Below are positions 1-64,000 of a stretch of 64,000 bases of DNA, one piece after another. Every line of letters begins with the position of its first letter. Positions within the stretch are counted from its first letter, which is position 1. Origin of the DNA: Saprospiraceae bacterium (GTDB lineage Bacteria; Bacteroidota; Bacteroidia; Chitinophagales; Saprospiraceae). The stretch spans positions 1 to 64,000 of the forward strand of contig JANWXM010000020.1 of assembly GCA_025055285.1 (NCBI GenBank). The letters are read 5' to 3'. The notes beneath the pieces are model-generated. The model was not told the origin of the DNA. It saw nothing but the letters and a program-made list of their open reading frames with translations, and made no database searches. Both the position numbers and the translations under genes were made by a program.

Positions 1-1010
1 CGAGAGTCCGTCAAACGCTTCAGGTCGAAGTCTATGCGGCGGATTTTGCCGCCCGCCCAGATGACAATGCTGCGCGCCGTGCTGCCCGCCGCTACGGGCA
101 TCCAGGCGTAACCGGGATAGACGCCGAAGATGGTCCAGGCCTCCTGCTGGTCCTTGTCCAACCGGTCGTAAAGCGGGTATTCCTTGCCCGTGGCCAGTTC
201 GCGCACGAAGAGAACGGATTTAACATCTACGCGGCGCACAAAGGCAAGCCATTGCCCGTCGGGACTGACCTGAGGCCGACACGCGCCGCCAGAGCCGCCT
301 GTGAGGGTTTCTACCTTCCCCGTCTGGCGGTCGTAGCGGCGTATGGCAAAAATTTGCTTGAGCGGGTCTTTGTTGTACTGGAAAAAGCCGCCGCCGTAAA
401 GGTCTTCGCTGAAATACACGTAGCGCCCGTCGGGACTGACGGAAGGTTCGTTGACGTCTTGCTGATCGTTCTTGCGCTTAGTCAACTGGACGCCCTCGCC
501 GCCCGAGAGGTGGTAAAGCCACAACTCGCCCGCCCCCAGCGAACGCGTGCTGGTGAAGTGCTTGCGCGCCACAAAGTACTCGCCATCGGGCATCCAGGCC
601 GGGTTGTTTAGCAAGCGAAAGGTTTCCTTTGTTACCGGACGCGCCTCCGTGCCGTCGGCGTTCATGACCCAAATGTTGTCGCCACCGCCTGCGTCGGAGG
701 TGAACAGAATCTTGCGCCCGTCGGGCGAAAAACGCGGCTGCACCTCCCAGGCCAGCCCAGCGCGCAAACAGCGCGCCTCTCCGCCCGAAATGGGCATCGC
801 ATATATGTCGCCCAACAGGTCAAAAACCACCGTCTGACCGTCCGGGCTGACGTCTACGTTCATCCACGTGCCCTCCGTCACCACAAAAGAAACCTCTTGA
901 AGCGGAATGCCTTCGGGGGCAGAGACATCCCATTGCTTTTTGTCGGTTTGGGCCCAAAGGCCGAATGAAAAAAAGATAAAAGCAGTCGCAAATAGCGGCA
1001 ATCGTTTCAT
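1..1010 (-). CDS. TolB-like beta-propeller protein, N-terminal part (3' end outside window)
   Basis: The reading frame runs from ATG at 1008-1010 leftwards off the window, giving about 336 residues. It starts with a signal peptide (MKRLPLFATAF...WAQ), so the product is exported. At least five PD40/WD40-like repeats are visible as SPDG motifs followed by a hydrophobic strand (SPDGQTVVF, SPDGRKILF, MPDGEYFVA, SPDGRYVYF, SPDGQWLAF), which is the TolB-type propeller pattern. In Bacteroidota this kind of N-terminus (EGTWMNVDVSPDG, FDLLGDIYAMPISGG) often precedes an amidohydrolase or peptidase domain, but that part would be outside the window, so the catalytic class is inference. A -7 element lies 25 bp upstream. 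Confidence 0.85.
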   Translation of the reverse strand, partial: MKRLPLFATAFIFFSFGLWAQTDKKQWDVSAPEGIPLQEVSFVVTEGTWMNVDVSPDGQTVVFDLLGDIYAMPISGGEARCLRAGLAWEVQPRFSPDGRKILFTSDAGGGDNIWVMNADGTEARPVTKETFRLLNNPAWMPDGEYFVARKHFTSTRSLGAGELWLYHLSGGEGVQLTKRKNDQQDVNEPSVSPDGRYVYFSEDLYGGGFFQYNKDPLKQIFAIRRYDRQTGKVETLTGGSGGACRPQVSPDGQWLAFVRRVDVKSVLFVRELATGKEYPLYDRLDKDQQEAWTIFGVYPGYAWMPVAAGSTARSIVIWAGGKIRRIDFDLKRLTDS

Positions 1011-1034
1011 AAGCGCTAACCGAAAAGTGAGCAA

Positions 1035-1042
1035 CAAACATA
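1035..1042 (-). promoter_or_regulatory. -7 promoter element of the TolB-like gene
   Basis: On the minus strand this reads TATGTTTG, a full match to the Bacteroidota -7 consensus TAnnTTTG. It lies 25 bp upstream of the start codon, giving a predicted leader of about 20 nt. The nearest TTG for a -33 element is about 26 nt upstream, longer than ideal. Confidence 0.4.
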
Positions 1043-1096
1043 GGCAATCGAACGCGATTACCGCGTTACAACACTTTACCTAAATCGGCCAATTGC

Positions 1097-1801
1097 CTAC
1101 CAGTGAGGGCGGATTGGAAACCGTTTGACCAACTCTGCCTCGTTGGGCGCCGGCAGCACCTCGAAGCGCCCATCGCGCCACAGCAGCACCTCCGCAGACT
1201 CATTTGTCGCCTCCTGCACCTCGTGGTTATTGCTGGTGAAGATAGCGCGCTGGATGACTCGTCTGATAATGTCCCGGTCGCCGTCGCCGTCGTAGTCCAG
1301 CAGCCAGCTTCCGGTCAGGATTTGTCCGCCTTCTCCGCCGTACCATTCGGCTAAGGTGATCCGCCCGGTGAACGCTCGTTTGCGCTTGTCATACAACAGC
1401 AGGGAATAGTGCTTGAACCAGAACTGGCGGATGTACACCAAACAACCCTCCACATTTGCACTCAGCGCAAAGCGCTTTAGGCCACAGATGCGATCAACCG
1501 CGCCAGGCTCGGCCACATGTGCGATTTCATGCAACAGGGCAGTATCCAACAACCTGAAAAACAGTGCCTCTGGTATCGAGTCTCCGCCCGGGTCTGGCTC
1601 GTTTTCGTTGGGAACCTCTATGCGCAGCGTGTCAGCGGCGGGCTGAGGCGCGAAAAAGGCCAGCAAATCAGCCTGGTCTGACGCCGGCGAGGTAGAGGTT
1701 CGGCAGGCCAAAGTCAGGCAAAGGACAACGGTCACCCCGAAGGTCAAAAAGTAAGGCAGGTAGCTTATTCTAGGGAAGCAGTAATTGAGATACATATTCA
1801 A
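1097..1801 (-). CDS. Secreted or lipoprotein-like protein of unknown function
   Basis: 234 codons. A hydrophobic N-terminal segment (about residues 13-33) ends in LTLAC, a weak lipobox, so the protein is probably exported and possibly lipid-anchored. The C-terminal half has GSWLLDYDGDGDRDIIRR, an Asp/Gly-rich loop of the kind that binds calcium in FG-GAP or dockerin-like repeats, followed by a segment that reads like a measured-value comparison (LLWRDGRFEVLPAP). I do not recognise the family. It follows the TolB-like gene on the same strand, but an 86-bp gap with a separate -7 element argues against one transcript. An alternative start is Met3. Confidence 0.6.
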   Translation of the reverse strand: MNMYLNYCFPRISYLPYFLTFGVTVVLCLTLACRTSTSPASDQADLLAFFAPQPAADTLRIEVPNENEPDPGGDSIPEALFFRLLDTALLHEIAHVAEPGAVDRICGLKRFALSANVEGCLVYIRQFWFKHYSLLLYDKRKRAFTGRITLAEWYGGEGGQILTGSWLLDYDGDGDRDIIRRVIQRAIFTSNNHEVQEATNESAEVLLWRDGRFEVLPAPNEAELVKRFPIRPHW

Positions 1802-1877
1802 ATTAGTTTCCCTCTGCCTCAGTTAAGCAAGGCCTCTGCGAAGGCTGAAAATGATGGACAACCCTTCGTTGGCCCGG

Positions 1878-2087
1878 CTAAGAGCAAATCAACTGTCCAC
1901 CATTAGTCTTTTGAAAGACTTCTGACGAAGGTAAGAGAGCTTGGAATAGCCGGCAATAGCCGTCTCCCATTGTAGTAAAACGCTTTTCTCCGCGTTTAAG
2001 GGCACCTAATAATTCCACTTCTTGCGGGTGTACAGGAAATGTTAGTCCCTTGCGTGCGCATACTTTACCACCTTTTGGCCCATTCAT
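1878..2087 (-). CDS. Possible small protein, 69 residues
   Basis: A short frame in the otherwise empty 435-bp gap between two secreted-protein genes. It starts ATG AAT GGG with AGAAGG about 12 bp upstream, and has a plausible composition (HPQEVELLGALKRGEKRF) with several cysteines. No family is recognised and no promoter motif was found. It could be chance or a remnant. The rest of 1802-2236 holds nothing I can identify. Confidence 0.22.
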   Translation of the reverse strand: MNGPKGGKVCARKGLTFPVHPQEVELLGALKRGEKRFTTMGDGYCRLFQALLPSSEVFQKTNGGQLICS

Positions 2088-2236
2088 TCATACGGCCAAC
2101 CTTCTCAGCTGACCTCTATGCGTATTCTTAATGACAGAAGAAAAAACCAACCAAAGAAAACGACATGCTCAGCCTAGCTCCTGAGCATCTCGCCCTAGAA
2201 GAACGCGTAGAACTCTGTTGACACGCTATTCTTTTT

Positions 2237-2851
2237 TCAATAACAACAGGCGTAGCGGTCGCTGCCCTCGCATTTGACTGAGCATTTCTTAGAAGGGCTG
2301 CTTCCTTGAATGCCTGGCCCAACTTTCGTTACTTCGTACGCGCACTCATTTGCTCCAACGCCGCCAGACGAACAACCACTCAATGGAGCATCGTTCGCCT
2401 TCACACATGCACATAGGAGAATTTCTTTTACCGGCGGTAAAACTGACTCCGAGGACTGCAACAGCAAACTGTGTTTCTTCTCATCTTGCTGACGTATCAG
2501 GCCATAGCCGCCAAATACGCGAGCATCGGTACTGGCGATAGGGCATGGGCTTGAAGAGAGTTTGAATACAATTTTTTGCCGATTGTCGGCAGACTGAAAC
2601 TCTACGCACTTCTCTCCCTCCTGAATGCGCCCATTGACGAGTTCTATTCTGCGAAACTCAGACAAATCTGCCGTCGTCTGAAGTATAAACGCCGCATTCG
2701 GATACGAGGGATTGTTCTGGATTAATGCCACGAGGTGATTATCAGCCGTTTTTTGAATTACGATGGAAGACTCTTCGTTTTCTGGCTGTGTATTGCGCCA
2801 CAAAAATGCGCTTAAGAGAAGAAGAGGGCCTGCGAAAAATGCGACTTTCAT
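2237..2851 (-). CDS. Secreted cysteine-rich protein of unknown function
   Basis: 204 codons. The N-terminus (MKVAFFAGPLLLLSAFLW) is a signal peptide or signal anchor. The C-terminal 60 residues are rich in cysteine (LLCACVKAN, LSGCSSGG, CAYEV, KKCSVKCEG, YACCY), and the protein ends in ACCY. This suggests a disulfide-bonded, extracytoplasmic C-terminal knot. It resembles no family I know, and has no T9SS sorting domain. It is separated from the upstream protease gene by 221 bp that carry its own -7 element, so it is likely a single-gene transcript. Confidence 0.6.
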   Translation of the reverse strand: MKVAFFAGPLLLLSAFLWRNTQPENEESSIVIQKTADNHLVALIQNNPSYPNAAFILQTTADLSEFRRIELVNGRIQEGEKCVEFQSADNRQKIVFKLSSSPCPIASTDARVFGGYGLIRQQDEKKHSLLLQSSESVLPPVKEILLCACVKANDAPLSGCSSGGVGANECAYEVTKVGPGIQGSSPSKKCSVKCEGSDRYACCY

Positions 2852-2878
2852 AGAGTTTAACTTTTAAATTTTGTTAAT

Positions 2879-2886
2879 CAAATTTA
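2879..2886 (-). promoter_or_regulatory. -7 promoter element of the cysteine-rich protein gene
   Basis: Minus strand TAAATTTG, matching TAnnTTTG, 28 bp upstream of the ATG at 2851. No well-spaced TTG (-33) is present. Confidence 0.4.
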
Positions 2887-3072
2887 TTGCAAGGAGATAT
2901 TTTTCTTTTGCGTGCACAATCTTACTTATATTTGTAGAGGCACCGAAAGAGAGCTGGGCTAGCGGATAGGGCCAAGGCAGAGCTCCTCGACAGCAAATTT
3001 TGTGCAAATGAGTTACTAAGCAGCAAAGGGGGCTCTAAGCTAAGGCCTATTCCTTCTCCTTAGAAGCCTACT

Positions 3073-5106
3073 TTAAGGATTTTTAGGCGCCAACCAAATT
3101 TTGAGCGCTTCGATAGGGCGCCCTATTGGCGTGTTTGAGCCGGCCCAAGCGCCATTTTGGGCTTGAACTAGCGTTTTTCGCCCTTGCAAACGAACAGCAT
3201 AATGCAAGTCGTATTGCTGCGCAAGCGGGCCTTCCAACCACATGGCAACGCCGCGAAGGCGGTGAACAACTGAAGTTTCCCCTACGTACTCACCTTCTTT
3301 TGTATTTTCACGAATGCCAATGGATGAACCGTTTACGCGATATCGAATGCGCGAGCCCGTAGGTGCGTTGCGCAAGGAGAGGCTGAAACCTAGAAGACGG
3401 CGCGGCGGAACGAAGGCATTGCCGACCACGACATTGGACAAAAGAGGTATTTCACCACCCGTATGAAAGCGAGCTACACCCTCTATGTTCAAGTGAGCAG
3501 CATGCTTGGACGCCGCCGCCTTGAGGGCATTTTCTACTGCTAGGCCTGCATGGATACGTCCGTATCCGTAGTAAATGCTATGGCCTCTAGCATCGTATTC
3601 ACCTCCAGCCTCGTCGATGCGAACACACGAGCGACGAATGAGTTCTTTGACTTCTGAGGGCGTCAGCTGAGGGTTAACGGCTAGCATGAGGGCCACTATA
3701 CCAGCCATGCCTGGGCAGGCAGCGGAAGTTCCTCCGAAGGAATTGACATAACCCTCAGTTGCATAGCCCTCACCTCCTTGCCGGTCAGTAGTACGCAATC
3801 CTTCAGTAAGCGGAGCGGGATGTCGGAAAGCACGCCAACCGTAGTCAGCACTTGGAAAACAGACCCATACGCATTTGCCGAAATCGCTATACACACACCG
3901 CTTGCCGGTGTCGTTGCAGGCACTTACGGTGATGATAGGCGGAAAACTGACGTAGCCGTCGTTGTCAGCCGACTCGTTGCCGTTACCAGCAGCAAAAAGG
4001 ATAACACAACCCTTGCCGTTTCGGCCCTTAGTTAAGGCGTATTCCATGGCCAAGCGCGTGCTATCCGGCAACGGCGTGACGCGGTTGTGCAAAGGATCCA
4101 TCGGATTCCACCAGTCGCCATCAGAAGGCCCCCATGAGCAAGAGATGACATCTGCGCCGTGGTCAGCGGCCCAAGTGAAGGCATTAGCTTCAGCCATGCT
4201 ACCCAGACCACTGCGCAAGCGAATGGGCATGAGATTGGCCTCGGGAGCCGTGCCGCTGGCACCGCCAGGCAAACCCGCCGCACAGGCAACCCCCGCACAG
4301 GCTGTGCCGTGTTTATCGTCGGGCGACTTAGGCGAGCCATCTAGACTGTTCAACGTAGCATCATAGGGATGAACTATGCGACCAACAAATTCAGGATGAG
4401 CAACATCCACACCATCGTCGATAATTGCAATAGTGATGCCCTTGCCGCGCGTGTGCTTCCAAGCCGCTTCAATGTCGACGTGTTGTTTGACGACCCTCCC
4501 ATTGATGGTTGCCTCTACCAAGTGCCATTGCAGCGGATGCGCTCCCTTGAATCGGCGTTCTTGCACCAACTCAGGATGGCAGTATTCTACCTCTTTTTCA
4601 GCGAGAAGCTGTTCGGCAAGTTCGAATACCTTGGTACCAGTGCCTTCCGCAGCTCTGACAAAATATGCATTTGGGGCAAAAGGCAGCTGGCTCTTAACCG
4701 TCAAACTGTACTTGTTCAATAATGCCTGACAACGCTCGGGCGAGACGTCGTCGTGAAATTTGACAAAAAAGTTTTCTGTATACAAGACAATATTTCCACT
4801 TTCGACTTCCTGAAGAACGCGTCCAGCAAACCGCAGGCTTTCGTCTTGCTTAAGCACAGTGCGCATTTCGTCGCGCTTAGCAACCGGGTCCTCGTCGTCT
4901 TGCACGCGGCGGACGCTGACTCCTGCTTCAGGGAAGGCAATCACCTCCTCTGTCGCATCCAACACCTCTCGGCTTTCGCGGCGCAAAGGCGCTTCTTCCA
5001 ATTGTTTATTGTCTTTGGTGCGCACCACCAGTAGGTCAGGGCTTACCTCAAGCCGGAGAATCTGGCTCTTCTTGCCCTTTTTACCGCCAAATCGGACTTC
5101 GTACAT
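3073..5106 (-). CDS. Subtilisin-like serine protease (S8), apparently without signal peptide
   Basis: 677 residues from the ATG at 5104-5106. A start at 5232 would overlap the upstream gene and give an odd Phe-rich lead, and a promoter at 5147-5172 lies between, so the shorter form is preferred. Residues about 108-185 look like an I9-type prodomain; the S8 domain covers about 210-560. The catalytic triad is visible: Asp230 (IIDDGVD), His266 (KHGTACAG) and Ser461 (GGTSAACPG), with oxyanion Asn375 (FAAGNG). The C-terminal 120 residues form an unassigned beta-rich domain. No signal peptide or T9SS sorting domain is seen, unlike most Bacteroidota S8 proteases. Either it works inside the cell or export is by an unrecognised route. 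Confidence 0.9.
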   Translation of the reverse strand: MYEVRFGGKKGKKSQILRLEVSPDLLVVRTKDNKQLEEAPLRRESREVLDATEEVIAFPEAGVSVRRVQDDEDPVAKRDEMRTVLKQDESLRFAGRVLQEVESGNIVLYTENFFVKFHDDVSPERCQALLNKYSLTVKSQLPFAPNAYFVRAAEGTGTKVFELAEQLLAEKEVEYCHPELVQERRFKGAHPLQWHLVEATINGRVVKQHVDIEAAWKHTRGKGITIAIIDDGVDVAHPEFVGRIVHPYDATLNSLDGSPKSPDDKHGTACAGVACAAGLPGGASGTAPEANLMPIRLRSGLGSMAEANAFTWAADHGADVISCSWGPSDGDWWNPMDPLHNRVTPLPDSTRLAMEYALTKGRNGKGCVILFAAGNGNESADNDGYVSFPPIITVSACNDTGKRCVYSDFGKCVWVCFPSADYGWRAFRHPAPLTEGLRTTDRQGGEGYATEGYVNSFGGTSAACPGMAGIVALMLAVNPQLTPSEVKELIRRSCVRIDEAGGEYDARGHSIYYGYGRIHAGLAVENALKAAASKHAAHLNIEGVARFHTGGEIPLLSNVVVGNAFVPPRRLLGFSLSLRNAPTGSRIRYRVNGSSIGIRENTKEGEYVGETSVVHRLRGVAMWLEGPLAQQYDLHYAVRLQGRKTLVQAQNGAWAGSNTPIGRPIEALKIWLAPKNP

Positions 5107-5146
5107 GCTTAAATAATTTGAAAAGAAAAAGAAAAATTGAACGCAG

Positions 5147-5172
5147 CAAATATAGTGCCGCGTAAACGTCAA
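5147..5172 (-). promoter_or_regulatory. Promoter of the S8 protease gene
   Basis: Minus strand TATATTTG (5147-5154) matches TAnnTTTG; a TTG at 5170-5172 is 15 nt further upstream, a little close for -33. The predicted transcript would start near 5141, about 35 nt before the ATG at 5106, which supports that start. The element overlaps the last codons of the acyltransferase gene. Confidence 0.45.
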
Positions 5173-6086
5173 GAGGGGAAAGTAATGTCGAGGGCGCCTC
5201 GAGAAGTGGAATTCTCTTGTTCTATCTTCCAACGCCGATGTGTCCAGAGCCAGTTTTCAGGTTTTTGGCGAATGACATTTTCCAAGGCCCGAGCAAAGGC
5301 TTGAGTAATTTCACCCTCGGCAGCGTTTTCGGGCTTATCGTTCAAGTCGGCAAAATGAACTTCATAGAAACCGCGGCGTTTGCGTTCAACCCAGAAGAAG
5401 ACGACGGGAAACTTCATGCGCCGAGCCAATACATCTACACCGGGCAAAGAGGCCGTCTCCTGGCCTAAGAAGCGTACCCAGTGAGCTCCTTTGCGATTAG
5501 AAGGCGACTGGTCGGCCAACAGGATGAACACAGCCGGTATAGCCTGGCGCTTGCAGCGCTGCATCGCAGCAAGAGTTTCTTCCATGCTAATCATTTGCAT
5601 GCCTGCTCGGCTACGAGAGGAGTTGACATAAGCGTTCAGATACCGATTGGAGATGGGTTTGAAAACTGTTATCGTTGTGCCGTGAAAGAGCGGAGGCATG
5701 CTTATGCCTGTGTATTCCCAATTTGCGTAGTGTCCGCCGCAAAGAATAACGCATTTGCCGGCGTCGAGATGCCGATTGACAACTTCAGGGTTTACAGGAC
5801 GGCTGCGTCGCTGAATTTCAGTAAGAGGTAACGTATACGATTTTAGAGTTTCAAGCACAATATCTGAGAGGTTGCGGTATACCGCGCGCAACAGGACGGC
5901 CATCTCAGCAGCAGACAGGCCGGGAAAGGCGCGCTGGAGATTTTGGATGGCCACTCTGCGGCGGTAGCTCACTACGCGGCGAAGCACAAAAGCCAATACC
6001 TCCGACAGCTTATACAAGAGCCAGAAAGGCATCCAGCGGAAAATTTCTACGGCCAATCGCGTGAGCCAAAAAGACAAACGCTCCAT
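5169..6086 (-). CDS. Lysophospholipid/lipid A acyltransferase family (LpxL/HtrB-like)
   Basis: 305 residues, the usual size for the LpxL/HtrB late acyltransferases that add a secondary acyl chain to lipid A (or related acceptors) at the inner membrane. Visible features are an N-terminal membrane-associated helix with W/F-rich residues 6-36, the RRRVAIQNLQRAFP segment typical of the family, and the catalytic H-x4-E motif at His119-Glu124 (GGHYANWEY). It lies 10 bp downstream of porX on the same strand, so the two are probably co-transcribed. T9SS cargo is often attached to A-LPS, so a lipid A gene beside porX is suggestive, but the pairing may be incidental. Confidence 0.88.
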   Translation of the reverse strand: MERLSFWLTRLAVEIFRWMPFWLLYKLSEVLAFVLRRVVSYRRRVAIQNLQRAFPGLSAAEMAVLLRAVYRNLSDIVLETLKSYTLPLTEIQRRSRPVNPEVVNRHLDAGKCVILCGGHYANWEYTGISMPPLFHGTTITVFKPISNRYLNAYVNSSRSRAGMQMISMEETLAAMQRCKRQAIPAVFILLADQSPSNRKGAHWVRFLGQETASLPGVDVLARRMKFPVVFFWVERKRRGFYEVHFADLNDKPENAAEGEITQAFARALENVIRQKPENWLWTHRRWKIEQENSTSRGALDITFPS

Positions 6087-6096
6087 GCAAGAGGAT

Positions 6097-7656
6097 TTAC
6101 TTGCTACGCATCCGAACGACAGGACAAATCATTTCCTCCAAGCTGATGCCGCCGTGTTGGAAGGTGTTTTTATAATAATTGTAAAAATGGTTGTAGTTGT
6201 TCGGATAGAGGAAGAAATAATCCTCCTTTGCAAAGATGAATGTGCTGCTAATGTTCGGACGCGGTAGGCCAGCTTGCTTGGGGTCTTTTACTGCGAGGAC
6301 GTCCTTTGCTTCGTACTGCAAGTTTCGACCTACTTTATAACGCAAGTTGGTGGTCGTTTCGCGGTCGCCTATCACGCGTGAAGGCGATTGTACGCGAATA
6401 GTGCCGTGGTCGGTGGTTACAAAAAGTTGTACCTCTCGGCCTTCAAGGCGTTGCAAGGCAGCCCACAAGGGACTGTGTAAAAACCAAGAGCGCGTCAGGG
6501 AGCGATAAGCGCGTTCGTCGCCGGCTAGTTCTTTCAGCACCTCCATCTCCGTGCGCGCGTGCGAGAGCATGTCGATGAAATTGTAGACGATAACTGTTAG
6601 GTCATTGTGCAGATAGTTCAGCATGTTGTCTACTAGGTCTTTGCCCTGACCTACGTTAGTAACCTTTACATATTCCCATTTAATTCCTTTGCGAAAAACT
6701 CTTTCGATTTGTTTTCCCAGAAAGAAATCTTCGAAGAGATTTTTACCGCCTTCATCCACGTCGTTCTTCCACTTGTCGGGAAAAGCCTGCTCAATGTCAG
6801 CAGGCATCATGCCAGCGAAAATAGCGTTCCGGCTGTACTGCGTAGCTGTGGGTAAGATGCTGTAAAAATAATCCTCGTGTTCGGTGCGGAAGAGCTCGTT
6901 TATAAACGGTTCGATAACCTTCCATTGATCGTAGCGCAAGTTGTCGAGCAAAACCACGAAGGTGGGTACACCTTTACCGACATGAGGGAAAATGCGCTTG
7001 CGCATCATGGCATGCGACATCACTGGACCAACGTCCTTGTTCTTGTCCACCCAGTCGAAGTAGTTTTTGACCACATATTTGCCAAACTCAATGTTGGCCT
7101 GCTGTTTCTGCTGGGCCAAGATGTCGCCCACTTCTGCATGGTTGGCATCTAGGCGAAGCTCCCAGTTGATGATGCGGCGATAGATATCTACCCACTCTTC
7201 GTAATTGAGACCGCTAGTAATCTGCAGGAACATTTGCTGGTAGTCCTGCTGGTAATCTAACGCTGTCTTCTCGCGCACTAGACGCTTGTTGTCCAGGATT
7301 TTCTTTAGGGTCAGTAGAATTTGATTCGGGTTCACGGGCTTAATGAGGTAGTCGGCAATTTGCGAGCCAATAGCTTCCTCCATGACGTGTTCGGCCTCGT
7401 TCTTCGTAATCATCACTACCGGCACGTGAGGATTGATTTCCTTTATCTTGGGAAGCGTTTCTAAACCCGTAAGACCTGGCATGGATTCATCCAGAAAAAC
7501 GACATCTATCTCGTTGCCTTTTTCCAAGTAGATTTCCACGGCATCATGGCCATTTGTAGCAGTTTCTAGCTCGTATCCTTTACTCTGAAGAAAGAGCAAA
7601 TGCGGTTTCAACAGATCAATTTCGTCGTCGGCCCAAAGAATTTTGACTTTTTCCAT
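6097..7656 (-). CDS. porX: PorX, T9SS response regulator with PglZ domain
   Basis: 519 residues. Residues 1-125 are a CheY-like receiver: acidic pocket WADDEID, phospho-acceptor Asp56 (VVFLDESMPG), switch Thr (VVMITKNE), and Lys in YLIKPVNP. Residues about 190-515 are a PglZ/alkaline-phosphatase-like domain with FVVLLDNLRYDQW and VTTDHGTIRVQSP. This architecture is that of PorX, the response regulator that with the PorY kinase controls T9SS genes in Porphyromonas gingivalis, and whose PglZ domain has phosphodiesterase activity. It is followed 10 bp later by the acyltransferase and is divergent from the HD gene. porY is not in this window. Its closeness to an ECF sigma gene and gldNMLK is unusual and informative. 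Confidence 0.95.
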   Translation of the reverse strand: MEKVKILWADDEIDLLKPHLLFLQSKGYELETATNGHDAVEIYLEKGNEIDVVFLDESMPGLTGLETLPKIKEINPHVPVVMITKNEAEHVMEEAIGSQIADYLIKPVNPNQILLTLKKILDNKRLVREKTALDYQQDYQQMFLQITSGLNYEEWVDIYRRIINWELRLDANHAEVGDILAQQKQQANIEFGKYVVKNYFDWVDKNKDVGPVMSHAMMRKRIFPHVGKGVPTFVVLLDNLRYDQWKVIEPFINELFRTEHEDYFYSILPTATQYSRNAIFAGMMPADIEQAFPDKWKNDVDEGGKNLFEDFFLGKQIERVFRKGIKWEYVKVTNVGQGKDLVDNMLNYLHNDLTVIVYNFIDMLSHARTEMEVLKELAGDERAYRSLTRSWFLHSPLWAALQRLEGREVQLFVTTDHGTIRVQSPSRVIGDRETTTNLRYKVGRNLQYEAKDVLAVKDPKQAGLPRPNISSTFIFAKEDYFFLYPNNYNHFYNYYKNTFQHGGISLEEMICPVVRMRSK

Positions 7657-7708
7657 GGATGGTCGGATGTGTTAAATGAAGTGTGCGAAGTTAACGCAAT
7701 GCAGCGGT

Positions 7709-7716
7709 TATCTTTG
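7709..7716 (+). promoter_or_regulatory. -7 promoter element of the HD-domain gene
   Basis: TATCTTTG matches TAnnTTTG and lies 20 bp upstream of the ATG at 7736, predicting a very short leader. No clear TTG at -33. It sits in the 79-bp divergent region shared with porX. Confidence 0.4.
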
Positions 7717-7735
7717 CTCTTAAGCCTAGGATATT

Positions 7736-8950
7736 ATGCGCATCCAACGTAAAATATTCAACGACCCAGTGTATGGTTTCGTGTCCGTGCCCAAAGGTCT
7801 TTTGTTAGAGATTATTGACCACCCTTATTTTCAACGGCTGCGCCGAATACGGCAGGTAGGGATGGCGCACTATGTGTACCCTGGAGCGTTGCACACACGC
7901 TTTCATCATGCCCTGGGGGCATTGCATCTAACTCAGCAGGCAATTGAGGTATTGCGCGGCAAAGGCGTTGAGGTCACTGATGAGGAGTTGGAAGCTGTTG
8001 GCGCAGCAATTCTTCTGCACGACATTGGACACGGCCCTTACTCCCATGCTCTAGAACACACTTTGGTAAAGGTGCATCACGAGGAGCTTTCCCTAATGTT
8101 CATGCAGGCGCTCAACCACCAATACAAGGGACGACTAACTCGAGCTATTCAGATTTTCACTGATCGCTATCCGAAACGCTTCTTGCACCAACTCGTCTCA
8201 AGTCAGCTGGACATGGACCGCATGGATTACCTCAATCGCGACAGCTTCTTTACGGGCGTCTCCGAAGGCGTAATTGGTTACGACCGCATCATCAAGATGC
8301 TCGCTGTCCACAACGGTGAACTTGTCGTGGAAGAAAAAGGTATCTACAGCATCGAGAAATTTCTTATCGCGCGCCGACTCATGTATTGGCAAGTGTACTT
8401 GCACAAGACAAATGTAGCAGCTGAGCAAATGGTAATTCATTTATTGCGCCGAGCCCGCCAACTAGCCCTAGAGGGAGTAGCCCTAGAAGCCTCCGAAGCC
8501 TTGCGATGGTTCTTGTATCGCAAACCCAATGACAAACCACCTGCTGAAAAGCTGCTGAAATATTTTGCTCGACTGGACGACGTAGATGTCGCCGCCTCCA
8601 TCAAAGCCTGGTGCTTTCACTCAGACCCTATGCTAGCGTTCTTGGCCAATGGCCTCATAGAAAGGCGCCTCTTCCGTCTAGAATGGCGAAGCGCCCCCAT
8701 CGAGCCTGATTACATCGCCCAACTACACCAAAGCGCACGGCAACTTTTCGGTCCCTGGGGAGAAAACCTCATCTTCACCGGAGCCTCGAGCAATCTGGCC
8801 TACGACCCTTCTGCAGAGAAAATCAATATCCTCTTTAAGGATGGGCGCGTCCTCCCTATAGATGAATGCTCGGATGTGCCGCTATATACCCAAACGATAA
8901 CTAAGTATTTCGTCTGCTATCCCAAAATTATTCGCCCTGCTTCGCTGTAG
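7736..8950 (+). CDS. HD-domain phosphohydrolase (dNTPase/SAMHD1-like)
   Basis: 404 residues. The N-terminal half carries the metal-binding HD signature of the dGTPase/SAMHD1-like superfamily: HTRFHHALG around His57, ILLHDIGHGPYSH with the His95-Asp96 pair, and SQLDMDRMDYLNRD further on. Such proteins hydrolyse phosphate bonds in (d)NTPs or related nucleotides in the cytoplasm. The family is widespread in Bacteroidota and substrates are mostly unknown, so no gene symbol is given. It is divergent from porX with a 79-bp gap, is followed by an AT-only hairpin, and precedes the sigma factor gene by 198 bp. Confidence 0.88.
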   Translation: MRIQRKIFNDPVYGFVSVPKGLLLEIIDHPYFQRLRRIRQVGMAHYVYPGALHTRFHHALGALHLTQQAIEVLRGKGVEVTDEELEAVGAAILLHDIGHGPYSHALEHTLVKVHHEELSLMFMQALNHQYKGRLTRAIQIFTDRYPKRFLHQLVSSQLDMDRMDYLNRDSFFTGVSEGVIGYDRIIKMLAVHNGELVVEEKGIYSIEKFLIARRLMYWQVYLHKTNVAAEQMVIHLLRRARQLALEGVALEASEALRWFLYRKPNDKPPAEKLLKYFARLDDVDVAASIKAWCFHSDPMLAFLANGLIERRLFRLEWRSAPIEPDYIAQLHQSARQLFGPWGENLIFTGASSNLAYDPSAEKINILFKDGRVLPIDECSDVPLYTQTITKYFVCYPKIIRPASL

Positions 8951-8955
8951 ACTAA

Positions 8956-8983
8956 TTTTCATTTTTTTTTGAAAAAATGAAAA
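8956..8983 (+). terminator. AT-only hairpin after the HD gene
   Basis: A perfect 12-bp inverted repeat (8956-8967 with 8972-8983) closes on a 4-nt loop, 6 bp after the HD stop codon. It contains just one G:C pair, so as a terminator it would rely on its U-rich arm; it may also act as a DNA bend or operator. Confidence 0.45.
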
Positions 8984-8986
8984 ATG

Positions 8987-9115
8987 TAGACTTTGTCTAA
9001 ATTTTTTTATAAACTGATAATCAATATTTTGCAACGAAATTAATTCCAAAAAATGCAAATTTGCTAATTTTTGACATTTAAAATGTCTAAAACCTATTGC
9101 GTGAAAGTTAGACAT
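8987..9115 (+). promoter_or_regulatory. Cluster of inverted repeats upstream of the ECF sigma gene
   Basis: Three related palindromes lie before the sigma promoter: TAGAC-N3-GTCTA (8987-8999), GACATTT-A-AAATGTC (9073-9087), and the pair ATGTCTAA (9083-9090) and TTAGACAT (9108-9115), an exact 8-bp inverted repeat 17 nt apart. The last pair straddles the -33 TTG. All share a (TT)AGAC(AT) half-site, the layout expected for a dimeric regulator binding at several sites, possibly including auto-control. Confidence 0.5.
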
Positions 9116-9127
9116 GCATTACTTTTG
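9097..9127 (+). promoter_or_regulatory. Promoter of the ECF sigma gene
   Basis: TTG (9097-9099), 20-nt spacer, then TACTTTTG (9120-9127), a full match to the Bacteroidota TTG-N~20-TAnnTTTG promoter. The start codon is 22 nt after the element, so the leader is only about 15 nt. That leader contains a 6-bp stem (TGGCGC/GCGCCA) reaching into the ATG. Confidence 0.6.
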
Positions 9128-9148
9128 TGGCGCTAAAAAAAGTGCGCC

Positions 9149-9727
9149 ATGACGATACTCGAATTTAATTGCCGGCTGAACGACCTGACAAACATGCTCC
9201 AAACCTTTGCCTATAATTTAACAAAAAATTCAGAAGAAGCAAAAGACCTCTATCAAGAAACGGCCTATCGCGCTTTAGCCAACCGAGATAAGTTCCGACC
9301 AGGCACGAACTTTAAGGCATGGATGTTCACCATCATGAAGAATATCTTCATCAACAACTATCGCCGGAAGGTAAAAGCCAATACGATTATTGACACTACA
9401 GACAATCAGTTCTATCTGAATTCAGGCAGCCACGCGGTAGGGAATTCTGCAGAGAGTGAAATCACGCTTAAGGAACTGAGCGAGTTGGTATCGGCGTTAG
9501 ACGATAACACTCGAATTCCCTTCTTGATGCATTTCGAAGGCTACAAGTACCAAGAGATTGCAGACCACCTCGGCCTACCTCTCGGGACAGTGAAGAGCCG
9601 CATCTTCTTTGCACGCAAAGAATTAAAAGAGAAAATCCTGTCGAATTACGGTTTTTCGCTAGGGAAGTTCGGTAAAGACAAAGAAGAAGACATGGAGGAG
9701 TCGGCTGTTGTCTCCTCCTTCGAATGA
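9149..9727 (+). CDS. RNA polymerase sigma factor, ECF subfamily
   Basis: 192 residues. Region 2 covers about residues 10-75 (DLYQETAYRAL, then FKAWMFTIMKNIFINNYRR, the -10 recognition and melting segment), and region 4 about 120-175 with the helix-turn-helix YQEIADHLGLPLGTVKSRIFFARKEL split over two helices. A short acidic tail follows (KDKEEDMEES). No anti-sigma gene adjoins it. It lies between porX and the gldNMLK-porP cluster and converges on gldN. In P. gingivalis PorX is reported to act through the ECF factor SigP on T9SS genes; this gene may be the functional counterpart, but similar ECF genes are common in Bacteroidota, so that is inference. Confidence 0.93.
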   Translation: MTILEFNCRLNDLTNMLQTFAYNLTKNSEEAKDLYQETAYRALANRDKFRPGTNFKAWMFTIMKNIFINNYRRKVKANTIIDTTDNQFYLNSGSHAVGNSAESEITLKELSELVSALDDNTRIPFLMHFEGYKYQEIADHLGLPLGTVKSRIFFARKELKEKILSNYGFSLGKFGKDKEEDMEESAVVSSFE

Positions 9728-9878
9728 CAAGAAAGATAAGATGCGAGCGATGCGGGCTATCTTCCATGCGACGAAGACGGACTGCATATGTTAGATGCAT
9801 AAAAATGCTAGCCGAGAAAACAAAGAAGAGGAACCGCACATTCCTGCAGTTCCTCTTCCACAGGTATACGTTTTTTGC

Positions 9879-10760
9879 TCAATACTGCCAGAGATCTTGC
9901 TCGAAGTTAAAGATGGCGTTTTTGATGCGTTCAGACTCCCAGAGCGCATCTACGCCGCGCGCATAATCTTCGATCCGGCGATCGTAGACGTTCGATTCCT
10001 TGATAATGAAGCTAGAAAAATAGCGCTGCTCTAGAAAATCTTCCCAAGAGAGCGTAGCATTGGTATTGCCTCCCAAAGTAAAGACCCGATGACGAGCCAG
10101 TAAATTGCGGGCCTGAGGATAGTAGATCCAGAACATAGCTTTCTCGTAGCGGAAGTTACCTTCGTTGTCGCGCACATCAATGAGCGGAGCAATACCCAGA
10201 ATCCGTACCTGCATCGTGGAGGTCTCCTTATCGAAGAACCAGATTTCTTTAATGCGGAAGCGCTTCACATCGGCCCAGTTGATGTCGTTGCGAACAACTT
10301 GAATTTTTTCCTCGTAGGTCTCTGGGTCAAACGTAACGATAGTGTCGGTTTTTGACATCATGGAGAGCACGTCGTCTGTGCTCAGGCGCTTTCTAAACTT
10401 ATCGTCATCTACAGAGTAAACAGGCAAATCGCCCTTTACCGCTGCATCGGAAAGGATCTTAAAGAAAGGCTCCTCTGGGTATGCAAACGGCAAGTTCATC
10501 TTCTCGCGAACGTCAATAATCCGCCATATGCGCTTTTCCCACATGATGTCGCTTTCGCGCACAGGCTGATAATCTAACACGCGGCGTTCGCGCATGATCT
10601 CTTTTTTAACCACGTCATCTAAAGGTGCCTCGCCAAACTCGTCAGGTTCACTGGCTTCTGTGCGCACGTCTCGCACCTCTTGATAAGTTTGAGCAAAGGT
10701 TAGCGTACCTACTGAGCAAAAAATCAGGCCAAAAGCAGCCAAACGAAGAAGGGCATACAT
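9879..10760 (-). CDS. gldN: GldN/PorN, T9SS periplasmic ring component
   Basis: 293 residues from the ATG at 10758-10760, chosen because it is followed by a proper signal peptide (MYALLRLAAFGLIFCS...FAQ); the longer frame only adds 33 unlikely residues. The body matches GldN/PorN: a conserved region with WEKRIWRIIDVREKMN, PFFKILSDA, IKEIWFFDKETS, FWIYYPQARNLLA and ending FNFEQDLWQY. PorN forms, with lipoprotein PorK, a large ring under the outer membrane that meets the periplasmic part of PorM. It is the last gene of the K-L-M-N order, 109 bp after gldM, and its 3' end faces the sigma gene. Confidence 0.95.
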   Translation of the reverse strand: MYALLRLAAFGLIFCSVGTLTFAQTYQEVRDVRTEASEPDEFGEAPLDDVVKKEIMRERRVLDYQPVRESDIMWEKRIWRIIDVREKMNLPFAYPEEPFFKILSDAAVKGDLPVYSVDDDKFRKRLSTDDVLSMMSKTDTIVTFDPETYEEKIQVVRNDINWADVKRFRIKEIWFFDKETSTMQVRILGIAPLIDVRDNEGNFRYEKAMFWIYYPQARNLLARHRVFTLGGNTNATLSWEDFLEQRYFSSFIIKESNVYDRRIEDYARGVDALWESERIKNAIFNFEQDLWQY

Positions 10761-10869
10761 GGTACGTGTGATTGAGTGAGTGTTTAGTAATTTTCGCTCG
10801 AAAAAGCCCGCAATAGCGTACTCAACAAAGATGAGGAAAGAATGAGCTATTGCGGGCAAGTCAAAAAGA

Positions 10870-12414
10870 CTAACGAATTTTGAAAACTAGATCTCCCAAT
10901 TTACGCGGAGCCACGTCGCCAGGGCATTTTGCACGGATGTCGAGAAAATAATAAACGTCGCCCGGCTCGGCTCGACGAATAAGTTCTTGGACTTCTGGAT
11001 TAAAGCGCGCACCGACGTTTGTCTTTTCCACTACATCTGCGCGTCTTTTCTGATAAGCTACCGTATAGCCAGCTACCTCGCACTTGGCATCGAAGTCAAA
11101 GTTTTCTAGCACAGCAGCCACGCCACCCTGGGCTTTGAAGGTACCATTCGGGATAGCGCTGTCGAAACGCTGAGCACCTAACATCGGCACGGGATCTGGA
11201 ATGCGCTTGACCTTATAAGTGAATTTGGTCGGAGGTAAGCCACCGCCTGAAAGGGTTATCGTAGCTTCGCCAGGCGTCGTAACGCGCACCTGATAATGCG
11301 AAGGACCGTCTTTCGTTAGGGTAATGCCAGCTCCCGAAGCACTGATATTGAGTTCATTGGAGGAAACACCCGATGCTGATACCGAGATAGGATTGTCTAC
11401 ACCAATGTAAAAGACGTTCATCTTGTCTAGCTGAATAGAAGCCGAACGACGGCCCACCTCGTACTGAAAGTCTTTGGTGTAGGTCTTTACTTCACCCGTA
11501 AGCGGGTTTTTCACATTTACAGTTACCTTGTAGGTCTTTATTCCTGTGCTCGAGGTCATTACCTCATACTTAGCCACCCCATCTTTAATGGGCAGAGGAC
11601 GGCCGTCAACCGAGATGCTAATATTGTCGGCATTGGTACTATAGGCACTTAGAAAAATATCTGCCTCGTATTTTTCGCCGACGATAACATAGCCTTTCGG
11701 AGCACTGATAGCCGGCTGGAAGGCATCAAACTTGATGTCTTCGCCCGCTACTTTCTTCAAGCAATAGTTGAGCACAGCTGCCGAGGAGGCCTTAGCGTCG
11801 CTCTGGATCTTACCCAAGATGGGAAAACACGCAGCTACGGGCATCTGACGGAACTTGAAATCAGCCCAACTGGTCTTGTCTGTGTTCTTAGGCAAGGGTT
11901 CCACATCTAGGGGCATCGAAGCTGCCACTTCTGGGTCGTTGTCTGCTAGAGCCAAGAGCTTCTGTCGAAGTTCTCTTATCCTGCGTTCAATTTCAAAGCC
12001 GATGCCATCTTTACCCGTTTCTCCGAGTACAAACATGCGCGTCGTAATGTCTTTATTGCGGATATCCTTCGGAATGGTTGGGTCATTTTTTGAAGGACCA
12101 CCTGCTTTGTCGAATAATTTCTTTCGAACGCTCTCGATATATTGCGTAAATTCTTCAGTAAGCGCCAACGCCTGCTTAGCGTTTTCACGATACTTTTCAT
12201 TCTCTGGTTTTCGATAGGCATCGGCTTGTTTGTTGATGTTCTCCATGACCGACTCGTTGCTCTTTTCGACAATATTACGGCTGCCTTTCAGTCCTCTATC
12301 GAGCGAAAAGAAGGCATTCATCACCTCGGCCGATACGTTCAAGGCAAGCAGAGCGGTCAACACCAGATACATCAGGTTGATCATCAACTGCCGCGGCTCC
12401 TTTGGTATAGACAT
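10870..12414 (-). CDS. gldM: GldM/PorM, T9SS motor periplasmic shaft
   Basis: 514 residues, the usual GldM size. A single transmembrane helix at about residues 11-33 (MINLMYLVLTALLALNVSAEVMNAFF) is preceded by the typical MSIPKEPRQ; the large periplasmic part is helical at first and then built of beta domains. GldM dimers pair with GldL in the inner membrane as the proton-driven motor and span the periplasm to the GldK/GldN ring. The order gldK-gldL-gldM-gldN on the minus strand, with short gaps, indicates one operon. Confidence 0.96.
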   Translation of the reverse strand: MSIPKEPRQLMINLMYLVLTALLALNVSAEVMNAFFSLDRGLKGSRNIVEKSNESVMENINKQADAYRKPENEKYRENAKQALALTEEFTQYIESVRKKLFDKAGGPSKNDPTIPKDIRNKDITTRMFVLGETGKDGIGFEIERRIRELRQKLLALADNDPEVAASMPLDVEPLPKNTDKTSWADFKFRQMPVAACFPILGKIQSDAKASSAAVLNYCLKKVAGEDIKFDAFQPAISAPKGYVIVGEKYEADIFLSAYSTNADNISISVDGRPLPIKDGVAKYEVMTSSTGIKTYKVTVNVKNPLTGEVKTYTKDFQYEVGRRSASIQLDKMNVFYIGVDNPISVSASGVSSNELNISASGAGITLTKDGPSHYQVRVTTPGEATITLSGGGLPPTKFTYKVKRIPDPVPMLGAQRFDSAIPNGTFKAQGGVAAVLENFDFDAKCEVAGYTVAYQKRRADVVEKTNVGARFNPEVQELIRRAEPGDVYYFLDIRAKCPGDVAPRKLGDLVFKIR

Positions 12415-12488
12415 ATGCTTCCGCCTTTAATGGAGTGAAAAGGGAGATTTGCTGCCTTGTGTTTTATCCTTTTGTGGACCTCTCTTGT

Positions 12489-13085
12489 TCACTGACGGCC
12501 AATATTTGCCATGGCAGCCAGCATGTTGCCGTAAACCGTGTTCAAGGACATTAGGTTCTTGTTAAGAGCGGCGAGTTGGTCCTTGTACTGGCGAACATCC
12601 TCTGCTGAGCGGGCCATGTCAGCCATTGCCTCGTTCATCTTGCTATAGAAGTTCGTCATCGTTTTGATTTGCTCCTGCGTCCCAGAGAAATCTACCTCTT
12701 GTAAAGCCTTCAGCGCCGCCAAGCTCTTTGACATAGACTGCAATTCCGTGAGCATACCGCCCAACTGGCGCTCTACCACATCGCCGTGTAGAGGTGCTAC
12801 TTCTGGTACATTTGGCCCTGAGGTAAGAGGCTGAATGCGCGAGTTGTAGTCGTCCAGTCCAGGATATAGCTTGTGCCAATAGTAGTCTGGCTCCGGACCA
12901 ATAATCCCTAAGAACAGGAAGATGACGGCTTCAACCGAAAGGCCGACGATGAGCATTTCCGAAGCGTATTCCCAGCTCTCTAACTTAAAAAGAGCTCCTA
13001 GCAACACGATGGATGCTCCAACGCCAATGATTAGATTCTTAAAGTACTTGAAGGGTTTGGATTTGACGAAACTCTGGAAACTCAT
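12489..13085 (-). CDS. gldL: GldL/PorL, T9SS inner-membrane motor protein
   Basis: 198 residues, close to the usual GldL size. Two transmembrane helices are visible at about residues 17-35 (LIIGVGASIVLLGALF) and 43-62 (MLIVGLSVEAVIFLFLGII), with a Glu in the second helix (VEAVIF) that fits the conserved membrane glutamate needed for proton flow. The rest is a cytoplasmic, partly coiled-coil tail (LGGMLTELQSMSKSLAALKAL). GldL forms a pentamer around the GldM helices. It sits between gldK and gldM with a 125-bp upstream gap. Confidence 0.96.
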   Translation of the reverse strand: MSFQSFVKSKPFKYFKNLIIGVGASIVLLGALFKLESWEYASEMLIVGLSVEAVIFLFLGIIGPEPDYYWHKLYPGLDDYNSRIQPLTSGPNVPEVAPLHGDVVERQLGGMLTELQSMSKSLAALKALQEVDFSGTQEQIKTMTNFYSKMNEAMADMARSAEDVRQYKDQLAALNKNLMSLNTVYGNMLAAMANIGRQ

Positions 13086-13210
13086 TGGTACAGACTTTTT
13101 TTAGCAGTTTAGGAAGATTTGTTTTGATGATTCTAATCGCACCGCCTTTCCAAAGGCAGGATTGAGGCGATGTAAGCATTTTTCACGAAAGGACAGTTTT
13201 TTAATTTTAA

Positions 13211-14476
13211 TCAAAAGTCGTTAATAGAACGGCCCAGGAATGTCAATACGCACCGGAAGCCGATATAACATTTGGTAGTGTCTTGATATTCCCACGAGCG
13301 AGTACTGGTTTGGAGGAAGTAAGCAATATCCTTCCACGAACCGCCGCGGACGACCTTGCGCTTTGAGGTCATCGGGTCATCCTCCTTCGCGTCGTAGCGA
13401 ATATCCGGATTGAGGTCGTGCATAAAGGAATAAGCATTTTCATAGTAAGCCGTTTCCGTCCATTCTGCGACGTTGCCGGCCATGCAATATAAGCCGTAAT
13501 CGTTTGGATAGTAGCCATCTGCTCTGACGGTATACAAACCTCCGTCTTCGGGGTAGTTTCCACGTCCGGGTTTGAAGTTAGCTAGCAGACAACCTTTGGC
13601 GTTGCGCGTGTAGTAGCCACCCCATGGATACATGGCGCCTTCGCGGCCGCCGCGTGCAGCATACTCCCATTCGTGTTCGGTGGGCAGGCGGAAATCTTCT
13701 GAGTTTACGCCTGCATCTGCATTGTACGCATTCCACAGTTTGGTACGCCAGTGGCAGAAGGCTTTTGCCATTTTCCAGTTTACACCTACTACGGGGTAAT
13801 CGTCAAAGGCGGGGTGCCAGAAGTAGTTTCGCGTCATCGGTTCGTTATAGGAATAGGCATAGTCGCGAATCCAGCACAGGGTGTCTGGATAAATCTTGAC
13901 TTTTTCTTTGCGGATGTGGCTGGTGCGGCTACTGTTGCGGTCGTGTGCAGCACGCTGCCAATCATACCATTGATATTCGTATACGAATTTGCTAGCGTCC
14001 AGTTCTTTTCTACCGTCGAAGCGCTCATTAGCAGGGTAGAAAAGCTCCTCCAATTGCGCAAGCGTCTCTTCATCCTCCCAGTCAATCTCCTGCTCCCAGT
14101 CAATCAGTTGCTTTTCAAAGTCGCCTGCGTCGTCCTCTAGGTAATGTCCTAATTTGTCATGGGCTAAGGAGTCGCGTACCCAGTAAACAAATTGACGATA
14201 CTCGTTATTAGTGATCTCGGTTTCGTCCATAAAAAATCCTTGGATTGAGATGGCTTTGGGACGCGATACTAATCGGCGGCTGAGATCCTCATCGCCTACA
14301 CCGACATGAAGCGTTCCAGAGGGTACATACACCATACCGTAGGGGTTGATCCCTCTCCACTTGGGGCGCCCTTGAACGCCAATAAGTTCACCGGTTTCTT
14401 TCCGGCCGCAAGCAGCGACCCATCCTGCAACAAGCAGTAGCAACAGCGATTTTTGTAGTTTTTCCATGTTTGACAC
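13211..14476 (-). CDS. gldK: GldK/PorK, T9SS ring lipoprotein
   Basis: 421 residues. The N-terminus has a lipoprotein signal with lipobox VAAC (Cys23, or Cys20 if Met4 is the start). The rest is a formylglycine-generating-enzyme-like (FGE-sulfatase) fold: MVYVPSGTLHVG, FFMDETEITNNEYRQFV, YPVVGVNWKMAKAFCHW, LPTEHEWEYAARGG, GLYCMAGNVAEW, KVVRGGSW, and a terminal IGFRCV segment. In PorK/GldK this fold is structural and is not known to be enzymatic. PorK is anchored in the inner leaflet of the outer membrane and forms the ring with PorN. First gene of the gldKLMN order, following the PorP-like gene by 186 bp. Confidence 0.95.
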   Translation of the reverse strand: MSNMEKLQKSLLLLLVAGWVAACGRKETGELIGVQGRPKWRGINPYGMVYVPSGTLHVGVGDEDLSRRLVSRPKAISIQGFFMDETEITNNEYRQFVYWVRDSLAHDKLGHYLEDDAGDFEKQLIDWEQEIDWEDEETLAQLEELFYPANERFDGRKELDASKFVYEYQWYDWQRAAHDRNSSRTSHIRKEKVKIYPDTLCWIRDYAYSYNEPMTRNYFWHPAFDDYPVVGVNWKMAKAFCHWRTKLWNAYNADAGVNSEDFRLPTEHEWEYAARGGREGAMYPWGGYYTRNAKGCLLANFKPGRGNYPEDGGLYTVRADGYYPNDYGLYCMAGNVAEWTETAYYENAYSFMHDLNPDIRYDAKEDDPMTSKRKVVRGGSWKDIAYFLQTSTRSWEYQDTTKCYIGFRCVLTFLGRSINDF

Positions 14477-14662
14477 CCGTGTTTGCCTTTTTATTATTTG
14501 ACTGGAAAAAACGGCCGTAAAGGTAGTGGATTATGTCAATGAGTAAAAAGTTTACCGGAATAAAATTGGTCTTGTCGGCAAAAGCCGCTGATAAACGCAG
14601 TTTTAACGCCAACTGGTATGTTTGCTCACTTTTTTTGCGTCCGAGCCAGGATAAACAGGGCG

Positions 14663-15649
14663 CTAATTTCCCCAAAAACGCGGATTGTAAATAATTGGGG
14701 GAAGACGTCCCTCACCAATAGGTTTGCTCAAATCATAGCGGAGCAGAAGTTCATGAGAGCCTCGATGCGCATCTGTCAATGAAGAAAGAGGTAAATCGTA
14801 TGCATAAGCAAAGGAAATTTTTTCCGTTATCCTGAATCCACCATATAGCACCAGAGCATCTCGAGCCGAAGGAACTATCCCTCTTACGGAACACCCTGCA
14901 AAAGTATTTTCTCGCCAGCGAAACAAGCTAGAAATTTCTATTTGTGTCGCCGCTGGGTCGAATTTGATGAGGAACGATGGTGTCGCGCTCCATTTGTCCG
15001 ATAACTGAATCCGATAGGCTCCCATGCCGGTATATTGAGGGACAGCCCGCAGGCGAAAGCGGCCTTCCGCACTTACAGTGATGAGCGGTGCATGAACGGG
15101 CTGAATGGCAACACCTAGGTCTACTTGCAGCCAGCGAAAGAAAACGCCTGCTTCAAGCAGCGGTGTGCCAGCCGTTACTTTTCCCTCCGGAAAGAGAGGG
15201 TCGTTGTGCGTAAAACTCCCGCCTGTGCCATACTCGCCCTCTGGCGTGCGCAACTTAGCGCCATCGAGAAGGTATTGGAGGTAGCCAGCACCTACTCCCA
15301 CAGAGAACAAGCCAGAACGCCCTATGTCGAGGTGGTAAGCATAATGGAGCATAGCCTGTAGGGTTTGGTGCACGCCAATTTGGTCTCTGGATAGACGAGC
15401 CCCAACACCACCGCGCAGCACATACACCGGCAAGTGTGCATCGAGGTATTGACCTTCGGGAGCACCTGGCATCCCTACCCACTGATGGCGATATGTGCCA
15501 TGAGCAAGGAGGGTACCTGCCAGGCCAACATAGGCAGGGTTATAAAAGTACGGATTGAGCATGTAAAAGCTATACTGCGGCAACTGTTGCCCTCGCATTG
15601 TACTGACTGCCATCAGCAGAGAGAGCCAAGCGAGCAAATAAATTTTCAT
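14663..15649 (-). CDS. porP: PorP/SprF-family T9SS outer-membrane protein
   Basis: 328 residues with a signal peptide (residues 1-20) followed by the family hallmark QQLPQYSFYMLNPYFYNPAYVGL, here described by its key residues Q-YSxYM-N-xxNPAYxG. The body has alternating amphipathic strands ending in LLLRYDLSKP, as expected of an outer-membrane beta-barrel of the PorP/SprF family. PorP proteins link the periplasmic ring with the outer membrane or with particular cargo (SprF serves the adhesin SprB). Its placement directly before gldKLMN argues for the core PorP rather than a cargo-specific SprF. It begins only 4 bp after the YyaL-type gene ends. Confidence 0.93.
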   Translation of the reverse strand: MKIYLLAWLSLLMAVSTMRGQQLPQYSFYMLNPYFYNPAYVGLAGTLLAHGTYRHQWVGMPGAPEGQYLDAHLPVYVLRGGVGARLSRDQIGVHQTLQAMLHYAYHLDIGRSGLFSVGVGAGYLQYLLDGAKLRTPEGEYGTGGSFTHNDPLFPEGKVTAGTPLLEAGVFFRWLQVDLGVAIQPVHAPLITVSAEGRFRLRAVPQYTGMGAYRIQLSDKWSATPSFLIKFDPAATQIEISSLFRWRENTFAGCSVRGIVPSARDALVLYGGFRITEKISFAYAYDLPLSSLTDAHRGSHELLLRYDLSKPIGEGRLPPIIYNPRFWGN

Positions 15650-15653
15650 AGCC

Positions 15654-17735
15654 CTACAAGAGTGTTAATGCCTCCTCGACCGTATGTACAGGGCGCTGAC
15701 AGGCGTAGTTTTTACAAATATAGATTAAAGTGTGGTCTGCGCGCGCTTTTCCTCGCAAAAGTGGATTTTCCTCATTTGGTTGTTCGGCAGCAGCTATGAT
15801 GGCATCCCAGTTAAAACGGCGTTGAAGTTCGCGGGCGACAGCCTCTGCACGCGAACCCACAATTGCCGCTTCTGGGCGCGGGCGTACTTCGAAGAGAAGA
15901 GCAAGAGCCCAATGCTCGAAGGATAGAGGGTATCGCTCGATCGTGGCTCGCATCTTTTCTATGTTCTGGGCAGCCTGTTCGCGCCATTGACTGCGCTCTA
16001 GCAAAACACCTAAGCGCTGGAGATTGTGCACCATAGTACTGTTGCCCGAGGGCGTAGCGTTGTCGTAAAGATCTCTTTTTCGCAAGATAACGTCCGTTTG
16101 ATCAGATGCGGTGTAAAAAAACAAGTTTGTTTGTAGGTCATGGAAATAGGTGTACACTTGCTCCGTAAAATGCTGCGCTTGCCGCAAGTAGGTTGGATCG
16201 AAAGTAAGGTGCCAAACATCAATTAGGGCGGCGATGAGAAAGGCATAATCTTCTAAGACTGCAGCGTGCTGAGCCTTTCCGTCTTTCCAACTATGGTAGA
16301 GGCGACCGTTTTCATCGCTGAAGTGGTTGAGTAGAAAATGAAGATTTCGCACGGCGGCTTCGCGGTATTCCTCTCTGTTGAGAACGAAGTAGGCGTGGGC
16401 ATAGGCAGAGACCATCAAGGCATTCCACCCTAATAGAATTTTGTCGTCTAACCCAGGGCGAACGCGCTCTGATCGGTGCTCAAATAAGCGCTGACGCCAT
16501 TGGCGCATTTGATTTTCGAAGACATCCCAGGCAATACCGCGCTGCTGAGCGTAGTGTCGGGGGTCTGTTGCACGCCATAAAATATTGGTATGCTCCCAGT
16601 TGCCCTGCTCTGAAACGCCATAAAGAGTACAGAAGGCTTCGGCGTCGGCGCCGAGGACTTGTTCAATCTCTGCCTTACTCCATACGTAGAACTTGCCCTC
16701 TTGACCTTCCGAATCGGCGTCTAAGGCTGAAAAAAAGCCGCCTTCTGGGTGCGTCAGTTCACGCCGAACGAATTCGAGCGTTTCGACAATAGTCTCTTGG
16801 TAGGAATGCAGACGCTGTTGCGCGCGCTCGTCTTGAGCGCCCTGCAAAACTCGACAGGCCTCTGCCAAAACGACAACAAGCAAAGCATTGTCGTAGAGCA
16901 TTTTCTCAAAATGCGGCACCAGCCAAGCCCTGTCTGTAGCATACCGTGCAAAGCCTCCGCCTAACTGGTCGTAAATGCCGCCCGCAATCATTTTATCCAG
17001 GGAAAATAGCGCATGCTCCAAGGCCTCCGAGTCGCCGCTGAGGCAATGGTAATACAACAGGAAACGAATCGCCATGGAGGAGGGGAACTTTGGTGCTCCG
17101 CCAAAACCACCTTCAACGCGGTCGAAGTGGCTGCGCATAGCAAGGTAGATGCGCTCCAGCATTGATTGGGCTGGCAGCGAGAGCTGCATTTGCTCGACAG
17201 GGTGAGGCTCCCACAGCACGCTATCGCTGCGCTCTATGTATTTCAAAAGGCGTTCGGCCTGTTCGTAAACTATGTGGCGTTTAGTTTCCCAAATGTTTGC
17301 TATATGTTGAAGCAACTGGAGCCACGAAGGCCGATTGTAGGCTGGTCGCGGCGGAAAATAAGTTCCAGCGTAAAAAGGCTTTCCCTCTGGAGTTAAGAAG
17401 CAATTGAGTGGCCAACCGCCACTGCCCGTCAAGATCTGACAAGCTTCCATGTAGATGGCATCTACATCAGGGCGCTCCTCACGATCTACTTTAATGTTAA
17501 CAAAATGTTCATTCATAAAGGCTGCGATGTCAGGGTTCTCGAACGATTCGCGTTCCATGACGTGACACCAGTGACAGGTAGAATACCCTATACTTACCAA
17601 GATGGGCTTATTCTCCCGGCGCGCGCGCTCAAAAGCCTCTGGTTTCCAAGCATACCAATCTACTGGATTATGCGCATGCTGCCTCAAGTAAGGCGACGTT
17701 TCGTATTGCAGACGGTTCATCTCGAAAGCATTCAT
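15654..17735 (-). CDS. Thioredoxin-domain protein of the YyaL/DUF255 (spermatogenesis-associated 20) family
   Basis: 693 residues, the normal family size. Residues about 5-165 are the DUF255 thioredoxin-like domain with the redox motif STCHWCHVM (Cys54 and Cys57), NPVDWYAW, and [17 protein letters not shown]. The remainder is an (alpha/alpha)6 barrel related to N-acylglucosamine 2-epimerases ([26 protein letters not shown]). There is no signal peptide, so it is cytoplasmic. The physiological reaction is not established. It ends 4 bp before the porP start, so it is likely the first gene of a yyaL-porP-gldKLMN transcript; whether that is meaningful for T9SS is unknown. Divergent from the M1 peptidase gene (91 bp). 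Confidence 0.93.
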
Positions 17736-17826
17736 TCAAAGGCACAAGGTATAGACAAATAGGAAAACATAAAGTTCTCGCGTTATAAGAAGACTAAAAT
17801 TTAGCATTTAAGCATCTTGTCTGTTT

Positions 17827-19473
17827 ATGAGTAGAAAAGGCCTCTTGTTTATCGCATTCTGGAGTATGACCTGTGTTCTGCTCGCTCAAGGGAGAATATT
17901 TACGAGAGAGGACACCTTACGCGGCAGCATCACAGCGGAGCGAGCATGGTGGGATGTTACGTATTACTGCTTAAATATTCAGGTGGATCTAGACTCGCAG
18001 TACCTTCGAGGTACCAATACTATTTGTTATCGGGTAACGGGCGCTGGCCAGACAATGCAAATCGATTTGCAGCCGCCTCTCGTGCTCGAACGCGCTGAAC
18101 AAGATGGGCAGCCACTGACAATTGTGCGCGAAACAAGAAGTGTATATCATCTTCAGCTCAAGAAGGAACAAGTGCCCGGCGCAATTGAAACCCTCAAACT
18201 TTGGTATCGCGGCCGTCCTGCTCGGGCGCGCAATGCTCCGTGGGATGGAGGTTTCTCCTGGGCTAAGGATAGCGCAGGTCGGCACTGGGTAGCCACCTCT
18301 TGTCAGAGCAGGGGCGCTAGCATTTGGTGGCCGTGTAAAGACCATCCCTCCGACGAACCTGATTCCCAAACCACTATTCTCACCGTCCGCCAACCTTACG
18401 ACGCCATATCTAATGGCCGCCTGCGTCGAGTAATTCAAAACGCAGACAGCACGCGAACGTTTGAATGGCACGTTCAAAATCCAATAAATAATTATGGTGT
18501 AACCCTAAACATTGCCGTATATGCGCATTTTGCCGACACCTTTCAGGGCGAAAACGGTGTGCTCACCCTAGATTACTATGTTCTGCCCGAGAATCTTGAG
18601 CGCGCTAAGCGGCACTTTCAACAGGTCAAGACCATGCTTCGAGCTTTTGAATACTGGTTTGGGCCATATCCCTTCTATTCAGATGGTTATAAATTGGTAG
18701 AAACACCTTTTCTTGGAATGGAACACCAAAGTGCCATTGCCTATGGCAATGGCTACGAGAACGGCTACATGGGCATAGATTTATCCGGTTCCGGTCACGG
18801 GCTAAGTTGGGATTACATTATTGTTCATGAATCGGGCCATGAGTGGTTTGCCAACAACTTGACATATTGCGACTTTGCCGACATGTGGGTCCATGAGGGT
18901 TTTACTTCCTACAGCGAAGGGTTGTTCGTAGAGTATCTTTTCGGCAAAAAGGCAGCAGAGGAATATTTGCTCGGGTTGCGCAGAAGAATTGTAAATGACA
19001 GCCCAGTCATTGGTCCATATGGTGTGAATGCACGCGGCTCAACGGACATGTATCCCAAAGGAGCAAATTTGCTACACACCCTTCGACAGATTGTAAACAA
19101 CGATTCGTTATGGCGCGCTGTTCTACGTGGGCTAAACCGCGATTTTTATCACAAGGTAGTTAGCAGCTCCGAAGTGGAAGCTTATTTGAGCAAGCATACA
19201 GGAAAGAATCTGCAGAAAGTCTTTGACCAATACCTTCGCCACACGCGTATTCCCGTCTTGGAATATCGCCTCAAAAAGGGCCAGATTGTCTACCGTTGGA
19301 ATAACTGTATTCCCGAATTCAATATGCCCGTTAAAGTATCCTTGGCCCCTGGAAAGTGGCTTTTTCTGTACCCCACCACTGAGTGGAAAATCATGCATGT
19401 GCCTGGCTTCAACCCCAAAAGCTTCAGGGTGGATGAGAACTTTTACATCCATACCTTAGAGGTGAAAGAATAA
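17827..19473 (+). CDS. M1-family zinc metallopeptidase
   Basis: 548 residues with an N-terminal signal peptide (hydrophobic residues 4-20, ending LAQ). The gluzincin site is complete: HESGH at His334-His338 with Glu335 as base, and the third ligand Glu357 (WVHEGFTSYSEG) exactly 19 residues after the second His. The exopeptidase-type GMEHQ motif (FLGMEHQSAIAYG) is also present, in place of the more common GAMEN. The N-terminal beta-sandwich of M1 proteins covers about residues 35-250. It probably trims peptides in the periplasm. It lacks a T9SS sorting domain. It converges, across 676 bp, on the serine dehydratase gene. Confidence 0.92.
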   Translation: MSRKGLLFIAFWSMTCVLLAQGRIFTREDTLRGSITAERAWWDVTYYCLNIQVDLDSQYLRGTNTICYRVTGAGQTMQIDLQPPLVLERAEQDGQPLTIVRETRSVYHLQLKKEQVPGAIETLKLWYRGRPARARNAPWDGGFSWAKDSAGRHWVATSCQSRGASIWWPCKDHPSDEPDSQTTILTVRQPYDAISNGRLRRVIQNADSTRTFEWHVQNPINNYGVTLNIAVYAHFADTFQGENGVLTLDYYVLPENLERAKRHFQQVKTMLRAFEYWFGPYPFYSDGYKLVETPFLGMEHQSAIAYGNGYENGYMGIDLSGSGHGLSWDYIIVHESGHEWFANNLTYCDFADMWVHEGFTSYSEGLFVEYLFGKKAAEEYLLGLRRRIVNDSPVIGPYGVNARGSTDMYPKGANLLHTLRQIVNNDSLWRAVLRGLNRDFYHKVVSSSEVEAYLSKHTGKNLQKVFDQYLRHTRIPVLEYRLKKGQIVYRWNNCIPEFNMPVKVSLAPGKWLFLYPTTEWKIMHVPGFNPKSFRVDENFYIHTLEVKE

Positions 19474-20149
19474 ATGCCTTGATCTTGCCTCCTCTCTTAC
19501 AACTTTTGTAAACATACTTAGGCAAGTGAAAAACAAATGTTGTCTGACACCTAAAAATTTAAACTACAGAGCTAACTGTTCGAGATACTGCAGCATTTCT
19601 GTTGATTATCGCTGGCTCAATAGTGTCAAAGCGTGCGTGTTGAGAATAATCCTGTAGCACTAGTAACAACAGAAAATGTTGTTTTGACTGTAATGATGAC
19701 TTTATTTTTTCTGTTTTCTATTCCTATGACTGCCTTACTTTAAGTTAGGGAAGTCTAAATTTGGCTTTGAGATTAAATGTATTCCTTTTTCTTCTAACGG
19801 CCTTTTACTCACGCGAGGGTATAATTCCAATCCACAAAAGTGGTTTTCTGTTTATGAAGTGTTGAATTTAGTCTTAATGCTCATTCTTTCTATCTAACTC
19901 CTGAGGTTGCGGTCTATATAGAGAAGTATTCGCTTACAACGAGTTCAACTGCGCTCACATAGCGGACTACCTTTTCGTTGCACCCCTCCTATCGGGTTAT
20001 TTATCTAGCTGACTTGCTAGAATAAAAAATTCAACAGCGAACGAAGCGACATCTAGTTTGCTAGGTCACTTTCTTTGTCGATTAATTTACATAAAACCCG
20101 CTTATTTTCAATCCTTTACGCACTAACTATCGAAACGCGGGTTTGATTT
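19474..20149 (+). other. Long convergent intergenic region, no gene found
   Basis: 676 bp between two genes that point at each other, so no promoter is needed here. It is AT-rich, and I see no supported frame or tRNA. It holds a hairpin near its right end (see terminator) and two small CTAG-flanked repeats near 20010-20065. A small RNA or decayed gene cannot be excluded. Confidence 0.3.
20094..20144 (-). terminator. Putative terminator of the serine dehydratase gene
   Basis: An 8-bp stem (20094-20101 with 20137-20144, AAACCCGC/GCGGGTTT) closes a long 35-nt loop just after the stop codon on the minus strand, and is followed by TTTTA on that strand. The loop is longer than usual. Confidence 0.35.
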
Positions 20150-21568
20150 TCAACACTCTGCTAGGCTGACCGCTATGGCTAGACCTCCATCCGCTGTTTC
20201 TTTGTATTTATTGCTCATGTCCTGGGCTGTTTCTTTCATTGTTCTAATCACAGTGTCTAGCGTCACTTTAGCCTTGGCTGGGTCGCTGCTTAGGGCGATT
20301 TGTGCGGCAGTGATTGCCTTTATTGCACCCATTGTATTTCGCTCGATACAAGGCACCTGCACTAAGCCGCCGATAGGGTCGCAAGTCATACCCAAATGGT
20401 GTTCCATGGCAATTTCTGCAGCCATGAGGGCTTGTTCGGGCGAGCCTCCAAGTCGCTCGGCAAGAGCGCCAGCAGCCATAGCAGAGGAGACGCCAATTTC
20501 GGCCTGACAGCCGCCCATTGCCGCCGAGATGGTTGCGCCTTTTTTAAACAGGCCACCTAGTTCGCCTGCTGTCAGCAAGAAGCGAACAATATCCTCATCA
20601 GCGCGAAATTCTGGACAGAAACAAACACCATACAGGAGAACAGCGGGGATGACGCCTGCCGCTCCATTTGTCGGCGCCGTAACTACACGCCCAAAAGCTG
20701 CATTTTCCTCGTTGACAGCCAGCGCAAAACAGCTTACCCAGTTGAGAATTTCGCGAAAGGACCAATGCCTTTGGCGAAGGTGTGCTATCCAGCTCTCTGG
20801 GTCTGAGTAATGGCAAGATGGACCCAGTAGGCCTCGATTTAACGCGGGAGCCCGCCGGACAACGCCTAATCCTCCAGGGAGAATGCCCTCTGTATGGCAG
20901 CCCTTATAGACGCATCGGCACATGACGTTCCAGATGCGCAGCAAGCCTAAATGAACGGCCTCTGCCGACCGCCATGTCAATTCGTTTTGAAGCACGATGT
21001 CCGAAATCGGCTTTCCTTCTAAGCGGCACCAATGGGCTAGATCGGCGCCTCGGTCGCACGGGAAAGGCAGCAGGGCTTCTTCAGGGCGAGATGCTTCTCC
21101 TTCCTTAACGACAAAGCCACCGCCTACAGAGTAGTACGTCTGACTGTAGCCTCTTCCGCCATGAAAAAAAGCTCGAAAGGTCATGCCATTGGCGTGATAG
21201 GGCAGAGTCTCGTGATAATGGAAAGAAATATCGCTTTCTGGGTCAAATGCCAAGGAGTGCTGCCCGCCTAGGCGAAGGCGTTTCTCCGATTGAATGCGCT
21301 TAAAAGTGGGAATAACTTCTTGTTCGGCAATTGTCTCTGGGTCATCTCCATTCAAGCCCAGTGCCACGGCTAGGTCTGTCCCATGTCCCTTTCCTGTTTT
21401 GGCTAAAGAGCCGTAGAGGTCTACTTGTATAGCAGCGACATGTTCTAGCGGTTCCTTTTGGCTAATCTCTTGCACAAAGCGCTGAGCGGCCCGCCAAGGT
21501 CCCATTGTGTGAGAACTCGAGGGACCTATACCTATTTTAAAAATGTCAAAAACGCTAATACGTTCCAT
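20150..21568 (-). CDS. sdaA: L-serine ammonia-lyase (L-serine dehydratase), iron-sulfur type, single chain
   Basis: 472 residues, the size of the single-chain bacterial enzymes in which the beta domain (N-terminal, [18 protein letters not shown]) and alpha domain are fused. It converts L-serine to pyruvate and ammonia using a [4Fe-4S] cluster; the family cysteines are seen in [18 protein letters not shown] and near [10 protein letters not shown]. The [10 protein letters not shown] and [18 protein letters not shown] segments are typical. Cytoplasmic. It stands alone, with 144 bp to the alkyltransferase-like gene upstream. Confidence 0.95.
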
Positions 21569-21712
21569 AGTACCCTAAAGGTATGGGCAAAAGAGAGCGT
21601 TCTTTTGCTATTTTGAGCAAAGCAAACAAATAACATCGAGATTTCTGCAGACTCGCCTTCTAATCGGGTACACGTGCTCAGACTGAAGACCTTCAAGAAA
21701 ACCAAGATTTGA

Positions 21713-22033
21713 CTACTCCTCTGCCTGCGCCGGGTGCCAGAAATGACGCTCAAAATCTACTACTCGGTTATTCGTTACTCGCACACCCTCGCTTTCCAAC
21801 AATTGCTGCATCATAGTAGGAGTAGGAAAATGTAGTCGGCCCGTAAGTTCACCTCTGCGATTCACAACGCGATGGGCCGGTACATTAGCTACCCCTATGC
21901 TCTGATAAAGAGCCCACCCTACCATACGGGCTGAGCCGAGAGCTAAATAGTCGGCAATTGCGCCGTAAGTAGTGACTCGTCCTCTCGGGATGCGACGAGT
22001 TACAGCATACACTTTTTCCACGTAGTTTTCCAT
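21713..22033 (-). CDS. Alkyltransferase-like (ATL) protein, MGMT fold lacking the active cysteine
   Basis: 106 residues, matching the MGMT DNA-binding domain alone: VYAVTRRIPRGRVTTYGAIA is the helix-turn-helix with the arginine finger region, followed by ARMVGWALYQS. At the methyl-acceptor site PCHRV the sequence is VPAHRVV, so the cysteine is replaced by alanine. ATL proteins bind O6-alkylguanine, flip it out, and hand it to nucleotide excision repair, without removing the alkyl group themselves. The start is ATG at 22031-22033. It lies 15 bp after the OsmC-like gene on the same strand, so both may form a small stress operon. Confidence 0.9.
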   Translation of the reverse strand: MENYVEKVYAVTRRIPRGRVTTYGAIADYLALGSARMVGWALYQSIGVANVPAHRVVNRRGELTGRLHFPTPTMMQQLLESEGVRVTNNRVVDFERHFWHPAQAEE

Positions 22034-22048
22034 CTGCGCTTCTTTAGT

Positions 22049-22450
22049 TTACCAAACGAATTCTACGTGTTGCACGATGTCGGGATGTAAGCTTAAGGCT
22101 ACCGGACAGGTATGGGCGATATGCTCAAAGAGGGCTTTGTCTTCGTCCGAGTAATTGTTCGGCGGCATGTGAATGCGGATTTCTATGCGAGCAATCCGAC
22201 GTGGATGGGCAGCCATAACTTTGGTTACTTCTGCACGAGCACCATCTATACTCACGCCGCGGTTGCGAACACGCATACCCATGATGGTTAGCATGCAGGA
22301 GGCTAGCGATACCGCACACAAATCGGTAGGCGAAAAAGCCTCACCCTTACCGTGATTGTCGGGAGGTGCATCGGTATTGATTTGAGTGTTCGAAAGTAAA
22401 TGGGTAAGGGTGCAACGCAAATTGCCATCGTAAGTTACTGTAGCAGTCAT
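22049..22450 (-). CDS. OsmC/Ohr-family protein
   Basis: 133 residues from the ATG at 22448-22450. This start is preferred over one 67 codons upstream because it gives the standard OsmC N-terminus (MTATVTYDGNLRC) and length. Visible family features are the first reactive-cysteine region FSPTDLCAVSLASCMLTIMG and the second near HIAHTCPVALSLHPDI. OsmC/Ohr proteins reduce organic hydroperoxides with a cysteine pair in the cytoplasm; the DLCAVSLASC form is that of the OsmC-like (YhfA/OsmC) group. It probably shares a transcript with the ATL gene. Confidence 0.9.
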   Translation of the reverse strand: MTATVTYDGNLRCTLTHLLSNTQINTDAPPDNHGKGEAFSPTDLCAVSLASCMLTIMGMRVRNRGVSIDGARAEVTKVMAAHPRRIARIEIRIHMPPNNYSDEDKALFEHIAHTCPVALSLHPDIVQHVEFVW

Positions 22451-22829
22451 GAACTTTTTTTGATGCAAAATAAAATACAGAAATCTCAAGTCCGTATCTT
22501 CTAAGCTATTAAATAGTCGGATTTCTTTTTGCTCAGCGGCCTTCGATGCCTTGCCTCCTGAGGTAACACACTTGGCATGGAGCGTTTGGTGCCTAATATG
22601 GCTTTGGATGGCCCCTTTGGCAATAGTTTGCCATTTATGCAAGGTTTGCAATTGTTTGTTGATGAGGCTCTTCTGTAGGACGTGGAGGGGCGTATGTACC
22701 CCTCATACGATGGCTTTTCCAAAAAAATAGCGGGCAAGCACTCACATTCATTAAACCTGGGCAAGGAAGAAGAGTCTTAGATGGTAGACTTTTTTGAAAT
22801 TCGCTTTTAACCTAGAGGCAAAATATTTT

Positions 22830-24476
22830 ATGGCGTCACTTCAACCTCTTTCAGTTAGTGCCCTGGGGCATCGGCGTGCAGCGCATTTGCTGCGGCGCAC
22901 GAGTTTCCGTTATACGAAGGCACGCGTTGATGAGCTAGCGGCTCTGCCTGTAGACAAGGCAGTGGCTAAGTTGCTTACTGCTTACCCCTTGCGCATGCAG
23001 CAACCGCTATACCCTGATTCGAACGGCAACATTGCTTGGCTGTTGCCACCGCCTGGCCAGAGTTTTCCTGCGGAAGACTCTATTCTGCGGCGTTATGTGA
23101 TGGCCTGGTGGGTTAGCGAGGCGCTTCACGACCCGGGTATTGTCCATCGCATGGTCTTGTTTTTGCACCAGCACCTTGTCGTGGATGCTGTTTCGGGTAA
23201 TAATGCCAACTTTTTCGACTATTTATCGCTGTTGCGATGGGCTGCTTTGGGTAATTTTAAGAAGCTCGTGACGAAGATTGTCACCGACAATTGCATGTTG
23301 CGGTATTTGAACAACCACCAAAATACAAAGACAAACCCTAACGAAAATTTTGCCCGCGAGTTTTTTGAACTGTTTACTATTGGAAAGGGCCCTCAAATAG
23401 GCCCAGAGGATTACACCAACTATACGGAACACGACATTATTCAAGCCGCACGGGTATTCACAGGTTTTCGAGCACGTGCTAACCGCGACCAGCTAGACCC
23501 GGAAACAGCCATACCACGAGGCATCGCGGTTATTTCTCAACACGATACAGGGCCTAAAACCTTTAGCAGCAAGTTCCAGAATACTACCATTCAGGGCGCT
23601 ACAACAAATGCCGGAATGTGGTTGGAGCTTGATGCTCTGGTCAACATGGTTTTTGCCCAATCTGAAACAGCGCGCCTATTCTGCCGCCGATTGTATCGCT
23701 TCTTTGTGAGCCGATACATTACACCAGAAATTGAGGCCGACGTTATTGAACCGTTGGCCCAGACGTTCCGCACAAGTGGATACGAAATTAAGCCTGTCTT
23801 AGAAAAACTGCTGCAGAGCAAGCACTTCTATGATGAAGATGATACCGAGGTTGGCGATGAAATTATCGGCGGCATGATCCGCTCTCCGCTGGACGCGACG
23901 CTGCAAATGATGAGCTTTTTCAACGTAACTCTGCCCGACCCGAACAGTAATCCGAAAGGGCACTATTTAGACTTGTTTTCCAACGGCGTTATTCAACGCA
24001 TCCTGACGCCAGCAGGGTTTCCTCTCTTCCTGCCCATCGACGTGGCAGGCTATCCAGCCTACTATCAAGAGCCGGAGTACAGTCGGCAGTGGTTCAACTC
24101 AAGTACTATCATTCCGCGTTACAAACTCCCTGAACAACTGCTTACAGGGCGCATTAGCCTAGGGGCAAACCCGAATGCTCAGCTTTTCTTCAAAGTAGAC
24201 CTTGTCTCTTGGGTGCGCAACAGCAGTTTCTTCTCTGACCCATCTGACCCTTATACATTAGTGGATGAATTGCTGCGCTACCTCCTGCCCACCCCCATTA
24301 GTTCTGAGCGGTTTAATTATTTCTATAACGATGTATTTCTCAATCATTTACCACCTTACGACTGGACGTATGAATGGCAAGACTATTTAAAGACCAACAA
24401 CCCTGTGGAGGTGCGGATTCCTTTAGAGCGCCTCTTCAAAGCTATTCTGTACTCGCAAGAATTTCAAACCTTTTAA
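22830..24476 (+). CDS. DUF1800 family protein
   Basis: 548 residues from ATG 22830, with AGAGG 12 bp upstream; an in-frame ATG 36 bp earlier is the alternative. Conserved DUF1800 segments are LGHRRAAHLLRRTSFRYT at the N-terminus, MVLFLHQHLV, NPNENFAREFFELFTIG, YTEHDIIQAARVFTGF and HDTGPKTF. DUF1800 and DUF1501 genes occur together in many bacteria, and the pair is present here with a 44-bp gap, clearly co-transcribed. The biochemical role is not known; the ordered HxxxH and Asp/Glu residues hint at a metal-dependent enzyme, but that is inference. No clear signal peptide is seen. Confidence 0.9.
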   Translation: MASLQPLSVSALGHRRAAHLLRRTSFRYTKARVDELAALPVDKAVAKLLTAYPLRMQQPLYPDSNGNIAWLLPPPGQSFPAEDSILRRYVMAWWVSEALHDPGIVHRMVLFLHQHLVVDAVSGNNANFFDYLSLLRWAALGNFKKLVTKIVTDNCMLRYLNNHQNTKTNPNENFAREFFELFTIGKGPQIGPEDYTNYTEHDIIQAARVFTGFRARANRDQLDPETAIPRGIAVISQHDTGPKTFSSKFQNTTIQGATTNAGMWLELDALVNMVFAQSETARLFCRRLYRFFVSRYITPEIEADVIEPLAQTFRTSGYEIKPVLEKLLQSKHFYDEDDTEVGDEIIGGMIRSPLDATLQMMSFFNVTLPDPNSNPKGHYLDLFSNGVIQRILTPAGFPLFLPIDVAGYPAYYQEPEYSRQWFNSSTIIPRYKLPEQLLTGRISLGANPNAQLFFKVDLVSWVRNSSFFSDPSDPYTLVDELLRYLLPTPISSERFNYFYNDVFLNHLPPYDWTYEWQDYLKTNNPVEVRIPLERLFKAILYSQEFQTF

Positions 24477-24520
24477 AAGGTAGAAATGCCCTATTGTTCA
24501 CCTTCCTTTGCTAAAAAAAT

Positions 24521-26170
24521 ATGAAACGCCGAGAATTTCTTAAAATAGTGCCGGCCGCTGGCATCTCTTCGTTTTTGCTCAACGGCTTTGCCATACGTCC
24601 CTTTGCAAACAGCCGTTTGGCTCGTCTCCTCAGCAGTTGCGAAGACATCCAGGAACGCACATTGGTACTCATTCAACTCAAAGGAGGCAATGACGGCCTC
24701 AATAATCTGGTTCCGTTGGCTCAATACAGTCGTTATCGAGCCCTGAGACCCACAACAGGCTTGGCAGAGAGCGGCTTAATTGAGCTGGACAGCACCCTCG
24801 AAGATCAAAAACGGATTGGGCTCCACCCAGCCATGCAAGCGCTGAAAGAACTTTATGACCGCGGCTGGGTAAGCATTGTGCAAGGTGTTGGTTATCCTAA
24901 TCCAAATCAGTCACACTTCAAAAGCACCGATTTATGGCTCACGGGAGGCGACGGCACGCCGGCTAATTACAACATTAGTTCAGGATGGATGGGCCGTTCG
25001 CTGCAAGCGCTTTTTCCCGACGTTGCAGGGGCGCCTACGCCAACCATGCCTGATCCTTTAGGAATCCAGGTGGGCGACACCAACCCATCGTTAGGCTTCC
25101 ACACCGAAACCGAGCATCAAAACGCCATCAACCTAAGTGGGCAGGACCCGGCTGGTTTCTACTCTCTAGTACAGACGATTGGAGGTGCTCCTGTACTTGA
25201 CCTGCCCGACAGTGAACACGGTGAAGAGCTGGCTTACATCATGTCTGTAGAGCGCAGTGTTAATCAATATGCTAAACGCATTACAGAGGTGTTTAACGCT
25301 GGTACTAACATAGGTTCATACCCGAATACTGCTCTGGCCAACCAATTGAAGACTGTGGCCCGCCTTATTCGAGGTGGCATAAAGACCAAAATCTTCTTGT
25401 GTAGTATAGGCGGCTTCGACACCCACAATGCTCAGGTAGATTCCGGCGATACTACAAAGGGTGTACATGCCAATCTCCTCCGAACGCTCAGCGAGGCCAT
25501 TAAGGCATTTATGGATGATTTGAACAAGATGTCTATTGCCCATCGAGCAATTGTTTGTACCTTTTCGGAATTCGGACGCTGTGCTGCCGAAAACGGCTCT
25601 TTTGGCACGGACCATGGCACATTAGCCCCCATGTATATCGTGGGCAAAGGTGTAAATCCAGGTGTATCGGGCACAAACGTCAACCTCAGCGATCTAACAA
25701 ACGACAATCAGTTGAAAGGCACTCAACACGACTACCGTCAGGTATTTGCTACTTTGTTACAAGACTGGCTTGGCGCAAACGATTGGGTTTTGTCGCAGGC
25801 ATTCTTTACGCCCTATCCAAAAGTGTCGCTTATTAGCCCAGCCTTCATAGTGAGCCCTCATTGCTACTACGGCGGCAGTACTACATCTGTGGAAGACTTG
25901 GAGTACAGAGAAGACAAGATGCTGCTTTATCCGAACCCGGCATGTACTTCTACTGAGGTCTTTCTGCGCTCAACTACTGCTTATGAGGGCGTGCTGAGCG
26001 TACACAGCATAGGTGGCTCGTTGGTTCACTACCAGCGAGTGCTTGTCGAACCAGGCGACAATGCTTTCCTTGTCGATGTCTTGCGCCTATCTCCGGGCAC
26101 GTATCTCGTGCGCCTGAAGAATACGCTCACTGGAGCTACCAAAGTGGCGAAGATGAGCGTAATGCGTTGA
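24521..26170 (+). CDS. DUF1501 (sulfatase-fold) protein with T9SS sorting domain
   Basis: 549 residues. The N-terminus MKRREFLKIVPAAGISSFLLNG is a twin-arginine-like signal. The DUF1501 domain (residues about 45-450) has the opening LIQLKGGNDGLNNLVPL, the IGGFDTHNAQ motif, and FSEFGRCAAENGSFGTDHG, which place it in the alkaline-phosphatase/sulfatase superfamily. The C-terminal 80 residues (LLYPNPACTSTEVFL ... GTYLVRL ... KVAKMSVMR) form a type A T9SS sorting domain, so the mature protein is exported across the outer membrane and probably attached to the cell surface. A Tat-like signal with a T9SS tail suggests folding with a cofactor before outer-membrane export, though the Tat call is tentative. 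Confidence 0.93.
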   Translation: MKRREFLKIVPAAGISSFLLNGFAIRPFANSRLARLLSSCEDIQERTLVLIQLKGGNDGLNNLVPLAQYSRYRALRPTTGLAESGLIELDSTLEDQKRIGLHPAMQALKELYDRGWVSIVQGVGYPNPNQSHFKSTDLWLTGGDGTPANYNISSGWMGRSLQALFPDVAGAPTPTMPDPLGIQVGDTNPSLGFHTETEHQNAINLSGQDPAGFYSLVQTIGGAPVLDLPDSEHGEELAYIMSVERSVNQYAKRITEVFNAGTNIGSYPNTALANQLKTVARLIRGGIKTKIFLCSIGGFDTHNAQVDSGDTTKGVHANLLRTLSEAIKAFMDDLNKMSIAHRAIVCTFSEFGRCAAENGSFGTDHGTLAPMYIVGKGVNPGVSGTNVNLSDLTNDNQLKGTQHDYRQVFATLLQDWLGANDWVLSQAFFTPYPKVSLISPAFIVSPHCYYGGSTTSVEDLEYREDKMLLYPNPACTSTEVFLRSTTAYEGVLSVHSIGGSLVHYQRVLVEPGDNAFLVDVLRLSPGTYLVRLKNTLTGATKVAKMSVMR

Positions 26171-26473
26171 GATCAATCACAGCAAATTTCCCTTCACCCT
26201 AGGCCCGATGTGCAGTGCGCAGTGGGCCTAATTATTGTTTACTCGAGGCTGAGGCCATTAAATGTTTTGCATTGTTTCTTCGCTGAATCGACCCTTTCAA
26301 GCTATCGTATTAGCACGATTCAAACGTTGCTTCCCTTTACCCGAAGAGCTGGCCTACAGAAAGACGTTCGAGGGAGCCTCTAGACAAGCACCTCGCGACT
26401 CTAGCGCCACAGCCTTTCACCCTGTGTTTGCGACACCCTCCACCCGACGTGCTTGCCCTTGTCAACGAGAGCT
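26171..26473 (+). other. Convergent intergenic region
   Basis: 303 bp between the DUF1501 and photolyase genes. Only the hairpin at 26200-26230 is identifiable; short frames present here are not supported. Confidence 0.3.
26200..26230 (+). terminator. Putative terminator after the DUF1800/DUF1501 pair
   Basis: TAGGCCC (26200-26206) pairs with GGGCCTA (26224-26230), 30 bp after the stop codon, followed by ATTATTGTTT. The 17-nt loop contains a second small palindrome. Confidence 0.55.
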
Positions 26474-28018
26474 TCAAAGATGACTTACCTGTTCCTTCAA
26501 ATGTTGCGCATGGGCTAGAATGCGTTGTTGCTCCACCTTGTCCATCCGATCCCATAGCCGATACACCATGCCAATGCGCGGATTAGCGCGCAATCGCGCT
26601 GCGTGGCGATTGTAGAAATCCCAATACAACGCATTAAAAGGACAAGCCTTCGGCCCATAGCGCTGATTAAAGTCATAGAAGCAATTTGAGCAGTAGTCGC
26701 TCATTCGATGAATGTAGTTGGCGCTAGAAACATAAGGTTTGGTGCCCATTATGCCACCGTCGGCAAACTGGCTCATACCGCGGGTATTAGGCAATTCAAC
26801 CCATTCGATAGCATCCTGATAAATGCCTAAATACCAGGCGTCTACTTCATCGGGATTTACCCCGAGAAGTAAAGCAAAGTTGCCGGTTATCATCAATCGT
26901 TGAATGTGATGAGCATAGGCCCGTTCCAGCGATTGGCTGATGGCATGGCACAAACAGTTCATCCTCGTGTGTCCTGTCCAATACCACTCAGGTAAGGGAG
27001 CGGTGTGCTCAAAAAAATTGAGTGCTCGATAACGAGGCATTTCAGCCCAATAGACGCCGCGAACATACTCGCGCCATCCAATAACTTGGCGAACAAAGCC
27101 CTCTAACGAAGAGAAGGGTATCCGCTCCGGATGAGCTTGCCACTCAGCAACAGCGCGCTGAATAACTTCCATTGGGTGAATGAGTTTCGTGTTGAGTGAA
27201 AACGAGAGCCGCGAATGGAAGAGCAGCGCATCGAATTGCGACATAGCGTCTTGGTAATCGCCAAACAGAGGCAGCCGGTACTGCACGAAGTGTTCGAGCA
27301 GCTGCAGGCTCTCGCTGCGCGTCAAAGGCCAATCGAAACATGTAGGTTGAATGCGGCCTATGGTAAGTACTCCTGACTGCTCAAGCAAAGCCACTAGGTC
27401 AGACACATCGCGCTCAAAAGAGGGAGCCTTTGGCCCACGCACTCCTGCCGGCAGGCGTTTTCGATTCTCCGCGTCATAATTCCAGCGGCCTGTTAGCGGT
27501 GTGTGTCCATCAGCCTCCATGAGCACGTTCCACTTTTCGCGCATAGCGCGGTAAAAACGCTCCATCAGATACGTTCGCTTCCCTGAAAATAGGCGCTTTA
27601 ACTCGTCTCGCGCCGAAAGAAAGTGCTCCGACGATACGCACTGAGTCTCTATCGGGAGGCTATTGGCCAAAGAGCGCAAAGCTTCGTCCACTCGGTATTC
27701 GTCTGGTTCTTGGTACTCGAAGCGCTTAGCTTTATAGTGTTCGATGAGCAGCCGACAATTTTCCGTTAAGGTTTGACGATTGTTTGGGTCATCGAGGGTG
27801 ATGTAATGTACTCGATGTCCTAGCGACCGCAATCGCGCCGCAAAAAGCCGCATGGCTCCGAAGAACCCTACTACTTTCTGCACGTGATGCCGTACGTAAT
27901 CGGTCTCTGAGCGCACTTCCATAAGCACGTAGACTACCGACTTGTCTACGTGCGAAAACCACGAGTGGCACTCGTTGAGCTGGTCTCCTAAAATTAAGCG
28001 CAGTACTGTGTTTTCCAT
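26474..28018 (-). CDS. Iron-sulfur bacterial cryptochrome/photolyase (FeS-BCP, (6-4) photolyase-like)
   Basis: 514 residues from the ATG at 28016-28018, which gives the family start (MENTVLRLILGDQLNE). The four cluster cysteines are present with the spacing known from Agrobacterium PhrB: a first Cys (MNCLC), then 88 residues later C-x2-C (YCSNC) and a fourth 13 residues on (GPKACPF). The FAD-binding C-terminal helical domain includes WREYVRGVYW, HIQRLMITGNFALLLG and YVSSANYIHRMSDYC. These proteins repair UV (6-4) photoproducts with FAD and a ribolumazine antenna, or act as blue-light sensors. It is alone, converging on the DUF1501 gene. Repair, rather than signalling, is the default expectation. 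Confidence 0.93.
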   Translation of the reverse strand: MENTVLRLILGDQLNECHSWFSHVDKSVVYVLMEVRSETDYVRHHVQKVVGFFGAMRLFAARLRSLGHRVHYITLDDPNNRQTLTENCRLLIEHYKAKRFEYQEPDEYRVDEALRSLANSLPIETQCVSSEHFLSARDELKRLFSGKRTYLMERFYRAMREKWNVLMEADGHTPLTGRWNYDAENRKRLPAGVRGPKAPSFERDVSDLVALLEQSGVLTIGRIQPTCFDWPLTRSESLQLLEHFVQYRLPLFGDYQDAMSQFDALLFHSRLSFSLNTKLIHPMEVIQRAVAEWQAHPERIPFSSLEGFVRQVIGWREYVRGVYWAEMPRYRALNFFEHTAPLPEWYWTGHTRMNCLCHAISQSLERAYAHHIQRLMITGNFALLLGVNPDEVDAWYLGIYQDAIEWVELPNTRGMSQFADGGIMGTKPYVSSANYIHRMSDYCSNCFYDFNQRYGPKACPFNALYWDFYNRHAARLRANPRIGMVYRLWDRMDKVEQQRILAHAQHLKEQVSHL

Positions 28019-28439
28019 GTTATTCTCCAACCTCAATTTTAGGTAAAACACCTGAACTGGCTTTCGGGATGAGAAACTACGAGGAGTCTCAAAAAGCGGC
28101 TGTAGTTGAACCCAAACAACTGTCAACTGACCGTTGCCTAAAGCTTGGACAAGAGATTTTTAGGCGCCCAGCCTACCTCTGTTGTTTGAGAGGTCTCTCG
28201 TGTTGGCCCAACCCTAATGCGAGGCGACGTTCGCTATGTGAGGTCATTACGCAAGATGAGGTTGGAGAGGAGCAGGCAACAAATTACCCGGCTATTGCCC
28301 GCGAATTGCGTTGCACCGTCTTCAAGAGAGCAGAGAGCTAAAACTAGACATGATAAAGCGGAAAGCCGATGCCCTTCGCCTATGCTGAGGTGCACACATA
28401 GACTTTTTGTACTACTTTAATCACCAGAGAAAATCTCGC
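28019..28439 (-). other. Intergenic region upstream of the photolyase gene
   Basis: 421 bp between photolyase and DUF2721 genes, both on the minus strand. It should hold the photolyase promoter, but I find no TAnnTTTG element and no convincing gene. Confidence 0.3.
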
Positions 28440-28835
28440 TTACATCTTCTCTTCTAGGTCGCGCAATAACAAGCGGAGGGCTCCTGCAGAGAGGAAAAGT
28501 TCTATTAAGCTCAGAATCAGAGAAATTATCATTAAGATAAGGCCAAAGGCGAAGAGAAGCTTTGCCCCCGTTTGAAAGCCTTCGTAAATGAGAAACATCG
28601 TTATCACGCAGCATAGGATGCTGGCGACAGCGAAGACTTGCATCCAGCGAATGAGCATGAGGCGGCGACGCAAGTTGGATATCTGAGCAATAAGACTGAT
28701 GTGGCGATCTCGCTCGTAGTCGGAATACAGCTTGCGAATGAGATTGGCGATGGCGAGAAACTTATTGGTATAGGCCAGCATCAGCAGGGAGACTGCTGGA
28801 AAAAGCAACGCTGGCGTTTGAATAGTGAGTTCCAT
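28440..28835 (-). CDS. DUF2721 membrane protein
   Basis: 131 residues from the ATG at 28833-28835 (MELTIQTPALLFPAVSLLMLAYTNKFL); an upstream in-frame Met only adds 15 unlikely residues. Three membrane helices are visible: about residues 7-25, 65-88 (VFAVASILCCVITMFLIY) and 96-118 (LFAFGLILMIISLILSLIELFL). The soluble loop has LIRKLYSDYERDRH and RRRLMLIRWMQ. These are features of DUF2721, a small inner-membrane family of unknown role. It precedes two tRNA genes on the same strand. Confidence 0.82.
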   Translation of the reverse strand: MELTIQTPALLFPAVSLLMLAYTNKFLAIANLIRKLYSDYERDRHISLIAQISNLRRRLMLIRWMQVFAVASILCCVITMFLIYEGFQTGAKLLFAFGLILMIISLILSLIELFLSAGALRLLLRDLEEKM

Positions 28836-28895
28836 ATGAAGGAATAAAAAATGCAACTCACCATATATAGGCAGTTGCATCTGACGATAGGTAAG

Positions 28896-28969
<74 letters not shown>

Positions 28970-28982
28970 CCTTTTTTCGCTG

Positions 28983-29054
28983 AGCCGGACAAGGGATTTG
29001 AACCCTCGACCTGCTGATTACGAATCAGCTGCTCTACCGCTGAGCTAATCCGGC
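28983..29054 (-). tRNA. tRNA-Thr(CGT)
   Basis: Minus-strand cloverleaf with acceptor GCCGGAT/GTCCGGC (one wobble), anticodon loop TTCGTAA (anticodon CGT) on GCTGA/TCAGC, and T-arm GGTTCAAATCC. It lies 13 bp upstream of tRNA-Pro(CGG), so both are probably one transcript. CCA is not encoded. Confidence 0.95.
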
Positions 29055-29535
29055 GTATTTTATGCAAGCGTTGGCACTTATTGCCTCGCTCCAGCTTGAA
29101 AGTGGCGGCAAAGGTAGGACGCGACCGCGGATTAGCCAAACGCAGGAGCAAAAATTTTTTAAAATGAAGCCCATAAACGACTTCCAAATCGATAGCATAT
29201 CCAACCTAGTGCTGCAACTCCTTGCTGCTGTACAAAGGTCGCTTCAGCTAGATACACCTCGCTGTCGCTGAGCCCTCAGGCGCTCTTTTTAAAGGGATAA
29301 TGCATACGGAAAGTAAAGGTTACAAGAGCGGTTTTGGGCTCCTTCCTCGACGTATTGGGTGTACGAGAGGTGTTCGATGGACTGCTTCTGCTGAACGACA
29401 AGTGCTATGGACAATGACCGCTTAATTCCTCTGAGCAACATCTGTTCAGAAAGGCGAAAGGGCTTCCTCTGGAGAAGCCCTTTCAGCTATTGTGCAGCTG
29501 CTCAGCGCACGCCTATTGTTGGGCTTAAATAGTCA
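29055..29535 (-). other. Intergenic region between tRNA-Thr and the RND operon
   Basis: 481 bp. Apart from the strong hairpin at 29456-29484 I see no gene. It should hold the promoter of the two tRNA genes on its left side, but no clear element was found. Confidence 0.3.
29456..29484 (-). terminator. Terminator of the RND efflux operon
   Basis: A perfect 11-bp GC-rich stem (29456-29466 with 29474-29484) with a 7-nt loop, 52 bp after the RND stop codon on the minus strand. There is only a short pyrimidine run afterwards. Confidence 0.7.
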
Positions 29536-32500
29536 TTAGGCAAACAAACGGTCCCACTTTTGCTTTATCTGCCAACCTTTTAGGTACATGACTGGCAGAA
29601 TGATGAGTGTAATAAATGTAGCAAAGGTGAGTCCGAAGATGATGGTCCAGGACAGTGGCCCCCAGAAGGCCACAGAATCTCCGCCGAAGAAAATCTTTGG
29701 GTCGCCCGTAGTAAAGAGGCTCTCAAAGTCAATGTTGAAACCCACTGCTAGAGGTATAAGGCCCAACACTGTCGAAATGGCTGTCAGTAGCACAGGCGCC
29801 ATACGCGCACGGCCTGCCTCGATAACGGCCTCTGGCACACTCAACCCGCGCTGGCGCATTAGTTCAGTGAACTCGACTAGCAAGATGCCATTTTTCACCA
29901 CAATGCCGGCTAAGGCTACAATACCTACGCCCATCATGATCACGGAGAAATCCATGTTGAAAATGGCAATACCAAGCAGCACGCCAATGATGGAAAACAC
30001 GACCTCAGTGAGAATAATGAGGGTCTTTCCCAAGGAGTTGAATTGAGTTACTAGGATGAGCAGGATGGTGAGCACTGAAATGAGTAAAGATCGCGACAGA
30101 AAGCGGCTTGCGTCGCGTACTTCAGCATCTTCGCCAGTAAAGCCTACAGTGACACCCTCGAAAGTGGGCAAATTGCGCAGTGCTGCTTTTACGGCATTTA
30201 CGACTTGAGTCTGTTTGGGTCGATAAGCCGCCTCTATGTTTGAAGAGAGGGTTACTGTGCGTTGCAAATCCAATCGCCGTACGCCAGCAAACGTATTCTG
30301 GTACTTGACTTCGGTTAATGCAGCCATTGGAATGGTGCGCAGCACGCCTCCCATGTTCATGTCGCGGAACGTAATGTTGAGGTTTTCCACGGCATTAATG
30401 TTGGAGCGCTGGTCTTCGCGTAGGCGAATGTTGATGGGAATCTCCTCTTCGCCATTGCGGAACTTACTGGCTTCTTTGCCTAAGATAGCGGTTCGGAATT
30501 CTCCGCCAATTTGAGCTGTGCTGATTCCTTCGCGGTTTGCGCGCTCCCGGTCAATTTGGATGCTAATTTCTGGCTTAGAGATAACTAAATCGCTGCGCAG
30601 CTCCTCCACTCCGGGAATATCTAGCGAATCTAGGTATCGCTTAACATAGGTAGAAACTTGGACTAGTCGCGCCAGGTCATCTCCGCGAATTTCGATGGAA
30701 ATAGGCTTTGGCGTAGGAGGGCCGGCCTGCTCTTGGTCTACGACGATATTTGCGCCGGGTATGAGCCCTCGCGTTGCCTGGCGAATTTTGTCTAGGTATT
30801 GTCGGGTGCTAACGCCGTTGCGTTTGGCGTATTCGACGAAGGCGATACCTATTTTTCCTTTATTTGAAGTGGCCGAACGGTCGAAGCGGTCTTCGGAGGC
30901 ATTGAGGGCGACATTCGCAATAACGGACTCTACGATAGGGTTATTCGGACCGAGGACTTCAACTACCTTGCGCTCAAGGATGCGCGTAAGGGAGTCTGTC
31001 ACCTCTATATCCGTCCCTTCTGGTAGCGTTAGGTAAACGTAAATGAAGTTAGGGTCTGCCTTGGGGAAGAGAACGATATTGGCCTGGCGAGACACTGTGA
31101 CGCCGCAAGAAACGAGGAACAGCAGCATTACGGCACCTAGCATCCTCCAGGGCCGCTGGAGAGCAAATCGCAAAAAGTGCGTGTAAGCGCGCTGAATGGC
31201 TGGCCATACACGGTTCTGAAAGCGCTCTACGAGATGGTGTAAGGCATACCGGTAGAAGACTACGAGCAAAGCTGTAACAACTAACAAATTACCCATGAGC
31301 CAATTTTGATTGGCATAGAAAAAAACCAAGGCCAAGCCATATAGGGCATACCCAGCAATTTTGCGGCGTCGCGCTTTTTTGGGATCGATACTTACAGTCG
31401 TGTCGTCTTTGCGGCGCATGAACCACACAGCGAACACCGGATTGATGAGGTAAGCGACCAAAAGAGAGGCTGTGAGGGTAATAATAAGGGTAACAGGCAA
31501 ATAGTGCATAAACTTGCCAAAGATGCCGCCCCAAAACACTAATGGGAAAAAGGGCGCCAAAGTAGTAGCCGTTCCGGAAAGAACAGGCCAGAAAACCTCC
31601 GCTGCTGCTTTCTTAGCCGCCGCTACAATGCCTAGTTTTTCCTCGTGATAAATACGGTGGGTATTTTCTACGACCACAATAGCATCGTCTACTACAATAC
31701 CTAATCCTAAGAGGAAGGCAAAAAGCACGATCATGTTCATGGTGAACCCTACAACTGGCAGCACCATGAAGGCAATGCACATGGACAACGGTACCGACAA
31801 GGCAACAAAGACGGCATTGGTACCTCCCATGAAAAACATGAGGATCAGAGTAACTAAAATGAAGCCGATGATGATGGAGTTGATGAGGTCGTGCAAAGTC
31901 ACACGAGTGGAACGGCTCTGATCTCCTGTAATAACCACGTTGAGCCCTTCGGGAAACTCGTTGGCCTTCATGTCGCGCACGATTGCCTGAATCTGGTCGG
32001 AGGCATTGATAAGGTTTTGGCCTACTCGCTTGATGACGTTGAGGGTGATGACATTCTTGCCATTGAGGCGGCTGTAACTTTCCCGCTTTGCATAGCCAAG
32101 GCGTACATCTGCTACGTCTTTCAGATACAGCCGAGCTCCTGACTGAGAGGCAACGACGATGTTCTTTATTTGTTCGACGTCTTGAAAATCGCCGCGAATG
32201 GAGACGGAACGCGTCATGCCTCCGATGTCTACGTTGCCGGCCGAGATGGTAGTGTTTTCATAAGCAATGGCATTTTCAATGTCGCGGAAAGTGAGTTGCG
32301 CCGCTGCCATCTTGTACTTGTCTACTTCGATCTGGACCTCCTTTTCAGGAGCGCCGACCATGTCTACGCGAGTGATTTCAGGCAAAGCCTCGATGCGGTC
32401 TTGGAGTTTTTCCGCATAGGCTTTTATCTTGTCCAAACTCAAGTCGCCGTAGAGGTTGACGCTCATGATGGGAATTTCAGAAATATCCAGTTCTGCTACC

Positions 32501-32892
32501 GAAGGGTCGCGAGGCAAGTCGTTGGGCAAGTCGCGTTTGGCCTTATCTACGGCGTCTTTGACTTTGTTTTTGCACTCTGTCACGTCGAGCTTTGTATCGA
32601 ATTCGACGATAACGATAGAGTAATCCTGCACCGACGACGAGGATATCTTCTTGACTCCACTAATGCCCTTTAGTTGCTTCTCGATGGGCCGGGTGACGAG
32701 TTGCTCCACATCGGTGGGCGAAGCTCCCGGATAAAAAGTAGAAACAAAGATGGTGGGTATGACTACATCTGGAAACTGCTCTTTGGGCAGTGACTGGTAA
32801 GAGAGGATTCCTCCCAGCGTTATAATGATTGTAATGATGAAAATACTGCTGCGGTTGTCTATAGCCCACGAAGTGGGTTTGAAGTCTTTCAT
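29536..32892 (-). CDS. RND-family efflux transporter, inner-membrane pump (AcrB-like)
   Basis: 1118 residues from the ATG at 32890-32892, giving the usual Bacteroidota start MKDFKPTSWAIDN; the longer frame begins with TTG. Twelve membrane helices in two halves with two large periplasmic loops are evident. The first helix is IFIITIIITLGGILSYQSL, helix 4 carries the proton-relay pair GLGIVVDDAIVVVENTH, and the second half has GVGIVALAGIVVKNGILLVEF. FYPGASPTDVEQLVTRPIE is a standard porter-domain motif. The pump uses proton motive force to expel drugs or other toxic compounds through the partner adaptor and TolC-type channel. Last gene of a four-gene operon; the substrate cannot be read from the sequence. 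Confidence 0.95.
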   Translation of the reverse strand: MKDFKPTSWAIDNRSSIFIITIIITLGGILSYQSLPKEQFPDVVIPTIFVSTFYPGASPTDVEQLVTRPIEKQLKGISGVKKISSSSVQDYSIVIVEFDTKLDVTECKNKVKDAVDKAKRDLPNDLPRDPSVAELDISEIPIMSVNLYGDLSLDKIKAYAEKLQDRIEALPEITRVDMVGAPEKEVQIEVDKYKMAAAQLTFRDIENAIAYENTTISAGNVDIGGMTRSVSIRGDFQDVEQIKNIVVASQSGARLYLKDVADVRLGYAKRESYSRLNGKNVITLNVIKRVGQNLINASDQIQAIVRDMKANEFPEGLNVVITGDQSRSTRVTLHDLINSIIIGFILVTLILMFFMGGTNAVFVALSVPLSMCIAFMVLPVVGFTMNMIVLFAFLLGLGIVVDDAIVVVENTHRIYHEEKLGIVAAAKKAAAEVFWPVLSGTATTLAPFFPLVFWGGIFGKFMHYLPVTLIITLTASLLVAYLINPVFAVWFMRRKDDTTVSIDPKKARRRKIAGYALYGLALVFFYANQNWLMGNLLVVTALLVVFYRYALHHLVERFQNRVWPAIQRAYTHFLRFALQRPWRMLGAVMLLFLVSCGVTVSRQANIVLFPKADPNFIYVYLTLPEGTDIEVTDSLTRILERKVVEVLGPNNPIVESVIANVALNASEDRFDRSATSNKGKIGIAFVEYAKRNGVSTRQYLDKIRQATRGLIPGANIVVDQEQAGPPTPKPISIEIRGDDLARLVQVSTYVKRYLDSLDIPGVEELRSDLVISKPEISIQIDRERANREGISTAQIGGEFRTAILGKEASKFRNGEEEIPINIRLREDQRSNINAVENLNITFRDMNMGGVLRTIPMAALTEVKYQNTFAGVRRLDLQRTVTLSSNIEAAYRPKQTQVVNAVKAALRNLPTFEGVTVGFTGEDAEVRDASRFLSRSLLISVLTILLILVTQFNSLGKTLIILTEVVFSIIGVLLGIAIFNMDFSVIMMGVGIVALAGIVVKNGILLVEFTELMRQRGLSVPEAVIEAGRARMAPVLLTAISTVLGLIPLAVGFNIDFESLFTTGDPKIFFGGDSVAFWGPLSWTIIFGLTFATFITLIILPVMYLKGWQIKQKWDRLFA

Positions 32893-32931
32893 AGATAAGG
32901 TCACTTTTGATGGATTCAATCGAAGAAAAGA

Positions 32932-34056
32932 TTAGTAGGCGACCCATTCGCCGCCTGTGAGATCCTGAATGCCAGAGGTAATAACCCACTCGCCTGGCTT
33001 CAAGCCATTGAGGATTTCTACCATTCCATTATAGGTACGGCCTACCCTAACAGGAACTCGACGAACGATAGCCCTGTTTTCGTCGCCGTTTTTCTCTGCA
33101 ACAAATACGTAGTTTTGGCCATCGCCCTCTTGATAAATCAAATTTACTGGAAGGACGATAGCTTTTGGATTTACGTAGTCAGCAATTTTCATGACGGCAA
33201 TCATGTTTGCCCGATACGACTTGTTCCTTTCGGGCAAAGCGGCCTCTACCGTAAAGGTACGGTTGGTAGGGCTAATGGTAGGGCTGACGTAAGTGATACG
33301 AGAGGTTACCTCTTCGTTCAAGTCAGGAAAGTACAATTGAACGGGATCTCCTCGCTTTACTGCAGCTGCATAGTTTTCGGGAACCTCTCCGCTTACTTTT
33401 AGTTGACTCAAGTTAACGATCTGGCACAGTGGAACTCCGGGAGAGATAGCCTGACCGACTTTGAGGAGAACTTGATCCACAGTGCCGCTAATAGGCGCAT
33501 AGATACGGGTTTGATGCCATTGCTCTCGAGTAGTAGCCAGGCGCTGTTCTAAGGCATCTTTGTTGGCCTTAGCTTGGATGTATTGCACTTCTGTGCCTAT
33601 TCTTTGCTCCCAGAGGGCTTTCTGGCGTTCATACAGATCTTGAGCGGTTTTGAGTTGAAGTTCTAGTTCAGCCATGCTTTTGAGCATAACTTCGTCGTCC
33701 AGTTGGGCTAACAGCTGACCCTTTTGAACGTATTCACCGTTTTTAACGAGGATTCGCGTAAGAACACCTGGCATTTTAGAGGTCACCGAGACACTCTGCT
33801 CTGCTACAATGCGCCCCTGAAGATCAATATAATGGCGGAAAGGCTGGAGGGCTACCTCTTGAAGAGAAACCGTTTGCGCGGGCCGATTTACCTCCTTCTG
33901 AGCGCGCTGCTTTTTTTCGAGTTCAGCAATGCGCGCTTCGATTTTTGCTTTTTGCTCGCGCAGAGCAGCCAATTCAGCTGCCTCATTTTTGGGCTGGGTG
34001 CAAGCGAAAAGAGCCCAAAGTGGTAAAGTGAAAAGGACGATGCGTATGTTTTTCAT
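32932..34056 (-). CDS. RND efflux periplasmic adaptor (membrane fusion protein)
   Basis: 374 residues. The N-terminus is a lipoprotein signal ending LFAC (Cys19). An alpha-helical hairpin starts with the Glu/Lys/Ala-rich AALREQKAKIEARIAELEKK, followed by lipoyl halves around GVLTRILVKNGEYVQKGQLLAQLDD and RIYAPISGTVDQVLLKVGQ, then beta-barrel and membrane-proximal domains (GLKPGEWVITSGIQDL). It joins the RND pump with the outer-membrane channel. The gap to the pump gene is 39 bp. Confidence 0.95.
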   Translation of the reverse strand: MKNIRIVLFTLPLWALFACTQPKNEAAELAALREQKAKIEARIAELEKKQRAQKEVNRPAQTVSLQEVALQPFRHYIDLQGRIVAEQSVSVTSKMPGVLTRILVKNGEYVQKGQLLAQLDDEVMLKSMAELELQLKTAQDLYERQKALWEQRIGTEVQYIQAKANKDALEQRLATTREQWHQTRIYAPISGTVDQVLLKVGQAISPGVPLCQIVNLSQLKVSGEVPENYAAAVKRGDPVQLYFPDLNEEVTSRITYVSPTISPTNRTFTVEAALPERNKSYRANMIAVMKIADYVNPKAIVLPVNLIYQEGDGQNYVFVAEKNGDENRAIVRRVPVRVGRTYNGMVEILNGLKPGEWVITSGIQDLTGGEWVAY

Positions 34057-34126
34057 AACTATACCGTGTTTTTATCGTGAGAATTTGTTCAAATGGGTTG
34101 ATTGTTGTTGTCTTGTTAAAGCGAGG

Positions 34127-35455
34127 TTAGTTTCCAAGCGCTTTTTTCAAGTTCACTTTTGCCTGAAGTAAATTGAAACGCGCTTGGATAAGCGCCTGCT
34201 GTGCAGCATAAAGTTGCTGCTCAGCATTAATGAGTTCGAAGCTAGAAGCCAAACCAGTCTTGTATTTGGTTGAGGTTGTGTTATAGATTCGCTGAGCCAA
34301 TTCAACATTTTGCTTTTGATTTTGAATGCGTTCAAGCGCGTTGAGGAGTTGCCGGCGAGCCGTTTCCACCTCAAGCGCGAGGGATTGTTCGAGCATTTCG
34401 CGCTGATTTTCCACCGTTTGGTACGCAACCATAGCGCGTTCGTAGCGTGCGCGGCTCAGTCCTCCGTCCCAGAGATTTATAGAAAGCGATATTCCTGCAA
34501 TAGCAGAAGGAATAAAGAACCATCGAGAGCTGGTGCCAAAACCTCCCTGCCAGGCAGGCTGATACTGAACAAAACCTACTAATGAGGGAAGCCAGAATTT
34601 TTTGTGAAGCTCAGCCTCTAACGCACTCAATTCGCGCCCTTTGAGCAAAGCTCCATATTCAGGGCGATTGTTGAGGTTGAGCACACCCGTAGGCTCTACT
34701 TGCGCATACTGTTCCAGGAGCGAGTCCAGGTTATCTGCTAAGGCAATAGGTTGATGAATTGGCATGCCCATGGCCAATTTTAGAGCGTCGAGGACGACCC
34801 CGCGTTGGCGAATGAGGTTATCGCGTTCTGTACGCAGAGTAGATAGCGACAATTGCAAGCGGTCAACATCAAGCTGCTCCGCAAAACCCGCCTTTACAGT
34901 GGCTTGAGTTTCGCGCAGCAATTGTTCCAAGTTGGCAATGTTGCGATCGATGATTCGCAAGTTCTCCTCTATGAGCAGAGCGGGGAGATAGGCTTCCGTC
35001 ACCTGGTCGCGTAAGTTCTTGCGGACGCTGGCGAGTTGAAACTGCGTATACTCTCGATAGGCTCGAGCTGCTCGCAGCCCCGTCAAGTAAGGATGGCTAA
35101 ACAGGAGTTGATTGAGCGAAACGCTCGGTGCTAAGCTGTGAAAAGCATTAAAAAATATCTTCTGGTCATCGGGAGCGGGTATGCCAATTGCGTTGGCAGG
35201 AATTCCAGGGCGTTGAAGAAAATATTGATAATTGATACCTAGACCCACTTGAGGAAGGCCTGGGCCCATGCGCTCCTTAATTTGCCACTCTGCATCAGTA
35301 ACCTGCAAACGCGCTATCTTGATTTGCGGGTGATTGTCCAGCGCATATTGAATGCAGTCGTTTAGGCGCATTGGAGATTGCCCACTGGCCTTTGCGAGCA
35401 GAATACCCATCGTCAGGGCTAATGGTGTCGCTTTTAGAAAACCGACAAATGTCAT
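34127..35455 (-). CDS. TolC-like outer-membrane efflux channel
   Basis: 442 residues with a signal peptide (about residues 1-25, ending SGQ), two internally similar helical halves (LNDCIQYALDNHPQIKIARLQV near the start, LALEVETARRQLLNALERIQNQ later) and the end-of-helix segment TKYKTGLASSFELINAEQQLYAAQ. This is the outer membrane efflux protein family that forms the trimeric exit duct. It lies between the adaptor and TetR genes on one transcript. Confidence 0.94.
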   Translation of the reverse strand: MTFVGFLKATPLALTMGILLAKASGQSPMRLNDCIQYALDNHPQIKIARLQVTDAEWQIKERMGPGLPQVGLGINYQYFLQRPGIPANAIGIPAPDDQKIFFNAFHSLAPSVSLNQLLFSHPYLTGLRAARAYREYTQFQLASVRKNLRDQVTEAYLPALLIEENLRIIDRNIANLEQLLRETQATVKAGFAEQLDVDRLQLSLSTLRTERDNLIRQRGVVLDALKLAMGMPIHQPIALADNLDSLLEQYAQVEPTGVLNLNNRPEYGALLKGRELSALEAELHKKFWLPSLVGFVQYQPAWQGGFGTSSRWFFIPSAIAGISLSINLWDGGLSRARYERAMVAYQTVENQREMLEQSLALEVETARRQLLNALERIQNQKQNVELAQRIYNTTSTKYKTGLASSFELINAEQQLYAAQQALIQARFNLLQAKVNLKKALGN

Positions 35456-35467
35456 GGTCGAGATTTT

Positions 35468-36079
35468 TTATTTTAAGCTTTGTACAGAAAGTCGTTCCAA
35501 TATGGCGAGCCCTTTTGCTGAAGCAATCCCATACAGGTAGTGCGTTAAGTAATGGCGAAACAACTCTTGACGAGAGTACTTGTGTTGAGGAAACAGCTCT
35601 TCGTCGAAGAGTTGAAAGACCGTTGCAACATGCAGACGGGCAATAATGTCTACATTTATGTCACTGCGATAGAAGCGCTCGCGAATGCCGCGTTCTAAAT
35701 TGGCCCGCACTACTTCGTACAAAAAGCCGTGCTGATATTGTCTCAACTTCTCCCAGGCTTCGCGATAATACTTCTGAAGGTCGTACACAACGTTTGTTTT
35801 CATCAACTGCATTCGAGGAATGGTGGCCTCAATGACCAGAAAGACCTCCTCTATTGCGTTGGCCGCCCTCCGCTTGCGCTCCTCGCATTGCAACTGCTCC
35901 TGCTCCATAAAATGAGACAGAACGCGTTGAACAAGTTCATCCTTACTCGATACCCACTGATAAAGGGTTTTTTTAGAGGTTCCCAATTCCCGAGCCACAT
36001 CATCCATCGTTACGCTCTTTACCCCGTATCGGAAGAAAATCTCTTCTACCCGTTTGAGCCACTTTTCTTGATGCTCCAT
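35468..36079 (-). CDS. TetR/AcrR-family transcriptional regulator
   Basis: 203 residues. The helix-turn-helix is at about residues 9-52 (IFFRYGVKSVTMDDVARELGTSKKTLYQWVSSKDELV), followed by an all-helical ligand-binding domain. It is the first gene of the tetR-tolC-adaptor-RND operon, 12 bp from the tolC-like gene, so it is likely an autoregulated repressor of the pump. An inverted repeat 22-49 bp upstream could be its operator. Confidence 0.93.
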   Translation of the reverse strand: MEHQEKWLKRVEEIFFRYGVKSVTMDDVARELGTSKKTLYQWVSSKDELVQRVLSHFMEQEQLQCEERKRRAANAIEEVFLVIEATIPRMQLMKTNVVYDLQKYYREAWEKLRQYQHGFLYEVVRANLERGIRERFYRSDINVDIIARLHVATVFQLFDEELFPQHKYSRQELFRHYLTHYLYGIASAKGLAILERLSVQSLK

Positions 36080-36100
36080 GAAGAAACCAAATTACCCAAG

Positions 36101-36128
36101 GGAAACAAACAAAGCAAAAAAAGTTTCC
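36101..36128 (-). promoter_or_regulatory. Possible TetR operator
   Basis: GGAAAC (36101-36106) and GTTTCC (36123-36128) form a perfect 6-bp inverted repeat, 16 nt apart, 22-49 bp upstream of the tetR start. Position fits self-repression. The sequence is A-rich and the repeat is short. Confidence 0.25.
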
Positions 36129-36892
36129 AGCGTGCACTTTTACTCTCGACGAAGTCGAATAAAATTCCAATAAACTGGCTATTCACTTCGCCTAACATTC
36201 GTTTTAATAAGACAATGGTTATCGACTGAGCTCAAGGTGCGCGAGTCAGGAGGAAATCACTTCTTCTCGCCAAATTTTTATTAGATTTACGAGGCAAAAG
36301 TCCTTTGAAAATGAAATCCTATAAAACCTTCTGAAATTAGCTATGGTGTATTTTCCGAAAGCTTTGAGATTTTCTTAGTTAATTAACCCTCAAAGAGCTT
36401 CTAAATGAAACACTATCAAGGTTTTATACAATGAAAACTAAGGGCTAACCTTAGGCAAATTCATGCAGTTTACAAGAGAAACAGAGAAGTTGTATGGGAA
36501 GCTATTCATCTGCTCCAACTTTCCCTGTTCACTTCAAGTCTCGTTTTGTTGTTTAAGGGAGCATCAGAGCTACAGCTCCATACTAGAAGTGCTTTTTTGA
36601 GTTAATGACCTGATTCCTCCCTCTGGGAACTAGAGACCTAGTAAGACGCCCCATAAACTTTTGTGGCGGGATGGCCTGACGCGGTATGTTTTATATTCTT
36701 TTGTTTTTCTATTCAACTAAAAACTCGAGAGCCGGAGAATTTCTATTGGTGGAGTAAAAGACGCCCTTAAAGGAAAACTGGCCTGTACAGCGAAATGCCT
36801 TCTTTAAAAGATTCCGAGTTAGTATTTTCGTCTATTTGCATCTGGGCGAATAATTTGATTTGAGAAAAGAAAAAGTTCTATTCTTGCCTCTC
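36129..36892 (+). other. Long divergent intergenic region
   Basis: About 760 bp between the tetR operon and the acyltransferase gene. It must hold promoters for both but no full TAnnTTTG motif was found. A CTAAGG/CCTTAG hairpin (36438-36454) is the only clear structure; no frame is supported. Confidence 0.3.
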
Positions 36893-38020
36893 ATGAACGA
36901 TCGTTATTCTTCTTCACTTGGGCAAGGTTCTTTACAAGAAGGCATCGCTTCTCAGCATAAGCGCTTACACCTCACCTACATTCGAGCCATAGCCGCTTGC
37001 GCCGTTGTCCAAATGCACGCCATTGGCGGTTACCTTTACTGGTACGGCAAGGAAGCAGCGCAGTTTCACATACAGTTTATCGTGGCCGATATCTATTATA
37101 GTCTTTTGCGATGGGCTACGCCTTTTTTCATTATGATCAGCGGTGCGCTGCTTTTAGGCAATCCGAAAGAACAGCCTCTAGGCGTCTTTCTATCTCGGCG
37201 CATGCAACGGGTGATGATTCCATTTGTTTTTTGGGGTAGTATCTATCTACTTTATTATTTCAGAGGCCCATTATGGCAAGGTCCATTACCTAAGTGGAGC
37301 GAAATCACATACAAAATCCTCTACGAGGACATTTACTTTCATTTGTGGTTTATCCCAATGATCGCTGGCCTTTATTTGCTAACACCTGTTCTCAGAATAT
37401 GGACAAGGGCAGCAGGCCGGCGCGACTTAGAATACTTTCTAGGGCTGATCTTCCTTTTTAATATGCTGCATCACTACCTACCCGGCCTTCTGGTTGTGCG
37501 ACATTTTGCGTGGTTTGGCTATATTGGATATTACCTCCTAGGCCATTATTTGAACGTTTATCCAATTGGCCTACCTTGGAGGCAATGGCTTTACATTATA
37601 GCAGCTTTCATGCCACTGGTGAGCGCCGGCATCGTGTGGTGGATGAGCGCCCAAAAAGGCGCATACGACGACACCGCTTTCGTATACTCTAGTCCTAATA
37701 TTGTATTAATGAGCGCTGCAGGATTTGTCCTCTTGCGCGACTATAACTGGGAGCATTTTGCTCAAAGATACCCGCACCTCCATCAAATTGCCCTGTATGT
37801 GGCCGAAGTAAGTTTTGGCGTGTATTTCGTTCATCCACTCATTCTCGATGTGCTGAAAAATGGATACTTGGGCATTGAAATTAATCCCCATGCTTTCTTG
37901 AGCATTCCCGTGCCCATCGGTATAGGCGGCGTGTTAACAGGCATAATAGCAACAGCGCTTTCGGTAGGGCTTATCTCTCTGTTACGCCTCTCTAAATTTG
38001 TGCGCCAATGGCTTACGTGA
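36893..38020 (+). CDS. Acyltransferase family 3 membrane protein (OafA/WecH-like)
   Basis: 375 residues from ATG 36893 (an upstream TTG would add 11 residues). About ten membrane helices are visible, with the family opening YIRAIAACAVVQMHA and helix-2 segment RWATPFFIMISGALLL, then the RRMQRVMIPFVFW loop and the HLWFIPMIAGLYLLTPVL stretch. Family 3 acyltransferases move acetyl or other acyl groups to sugars of LPS, capsule or exported glycans from the inner membrane. The acceptor here is unknown. A single gene by its context; T9SS A-LPS modification is a possible but unproven role. Confidence 0.88.
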   Translation: MNDRYSSSLGQGSLQEGIASQHKRLHLTYIRAIAACAVVQMHAIGGYLYWYGKEAAQFHIQFIVADIYYSLLRWATPFFIMISGALLLGNPKEQPLGVFLSRRMQRVMIPFVFWGSIYLLYYFRGPLWQGPLPKWSEITYKILYEDIYFHLWFIPMIAGLYLLTPVLRIWTRAAGRRDLEYFLGLIFLFNMLHHYLPGLLVVRHFAWFGYIGYYLLGHYLNVYPIGLPWRQWLYIIAAFMPLVSAGIVWWMSAQKGAYDDTAFVYSSPNIVLMSAAGFVLLRDYNWEHFAQRYPHLHQIALYVAEVSFGVYFVHPLILDVLKNGYLGIEINPHAFLSIPVPIGIGGVLTGIIATALSVGLISLLRLSKFVRQWLT

Positions 38021-38147
38021 AGAGCCATGTTGTTTATTGATATGGATAGGCCTGTTGGCGTTCAGCCTCGGCGGCAAGGCTCTTTTCGTCAGCTGTCTTC
38101 TCCTTAGCGCGAAAGAAAAACGAGTACATTCTGTGGCTCTGTTTCAT

Positions 38148-38504
38148 CTAAAAGAAAGCATCTTCAGCGTGCCGGATAGCTTTCACTTGCCCATTGGCTA
38201 AGAGTACGGACACAATATCGAAGCGAATTTCCCCTTCGTAGCCCATCGTTTCCATGAACGCACCAGCCGCTCGGGCAATTTGGTCTTGCTTTTTGCGGTT
38301 CACCGCCTCCTCAGGGCCACCAAAACCATCCAAAGAGCGAGTTTTCACCTCAACGAAGACAAGGTATCCCTCTGGAGACCAGGCAACAATGTCTACCTCT
38401 CCTGCTCGAGTGCGGAAGTTTCGCTGCTCAATGCGATAGCCTTTTGCCTCTAGATAGCGAGCAGCAACGTCTTCGCCCTGGCGACCAAGATCAAGGTGTT
38501 TCAT
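38148..38504 (-). CDS. YraN/UPF0102 nuclease-like protein
   Basis: 118 residues, standard size. It shows [49 protein letters not shown] and [14 protein letters not shown], the PD-(D/E)xK-like motif of the UPF0102 family (E-VDIV-x-FVEVK). These small cytoplasmic proteins have a Holliday-junction-resolvase-like fold; the role is not settled. It follows the small secreted-protein gene by one base, on the same strand as porU. Confidence 0.93.
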
Positions 38505-38505
38505 G

Positions 38506-38844
38506 TCATTCGTACCAGTGACGCTTGCCCTCCAACCAATCTACATACGACACATCCCCTAGGCGAAACTTAACTTTTAGCATTGCTCGACGGTTAAGTT
38601 GGTGTTCTATTCGACAGAAAAACGGCAAGTCAGACGAAACTATAGTCGGTAGCACTGCTGCCGAGCTGCGCTTTGCTTCCCGGGTATCGAGCAATGAGAA
38701 ATAGAGAAGAGGTGTCTTCTTCGGTGTTTCACCTGTAGCTCCAAGGCTAGCCTTCAATAAGCTGTGGTCTTGTGCATGCAAACTGCTTGCAGCAATCACT
38801 TTTGTTAAAACAATAAACATTATAAACAATACCCGCTCTTGCAT
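38506..38844 (-). CDS. Small secreted protein of unknown function
   Basis: 112 residues with a signal peptide (hydrophobic residues 5-20, ending LHAQ; Met9 is an alternative start). The mature part has [30 protein letters not shown], which looks like a short beta-rich domain. It lies 31 bp after porU and one base before yraN, so it is probably co-transcribed with porU. A link to T9SS is only by position; porV, the usual partner of porU, is not here. Confidence 0.7.
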
Positions 38845-38875
38845 AAGGACAGCATTAGTTCAAATCACCGCTGCA

Positions 38876-41800
38876 TCACTTAATAATTACCAGTTTTTCA
38901 AAATTGCTCTCCACAGTAGTGACTTTTCCATTTGAGTCTGTACCCCGCACCTTGATGCGGTACAAGTATACCCCTCGGGCTAGTGGCACGCCGTATTCAT
39001 CTCGGCCATTCCAGGCGATGTCGCTCACGCGGAAGCCTTCAGCAATAGTGGAGTGGTGTAAAGTAGTAACTAGCTTACCAGATACTGTGAAGATACTGAT
39101 CTGCACATCAAGTAATTGACCCGCTAGGTTGTGTTCAAACTGAAAATACGTGTTCGTACTAAACGGGTTGGGATAATTTAATACGTGAGCCAGGGCGGCT
39201 TTGCCGTCTTCAGCAACGACAAAATCCGTATAGCCTTCGCCGGGGTTATTCGCTACATCCCAGCCCTTTGCGCGTACTGTATAGCGACCAGGAGCTAAGC
39301 CGCGCAGAGGATACAAAGCACGACCCTGACGAGCATCGTCTTGGGCACTTTCATAAAAGTCATTCAGCACGATAGTCTCTAATGCGTTGTCATTCAGTAC
39401 GGCGGTCAAATCATGCCCTAGACCTGCTCCAGTGACGTTCATCCCGTGGTCGTCAGTACACTTGACTAACAAGATCGGATTTTGGTGGGTGATACCGCCC
39501 TGAACAAAGTCTTCATTGTTTAAGAACACTTGGATTACGGGTGGAGTATCATCCTTTAATCCCTCAAAGGTTCCGCCAATAACAATGGCCGTATCAGCTC
39601 CTGCAGCGTCGAAAGGAGTTCCGTTTTCGGCGTAGTAACTGATTTTGCCGAAGCCAAAAGCGTAATTGATGTCTTTTGGAATGACGAATTGAATAGCAAA
39701 GCGACCGTTTTTCACAGTGGCACTACCGCGAAAGAGGATGCTGTTCTGAATATCAAAAGGAAAGACCGGACTACCGGGGTCTTGGCCCAGAGTTCGGAGG
39801 GTTCGTTTCTTGTCAAATAAAGTCACGTAGATGCGGCCATCGAAGTTGGAGAGGAGGTTGTCTGCTTGGTCAGTGATCTCTCCCTCGATTGTTACGGGCA
39901 TAAGGGCGCGTAAAGTATCGGGCCGTTGCGGATTAAAGGGTTTATTGTTGAGGCGCGTAGTACGCACTCGATAATCGGGAAGCGCTAAATGCATAGAGGG
40001 GTCGCCCAACAAGGTGAAGCGACGAGAGTTGTTATCCCAAGAGGTGTAAGGCACGACGTTCTTGGCGCGTCGGAGCATTTCTCCAATAGTTGAATAACGC
40101 CCTGATGCGTCGCGTTTAAAGATAAAATCCTGTATAGCATCCGTGAGTTCGTTGTTTGCATTTATGTATACTGAACGCACAGTAGTGAATAGAGCAATTG
40201 CTCCAGCATTTGGCTTGAGCAACGCTTGTTCAGCCCCTGTGAGGATGGTGTAATCGTCGAAGCCGCCAAAAGAACAGGTGGCCGTAATGATGAGAGGATA
40301 ACGGTGGGTATTGTTCCAAGAAGCAATGTCGTTGTTGTCAATTACACGCTCTTGCGCCCACCCGCGTGGACCGCCATGTCCAATGTATTGTCCGATGAGA
40401 CACCCTCGAAAGATATTTGCATTGATGGCGGCCTTTGCGCCGGGGATGCGTTTTTCAGCGTTTGTCGCTATTTGCTGATATGCGTCAAAGTATACCTTTT
40501 CTATATTAAACCAAGTTTCTGTGCGCGCCGCGCGGGTAGCCAAAAGGTCTGCCTGACGGATGTGTGCATTCGAGTCCTCGTCGTCGGCCATAAAGAGCAG
40601 GCGGAGGCGCCAGTCGCCCAGTGTTTTCGCACTGTTGTCGTATTCGAGAATCTTAGAGACGATGGCTTGTGCTTCTGCCAGAGAGCGAGGTGTCAGACGT
40701 CCTACAGCAATGTCCACTGCTCCCTGAATGATATTCTCGCCCTCGTCATCGTCTAGAAGACCGAAATAGTCATCCGTGGGATATGAGCGAATAGGGTCGA
40801 AAGATTGAAATGTTTCATAAACGGGAATGAAGTCCAAGTTGTCGTTGCTATTGGTGATGTTCCTTGGGTCGAAAGACCCATCTCCCACCAAGAGCAGGTA
40901 GCGAAATTTACTCGGAGAGCGTTGGTAAAGCATGCGCGCAAAGTCGCGGATGGCAGTAGGGTCTTTTGCGCCAGAGGAAAACTCGTTGTACAGATGGTCA
41001 ATGCGCACTGCTGCGACGTTTAGGCCACTGTAAGAGCGCCTGTGTTGAACTAATTCGTTGACTGCAGCCTCGAAGTCTGGGTGATAGATAACCACCATGT
41101 CCAGGTCGGTTAGACCGTGAACGTTTTGGTTTGCAATACGCCCAATGGTGCGTTCAGGTCTTGGCAAGGAGGCATTGTCGTAGAAAGCGATGAAATTGCG
41201 CAGCACGCCTTGAGTTTCAGTGCCGAATTCGGCAACGCCGTTCGCAAAGGAATACTGTAAGCGGCGCGGTTTTTGAGGAGTAGTGATATCCCAGATTTGA
41301 ATGTTGGCATTGACATTACTTAAGCGAAAACGCGCAGTAGGTTGAGCAAGTGTTCGCAAATCGCGAAATTCCATCATTGATCCCGTCATGACCAGTCTAC
41401 GGCGGACTTGGATTTCGAGATAATCAAGCCATCCTTCGCTAGGGGCGGCCGTAGGCAGATAATGGACTTTCGCTGTAAACGTTGGACCCGGCAAGGCAAA
41501 GCTGCCTGCAATCAAGACTTCTCTGGCATAATCATCTTCGGTATTGCTAACTGCTACTCCGCTAATAGACCCCGAAAAGGTGGTACTACCTACGGTTATT
41601 TGCACTGTAGAGGGTGCAGCAGAACGCCCCGCAAACACACTGGTTAAGCGAGCCGAAGAACCAGCTATTGCATTGGGAAAGGAAAAGTTGTATGTGCGCT
41701 CGCGAATTTGGAAGAAGTAATCGCCGAACCAGCGCTTGCCTGAGCCCTGAGCCCAGGCTGCTTGATGCAATAAGTTGACGCGGTCATCCTCAATGCGCTG

Positions 41801-42745
41801 AACATCATCGAATTCTTCCGTCACAAAAGTAGCTGCTGCACTGCTCTGCTCAAAAATGCGCAAACCAGGTGTATCTTCTATGATTAGGAAATAATAGGCA
41901 AAATTGTCATACAAATGAGGAGTGATTGTCAACTGAGTTAAATTGGCACTAGGGCGGTAAGACCAGGGTTGTGGGCCTACAGCATAAAAAAGTATGTAGT
42001 CGGTGTTGTCGAACCTGCCATCTGCCTCCCCTGCCACAAAGATGGCATTTTCCACCAGATCGTCGGGCCGATGAGCACCTGCTCGCTCGGGAAGCATAGC
42101 CCCTCCGTTTCCATAAAGGTGTATTCGCCGAGGGTCAACGCTCTCCAAATTAGATATGCCCAATGTGTTGCGCAAAAAATTGAAATCTAACCGATAAATA
42201 CCGCTTCGGCTAACGCCAAACTTATAGACAGATCCTTTGCTCAATACAGAATTAAAAGTGTTGGGCCCGCCGCGCCACGTGATGGGCGCTGGCTCCGGAG
42301 CCGATATATACAAAGTGAGTGAAAATGACACAACCCGCTCAAACCCTTGGTTGGAGCGGCGAAAAGGATAAAAGCGCACCCAGCCATAATACTCCTCTCG
42401 GTCCTTGACGACTTCCGTCTCAAGCTGAAGGTCAGTTGTTAAACGTTCCAAATCCGGATGCTTCGATAAGGAGATCGGCTCGTAGCGCACGGTATTTAGC
42501 ACCGCTCTTAATTGGGAGCGGCCTCGCAAGGGAAAGCGCTCAGCAAAAAAGGGCAAGGTTGGCGCGGCATCCGAGAAGAATCCGCCTTCAAAGGACCACC
42601 GCTCCCAAACATCGCCGTTGGGTCGTTCTATTTGCTCCGGCTGAGGGTGCCATGTCAACTGGCGTTCAAGGCGAATCACGTCTTGTCCGCGAAGAATGCT
42701 CCAACAGAAAAGCATCCACACGAGCAGGCAAAATTTCTTCTTCAT
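38876..42745 (-). CDS. porU: PorU, T9SS sortase (gingipain-like C25 peptidase)
   Basis: 1289 residues from ATG at 42743-42745, where a signal peptide begins (MKKKFCLLVWMLFCWSILRGQ). The C25 peptidase domain (about residues 540-930) shows VVIYHPDFEAAVNELVQHR, KFRYLLLVGDGSFDPR and YPTDDYFG, and carries a His790 (QYIGHGG) and Cys824 (ITATCSFGGFDD) dyad at gingipain-like spacing. An Ig-like region and a C-terminal FlgD-type T9SS sorting domain (LNYPNPFSTNTYF ... GVYLYRIKVRG ... EKLVIIK) follow. PorU removes the sorting domain of T9SS cargo at the cell surface and attaches the protein to A-LPS. No close porV. Confidence 0.95.
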   Translation of the reverse strand: MKKKFCLLVWMLFCWSILRGQDVIRLERQLTWHPQPEQIERPNGDVWERWSFEGGFFSDAAPTLPFFAERFPLRGRSQLRAVLNTVRYEPISLSKHPDLERLTTDLQLETEVVKDREEYYGWVRFYPFRRSNQGFERVVSFSLTLYISAPEPAPITWRGGPNTFNSVLSKGSVYKFGVSRSGIYRLDFNFLRNTLGISNLESVDPRRIHLYGNGGAMLPERAGAHRPDDLVENAIFVAGEADGRFDNTDYILFYAVGPQPWSYRPSANLTQLTITPHLYDNFAYYFLIIEDTPGLRIFEQSSAAATFVTEEFDDVQRIEDDRVNLLHQAAWAQGSGKRWFGDYFFQIRERTYNFSFPNAIAGSSARLTSVFAGRSAAPSTVQITVGSTTFSGSISGVAVSNTEDDYAREVLIAGSFALPGPTFTAKVHYLPTAAPSEGWLDYLEIQVRRRLVMTGSMMEFRDLRTLAQPTARFRLSNVNANIQIWDITTPQKPRRLQYSFANGVAEFGTETQGVLRNFIAFYDNASLPRPERTIGRIANQNVHGLTDLDMVVIYHPDFEAAVNELVQHRRSYSGLNVAAVRIDHLYNEFSSGAKDPTAIRDFARMLYQRSPSKFRYLLLVGDGSFDPRNITNSNDNLDFIPVYETFQSFDPIRSYPTDDYFGLLDDDEGENIIQGAVDIAVGRLTPRSLAEAQAIVSKILEYDNSAKTLGDWRLRLLFMADDEDSNAHIRQADLLATRAARTETWFNIEKVYFDAYQQIATNAEKRIPGAKAAINANIFRGCLIGQYIGHGGPRGWAQERVIDNNDIASWNNTHRYPLIITATCSFGGFDDYTILTGAEQALLKPNAGAIALFTTVRSVYINANNELTDAIQDFIFKRDASGRYSTIGEMLRRAKNVVPYTSWDNNSRRFTLLGDPSMHLALPDYRVRTTRLNNKPFNPQRPDTLRALMPVTIEGEITDQADNLLSNFDGRIYVTLFDKKRTLRTLGQDPGSPVFPFDIQNSILFRGSATVKNGRFAIQFVIPKDINYAFGFGKISYYAENGTPFDAAGADTAIVIGGTFEGLKDDTPPVIQVFLNNEDFVQGGITHQNPILLVKCTDDHGMNVTGAGLGHDLTAVLNDNALETIVLNDFYESAQDDARQGRALYPLRGLAPGRYTVRAKGWDVANNPGEGYTDFVVAEDGKAALAHVLNYPNPFSTNTYFQFEHNLAGQLLDVQISIFTVSGKLVTTLHHSTIAEGFRVSDIAWNGRDEYGVPLARGVYLYRIKVRGTDSNGKVTTVESNFEKLVIIK

Positions 42746-43072
42746 AAAAGGCAGTCTTTTTGCAGTAAGCCACTGTTCCAATTCAATAGCGCCTTCGTTG
42801 GTGCACTGTGGCTCCTAAGGCGTTGCCTAAAGCACAAAATTCGTCATTTTCTTAACGAACAGGAAACTTGAAACGTCCCCTGTAGAATAGCCTAATAAAC
42901 TGCATACTGTCAGAATGGTTTGCTTTAAAAGAAGCCTAGAGCCCAAGCCGCGGAAAACTGGAAAAATTCGCTTGCCTTGAGTAATAGCCTATTCTCAGGG
43001 TAAAAAAAGAAGATAGCCTCTGCCTCGCAGTTAGCTCGTTGTGAAAAGGGCTATTTTCGAGATTGCTCAACA

Positions 43073-43086
43073 GTGACTTTTGTCAC
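43073..43086 (+). promoter_or_regulatory. Crp/Fnr-type operator upstream of the cytochrome gene
   Basis: GTGAC-N4-GTCAC, a perfect palindrome and a full match to the GTGA-N6-TCAC core of Crp-type sites. Its centre (43079.5) lies 30.5 bp upstream of the -7 element, about -43 from the predicted start, which suits activation. A Crp/Fnr gene lies downstream in the same module. Confidence 0.72.
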
Positions 43087-43110
43087 GAAACGACGAACTT
43101 TTGGTTTCGT
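43085..43110 (+). promoter_or_regulatory. Second inverted repeat within the cytochrome promoter
   Basis: ACGAAAC (43085-43091) and GTTTCGT (43104-43110) form a perfect 7-bp inverted repeat with a 12-nt spacer, lying exactly between the Crp/Fnr site and the -7 element. Position suits a repressor or a second activator. Confidence 0.45.
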
Positions 43111-43117
43111 ACTTTTG
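43110..43117 (+). promoter_or_regulatory. -7 promoter element of the sulfur module
   Basis: TACTTTTG matches TAnnTTTG. The predicted transcript starts near 43123, about 70 nt upstream of the cytochrome start. No TTG at -33, consistent with a promoter that needs an activator. Confidence 0.6.
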
Positions 43118-43193
43118 TCCAAAATCCACAGGTTCAACACGTATTGAGCGATTTTGGCAGAATTTTTTTGGGACGGACTAAGTCTTGCAAAAG

Positions 43194-44384
43194 ATGGAGC
43201 ACAGAATTTACTATCCTATCATGTGGCTAGTTATTGCCGCCCTTGTGGTCGGAATCCTAGTTGTGACTAGCGCGCTAAGCTACTATCGGCGACAATTAGG
43301 CAACAATGAAACCCTTCAACAGATAGGCTTCCGGGAGCTTGCCTTTATAAAGGGCGTGCGCTGGACGTTGTGGTTTTTGGCCTCAGTGCTTACGGCGGCT
43401 GGCGTAGGCGCCTGGTATTGGGACCACAACCGCCAAAAAGCCTCTATCGAAGCCCGTAGGGCCAAGTTAATCCCTGCTTATGACCCCAAAAAACTATGGG
43501 AAGCTCCCGACCCTTTTTTAGCTGAAACAGATGAAGAGGCCGATTTAATCGCCTATGGGCGTCGCCTAATCGCGAACACACAAGACTACTTTGGAGAGAA
43601 GGGTATCGTGCGCCCAGGGACAATTAACGCCCTAAATTGCCAAAACTGCCATCTAGACGCAGGCACAAAGCCTTTCGGTAACAATTATTTTGCCGTGGCC
43701 AGCACTTATCCTCAATTTCGCGCGCGCTCAGGCTCAATAGAGACCATACCTAAGCGCATCAACGATTGTTTCGAACGCAGTCTCAACGGTCAGCCCCTAG
43801 ATACCAATAGCCGTGAAATGAAGGCGATTGTAGCCTACATGCGTTGGCTAGGCACGGGTGTACCCAAAGGAGAAAAACCCTATGGGGCAGGGCTCGTGCA
43901 AGTGCCCTTCTTAGATCGGGCAGCCGACCCAGCAAAAGGCAGGGTAGTATATGAAACCAAGTGCGCCTCATGCCATGGGCCCGATGGCCAAGGTCTTCCC
44001 ATACCAGGTAGTGAGAGGCGTTATCCACCTCTGTGGGGTGAAAGAAGCTACAATCAAGCTGCGGGACTGTTTCGCTTGTCGCGCTTCGCCGGATACGTCA
44101 AAGCCAACATGCCTCTGGGCGCTAGTCATCAAAACCCGCAGCTAACGGACGAGGAAGCCTGGGATGTAGCTGCGTTCGTCAATTCAATGCCTCGCCCCGC
44201 TCATCCTTTTTTGGACACCGATTGGCCAGACATCGCAACCAAACCCTTCGACCATCCTTTCGGTCCTTATGCCGACCCATTCCCCGAAACACAACACAAA
44301 TACGGACCCTTTAAACCTATAGTAGACTTCTACAAGCAAAAGGCCCAGCAGAAAGAAAAAGGCGGCCGTTTAACCGCTCGCTGA
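43194..44384 (+). CDS. Membrane-anchored diheme cytochrome c, TsdA-like (thiosulfate dehydrogenase family)
   Basis: 396 residues from ATG 43194 (a TTG start would add three). Two membrane helices come first (residues 10-28 and 57-75), then two cytochrome c domains: heme 1 at Cys149-His153 (NCQNCH) and heme 2 at Cys257-His261 (CASCH). The segment around heme 1 closely follows TsdA: CHLDAGTKPFGNNY, YPQFRARSGSIETI, then KRINDCFERSLNG with Cys192, which lies where TsdA has its unusual cysteine heme ligand, and AYMRWLGTGVP. TsdA joins two thiosulfates to tetrathionate (or the reverse). The membrane anchor is unlike the soluble form and suggests direct electron transfer to or from the quinone pool or an oxidase. 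First gene of the module. Confidence 0.88.
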   Translation: MEHRIYYPIMWLVIAALVVGILVVTSALSYYRRQLGNNETLQQIGFRELAFIKGVRWTLWFLASVLTAAGVGAWYWDHNRQKASIEARRAKLIPAYDPKKLWEAPDPFLAETDEEADLIAYGRRLIANTQDYFGEKGIVRPGTINALNCQNCHLDAGTKPFGNNYFAVASTYPQFRARSGSIETIPKRINDCFERSLNGQPLDTNSREMKAIVAYMRWLGTGVPKGEKPYGAGLVQVPFLDRAADPAKGRVVYETKCASCHGPDGQGLPIPGSERRYPPLWGERSYNQAAGLFRLSRFAGYVKANMPLGASHQNPQLTDEEAWDVAAFVNSMPRPAHPFLDTDWPDIATKPFDHPFGPYADPFPETQHKYGPFKPIVDFYKQKAQQKEKGGRLTAR

Positions 44385-44421
44385 GGAAAAACAACCTTGA
44401 AACAACAACTATACAGGAAAT

Positions 44422-46176
44422 ATGAAATTCATCCCTACTTATAACGACCACGCCACTCTTGCGAATCGGGCGCGTTCGCGTCGTCAGTTCTTGCGCAATA
44501 CGCTTCTGGCAGGCGCAGGTCTAGTTTTTCTGCCTAGGCTCAGTCCTAAACAAGAACAAACCCTGATAGAAACCGCACTAGCCGATAATACCCCTCCACC
44601 CGACGATTTGAACATGCCGCTCAGAGATGGAGTAATCACCCTGCTACAGACTACAGATGTTCATTGTCAAATTCACCCCCATGATGAAATGTTTTGGGAA
44701 AACAACCAGCCTGTGTTCCGAAAAGCAGGCGGCTACGCTCACCTCGCTACTTTTTTCGAAAAGGTGCGCAAAAGCAATCCCAACACTTTCATCGTAGATA
44801 CGGGCGATATGTTTCAGGGCAGTGCCCTATCAGCCAAAACAACTGGGAAGGCAATTGGCCCTATTCTCAATGCTTTAGGCTACGACCTGTACCTGCCGGG
44901 TAATTGGGAAGTGGTATATTATAAGAAGGCCATGCAGCAATTGCTAGGTGGCCTAGATGCGCCCAAAGTGTGCGCAAATATGTATCACGATCTGGGAAAC
45001 GGCCAAAGAGGCGAACTCATCTTTCCGCCTTATTACACGTGGTCGCGTTTAGGCGTGAAAATTGGCTTCCTCGGCTATACTGATCCACTCGTGCCGCTGA
45101 GACAGTCGCCCAATTATTCCAAAGGCATCCTCTACACTAAACCGGAAGAAAATCTCGCTTACTATGTCAAGGTGTTGCGCGAACAAGAGCAATGCGACTT
45201 GGTCATTATTTTAGCACACTTAGGTCTTTCTCAGCAGCTTGCCCTGGCTAATCTTCCCGAATGCGAGGGAGTGGATTATATTTTCGGTGGTGACACACAC
45301 GAGCGCGTGCGTCAGCCTATTGTTTGCAAATATGCCAAGGTGGTCGAACCCGGTGCTTTTGGTTCGTTTGTAGGCCGCCTTGATTTAGAGGTGAAGCAAG
45401 GAAAAATTGTCCGCCATCGCTACCAACTTATAGAAATCAACCCTAAGCGTTACCCGGCAAATGCCCACGTAGCTCGATTGATTGAGCAGTTAGAAGCTCC
45501 ATACCGAGAGCAGATCAATAAAGTCATTGGCTACAGTAAGGTGCCTCTATACCGGTATTTTGTTATAGAAAATACGATAGACACCCTAATTCTGGATGCT
45601 TTGTCGTGGAAAGTAAGCACAGATATCGTACTATCCAACGGTTTTCGCTTCTGCCCGCCGCGCGTCACTCCCGATGCTAGCGGCAACATACCCATTACTG
45701 AAGGCTATCTGTACGATATGCTGCCAGTAGATGCCACAGTGCGCACGGCCAAAGTGCGCGGCAGTGTGCTGCTTAAATGGTTAGAGAAAGAGCTAAACAA
45801 CGTTTTTGCCAAGGAGGCCGACAAACGTTTTGGAGGATGGTTGGTCAAATTTCGCGGAATGGAGGTAACGTTTTACGCTTATGGCGAGATGGGCCAGCGC
45901 GTCAAGAGCGTCAAAGTAGGCGGTCGGCCGCTCGACCCCGAAAAAATCTACACGGTAGCTGCTTGCGAACGCGATGGCGACCCAGAGACTGTCCTTTGCC
46001 GTATCCCAGAGGTGTTCGACGGCAAAAACATGCCATACACAATGCACGCGGTCTTGCGCGAATATTTAGCACAACATTCGCCCGTTTCTCCTATTCCCAG
46101 GGGCGATGCCAAAGCTCTAGATGCTCCGCCTACGCTACTCACACAGGTAAGCGGCGTGGACTATGCATTTTATTAA
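44422..46176 (+). CDS. Tat-exported metallophosphatase of the 5'-nucleotidase/SoxB family
   Basis: 584 residues. The N-terminus has a twin-arginine signal (SRRQFLRNTLLAGAGLVFLP). The metallophosphatase domain (about residues 70-330) has TTDVHCQIHPHDE, DTGDMFQGSAL, GNWEVVYYKK and ILAHLGLSQQ plus GGDTHERV, so all metal-binding motifs are there. The 5'-nucleotidase C-terminal domain covers about 370-560. GNWE in place of the GNHE of ordinary nucleotidases, with Tat export and a cytochrome partner, points to the SoxB side of the family (sulfate thiohydrolase, two Mn ions). SoxB acts on a carrier-bound substrate, yet no soxYZ is in this window, so the substrate may differ. 37 bp after the cytochrome gene. 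Confidence 0.85.
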   Translation: MKFIPTYNDHATLANRARSRRQFLRNTLLAGAGLVFLPRLSPKQEQTLIETALADNTPPPDDLNMPLRDGVITLLQTTDVHCQIHPHDEMFWENNQPVFRKAGGYAHLATFFEKVRKSNPNTFIVDTGDMFQGSALSAKTTGKAIGPILNALGYDLYLPGNWEVVYYKKAMQQLLGGLDAPKVCANMYHDLGNGQRGELIFPPYYTWSRLGVKIGFLGYTDPLVPLRQSPNYSKGILYTKPEENLAYYVKVLREQEQCDLVIILAHLGLSQQLALANLPECEGVDYIFGGDTHERVRQPIVCKYAKVVEPGAFGSFVGRLDLEVKQGKIVRHRYQLIEINPKRYPANAHVARLIEQLEAPYREQINKVIGYSKVPLYRYFVIENTIDTLILDALSWKVSTDIVLSNGFRFCPPRVTPDASGNIPITEGYLYDMLPVDATVRTAKVRGSVLLKWLEKELNNVFAKEADKRFGGWLVKFRGMEVTFYAYGEMGQRVKSVKVGGRPLDPEKIYTVAACERDGDPETVLCRIPEVFDGKNMPYTMHAVLREYLAQHSPVSPIPRGDAKALDAPPTLLTQVSGVDYAFY

Positions 46177-46191
46177 TTTTGCCTTAAAAGA
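46174..46191 (+). promoter_or_regulatory. Possible internal promoter before the small membrane protein and crp genes
   Basis: TAATTTTG (46174-46181) matches TAnnTTTG, and the 17-nt stretch starting at 46175 is repeated exactly at the carbonic anhydrase promoter (47542-47558). It overlaps the stop codon of the SoxB-like gene. Only a TCAC half-site lies where a Crp box would be. Confidence 0.4.
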
Positions 46192-46201
46192 GCACCCGCT
46201 T

Positions 46202-46432
46202 ATGAAAGCCTGGAATGACTGGAGGCTAATCCTCGTGCTCTGCCTTACCCTTGGTTTGGCGCCTTTCACACCCGAACCTCACCTGTGGGGCAAAATCCGC
46301 TGGGTAGTTGGCGGTGCAAAGAGCATGCAGCCGATGGATTGGCTTGACCTATTCATTCACGGCTTACCGTGGCTACTTTTGCTACGCATTCTAACCTTGA
46401 GGGCAAAGGAGAGCCTTTTTAAGAGAGCCTAA
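46202..46432 (+). CDS. Small two-helix membrane protein
   Basis: 76 residues from ATG 46202; an upstream ATG at 46163 overlaps the SoxB-like stop and would give 89. Two hydrophobic segments (residues 8-22, LILVLCLTLGLAPF, and about 49-65, LFIHGLPWLLLLRIL) flank a loop with PEPHLWGKIRWVVGG. Similar short proteins with the APFxPEPH-x-KxR pattern are often labelled RND transporter, without good reason. Role unknown; its position inside the module makes it a candidate membrane subunit. Confidence 0.7.
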   Translation: MKAWNDWRLILVLCLTLGLAPFTPEPHLWGKIRWVVGGAKSMQPMDWLDLFIHGLPWLLLLRILTLRAKESLFKRA

Positions 46433-46508
46433 ACCCTTGTGTAGCCAGGCAGCGCTGGAAAACTTATGACGGTGCAGCAAATCACATTCCTTTTTTCTTC
46501 ATAAAAAT

Positions 46509-47138
46509 ATGGAAAACTACCGCCATTTACTCCGAGACTTCGAAGAGCCGTTGTTCGCCGAAATGAAAGAAAAAGGCCGAATAGTGGAAGTCGAAGCAGG
46601 CCAAACGCTGTTGAAGAGTGGTCAACCGATCCGCAATACAATTATAGTGCTGGAAGGGCTTATAAAGCTCTTCCGGGAAAGCGATGAAGACGGCAGCGAA
46701 TTTTTTATGTACCACCTTCATCCCGGCGACGGCTGTGCGCTATCGATGATCTGCGACAAAGCCTTTCGCGTCAGCTCGGTCACCGCACGAGCGGTAACGG
46801 ATGCCAAACTTTTAGTCATCCCCCTAGAACACACCGAAAACTGGATGCGCCACTATCGCACGTGGTATCACTTCGTCGTGGGTACATATCGCCGGCGCTA
46901 TGAAGAACTTCTGGAAACGATTGACCACATCGCTTTTCAAAACATGGATGTGCGTTTAGAGTTTTACCTCCGCCGCCACAGCCAGGCGTTAGGAACTAAA
47001 ATACTAGAGATTACTAACACTCAGATTGCTCAAGAGCTCAATTCCTCGCGCGAGGTCATATCGCGCTTAATGAAAAAACTCTCCGAGGCAGGGAAGATTC
47101 GCCTCCTTAAAAACGGCGTAGAACTGTTAAAGATTTAA
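46509..47138 (+). CDS. Crp/Fnr-family transcriptional regulator
   Basis: 209 residues. A cyclic-nucleotide-binding-type beta-roll covers residues about 15-125 (ETL-type segment AGQTLLKSGQPIRNTIIVLEG, then LHPGDGCAL), and a winged helix 145-205 with ITNTQIAQELNSSREVISRLMKKL, whose ARG-like recognition helix carries SREVISR. The Arg of the cAMP pocket (RTAL in E. coli Crp) is not evident, and the N-terminal Fnr cysteine cluster is absent, so the signal is unknown; a Cys at LHPGDGCALSMICDKAF is near the pocket, and could sense redox. It lies inside the operon flanked by two Crp-type sites and is the obvious regulator for them. Confidence 0.93.
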   Translation: MENYRHLLRDFEEPLFAEMKEKGRIVEVEAGQTLLKSGQPIRNTIIVLEGLIKLFRESDEDGSEFFMYHLHPGDGCALSMICDKAFRVSSVTARAVTDAKLLVIPLEHTENWMRHYRTWYHFVVGTYRRRYEELLETIDHIAFQNMDVRLEFYLRRHSQALGTKILEITNTQIAQELNSSREVISRLMKKLSEAGKIRLLKNGVELLKI

Positions 47139-47503
47139 CCTAAAATTGTCGTAACCCAACGCAAGTTACCTCTTTCGCAGCGCACAGTGCCTGTCGAAAT
47201 GTATATTGTGCGTTACTGCGATGCAAAAGAGCACACCAGAGTGCGGCCTTCGGTAGTTTTTCGAAACAAGCCCGACAGCCGAGAGTGTAGGGCTTTTGTA
47301 CTGCTTTTCGACCTACCAAGATTTTGGAAAAAGCGGCATTTACATTACTTCAATCAAAAAGCCAACCCTGTGCCATGTTAGAGCCCCGAAGAGGTGGCCC
47401 GAGAAACTAACCCTTAGCTGCGAGAAGGTCAGTGCACCACCTGTGGCAGGCTATCCTTTGCTATTTGAGCACGAAAATCTTGAGTTTATTTTTCAAATTA
47501 ACC
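47139..47503 (+). other. Intergenic region after crp
   Basis: Holds the crp terminator (47268-47297). No gene is supported in the rest. Confidence 0.3.
47268..47297 (+). terminator. Putative terminator after crp
   Basis: AAGCCC (47268-47273) and GGGCTT (47290-47295) with a 16-nt loop and following TT. It is about 130 bp after the crp stop codon. Confidence 0.4.
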
Positions 47504-47517
47504 GTGATAAAAATCAC
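47504..47517 (+). promoter_or_regulatory. Crp/Fnr-type operator upstream of the carbonic anhydrase gene
   Basis: GTGAT-N4-ATCAC, a perfect palindrome and match to GTGA-N6-TCAC. The centre (47510.5) is 30.5 bp upstream of the -7 element, the same distance as in the cytochrome promoter. Confidence 0.72.
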
Positions 47518-47540
47518 TCTCAACACAGAGACCCTTTCTT

Positions 47541-47548
47541 CAATTTTG
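47541..47548 (+). promoter_or_regulatory. -7 promoter element of the carbonic anhydrase operon
   Basis: CAATTTTG differs from TAnnTTTG only in the first base. The predicted start is near 47554, about 14 nt before the ATG. A weak -7 with an upstream Crp/Fnr site suits activator-dependent expression. Confidence 0.5.
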
Positions 47549-47567
47549 CCTTAAAAGATAGGTTACT

Positions 47568-48293
47568 ATGTTTCGTCGGAGAGCGCCCTTGTTTTTATTT
47601 GTTGTCGTAATTTTAATTGATTCAGTCCAATGCCGCTTCTCCCGCCCGGTAGAGAAGCGCCCATCCACACCTGAAGCTGCACTGGCCGCCCTCTTAGAGG
47701 GCAATCAGCGTTTTTTAGCTGGCGCTCTTCGGCATCCGCATCAGACCCAACGGCGCGTACGTGAGGTGGAAAATGCCCAGCATCCCTTTGCCGTGGTGGT
47801 TTCGTGTTCCGATAGTCGTGTGCCGCCCGAAATTATTTTCGATGAGGGAGTAGGTGACCTATTTGTTATTCGCACAGCGGGTAATTTGCTCGGAAATCTA
47901 GAGTTAGGTAGCATCGAATATGCTGTAGAACATTTAGGCTGTCCTTTGGTGGTTGTGCTAGGGCACACGGAGTGTGGAGCCATTAAGGCCTTTCTATCTG
48001 GTGGAGAGTGCCACGGTCATATCCGCGACATCATAGAGGCCCTTCGTCAAGAAAAAGAAGAGCAACAAATTTTACAGAGAGAAGGCAAAAACCTCAACAC
48101 GTGCATCGAAGGAAATGTCATTCATGGCGTCACTCAAATTCGCCAGCAGCCTGTTATCATGGAGAAAATGAAGCGTAAAGAAGTTAATGTCGTACCTATG
48201 ATTTACGATGTCCACACGGGAAAAGTCTCTGTAATTAATGAAACAGCTTGGCTTGAAGCACACGCCTTCCTTCCCATTGGAGATAAAAAATAA
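47568..48293 (+). CDS. Exported beta-class carbonic anhydrase
   Basis: 241 residues. The zinc site is complete: Cys and Asp of CSDSRVPPE, and His/Cys of LGHTECGAIKA. The family opening (LLEGNQRFLAG) and HPFAVVVSCSDSR follow at normal positions. A signal peptide precedes (RRRAPLFLFVVVILIDSVQC), so it works in the periplasm, unlike the standard cytoplasmic type. It hydrates CO2 to bicarbonate and a proton. In this module it may buffer the periplasm, where thiosulfate oxidation and sulfate hydrolysis change pH, or supply bicarbonate; that is inference. Followed 62 bp later by the DsrE-like gene. Confidence 0.93.
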   Translation: MFRRRAPLFLFVVVILIDSVQCRFSRPVEKRPSTPEAALAALLEGNQRFLAGALRHPHQTQRRVREVENAQHPFAVVVSCSDSRVPPEIIFDEGVGDLFVIRTAGNLLGNLELGSIEYAVEHLGCPLVVVLGHTECGAIKAFLSGGECHGHIRDIIEALRQEKEEQQILQREGKNLNTCIEGNVIHGVTQIRQQPVIMEKMKRKEVNVVPMIYDVHTGKVSVINETAWLEAHAFLPIGDKK

Positions 48294-48355
48294 ACCCGAG
48301 GAGAAAAGACCAGACTAAGATCACAAATTAAAGATAATGCAAACGATACATAAAA

Positions 48356-48817
48356 ATGAAGAAAATGAGACCTTTGGCTCCCTACATTATCGGTGCCCTC
48401 ATGGTGGGGGTGGCACTAAGTCTCTTTTCCTTTTCCAGTCGTTTTACAAAAGAAGAAGGAGAGAAAAAGAAAATCCACCGCGTAGTTTTCCATGTTACGA
48501 CCCCAGATACTGCAGCTTATCGGGCTTTAATGCGCCAGTTAAACAATGTGCTAGACAAATGGCCTGATGCTCGTATCGAAGTGGTAGCGCACAACAAGGG
48601 TATTCAGTTGTTGCAGAAGAGCAAAACCAACGTCTCGGCCGAACTGGGTGCGCTCAAGAAGAGGGGAGTAAACCTGTACGCCTGCGAATTTACCCTTCAA
48701 CAGCAGGCAATAAGCAAAGAAGATATCGTGCCAGAATCGGGATACGTAGAGCGCGGTATCATTCACATTATCGAACGTCAAGAGGCGGGCTGGGCCTACA
48801 TTAAGGCGGGATTTTGA
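48356..48817 (+). CDS. DsrE/DsrF-like sulfur-relay protein, membrane-anchored or exported
   Basis: 153 residues. An N-terminal hydrophobic segment (residues 7-27, LAPYIIGALMVGVALSLFSF) makes it an exported or anchored protein. The rest follows the DsrE/F fold: RVVFHVTTPDTAAYRALMRQLNNVL, IEVVAHNKGIQLL, LKKRGVNLYACEFTLQ (Cys at the position of the reactive cysteine in DsrE-like proteins), and GYVERGIIHIIERQEAGWAYIKAG at the end. DsrE-type proteins carry sulfane sulfur as a persulfide. In this module it could take sulfur from the cytochrome or SoxB-like enzyme. Confidence 0.85.
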   Translation: MKKMRPLAPYIIGALMVGVALSLFSFSSRFTKEEGEKKKIHRVVFHVTTPDTAAYRALMRQLNNVLDKWPDARIEVVAHNKGIQLLQKSKTNVSAELGALKKRGVNLYACEFTLQQQAISKEDIVPESGYVERGIIHIIERQEAGWAYIKAGF

Positions 48818-48832
48818 GTTATCCCTTGCGAA

Positions 48833-48865
48833 GGCCTCGCTTAACCGCACCGCTGTTGCGAGGCC
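48833..48865 (+). terminator. Putative terminator after the DsrE-like gene
   Basis: GGCCTCGC (48833-48840) pairs with GCGAGGCC (48858-48865), 15 bp after the stop codon; 17-nt loop, no U-run. It separates the DsrE-like gene from the porin gene. Confidence 0.45.
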
Positions 48866-48970
48866 CATTACCGTAGACTAACGGATAAGCTGCATGTGCT
48901 GGTTTAGCCGTCTTGCGGTTGATACAAGCAGGCGGTGACAAATTGTTTTTTTTTTTTACCCAACGAGATT

Positions 48971-50386
48971 ATGCGGTATTCTGTATATTCTGTAGTAGCA
49001 TATTTTTTTCTTTTTTTAGCGGCTCGGGCAGAGGCCTTGAGGATGCCAACGGACACAGCGAGCCCCCAGGGGCAACAGCCCAAAGTTGAGCATATCCTCC
49101 AGGCCTTTGAGAAAGGTCAGCACGGTGGGCAGTTTCGGACGTTTATCATGCTGACGGACAACGGTGGCTTGCTCTCGGATTATTATGCATGGGCCGCTGG
49201 AGGATGGCTGCATTTTCAAACTGCCTGCTGGCGCGGCTTCAGTATGGGCATAGGTGGAGCATTTAACTTCAACCTACTGTCAACGGACTTGAGCGCACGC
49301 GACTCAGCAACAGGAGCTATTAACCGCTATGAAATAGGCTTGTTTGATGTGGAAAATCCGCGAAATCGCCGCGACTTAGACCGACTGGAGGAGTTGTGGA
49401 TCCGTTACGAACGGCAAGGGCTGAGCCTAACGGTGGGCCAACAACTCCTTCAAACTCCTTTTATCAATCACCAAGATGGACGGATGCGCCCAACAGCAGA
49501 GTCGGGTGCCTGGCTAGAGTGGCAGAAAGGGCGTAATTTGAAGGTAGAAGGTGGCTGGCTATGGCGCATTTCGCCGCGCAGCACTGTGCGTTGGTATACT
49601 GTAGGAGAGTCCATAGGCCTGTATCCTCGCGGTATTAATCCTGATGGGTCGGCTAGCGGCTACTCAGGCAATTTAAAGAGCAAGGGAGTTGGCTTGATCG
49701 GCATCACCCTCAAGCCCTATCCTCATTTGGCAGTACAGTTGTGGAATCAATACGTGGAACAGATTTTCAATACAGTTTTTTTGCGAGCCGATTATCAACG
49801 TCCTCTTCCGCGCGGACACCGTTGGATAGGAGGCCTAATGTTTCTTCGCCAAGACGCCCTTGCCCATGGAGGCCATGCGGAACCCTCGAAAACGTATTTC
49901 CCTGCGCGAGGCCGGTCTTTTGCGTTTAGCGCCCAGGCTGGCTGGCAACGCGGCTCCTGGCAAGCGAAGATTGCTTACACACGCGTGACCGCTCACGGGC
50001 GTTTTTTGTCGCCGCGCGAGTGGGGCCGTGAGCCCTTCTACACCTTTCTTCCCCGAGAGCGCATCGAGGGTAGCGGCGGCTCACACTCCATCACAGGCCG
50101 GCTCATATGGGCTCCTGAAAACAACCGCTGGGTAATAGAGGCTGCTTACGGTCATTTCTACCTCCCCGACGTGCACAACACGGTGCTCAACAAGTATGGA
50201 TTTCCAGCCTTTCAACAGTTCAATTTAGATATCCGTTATACCTTCAAAGGCCTTCTGGAGGGCTTGCGCGGGCAGATCCTGTACGTCTGGAAAGGGCGTC
50301 TGGGCGAATTTTACGGCAATTATCGCTACATCATCAATAAGGTAGATATGTCGCACGTTAGCCTAGTGCTTAATTATTCTTTCTGA
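48971..50386 (+). CDS. OprD-like outer-membrane porin
   Basis: 471 residues from ATG 48971, chosen because a signal peptide starts there (MRYSVYSVVAYFFLFLAARAEA). After an N-terminal segment with QGGQFRTFIMLTDN-type residues, many amphipathic strands follow (GLSLTVGQQLLQTPFINHQDGRM, AWLEWQKGRNLKVEGGWLWRI, GHFYLPD), and it ends in VSLVLNYSF with the C-terminal aromatic of a beta-barrel. This is the OprD/porin superfamily. Being next to the sulfur module suggests it admits the anionic substrate. A run of 12 T precedes the start by 15 bp, which may change length and so tune expression. Confidence 0.8.
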   Translation: MRYSVYSVVAYFFLFLAARAEALRMPTDTASPQGQQPKVEHILQAFEKGQHGGQFRTFIMLTDNGGLLSDYYAWAAGGWLHFQTACWRGFSMGIGGAFNFNLLSTDLSARDSATGAINRYEIGLFDVENPRNRRDLDRLEELWIRYERQGLSLTVGQQLLQTPFINHQDGRMRPTAESGAWLEWQKGRNLKVEGGWLWRISPRSTVRWYTVGESIGLYPRGINPDGSASGYSGNLKSKGVGLIGITLKPYPHLAVQLWNQYVEQIFNTVFLRADYQRPLPRGHRWIGGLMFLRQDALAHGGHAEPSKTYFPARGRSFAFSAQAGWQRGSWQAKIAYTRVTAHGRFLSPREWGREPFYTFLPRERIEGSGGSHSITGRLIWAPENNRWVIEAAYGHFYLPDVHNTVLNKYGFPAFQQFNLDIRYTFKGLLEGLRGQILYVWKGRLGEFYGNYRYIINKVDMSHVSLVLNYSF

Positions 50387-50739
50387 AGACCGAATGGACG
50401 AGGCTAATATTGATATTGCCTATGAGCTGATCCCCGTCTTCAGGCAAAAAGTGCGACAATCTACGACTGAGCTGATCGGCTTAGCTAGTGAGCACACCCG
50501 CTTCTTTCAATGAAGAAGTTAGCGTGAGTTTTTTGAAACATTAACCGATGACTTTAGGTGCACACCCTGGCGCTGCATGCTGAACCTCAGACTGTTTCAA
50601 CAGTTCGGTACCCAAGAGAGGCAAAACGACCAAAACCATTGCCTGATGAAGCATTAAGGCGCTGCTCCTATGGTTAAAGTTATGGGTTAAGAAAATGCTT
50701 CTCCCTGCTAAAGCGCTTCACAGGAAAAAGTAGAGGCAT
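50387..50739 (+). other. Intergenic region after the porin gene
   Basis: About 350 bp with no supported gene. It ends with a strong terminator shared with the tRNA cluster. Confidence 0.3.
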
Positions 50740-50771
50740 AAAGGGCCGCACGCGCACGAGCGGCCCTTTTT
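50740..50771. terminator. Bidirectional terminator between porin and tRNA genes
   Basis: AAAGGGCCGC (50740-50749) pairs with GCGGCCCTTT (50760-50769), 10-nt loop, followed by TTA on the plus strand and TATG on the minus strand. It ends the minus-strand tRNA transcript and could end the porin transcript. Confidence 0.75.
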
Positions 50772-50776
50772 AAGGG

Positions 50777-50850
50777 TCGGGACGACTGGATTCGAACCAG
50801 CGGCCACACGCCCCCCAGACGTGTACTCTACCGGGCTGAGCTACGTCCCG
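50777..50850 (-). tRNA. tRNA-Pro(GGG)
   Basis: Minus-strand cloverleaf with acceptor CGGGACG/CGTCCCG, anticodon loop CTGGGGG (anticodon GGG) on CACGT/GCGTG, T-arm GGTTCGAATCC, and discriminator A. CCA is not encoded. Confidence 0.94.
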
Positions 50851-50865
50851 CTTAGCACTTTTTAG

Positions 50866-50940
50866 TGGGTAATACTGGATTCGAACCAGTGACCTCACGC
50901 GTGTGAAGCGTGCGCTCTAAACCAACTGAGCTAATCACCC
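50866..50940 (-). tRNA. tRNA-Val(CAC)
   Basis: Minus-strand cloverleaf with acceptor GGGTGAT/ATTACCC, anticodon loop TTCACAC (anticodon CAC) on CACGC/GCGTG, and T-arm GGTTCGAATCC. It is 15 bp upstream of tRNA-Pro(GGG). Confidence 0.94.
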
Positions 50941-50957
50941 TTTTTTAATTTTTAATG

Positions 50958-51031
50958 TCGGACCAACTGGATTCGAACCAGTGACCTCCACGATGTCAAC
51001 GTGGCGCTCTAACCAACTGAGCTATAGCCCG
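50958..51031 (-). tRNA. tRNA-Val(GAC)
   Basis: Minus-strand cloverleaf, anticodon loop TTGACAT (anticodon GAC) on CCACG/CGTGG. The acceptor stem (CGGGCTA with TGGTCCG) contains two G:U pairs. First gene of a three-tRNA transcript. Confidence 0.93.
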
Positions 51032-51180
51032 CAACCGACATGTGGCGCGCTTTTGCGCCATCGGGGCAGCAAAGGTAAGGTGACTTCAAGCATTCATGCA
51101 AGGGAAAACGCATAAGATTTTTTGTCCTTCGCACAAGAGGGTAAAATACGTATTGTTGCATCGCCAAAGGCGTGGTTGGT

Positions 51181-52425
51181 ATGCAGATGTCTAAGCGCGT
51201 TCGGTTGGACTTTAGCATAGGGACACTCGTTGTGCTCGCTGTGCTAGCTTTAGGGCGCGACTTGATCGCCAACGGACGACCTCTATACTGTCGGATAGGC
51301 GGCGAAAACCTTTTTCCTGGGCTGCGCACAATATGGCGAGACCCTGCCCTACCCTACGGACACTCAGTGTTGGACTCTATCCAGCGGCATTTTTTGTGGC
51401 GTACCTATCCCTATGAAATGGCTGTATTTGCACCAATAGCCTTTTCACCAGGAGAGTTGCCCACTAGTCCGGATACGACGGTGCGACAGGCGCGACCCGG
51501 GACGCGACATCCCATAGGTATTCAACCCTTTTGGCATTGGTTAGGCACGGATGCTCAGGGCTACGACGTGGCAGCAGCTCTCGTAGGAGGGGCGCGAGTG
51601 GCTCTTTTGGCAGGTAGCCTGGCCACGTGTTTGGCGTTTGCTCTAGGCGTGTTGTTAGGAGCGCTAGCGGGCTATTGGGGTGATGATCGGCTGCGGCTAC
51701 GCCGCGGGCCTTTGCTTACTAGTTTGATAGTCTTTCCCTTTGCCCTTTTTCACGCCGACGCAATACAACCCTGGTTACCTGAAAAGAGCAGCGAGTGGGT
51801 TCGCTTGCTGGCCGGAGGCGGCGTAGCAGCAATGGAACTGGGTTTAGCTATTGCATTGGGAAGGTGGCTATGTGGCATCCCTTTTTTAGGGCGTTTGATA
51901 GCACTACCCGTTGATTTGATCGTGATGCGCCTCGCAGAAGCCTTTTTAGCAGTGCCTGGTTTGCTAGCTGTTGTGGCCTTTGCTGCGCTGTTGCGCGAGC
52001 AGACACAAACGCTTTGGGCACTGATTGCGCTCATTGGCCTATTCAGTTGGCCTAGCGTAGCCCTGTATGTGCGCGCTGAAATGCTGCGGGTGCGAGAGAT
52101 GGATTATATCGCGGCTGCCCGAAGCCTCGGGCTTTCGGAAAAGCGCATTTTTCTTCGACATGCCCTTCCCAACGCCCTCCAACCTGCTTACACTGTCTTT
52201 GCTCTAGGAGTAGCCAGCGCCATCTTACTGGAAGCTTCGCTGTCGTTTTTGGGTTATGGCGACCAGCGCTTCTCCGGTGCTACCTGGGGCAGCCTCCTTC
52301 AGAGCGCTCGCACAAGCCCTCATCTGTGGTGGGTGAGTTTACCGCCTGGGCTTGCTATAACGCTTACCGTAATGGCTCTCCATCTCCTTGGAGAGCGATT
52401 GGGCAGGCAACACCGAGAAAAATGA
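51181..52425 (+). CDS. ABC transporter permease, DppC/OppC type (orphan)
   Basis: 415 codons from ATG 51181 (AAAGG 11 bp upstream); ATG 51187 is also possible. The C-terminal half has the EAA loop of binding-protein-dependent permeases (YIAAARSLGLSEKRIFLRHALPNALQP, key residues A-A-x-G-P/N) and LEASLSFLGYG. The family start HPFGTDxxGRDV appears as WLGTDAQGYDVAAALVGGARVALLAG. It is over 100 residues longer than normal OppC proteins because of an extra segment between helix 1 and this motif (about residues 40-115, with RPLYCRIGGENLFPGLR), a pattern seen in other Bacteroidota permeases. No partner permease, ATPase or binding protein adjoins it. Confidence 0.88.
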   Translation: MQMSKRVRLDFSIGTLVVLAVLALGRDLIANGRPLYCRIGGENLFPGLRTIWRDPALPYGHSVLDSIQRHFLWRTYPYEMAVFAPIAFSPGELPTSPDTTVRQARPGTRHPIGIQPFWHWLGTDAQGYDVAAALVGGARVALLAGSLATCLAFALGVLLGALAGYWGDDRLRLRRGPLLTSLIVFPFALFHADAIQPWLPEKSSEWVRLLAGGGVAAMELGLAIALGRWLCGIPFLGRLIALPVDLIVMRLAEAFLAVPGLLAVVAFAALLREQTQTLWALIALIGLFSWPSVALYVRAEMLRVREMDYIAAARSLGLSEKRIFLRHALPNALQPAYTVFALGVASAILLEASLSFLGYGDQRFSGATWGSLLQSARTSPHLWWVSLPPGLAITLTVMALHLLGERLGRQHREK

Positions 52426-52578
52426 ACCTTTGAAAAAAACTCCTGTTTTAAATAAAAAACTGTGCTTGCGCCATTGGCGCGCTAAGTGCCGAGCAATGTA
52501 TTGGCCTTTAAAATTGAACAGAGAGGTCTGTGCATCCAAAATACTGAACGTTCACACTCATTTTCGCATTTCTTTTTG

Positions 52579-54264
52579 ATGCCATTCCTACGCTCTGATT
52601 ACTTTCGTGTTGCGCTGTTAGGTGCCGTATTTTTTATACCTTTCTTAGGAGGAGTTCACTTATTTGACTGGGATGAAATCAACTTTGCTGAGTGCGCACG
52701 CGAGATGCTGCTGACGGGCGATTTTCTCCGTCCGCAGATTGACTTTGAGCCGTTCTACGAAAAGCCGCCGTTATTTATTTGGTTACAAGCGCTCTCGATG
52801 CAAGTGTTTGGCGTCAGTGAGTGGGCTGCGCGCTTGCCTAATGCTGTAGCAGGTATCCTCGTTTTGTTATTATCGTATCACTTAGGCACGAGGATCCACG
52901 ACCGGATATTTGGTTGGCTCTGGGTATTGGCGTGGTTGGGCAGCATCCTGCCTCACCTGTATTTTCGCAGCGGCATCATTGACCCTTGGTTCAACCTATT
53001 CATCTTTCTAGGGCTTTGGGGATTTATCGAATTCCGCTGGCTTTTCTTCAAACGCTTTGAAGGGCGCTCCTTCTGGCAACGCTATCGATATCTGCTCCTA
53101 GGAGGGTGGGCACTGGGTCTAGGCATTTTGACGAAAGGCCCAGTGGCATACCTGATTGCTTCTTTGGTGCTGGTGTTCTATTGGATACGCTCCAGATTAC
53201 GAAATCACAGTTTTTGGCTGCATTTCCTCATCTTTAGCGCAGCAGCGTTCTCAATATCAGTCCTTTGGTTTGGTGTAGAGACGTTGCTTCACGGACCAGC
53301 GTTTATACGCGAATTTGTGGCCTATCAAATCCGTCTGCTTACTACGCCAGACAGCGGGCATGGCGGCTTCTTAGGTTATCACGTTGTGGTGCTCTTGCTA
53401 GGTTGTTTTCCCATCTCAGTTTTTGCCCTTCCGAACCTGTGGGGCGACCATCAACCTCAGGATGAAATCTTAGAATCAACTACGCTGCGGACTTGCCAAC
53501 GCGCCGACCTAACTACGTGGATGCAGCTGCTTTTTTGGGTGGTATTAGTACTCTTTAGCCTAGTGCGCACCAAAATTGTCCACTATTCTTCGCTGGCTTA
53601 CTATCCGCTTACTTATTTAGGGGCGTATACCATCTGGCGAGCTATACATTGGGAGGTACGCCCGATAATAATTCCCATATTCCTCGTCGGGTTAGGCATA
53701 CTCATTGGTGGCGCACAAGTGTTGTTGCCCTTCTTGGGCCAAAACATTCACCTTATTAAGCCTCTCCTGGCGAAAGATCCTTTTGCCTTGGCTCGACTAG
53801 ACGTCGAAGTGTCCTGGCATGCATACCAAGCGCTCCCAGGCGCTATTCTGGTTGTGGGCATCCTGATGGGAGTTTATTGGTGGCAAGTCAAACGGCCATG
53901 GGCATCAGCGCAGGCCGTTTTCTCGGCTGGTGCTCTGTTCATCTCCCTCACCCTTCTGCTTTGCATTCGAAATATTGAGCGATATACACAGGGCAGCACA
54001 ATTGACTTTTATAAAAGCAAAATTGGGAAAGATTGTTTTGTAAAAACAGTTGGCTTTAAAAGCTACGCCCATCTGTTCTATACCCAGAAACCTCCAGTAA
54101 GTGACCCTGCAGTGGATGAATACCCTAACTTAGCTTACGGCAAACCGGGTAAAACCGTATACTTTGTGGCAAAAATGAACCGATTAGAAGACCTGCCAAC
54201 GTTGCCCGACTGCCGAGAGCTGTATCGAAAGGATGGCATGGTTTACTTCGTGCGACAGCCTTAG
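52579..54264 (+). CDS. Glycosyltransferase family 39 / ArnT-like membrane protein
   Basis: 561 residues from ATG 52579, giving MPFLRSDYFRVALLGAVFF; the longer frame adds 31 residues and lacks a ribosome site. Hallmarks are the first-loop DWDEINFAECAREML (catalytic Asp-Glu) and YEKPPLFIWLQAL (KPPL), followed by about ten more hydrophobic helices and a small C-terminal periplasmic domain (EYPNLAYGKPGKTVYFVAKMNR). These enzymes use polyprenyl-phosphate sugars to glycosylate lipid A or proteins on the periplasmic side. The acceptor is unknown; surface glycans or A-LPS are options. Confidence 0.88.
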   Translation: MPFLRSDYFRVALLGAVFFIPFLGGVHLFDWDEINFAECAREMLLTGDFLRPQIDFEPFYEKPPLFIWLQALSMQVFGVSEWAARLPNAVAGILVLLLSYHLGTRIHDRIFGWLWVLAWLGSILPHLYFRSGIIDPWFNLFIFLGLWGFIEFRWLFFKRFEGRSFWQRYRYLLLGGWALGLGILTKGPVAYLIASLVLVFYWIRSRLRNHSFWLHFLIFSAAAFSISVLWFGVETLLHGPAFIREFVAYQIRLLTTPDSGHGGFLGYHVVVLLLGCFPISVFALPNLWGDHQPQDEILESTTLRTCQRADLTTWMQLLFWVVLVLFSLVRTKIVHYSSLAYYPLTYLGAYTIWRAIHWEVRPIIIPIFLVGLGILIGGAQVLLPFLGQNIHLIKPLLAKDPFALARLDVEVSWHAYQALPGAILVVGILMGVYWWQVKRPWASAQAVFSAGALFISLTLLLCIRNIERYTQGSTIDFYKSKIGKDCFVKTVGFKSYAHLFYTQKPPVSDPAVDEYPNLAYGKPGKTVYFVAKMNRLEDLPTLPDCRELYRKDGMVYFVRQP

Positions 54265-54344
54265 TGGCGAATTTTTTCCCGCCAAGCCAGAGGTTTATTG
54301 CTCCTGTGTGTACCTTTCAGGGATGGTAGAAAATACTTTCAAAC

Positions 54345-54719
54345 ATGAGAAATGTAGTTTTCAGGCTTTGGCTGGGTCTTCTTTGGTTAAGCTTAGTTCG
54401 CGCCTCCGACAAGGCTGTCGTTCGATGAACGACGGGTACAGAGCACAATTTTGGTCGAATACCCTTGAATCATACTGTTGAACATCACTTTGTTTTTGAG
54501 AATATCACAGACTTTCCTATCGTCCTTGAAACAGTGCGTACCGAGTGCGGCTGTACGGCTGTCGATTGGCCGGAAGAGCCGGTTGCTCCCGGGCAGGCAG
54601 GTCAGATACGTGTTGAGTTTCATGCTGACCGGGCAGGGATTTTCAAAAAGAAAATTAAAGTCTATTTTGACCGCCAACATCGAGCAGAAATTTTGTGGAT
54701 TACTGGCTTTGTGGAGTGA
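54345..54719 (+). pseudogene. DUF1573 protein interrupted by an in-frame TGA
   Basis: One continuous frame of 125 codons holds a signal peptide (MRNVVFRLWLGLLWLSLVRA) and, after a TGA at 54426-54428, a typical DUF1573 domain: TEHNFGRIPLNHTVEHHF, NITDFPIVLETVRTECGCT, WPEEPVAPGQAGQIRVEF. Both parts stay in the same reading frame, so only the stop codon breaks it, replacing what is probably an Arg or Trp codon (codon 28). Downstream, a TTG at 54465 could start a truncated 84-residue form without export signal. DUF1573 proteins are small exported Ig-like domains with a conserved Cys pair (CGC). Possible explanations are a nonsense mutation, read-through or a base-call error. Confidence 0.8.
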
Positions 54720-54752
54720 GTGTTGGTGTTTGAGTAAACTAATGCGCCATGT

Positions 54753-54770
54753 CCTCTGGTGCACCAGAGG
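54753..54770. terminator. Palindrome between DUF1573 and sprA
   Basis: CCTCTGGTG-CACCAGAGG, a perfect 18-bp palindrome lying between two converging genes. It may end both transcripts but has no T-run. Confidence 0.4.
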
Positions 54771-54878
54771 GCTGCAGGATGGCAGATAAATATGATTTTT
54801 TAGGCCGCCGAGAAACGCCGAGAAAAAACGCTCTGTGGCTCTCTCTAGCGCATGCATCTTTCTGTGACCGGCCCGTGA

Positions 54879-57800
54879 TCAGTTGAGCGAGAACCGCACC
54901 ATGACCCCTGTGTTAAGCGTAGTGATCGGGAAAGATTGCGAAGTTTTAGGAACAGTGCGGCGATAATCGGCAAACAAGCGGAGCGTCAAGCGGCGATTGA
55001 GTGCGTAATCTACTGATGGATTGATGCTTACGATACGGCTGCCTCGCGTAGGCACGGCCTCATCTAGCTGGTCGAGGCGGTGATTGACCGTAACATCATC
55101 TCGAATATCCAAGTCGAACTTGAAAGTCATATCGTTGGCCTGTTGGCCGCCGCCAAAAGGACCGGGTGAAGGAGGGGGCGTCGGCGCCGAACCCGGCGTC
55201 TTCTTAGCGCGGCTCTTTGGTTTCTTTTTGCCCGTTAAGAAGGCGATATTGACGTTTCGCAAGCGGTATCCAAAGCCTATTGTTAGTCCTGTAGATTGAG
55301 TCTCGGCCAGCTGGTAATCCACAAATGACATGGCGAGCATGCGGCTCTTCTTGTAGTCCACCTTGAAAGTCATGTCGTTCTTTAGCCTGACGTCCAATCC
55401 CAGGAGTGGCGCAAATTGCTCATTGATGACTACTTGAGGGATTTCGAAGCGAGCGATATAATTGAAGTTGACCGTGTCTAATTGGTAGGGATTGTTTCGG
55501 TCGAAAAAGATATCTGTGTTAAAAGAGTTGATTGTCAGCGTATTGCGATAACTATGAGTGATCTGTACATTGGCAAAGATTTTGTCGAAAGGCTTAACTT
55601 TGTGCAAGCCGTTGTAGCTAAGTCTCCAGTTGGGCGCAGGCAAGGTCTTGAAGATGTCGAGCGGCACGGTTTTAGGGTCTATGCCGGTGTAAGCCGCAAT
55701 GAAGGAGGGTAGAAGTACTTCTTGCTGAATTTTTCCGTAGCCCTTGCGATAAGCTGGGCCGTCCTTGTCGTGTGGTTCAAGATTTCCAGCTACCTGAGCA
55801 AGTCTGTCAGAGATCACCGAGCGGTAGGCTTCGTAGCGGGCAAAGAGGCCGTTGATGTTCTTGTCGAACATGGTCTTAAGCGAGAAGTAAGACACAGTGA
55901 AGCTGCCAAAGTCGCGGTAAGCGCGCGACTGGTAGTCAGTAGAGTCGGGATGTAAAATGAAGCTTTGGTCTTTGAACAGCTCGGTATTATTGAGTGCATG
56001 TTGGCGATTGGCGGTCAGTTCGATGCGGAATTCTCGAAAGGGCTCTAACGTAACAGCAATGTCGGCGTTTTGGGTGTAGTTTCGAGTGACCTGTTGGTTG
56101 AGTTCTGGTCGCTGCGTAATCCAGCCGTTTGCGGCAGCCTGATAGAGCCACTCGGTACTAGGCTGGAAGCCTGCAACGAATGCCCATCCCGGCGCTTGAA
56201 ATCCCTGGCTAAGGCCCATGAGGTGGACGTCGGGCGTGAAGCCGGGGACGACAGTATTGTAGTTTTCGCTGTAGGTGAAACGAGCTTTGCGAACGAGCAT
56301 AAGTGGGCGCAGGGCAATGCGCTCAGCAACGGAGGGCTGGCGCTCTTGTTGCTTTCTGCGTTTTTTTTCAGCAGACCTTTTGTCTTTCTTACTTGTTTTG
56401 TCCTTATTAGCCTCGGCGGATGGCGTGCCTGAATCTGTCGGCTTCGCCTCTAGCGGGGCGTTCGGAGTAGGCAAGTTGCGCCCGCTAGGCGGTATATCTC
56501 GGCCTGGGCCTAGGCCTCCTCCACCAGGCATCATTGGGAGGTCTATGCCGCCAGGCATATCAGGGCGGTCGAAACCTCCCGGCAAGGTGCGATTGAGCGG
56601 ATTGCCTCGGCCACCTGGCGGCATGGAACCACCAGGTCCTCGCCCACCCGGGCTGTTGATCTTGGCCAGATATCGGCTCTTGTTATAGAGAGTTTCGAAG
56701 TTAAGTTCTCCGTTAATTTGGCGTGCGCTCTGATTTTGAATCACATGGCCCAGAGAGCGGAGATTCACTTCGTGGGCATAAACAGGAGGCACGTCGCTCA
56801 TAAATTGAAGTTTAAGCGACTGTGCTGTCCAAGTATAGCTGGCATTGTAGGAGGCCCTGATGATGATCCAATCCAGCAGCGGCAAGTAGCGGAGCGGCAG
56901 GGTATAATTGATGCCAAAGCTGTGGGTATAGTTTTTGGGCCGGCCGAGTCGGCGCAAGTTTTTGAGGATGGAATCGCGGCGCTCTTGAGGAGTTACGATT
57001 TCGCCGTTGAAGAAGGGTTGTGGCTCGTCGATGAGGCTGCGCATCTGGGCGTTGAAATTAAAGCGAAGGTTGCGCGTGATTTCCCAGCCCAGGTCGTAGT
57101 TGCGATCCCACGTGAATCGGCGGTTAAAGTAAGTATTCAAGGCGGGATCCTCACCGGCAAAGCGGTAAGTAGTTACCTGTCGGACGCGCTCCAGCGTAGT
57201 ATTAAAGGCGTAGGTATTGGGCAGCGGATTGAAGTTGATTTCCTTGAGCCAACGAAGAAGTTTATCGTTTTTAACGAGGTTTTTAAACGGCTCGATAGGC
57301 TTTAACCCTGTAGCATACTGCCAATCGAGGGTGCCTTTATAGCGGTTAATTTCATCGAACTCGATAAAGGGCGTTCGCCGGCGCTCCTGGTTAAAGGCGT
57401 AAGTAAGGCTAAAGTTTTCAATGTTCCACGGCAGGCGCACCTTGCGCGGAAGCCCGACGCGGTCTTTGCGCACGTTAGTAAAGTTGTACCCTCGAATGAT
57501 GGTAACCTCTTGGGCTGAGCGCCGAATGCTGTCGCGATGGCGAGGGTCGGCTTGCCGCAGCTTCTCGCGTAGTTTAATATCTAAATCGTATGGATCGAAT
57601 TCAGGTGTTCGCGTTATGTTGGAATACTGCACGTAAAAAGGCAGGCGCAAGCCGAAATCTTTCGGGAAAAACCGCCCAAGCTCGAGGTTAGCCGATAAAT
57701 CGTATTGAGCTACCTCCTCGCGTTGGCGTTGAACTAGCTTTTGCTCCATGCTGCCCCAGCCGATACTGGTGTATCGGCCCGATAGGGAGATGTTGCCTAA

Positions 57801-60800
57801 ATCGGCCAATTTGATATCAAGGCGGGTCTGTCCAGCATAGGCAAGCTGTTCGTTAAATCCATTGAGCCGCAATTCATTAATCCATACCTCAGCGCAGTGC
57901 GGCTGCAGGTTGGGATCTACATTGCGCACCCCTACCATGACGCCGCGCACGTAGCCTAGGTTGGGATTACCTACCACTTTTACGCGAGCACGCGGCTCGT
58001 CGGGGTCACTACCGATAAAAGGTACGTTCAGATCCCAGTTCGGAGTAGCATTTCGCTGCTTTTTGATTTCTGTGAAAAGGCGTAGCGGTATATTAAAATT
58101 ATTCTCAGGCCGCCAAACTTCTATTTTATACTCTCGACTTTCTGGATTGCCGTTCAACCGCGTTTCATCAGAAGGCGTAAGCGGCAATTCATATTCGTAA
58201 TAGTTACTTACAAAATCGGAGCCTAGTCGGATGAAAATGCGCAGGTGCGTACTGTCGAGCTTATCTCCACCGCGCCCCTCTGCGTGGGCAAACATTTTCA
58301 GGCGGTCGAACTGACGCAGGTCCATGTTGAGAATTTTAAATACGGCGCGCGCGTCGCAGTAGGCCAAATCACACATGTTCATGGAAAGGGCCTGTTCGTT
58401 TTGCAAGATGTCGGGAAACGCACCCACAGACTGCTGGCGAGCAATGCCAGGAGGAATGGTGTAGTTGAATGGCGTGCGGGCGGCATTTTGCTCAATGCTG
58501 ACCGCGTTTACGTCAAAGTTCGTAGGTTTTCCAACGTCGCATACGCTCGTTTGGCCCGGGTCTACATTGGGTAAAGGCAACGTATAGCGGCGCCACTGAT
58601 TGCGGCCTAATTCGAGGGTAGCAAATCGGAAGGTGGTACGCTCGGTAAAGCCTTTCCAAAAGATCCGGATGAATCGAATAGAACGGAAATCTTGAATGCC
58701 ATTAATGGTTTGACGACGTGGGTGGTCGAGAGGCAATTTGAAGCGATACCACACGAAGCGAGCACCATCGCGATCAAAGACGACAGTGTCAGTGATGAGG
58801 TCGCGCAGCTCAGGGTGATCAGTATCGATAACTTGCATCTGAACCCCATCATTGAAGGTAATGGTGCGCTTCTTAAGAGGGATTTTATAGCGGAAATAGG
58901 CTTCTGTTTCGTTGAGCGAATTATCGCGGTTAAGGTCTTCAGCGTCTGGGAAGTTTGTGGATGCTGGGTTGAGGTTGACAGTCTCGTTTACTGGCGAATT
59001 GCCTTGTTGACTATTAAAATGCTTATAGCGCTCTAGAAGGCCGGGTTTAGTATCTTCGTAAATAGGGTCGCGGAAGAACCGGAAATTGTCATTGGAGGGG
59101 TCTTCTAAGATGGCCGCTTTTGCTTTAGGAGAAAGAGAGGAGTTCTGAATGATGTTGAGCCAATGGGCGAAAAACTTGCGTTCGTCTTCGTCGTCTAAGC
59201 CATCCAGGCCTAAATCTTGCAAAGGGCGCTTGGCGGGGTCATTATCGAAGGCGTTTACTACGGGAGGGAGCACTGGTACCCTTCCCCAGGCAGAGTTTGT
59301 CGTGCTGCTGGTGCCTGGGCCAGTGGGTAGGGCATTTTCGAAGAACTGACGGCCGTCGCGCATGATGTCCTCTGAGATGTTGCCCAGGTCGATGTACATG
59401 TCACCGTCTGCAGAGATGGGTGTGCCGTCGCCTTTTTCCATGTACGGATTGAGCATCCAAAACTCAATGAACTCGATGTTTGCCGCCTCGAAGTCTACGG
59501 TGAAGAGGCCGCGCATGAAGCCGGCCCATCGAGTTTCGGGTCTATCTAGTTCTCCATTGATTGTCAGGCCTTTAGAGATACCTGGATACCCGTCTGGGCG
59601 TTCGAAGTTATAGGGGCCGCGCTCTCGCGGAAAGATGGTTACATCCAGCGGTCGAAGGGCCGACACCTCCAAGGGCGTCAGTTGCCGGTTGGGAAAGATG
59701 TCCTGGAATTGAATGATCCGCGTATAGGGATTTTTCGCGTCCACAGCATCGCGGGCACTAGGGTCGGCGATGTACCAGGAGAGGCGAGCCCGGTTAGCGC
59801 CCAAGGCTAAGCTGTCTGTTAAGCTGGCCTCTGGAAAGAGGAGCGGATCTCCGTCGGGTACAGAAGCAATGACCCAGCTGTTGGCTGGGTTAGCCAGCGG
59901 CAGATTTGCTGTACTGCCTTCAAAGTCGTCAATATAGACAACGCCGCCGCGGTCGCCACCGACATTAATGGCGCGGTTATGGCCCGGGTGGAGTAAAGCA
60001 ACTTCCGCTTGTGCCGTTATGGTTGAGGGCGCCTTGGTGTCGATCAGCGGCAACTTATCAATCAGGCGAGTAATCCAAGGAACCTCTTTGGACAAATTGA
60101 AGTCCAAGCCGTACATGCGGTTGTTGATCGGATCGTCGCCAAAGTTAACCTTTTGAATCAGAGGGCGCTCGAAAAGATTCATGTAAGTGGCGCCAATGTT
60201 TAGGTCTTTTCCAACGGTGTAATCGAAGCGAGCGCCGAAGAGTGAACGGTTTTGAAAACTAAATAGTGAGTTGTCTTCGAAGCTGACGTTGATGGGCTGT
60301 CCTGACTGTAAGTAGGCTTCGTTGAGAATGCGAATTTTGCCAATGTTGTAGTCTACTATGTAATCCTGACCTTCAACGAGTTGGCGGCCGCCAGCGCTGA
60401 CGCGGACAGAACCACGAGGTAGGTTAAACGTACCCAACGAGATTTCTGAAGAAGTGGAGGATTTATAAGAACCGCGCAAAGTAAATCGATTGAGTTGTTG
60501 AAACTCGCGGGCCCGAAATAGTGTGGAGTCGTAAAGCTGTGGAAAGGTGTACTTTTCTATCACTTTTTCAGAGGCGCCCGCAGCGCGCAACTTGCGAGCC
60601 AGGTGTTCGCCAAAGGGCTCGAGCACGGGGAACATGACGCGGCCATTGCGCAGGTTGATGGTCAGGCCAGGCACAAAGTCGAAAATGCCGTCGGGCCCGG
60701 GATCTCCCTGAAGATTGAGGCTGTCCATTCTAAACAATTGCAGTAAGGGCACTCCGGCCACGCCTGGCGGAATATCCTCAGCATTCAAAAATCGGCGCTG

Positions 60801-62516
60801 TCCTTTACCAGGGTCTTCATAAAAAATATCAAAACGAAACTCTTGCGGGTCTACATTCACAGCGCCAATGGAATAGACGTTTTTCATCATCAAATCCCAG
60901 ATAGGATACCGCACATTGGCCGTGGTGCTCTTGAGCATTTTAAGAAAGAGCACATTTTGGCTAAAAGTATCCGTATTGGGCACATCGCTACTAAATTCAC
61001 CAATTTTATAAGGTTTGCCGTTGTACGTGTACTCAACGGCGATGGCGACGACTTGATCGGGTTGTACGTTGGTATTAATGCTTAGAAAACCCAATTGCTC
61101 GTTGTACGTGTATTCATTGGGAGAAAGAAGGCGTCCTCGCACTTTTTCGAAGTCGCGCACTTGCTGCAGGCCCAACTCAGAGCGGAGTCGAGCAACAATC
61201 TTGTCCGAAAAACGCACCGTAGAGTCTTGAGCGACGAGTTCGAGCAGCGCAGCGTAAAGGCGATTGTTCTCGTTTGTGGGTAGCGGTTGCCCTTTGATAT
61301 CTCGAGCAGGCGGCACTGCGTAAGAAAAGTCGGGCCGGTCGGGTTCGGAGCCGTCTAGGTAAGGCTTAGGTTCGCCCAGGTCCATGAAAGCCACAATGTC
61401 GCGCGTATTATCGGGCACACGCGTGACATTTGTCAACCACACTTCCATGCGGGTAATGTTAAATAGCGACATCGGCACGGGCAGGCAAGCAAGCGCTGGT
61501 TCGAACTGTTCCCGATTCCAGTGGCTAATGAAGAAATGGCGATTTTCGTCGTATTCATCTGCAGGCTTGACAAACTGCTGAACTTGCGAGCCGCCCTGAA
61601 GGGTTAGGTTGTTCTGCCGCGAGCGCTGTTGAGCAGCTAACAACGTAACGTTTAAGTGTCCAAATTTCAGGCCTGTTTTAATGCCAAAAAGATTCTGTAC
61701 CCCAGGAATCAAATTGGAGCGCATGGGCAGTGAGACGTTGCCTGCTTCAATGTTTTGGATAATTTCATCCTCAGAAAATCCCTTAGGGTCGTAGTGAATC
61801 TTCATTTGGTTGTCAAAGTCAAAAACGGCGCGGTTATTAAAATTGAAGTTAACCTTGAGTTTTTCTCCTACCTGCCCAGAAGCGCTCATGTTGATGTCCA
61901 TTTCAAAATCAAAGTTTCCAATGCGCTGCTGGCGTAGGGTCAGAATGGGGTTTTGTATTTTTTGATACTGGTAACCTATGCGTAAGTTGACATTGCCCTG
62001 AGGTTTGATGTCTATGTTTGTACCCCCGAAAAGGCGTTCTACAAGCGAAGTCTTGACATCAAACTTGGCAGCCGGGTCTTCTACAGCGGATTTGCGGCTG
62101 CCTGGAGTGGTTACGCCGAGCATTCGGTTGAAATGCTCTTCGCGCTGCTTCTTTTCCCGCCAGCGCATATACTCCTCGAATGTCATGTAAGAGGGCGTGC
62201 GAAAGTAGTCTTCGCCGATTTTCTCAACAACGATATATCGGTCGGTAACGGGGTCATATTCTATCTGTTTTTCAATAACTTTTGGATCTTGGAGGTCAAT
62301 AGGGTTGCGCCTAGACGGGCTCATGAAGTTGTCTTTGCGATCGCTCAGCGGAGGTAGAGTGTCGCCTACAGTCGTCTGCGGTGCGGGATAAAACGGTTGC
62401 AACCAGTCGTTAGTCTGAGCTTTCCAGCCAGCAGGCGGGTCGGGTAAGGTGAAAGCATACAGGAATAACGCGGAGACGCCTAGAATTGTCGCAAAAAGGA
62501 AGTCTCTTCTCGTCAT
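54879..62516 (-). CDS. sprA: SprA (Sov), T9SS outer-membrane translocon
   Basis: 2545 residues from the ATG at 62514-62516, where a signal peptide begins (MTRRDFLFATILGVSALFLYAF); the longer frame adds 17 residues. The family is recognised by DFEMDINMSASGQVGEKLKVNFN, LFGIKTGLKFGHLNVTLLAAQQ, GGVVYIDDFEGSTANLPL, the SprA-N type repeats of FARYEAYR/INGLFARYEA, and the final strand with TTLNTGVMVRFSLN. SprA is a 36-strand beta-barrel that carries T9SS cargo across the outer membrane. Residues about 1955-2060 hold an unusual Pro/Gly/Met-rich then Lys/Arg-rich insertion, and another Lys/Pro-rich stretch is at about 2415-2455. A single gene; adjacent genes do not overlap it. Confidence 0.96.
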   Translation of the reverse strand: MTRRDFLFATILGVSALFLYAFTLPDPPAGWKAQTNDWLQPFYPAPQTTVGDTLPPLSDRKDNFMSPSRRNPIDLQDPKVIEKQIEYDPVTDRYIVVEKIGEDYFRTPSYMTFEEYMRWREKKQREEHFNRMLGVTTPGSRKSAVEDPAAKFDVKTSLVERLFGGTNIDIKPQGNVNLRIGYQYQKIQNPILTLRQQRIGNFDFEMDINMSASGQVGEKLKVNFNFNNRAVFDFDNQMKIHYDPKGFSEDEIIQNIEAGNVSLPMRSNLIPGVQNLFGIKTGLKFGHLNVTLLAAQQRSRQNNLTLQGGSQVQQFVKPADEYDENRHFFISHWNREQFEPALACLPVPMSLFNITRMEVWLTNVTRVPDNTRDIVAFMDLGEPKPYLDGSEPDRPDFSYAVPPARDIKGQPLPTNENNRLYAALLELVAQDSTVRFSDKIVARLRSELGLQQVRDFEKVRGRLLSPNEYTYNEQLGFLSINTNVQPDQVVAIAVEYTYNGKPYKIGEFSSDVPNTDTFSQNVLFLKMLKSTTANVRYPIWDLMMKNVYSIGAVNVDPQEFRFDIFYEDPGKGQRRFLNAEDIPPGVAGVPLLQLFRMDSLNLQGDPGPDGIFDFVPGLTINLRNGRVMFPVLEPFGEHLARKLRAAGASEKVIEKYTFPQLYDSTLFRAREFQQLNRFTLRGSYKSSTSSEISLGTFNLPRGSVRVSAGGRQLVEGQDYIVDYNIGKIRILNEAYLQSGQPINVSFEDNSLFSFQNRSLFGARFDYTVGKDLNIGATYMNLFERPLIQKVNFGDDPINNRMYGLDFNLSKEVPWITRLIDKLPLIDTKAPSTITAQAEVALLHPGHNRAINVGGDRGGVVYIDDFEGSTANLPLANPANSWVIASVPDGDPLLFPEASLTDSLALGANRARLSWYIADPSARDAVDAKNPYTRIIQFQDIFPNRQLTPLEVSALRPLDVTIFPRERGPYNFERPDGYPGISKGLTINGELDRPETRWAGFMRGLFTVDFEAANIEFIEFWMLNPYMEKGDGTPISADGDMYIDLGNISEDIMRDGRQFFENALPTGPGTSSTTNSAWGRVPVLPPVVNAFDNDPAKRPLQDLGLDGLDDEDERKFFAHWLNIIQNSSLSPKAKAAILEDPSNDNFRFFRDPIYEDTKPGLLERYKHFNSQQGNSPVNETVNLNPASTNFPDAEDLNRDNSLNETEAYFRYKIPLKKRTITFNDGVQMQVIDTDHPELRDLITDTVVFDRDGARFVWYRFKLPLDHPRRQTINGIQDFRSIRFIRIFWKGFTERTTFRFATLELGRNQWRRYTLPLPNVDPGQTSVCDVGKPTNFDVNAVSIEQNAARTPFNYTIPPGIARQQSVGAFPDILQNEQALSMNMCDLAYCDARAVFKILNMDLRQFDRLKMFAHAEGRGGDKLDSTHLRIFIRLGSDFVSNYYEYELPLTPSDETRLNGNPESREYKIEVWRPENNFNIPLRLFTEIKKQRNATPNWDLNVPFIGSDPDEPRARVKVVGNPNLGYVRGVMVGVRNVDPNLQPHCAEVWINELRLNGFNEQLAYAGQTRLDIKLADLGNISLSGRYTSIGWGSMEQKLVQRQREEVAQYDLSANLELGRFFPKDFGLRLPFYVQYSNITRTPEFDPYDLDIKLREKLRQADPRHRDSIRRSAQEVTIIRGYNFTNVRKDRVGLPRKVRLPWNIENFSLTYAFNQERRRTPFIEFDEINRYKGTLDWQYATGLKPIEPFKNLVKNDKLLRWLKEINFNPLPNTYAFNTTLERVRQVTTYRFAGEDPALNTYFNRRFTWDRNYDLGWEITRNLRFNFNAQMRSLIDEPQPFFNGEIVTPQERRDSILKNLRRLGRPKNYTHSFGINYTLPLRYLPLLDWIIIRASYNASYTWTAQSLKLQFMSDVPPVYAHEVNLRSLGHVIQNQSARQINGELNFETLYNKSRYLAKINSPGGRGPGGSMPPGGRGNPLNRTLPGGFDRPDMPGGIDLPMMPGGGGLGPGRDIPPSGRNLPTPNAPLEAKPTDSGTPSAEANKDKTSKKDKRSAEKKRRKQQERQPSVAERIALRPLMLVRKARFTYSENYNTVVPGFTPDVHLMGLSQGFQAPGWAFVAGFQPSTEWLYQAAANGWITQRPELNQQVTRNYTQNADIAVTLEPFREFRIELTANRQHALNNTELFKDQSFILHPDSTDYQSRAYRDFGSFTVSYFSLKTMFDKNINGLFARYEAYRSVISDRLAQVAGNLEPHDKDGPAYRKGYGKIQQEVLLPSFIAAYTGIDPKTVPLDIFKTLPAPNWRLSYNGLHKVKPFDKIFANVQITHSYRNTLTINSFNTDIFFDRNNPYQLDTVNFNYIARFEIPQVVINEQFAPLLGLDVRLKNDMTFKVDYKKSRMLAMSFVDYQLAETQSTGLTIGFGYRLRNVNIAFLTGKKKPKSRAKKTPGSAPTPPPSPGPFGGGQQANDMTFKFDLDIRDDVTVNHRLDQLDEAVPTRGSRIVSINPSVDYALNRRLTLRLFADYRRTVPKTSQSFPITTLNTGVMVRFSLN

Positions 62517-62956
62517 TTTCAGCAAGTAGAATAAACTTAGTTGGCAGTTTCCAAAGGCAAGGTGCAACGCTTGCCATTGACGTCGGTTTCAGTTGAGTGG
62601 TTGCCTGTTTCTTAGCACAATATGTCAAGTTCGCTCTGTTGACCTGCTTAACACGAAAAGAGCTATCAAGTTGCCCTTGTGTTTGTACTCGTCTTGGCAA
62701 GCAACGCGCATTTGCATTTTTTTGAGAGGTTGAACGTTCAACTCTACTGTCCTGCTAAAGGCCAGCCCATGGATCTCTACCACACGCACCCCATGTCCTA
62801 CAGAAAACACTCCAGAACATCACACCCTGAGTGGCATGCCTATCAACTCAGTTCTCATCTATCCTGCTGACAGAAATTCTATGCGGGCGGACGGGTAGGG
62901 TAGATGTGATGTTCATCAAGATGGTAGATGCGAGCGAGAGAGAGCCCTGCACCCAT

Positions 62957-62976
62957 CCGCCCGATAAATCGGGCGG
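62957..62976. repeat. Perfect GC-rich palindrome within a repeat-like block
   Basis: CCGCCCGAT-AA-ATCGGGCGG, a 20-bp hairpin inside a 170-bp GC-rich, purine-skewed block (62880-63050). This resembles REP-like dispersed elements found in many Bacteroidota genomes, but only one copy is in this window. Confidence 0.4.
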
Positions 62977-63060
62977 TTACAGGAGGGTAGAGGTGTTTTT
63001 GGGCAGGCGCTCTTGCCGAAGGTGGGGGGTGTTTCTTGGCTTTCCCGGCAGTTAGAAAAT

Positions 63061-63075
63061 AAAAAAAAAAAAAAA
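63061..63075. repeat. Homopolymer A15
   Basis: A run of 15 A between the repeat-like block and the promoter at 63164-63196; prone to length change or assembly error. Confidence 0.8.
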
Positions 63076-63163
63076 CAAAGGGTATTTTCCCCAGATACGC
63101 GCGTCCGTTTAAATTAGTCTTGAAAAAAATCGACAAACGGCGAAAAAAATTAACACTTCTCCC

Positions 63164-63196
63164 TTGCACAGTTTAAAAATGCAACGCATATCTTTG
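63164..63196 (+). promoter_or_regulatory. Promoter of the downstream leader/small RNA
   Basis: TTG (63164-63166), 22-nt spacer, TATCTTTG (63189-63196), a full match to the Bacteroidota promoter. Predicted start near 63202. Confidence 0.55.
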
Positions 63197-63201
63197 CCTC
63201 G

Positions 63202-63420
63202 TTTTTATAATCCTTGCTAGGTGTTTCGAGGCTCGGAGGCTGTGTCCATAAAGTTTTCCAGCTTACCGACATTTTATAATCGCATGAAAAGTCGTAGATC
63301 AAAAAAGCGGGTGGATCCGTGTAACTGCCGTTTAGGCAGGAGTGTGTTTTCTATTCCATATTTCCTCAACACCATTGGCTGCGACGATGCTTCCTCTGCG
63401 GGAGCATCGCCGCTTTTTTT
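63202..63420 (+). ncRNA. Candidate small RNA or attenuated leader
   Basis: A predicted transcript of about 219 nt from the promoter above to the terminator at 63381-63420. It contains a CTGCC/GGCAG hairpin (63325-63339) and no supported coding frame. It could be an independent RNA or the premature transcript of a regulated leader of the secreted-protein gene at 63702. Confidence 0.35.
63381..63420 (+). terminator. Rho-independent terminator upstream of the secreted-protein gene
   Basis: An 11-bp stem with one mismatch (63381-63391 with 63403-63413), 11-nt loop, followed directly by seven T. It stands 282 bp before the next start codon, which is unexpected unless it ends a small RNA or acts as an attenuator. 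Confidence 0.7.
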
Positions 63421-63701
63421 CTATGAGCATAACCTAGCAGGTGTACTTTCGGCATTGCTTTTGCCGCAAAGGCGACGACCTGCTCTTCTAATCTCCCAAA
63501 TGCCCTGCCGGACGTCATTTATCGTTAACAATAAACAGATTACAACCCATGCGATTACCTTTCATTCTCCAACGGAAAAGTGCTCCCCAGGTTCTACAGC
63601 CTGGAGCCTCAGAAGACGTTTATCGGACTCCTGAGGCATCCGGGAGCCCAGCCTTTTGGCCCATTTGCCTTCCATTTTTTCACTCTTTACCTTATTTACC
63701 C

Positions 63702-64000
63702 ATGACACATGTGTTTACATCTTCCTCCATTTTGCTGAAGAGTCGTCTTAACGCAGGGCTATCCGCTGCGTTGCTGATGGTATTTTGCCTCTCTGCATCC
63801 ATCGGATGGGCACAGATATCGTTTACGGGTTCGTACACCCAAGATTTTAATTCTCTTGCTAGCACCGGGACGAGCAGTACAGTGCCTGCGGGATGGGCAT
63901 TCTTAGAAATAGGGCTTAGTGCCAACGCCATGTATACTGCCAACAACGGTGGTTCAGGCATCGCCGACACTTATAGTTACGGTGCAACTGGATCATCAGA
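63702..64000 (+). CDS. Large secreted protein, N-terminal part (3' end outside window)
   Basis: The frame starts at ATG 63702 and stays open to the right edge (99 codons). A signal peptide with a long hydrophobic core (LSAALLMVFCLSASIGWAQ) is followed by SFTGSYTQDFNSLAST and GTSSTVPAGWAFLEIG, which is the typical start of large T9SS-exported multi-domain proteins of Bacteroidota (lamin-tail, endonuclease or adhesin types). The sorting domain would be outside the window, so T9SS export is inference. No strong -7 lies directly upstream; the promoter at 63164 would give a 500-nt leader. Confidence 0.8.
   Translation, partial: MTHVFTSSSILLKSRLNAGLSAALLMVFCLSASIGWAQISFTGSYTQDFNSLASTGTSSTVPAGWAFLEIGLSANAMYTANNGGSGIADTYSYGATGSS

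Follow-up and report, generated by a model that had tools for sequence, protein, structure and literature searches.

The locus at 43,073–50,386 of the window (the whole 64,000-nucleotide stretch of Saprospiraceae DNA that was analysed) probably encodes the periplasmic portion of a thiosulfate oxidation system that lacks SoxYZ and is run as one Crp/Fnr regulon, a reading to which we give a probability of about 0.7. The TsdA–SoxB–dioxygenase route is already known from Erythrobacter flavus (PMC7608252); what is new here is the genome-wide Crp-type palindrome before sulfur units. The analysis establishes the gene identities by family (Table 1), together with conservation, linkage, phylogeny and operator placement. 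All seven lie on the plus strand where the sequence-only reading had put them, with two starts corrected: ATG 43194 is the probable start of the cytochrome and ATG 46202 that of the small protein. The start coordinate of that reading, 43073, coincides exactly with the GTGAC-TTTT-GTCAC palindrome. The carbonic anhydrase, dsrE and oprD genes probably form a separate transcription unit, led by another palindrome at 47504.

Table 1. Features of the locus, with positions in the window and the basis or context of each assignment
Feature	Position	Strand	Basis or context
Crp-type palindrome GTGACTTTTGTCAC (GTGAC-TTTT-GTCAC)	43073..43086	none	upstream of tsdA
tsdA, membrane-anchored diheme cytochrome c, TsdA type; Cys192 (heme ligand candidate), Met306	43194..44384	+	Pfam, structure alignment
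soxB-like (SoxBL) dimetal hydrolase, predicted Tat-exported, GNWE motif	44422..46176	+	Pfam, motif, tree, Foldseek
Small two-helix membrane protein	46202..46432	+	without Pfam family
Crp/Fnr-family regulator, cysteine pair in GDGCALSMIC	46509..47138	+	Pfam Crp
Second Crp-type palindrome GTGATAAAAATCAC	47504..47517	none	upstream of carbonic anhydrase unit
Beta-carbonic anhydrase, probably exported	47568..48293	+	Pfam Pro_CA
DsrE-family protein, predicted exported or N-anchored; Cys110	48356..48817	+	Pfam DsrE
OprD-like outer membrane porin	48971..50386	+	Pfam OprD

Cytochrome, hydrolase and neighbouring genes

Pfam matches in gene order were SoxA-TsdA cytochrome c, Metallophos with 5_nucleotid_C, Crp, Pro_CA, DsrE and OprD; the search with the 89-aa small protein matched no family. 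By family and structural alignment, the first gene encodes a TsdA-type diheme cytochrome, the sole match in the genome. Both heme motifs (C149xxC152H153 and C257xxC260H261) are invariant in the 12 aligned rows. So is Cys192, which lies in a DCFERSLNG motif, aligns with the Cys of PDB entries 4wqc and 4v2k (E 1e-45 and 3e-45) and is a candidate axial ligand of heme 1. The alignment with 5lo9 covers some 25 more residues of the C-terminal part. The best solved relatives are thiosulfate dehydrogenases, which bears out the earlier recognition of TsdA motifs. The protein shares the two CxxCH hemes and the DCFERSLNG Cys with the TsdA of these three structures but differs from them in its N-terminal membrane anchor and in the Asn before the heme-2 Met. 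At this ligand site of the second heme (Asn305-Met306), the Allochromatium vinosum chains have either Lys or Asn before the Met.

The adjacent hydrolase, SoxBL, is on alignment and phylogeny a clade of its own in the superfamily common to SoxB, with His replaced by Trp, and is distinct from both typical nucleotidases and canonical SoxB. Its database name is 'bifunctional metallophosphatase/5'-nucleotidase', and its domain architecture and fold are like those of 5'-nucleotidase/UshA/CD73, from which it differs by GNW for GNH and GDTH for GHSH. The GNWE motif, with Trp for the catalytic His of nucleotidases, was found in 20/20 fetched loci, 10/10 phylum-sample loci and 80/80 named loci; since the 80 named loci were collected with two peptide patterns, one of them containing GNWE, only the fetched and phylum-sample loci test the motif without bias. 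SoxB rows read xHWE, with Trp at the same position. Against the SoxB model TIGR04486 the protein scored 248.8 bits, below the cut-off of 550. SoxB (10 rows) and SoxBL (16 rows) formed separate clades, each with 100/100 support, and 7 GNH rows were split from 33 Trp rows by a branch of 100/100; the program flagged long branches. The trees, which have a midpoint root, do not single out one Trp-type group as the closest to SoxBL. A second motif reads GDTHE, compared with GHTHD in SoxB and GHSH in nucleotidases; this and the position outside the SoxB clade mean that the substrate may differ. Canonical SoxB was ruled out by the TIGR04486 cut-off, the tree and the missing SoxY. Of the assignment in the sequence-only reading to the SoxB/5'-nucleotidase family, family and motif stand, while the enzyme belongs to a separate clade beside SoxB; in the structural comparison it proposed, Foldseek placed SoxB structures at the top and nucleotidases close behind. 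The RR and F of the Tat-like start RRxFL are invariant in 38 aligned rows, and a fixed pattern detects the start in 77/101. A scan of species-representative genomes yielded at least 561 confirmed SoxBL relatives.

The DsrE protein scored 32.1 bits against PF02635 (cut-off 22.7) and matched DsrE/YchN folds (1l1s, E 5e-11; 1jx7, 1e-4; 2hy5, 2e-4). Its Cys110 is invariant in 54/54 rows (45 distinct). The carbonic anhydrase is probably exported, its signal having been judged by eye; it neighbours SoxBL in two of the 20 fetched loci (L032 and L033), the small two-helix protein in 11 of them. Of 38 linked Crp proteins, a fixed pattern detects the cysteine pair of the regulator in 17 but not in the other 21, which indicates that the type of Crp protein varies from lineage to lineage.

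Many Bacteroidota have a recurring set of families around SoxBL (YeeE/DUF6691, MBL-rhodanese, rhodanese, TauE/SafE, DsrE and OprD). Among 39 named loci covered for 8 kb in each direction, SoxBL was linked to TsdA in 32, a split YeeE pair (two short halves, PF04143 and DUF6691) in 27-28, MBL-rhodanese in 24, DsrE in 23, OprD in 21 and TauE/SafE in 17. Some genomes are shared between the named loci L061-L081 and the fetched loci L032-L051, so that the two sets are not independent. In either common gene order, DsrE lies between or beside TsdA and SoxBL. Seven of the 39, including three from Algoriphagus, had no TsdA within 8 kb, so SoxBL also occurs where no TsdA is linked. Whole modules are carried by plasmids of Hymenobacter and of Runella slithyformis (a 45-kb plasmid in strain DSM 19594), and Pontibacter has a partial module; in the Hymenobacter plasmid module the hydrolase slot is filled by another Trp-type relative, and a relative on a Sphingobium plasmid belongs to a Trp subgroup other than that of SoxBL.

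SoxY was missing from all 11 SoxBL-bearing genomes within a 247-genome sample. In the genome studied here, soxY and dsrA had no match anywhere, in agreement with the earlier statement that no soxYZ or dsrAB is nearby; soxZ also had none, in a search that matched no control genome either. SoxA scored 40.6 against a cut-off of 110. An MBL-rhodanese and a YeeE pair are located away from the locus.

Placement of the Crp-type palindrome

The palindrome GTGAY-N4-RTCAC occurs at nine sites in the genome; seven precede sulfur-related units and two are intragenic. The reversed control pattern occurs at 11 sites, 11/11 of them inside called genes. Among these control sites, one also falls 82 bp ahead of a gene and one is inside a rhodanese-domain gene. 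By count the palindrome is not over-represented (9 vs 11 controls), and 10/100 window shuffles reached two palindromes. Counts alone do not exclude a chance pattern; placement does. The window contains two of the seven targets; of the five elsewhere in the genome, two were already known as module genes before the search and three were judged sulfur-related afterwards. The five include an MBL-rhodanese, which sits behind a palindrome of the same pattern; the YeeE pair and a second MBL-rhodanese copy have no palindrome. Palindrome-led units also include cydAB-like genes and a putative Soe-like NrfD enzyme (a 951-aa Mo subunit and a 537-aa Fe-S/NrfD fusion, no RR start seen). Its best NCBIfam models, PhsA and TtrB, were far below cut-offs; it is called Soe-like from its subunit make-up and the missing Tat start.

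Sites precede the same seven units in one close relative (G035) and six of those seven in another (G018); in a third genome (G034) the ortholog of the Crp regulator has a palindrome 84 bp ahead of it. GTGA-N6-TCAC was found upstream of tsdA, or at its called start, in 10/20 fetched loci, and a palindrome precedes the carbonic anhydrase in L032 and L033 as well. Outside the genus the exact form is rarer (GTGA-N6-TCAC near 11/52 TsdA genes of named loci). The looser TGAY-N4-RTCA, counted after genes without a clear upstream gap had been dropped beforehand, precedes TsdA in 10/25, MBL-rhodanese in 10/30, TauE in 5/23, YeeE1 in 3/16 and DsrE in 0/14 cases, and other genes in 13/352. Expression of the locus appears to be turned on jointly with that of sulfur genes dispersed elsewhere in the genome, and the linked Crp protein is a candidate reader of the palindrome.

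Proposed pathway and alternative readings

The catalytic steps that follow, their order and the role given to DsrE are inferred. Thiosulfate would enter through the OprD-like porin and be converted by TsdA to tetrathionate, or an equivalent S-sulfonate, with electrons passing to the respiratory chain. SoxBL would then cleave off the terminal sulfonate, setting sulfate free. The sulfane sulfur left behind may be accepted by exported DsrE, through Cys110, and by periplasmic rhodanese, and imported via the split YeeE/DUF6691 pair. A cytoplasmic MBL-rhodanese of the persulfide dioxygenase type would then form sulfite, to be oxidised by the Soe-like Mo/Fe-S/NrfD enzyme; SulP proteins would move the sulfate. 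The earlier suggestion that the genes make up one thiosulfate-using system gains support from a phosphatase apart from the GNH nucleotidases, a TsdA-like cytochrome and genes mostly kept together in relatives. If SoxYZ-free thiosulfate oxidation is the function, Bacteroidota would have it as a common trait that is sometimes carried on plasmids, and the palindrome would be a direct way to list regulon genes in close relatives.

DsrE could instead be a surrogate for SoxYZ, a covalent carrier in a Sox-like cycle: TsdA, alone or with tetrathionate, would load thiosulfate onto Cys110, and SoxBL would hydrolyse the resulting DsrE-Cys-S-S-sulfonate to a DsrE persulfide and sulfate. The gene order, the DsrE fold with its invariant Cys110 and the absence of SoxY from the 11 SoxBL genomes of the sample favour such a carrier, which we nevertheless consider doubtful, since DsrE is not near SoxBL in 16/39 well-covered and 6/20 fetched loci and lacks the Cys-bearing C-terminal arm that SoxY has. 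In E. flavus the substrate is described as tetrathionate itself (PMC7608252, PMC9426585). The extended form, a Bacteroidota Sox-like cycle with exported DsrE for SoxYZ, loaded by TsdA and unloaded of sulfate by the SoxB relative, with one sulfane-sulfur-sensing Crp controlling the whole thiosulfate-to-sulfate route through its cysteine pair, is likewise a tentative idea and an improbable one.

It is also unlikely that the regulon serves detoxification or scavenging, clearing thiosulfate, tetrathionate and polysulfide made by others with little energy gain and letting sulfite out via TauE/SafE where present. TauE/SafE in 17/39 well-covered loci would fit, as would the persulfide dioxygenase step, in which no energy is conserved (PMC12345210); the entry cytochrome and the palindrome-led Soe-like enzyme and cydAB-like genes, however, point to electron use. 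A module for tetrathionate respiration, with TsdA as tetrathionate reductase, would fit Asn305-Met306, a pair linked to reductase bias. The co-regulated dioxygenase-type MBL-rhodanese and the sulfite/sulfate genes point to oxidation, and we regard this reading as very improbable. An ordinary exported nucleotidase lying near sulfur genes by chance would account for the database name, both Pfam domains and the small margin by which SoxB folds are closer than nucleotidase folds; we rejected it on motif, tree and linkage as extremely improbable, given His to Trp in 20/20 relatives found without the motif, the position outside the nucleotidase clade and TsdA linked in 32/39.

Comparison with known sulfur systems

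The closest parallel is the TsdA–SoxB–SdoAB route of E. flavus 21-3 (PMC7608252; PMC9426585), which combines TsdA, SoxB-domain proteins annotated metallophosphatase/5'-nucleotidase and MBL-rhodanese. Deletion mutants order TsdA, SoxB and dioxygenase, with tetrathionate rather than a SoxYZ adduct acted upon (PMC7608252), and the survey in that work lists Bacteroidetes among taxa with both homologs (PMC7608252; PMC9426585). This published route weakens the suggestion that the chemistry may be new. The features of that pathway (tsdA, a SoxB-domain gene and MBL-rhodanese together or co-regulated, without soxYZ) are found here. E. flavus has the genes in one thiosulfate-induced cluster; here tsdA and soxBL are adjacent and MBL-rhodanese is elsewhere behind a palindrome of the same pattern, and in 24/39 named loci it is linked. 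Apparent differences are the separate SoxBL clade, the linked exported DsrE and OprD, the Crp-type regulon and the Soe-like unit. At least one sulfur survey used a tree to tell soxB apart from 5'-nucleotidases ahead of its counts (PMC6704655); with its nucleotidase name, SoxBL may therefore be missed in surveys.

The short YeeE pair resembles PmpAB (PMC11582611) in its two YeeE-family halves, PF04143 and DUF6691; that study found no sign of a sulfur-oxidation role for Hyphomicrobium PmpAB, and the putative role here is suggested by linkage. With canonical Sox (SoxXA-YZ-B-CD) the system shares a SoxB-superfamily hydrolase with Trp for the nucleotidase His and a SoxA/TsdA cytochrome domain; unlike it, the genome has no SoxY or SoxZ match and SoxA below cut-off, and its hydrolase falls outside the SoxB clade.

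Identity of the hydrolase and the cytochrome

The sequence-only reading had taken the module for a single thiosulfate-using system. We consider it likely, with a probability of about 0.7, that it encodes the periplasmic part of a SoxYZ-free thiosulfate oxidation pathway run as one Crp/Fnr regulon. By Pfam the cytochrome scores 43.8 bits for SoxA-TsdA, against a cut-off of 27, and also matches cytochrome c; its best solved relatives are the thiosulfate dehydrogenases 4wqc, 4v2k and 4wq7 (E ~1e-45), with the cytochrome 5lo9 at 1e-39. Its hemes, Cys192 and Met306 are unchanged across 12 aligned rows, and it is the single TsdA match in its own genome.

The neighbouring SoxB-like dimetal hydrolase (SoxBL) has SoxB as its top NCBIfam model (248.8 bits, below the cut-off of 550), and phmmer prefers SoxB 2wdc (1e-29) to the nucleotidase 2z1a (6e-19). 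With an AlphaFold model (mean pLDDT 84), SoxB structures come top at 1.5e-40 and nucleotidases just after at 6e-39; because the two match nearly equally well, the fold alone does not decide the assignment. The motifs, unlike the fold, do decide it. The catalytic roles given to these motif positions come from the nucleotidase literature. Where the GNH nucleotidases have their catalytic His, the SoxBL family has Trp, as does SoxB (GHWE, SHWE and similar). GNWE is present in 20/20 loci fetched from other genomes, 10/10 phylum-sample loci and 80/80 named loci, of which only the first two counts are unbiased because the named loci were found via two peptide patterns, one with GNWE. SoxBL retains the nucleotidases' Asn, where SoxB has His, and in the GHTH/GHSH motif Asp replaces His in 109 of 110 rows (Gly in the remaining phylum-sample row). 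A 40-row tree splits 33 Trp-type rows from seven nucleotidase rows (100/100) and resolves SoxB (10 rows) and SoxBL (16 rows) as distinct clades (100/100 each), with Bacilli/Hymenobacter and haloarchaeal groups as additional Trp-type branches. The same groups were retained in a quick 46-row tree, which puts SoxBL closer to the other Trp types than SoxB (support 93), so SoxB is not necessarily the group nearest to SoxBL.

Trp-type SoxB relatives bearing nucleotidase names (L145, L144 and L251) also adjoin TusA, TauE and MBL genes in Sporosarcina, a rhodanese and multicopper oxidase in Halobacterium sp. DL1, and MBL, YeeE and cytochrome bd genes on a conjugative Sphingobium plasmid. One Pontibacter plasmid (L253) has three types next to each other: SoxBL with GNWE, a second Trp type with AHWE, and one of nucleotidase type with GNHD.

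Gene neighbourhood and distribution

The window covers nearly all of contig C12 (64,155 bases) of a 3.6 Mb genome, whose nearest named relatives, among the matches listed, are Saprospiraceae/Chitinophagales metagenome genomes. The seven module genes probably form two transcription units, tsdA-soxBL-small protein-crp and CA-dsrE-oprD (CA, beta-carbonic anhydrase), with 429 bp between them.

Features of the module and palindromic sites in its own genome
Feature	Position in window	Strand	Context
Module, seven genes	43194-50386	plus	
tsdA	43194-44384	plus	
soxBL	44422-46176	plus	
Small two-helix protein	46202-46432	plus	
crp	46509-47138	plus	
GTGA-N6-TCAC	43073		before tsdA
GTGA-N6-TCAC	47504		before CA unit
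Resembles three tRNA genes (by eye)	50780-51035	minus	directly past module
Palindrome, own genome			upstream of tsdA (the 43073 site above)
Palindrome, own genome			upstream of CA (the 47504 site above)
Palindrome, own genome			82 bp before MBL-rhodanese
Palindrome, own genome			called start of periplasmic rhodanese, then desaturase-like gene
Palindrome, own genome			104 bp before Fe-S/NrfD fusion, then 951-aa Mo enzyme and SulP/STAS permease
Palindrome, own genome			71 bp before second SulP
Palindrome, own genome			66 bp before two small rhodaneses, then cydA-/cydB-like genes (names by eye)

SoxBL occurs in 34 of 36 same-genus genomes; 23 other genomes gave a strong match in two and a weak one, near 1e-21, in two more. 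In the 20 loci fetched with wider flanks, tsdA is immediately upstream of SoxBL in 18 and ~4 kb downstream in the remaining two; dsrE is nearby in 14 of the 20, and 11 have the small protein. The named loci are the best 80 of at least 561 confirmed SoxBL relatives, and 39 of them have at least 8 kb on either side. Within 8 kb of SoxBL these 39 hold TsdA (32), YeeE1 (28), YeeE2 (27), MBL-rhodanese (24), DsrE (23), small rhodanese (22), OprD (21), Crp (19) and TauE/SafE (17); seven (L077, L088, L092, L130, L132, L138, L140) have no TsdA in that range. Neighbour labels were assigned by BLAST against cluster members. Pfam was used to check the own-genome labels MBL-rhodanese, both YeeE halves, rhodanese and desaturase-like protein; the TauE label is consistent with the Runella annotation, and SQR, thioredoxin and SDR were named by eye from sequence.

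On a single strand of plasmid pRUNSL04, Runella slithyformis carries TauE, MBL, thioredoxin, cytochrome, DsrE, SoxBL, OprD, YeeE and DUF6691. On a plasmid of Hymenobacter sp. NBH84 a comparable gene set comes with another Trp-type hydrolase, on a conjugative Sphingobium plasmid a Trp-type hydrolase is accompanied by genes for MBL, YeeE/DUF6691, TauE and cytochrome bd, and in Pontibacter akesuensis the cytochrome adjoins SoxBL.

The small two-helix protein, for which no Pfam family was found, is a possible membrane partner of the module. It shares with L032, L038, L039, L041, L043, L045 and L047 a well-kept core, PEPH..GK.RWV.GGA..M...DW.DL..H..PW.LL.R. At six loci from five Algoriphagus and one Cyclobacteriaceae (L117, L124, L130, L132, L133, L138), BLAST cluster c6 follows SoxBL in 6/6, c16 and c7 also follow in 5/6, cytochrome-like c10 is upstream in 4/6, and the TsdA label is found in 0/6 within the stretch compared.

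Among 247 phylum-sample genomes (≥90% complete; SoxBL counted at E <1e-190), SoxY is present in 30 (29 above cut-off), SoxBL in 11, and both in none. Family f36, which we infer to be Chlorobia, supplies 27 of the 30; its SoxB is a remoter match (~1e-55). The own genome gave no match to dsrA, and none to SoxZ with a query that matched no control genome either.

Palindromic sites

A count of two GTGA-N6-TCAC sites in the window is unremarkable because 10 of 100 shuffles also reach two. Genome-wide, GTGAY-N4-RTCAC occurs nine times, seven just before genes or units and two intragenic. All 11 occurrences of the reversed control pattern lie within called open frames; one of them additionally precedes a further frame by 82 bp, and one falls within a rhodanese-domain gene. 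The called start of the periplasmic rhodanese is probably too early. Among relatives' genomes, G035 has sites at the same seven units (7/10 sites), G018 at six of the seven (6/13), and G034 before tsdA, TauE, OprD, YeeE1, MBL-rhodanese and crp (6/19); of the remaining 13 in G034, the two examined precede genes for a small exported and a kelch-like protein. We suggest that the linked Crp protein reads the palindrome. In the own genome, no site was found at the YeeE pair or the second MBL-rhodanese copy.

Palindromes also precede a PEP-synthase-like gene in G035 (L238, site 2036) and a small monooxygenase-like gene in G018 (L247, site 2017), both named by eye.

Proposed route and known systems

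In published work, Bacteroidetes are named as one of the groups that have homologs of both tsdA and soxB (PMC7608252), tsdA and fused dioxygenase-rhodanese are reported from Bacteroidetes bins (PMC7887784), TsdA combined with SoxB alone is discussed (PMC12345210), and soxB is told apart from 5'-nucleotidases by tree (PMC6704655). A literature search, with subscription papers and preprints mostly outside its scope, found in the text available no account of SoxBL as a clade, of the island that includes DsrE or of a regulon marked by the palindrome.

Deletions in Erythrobacter flavus 21-3 give an order in which TsdA acts first, turning thiosulfate into tetrathionate; SoxB then forms sulfate and zero-valent sulfur from that product, and sulfur dioxygenase follows SoxB (PMC7608252, PMC9426585). 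The simplest chain here would be the same: TsdA, then the SoxB-type enzyme, then a sulfur dioxygenase. Short YeeE pairs (PmpAB) were proposed to work like full-length sulfur importers, and the same paper saw no sulfur-oxidation role for PmpAB in Hyphomicrobium (PMC11582611). Our confidence in the SoxYZ-free regulon is slightly lowered because this paper speaks against one transport step and two own-genome module genes lack a site. In the last step a Soe-like enzyme, so named and placed from its subunit make-up and missing Tat start, may oxidise the sulfite. The exported DsrE has a DsrE/YchN fold and a Cys invariant in 54/54 rows (45 distinct), and would accept sulfane sulfur; compared with the E. 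flavus chain, it is this protein that the Bacteroidota set has in addition.
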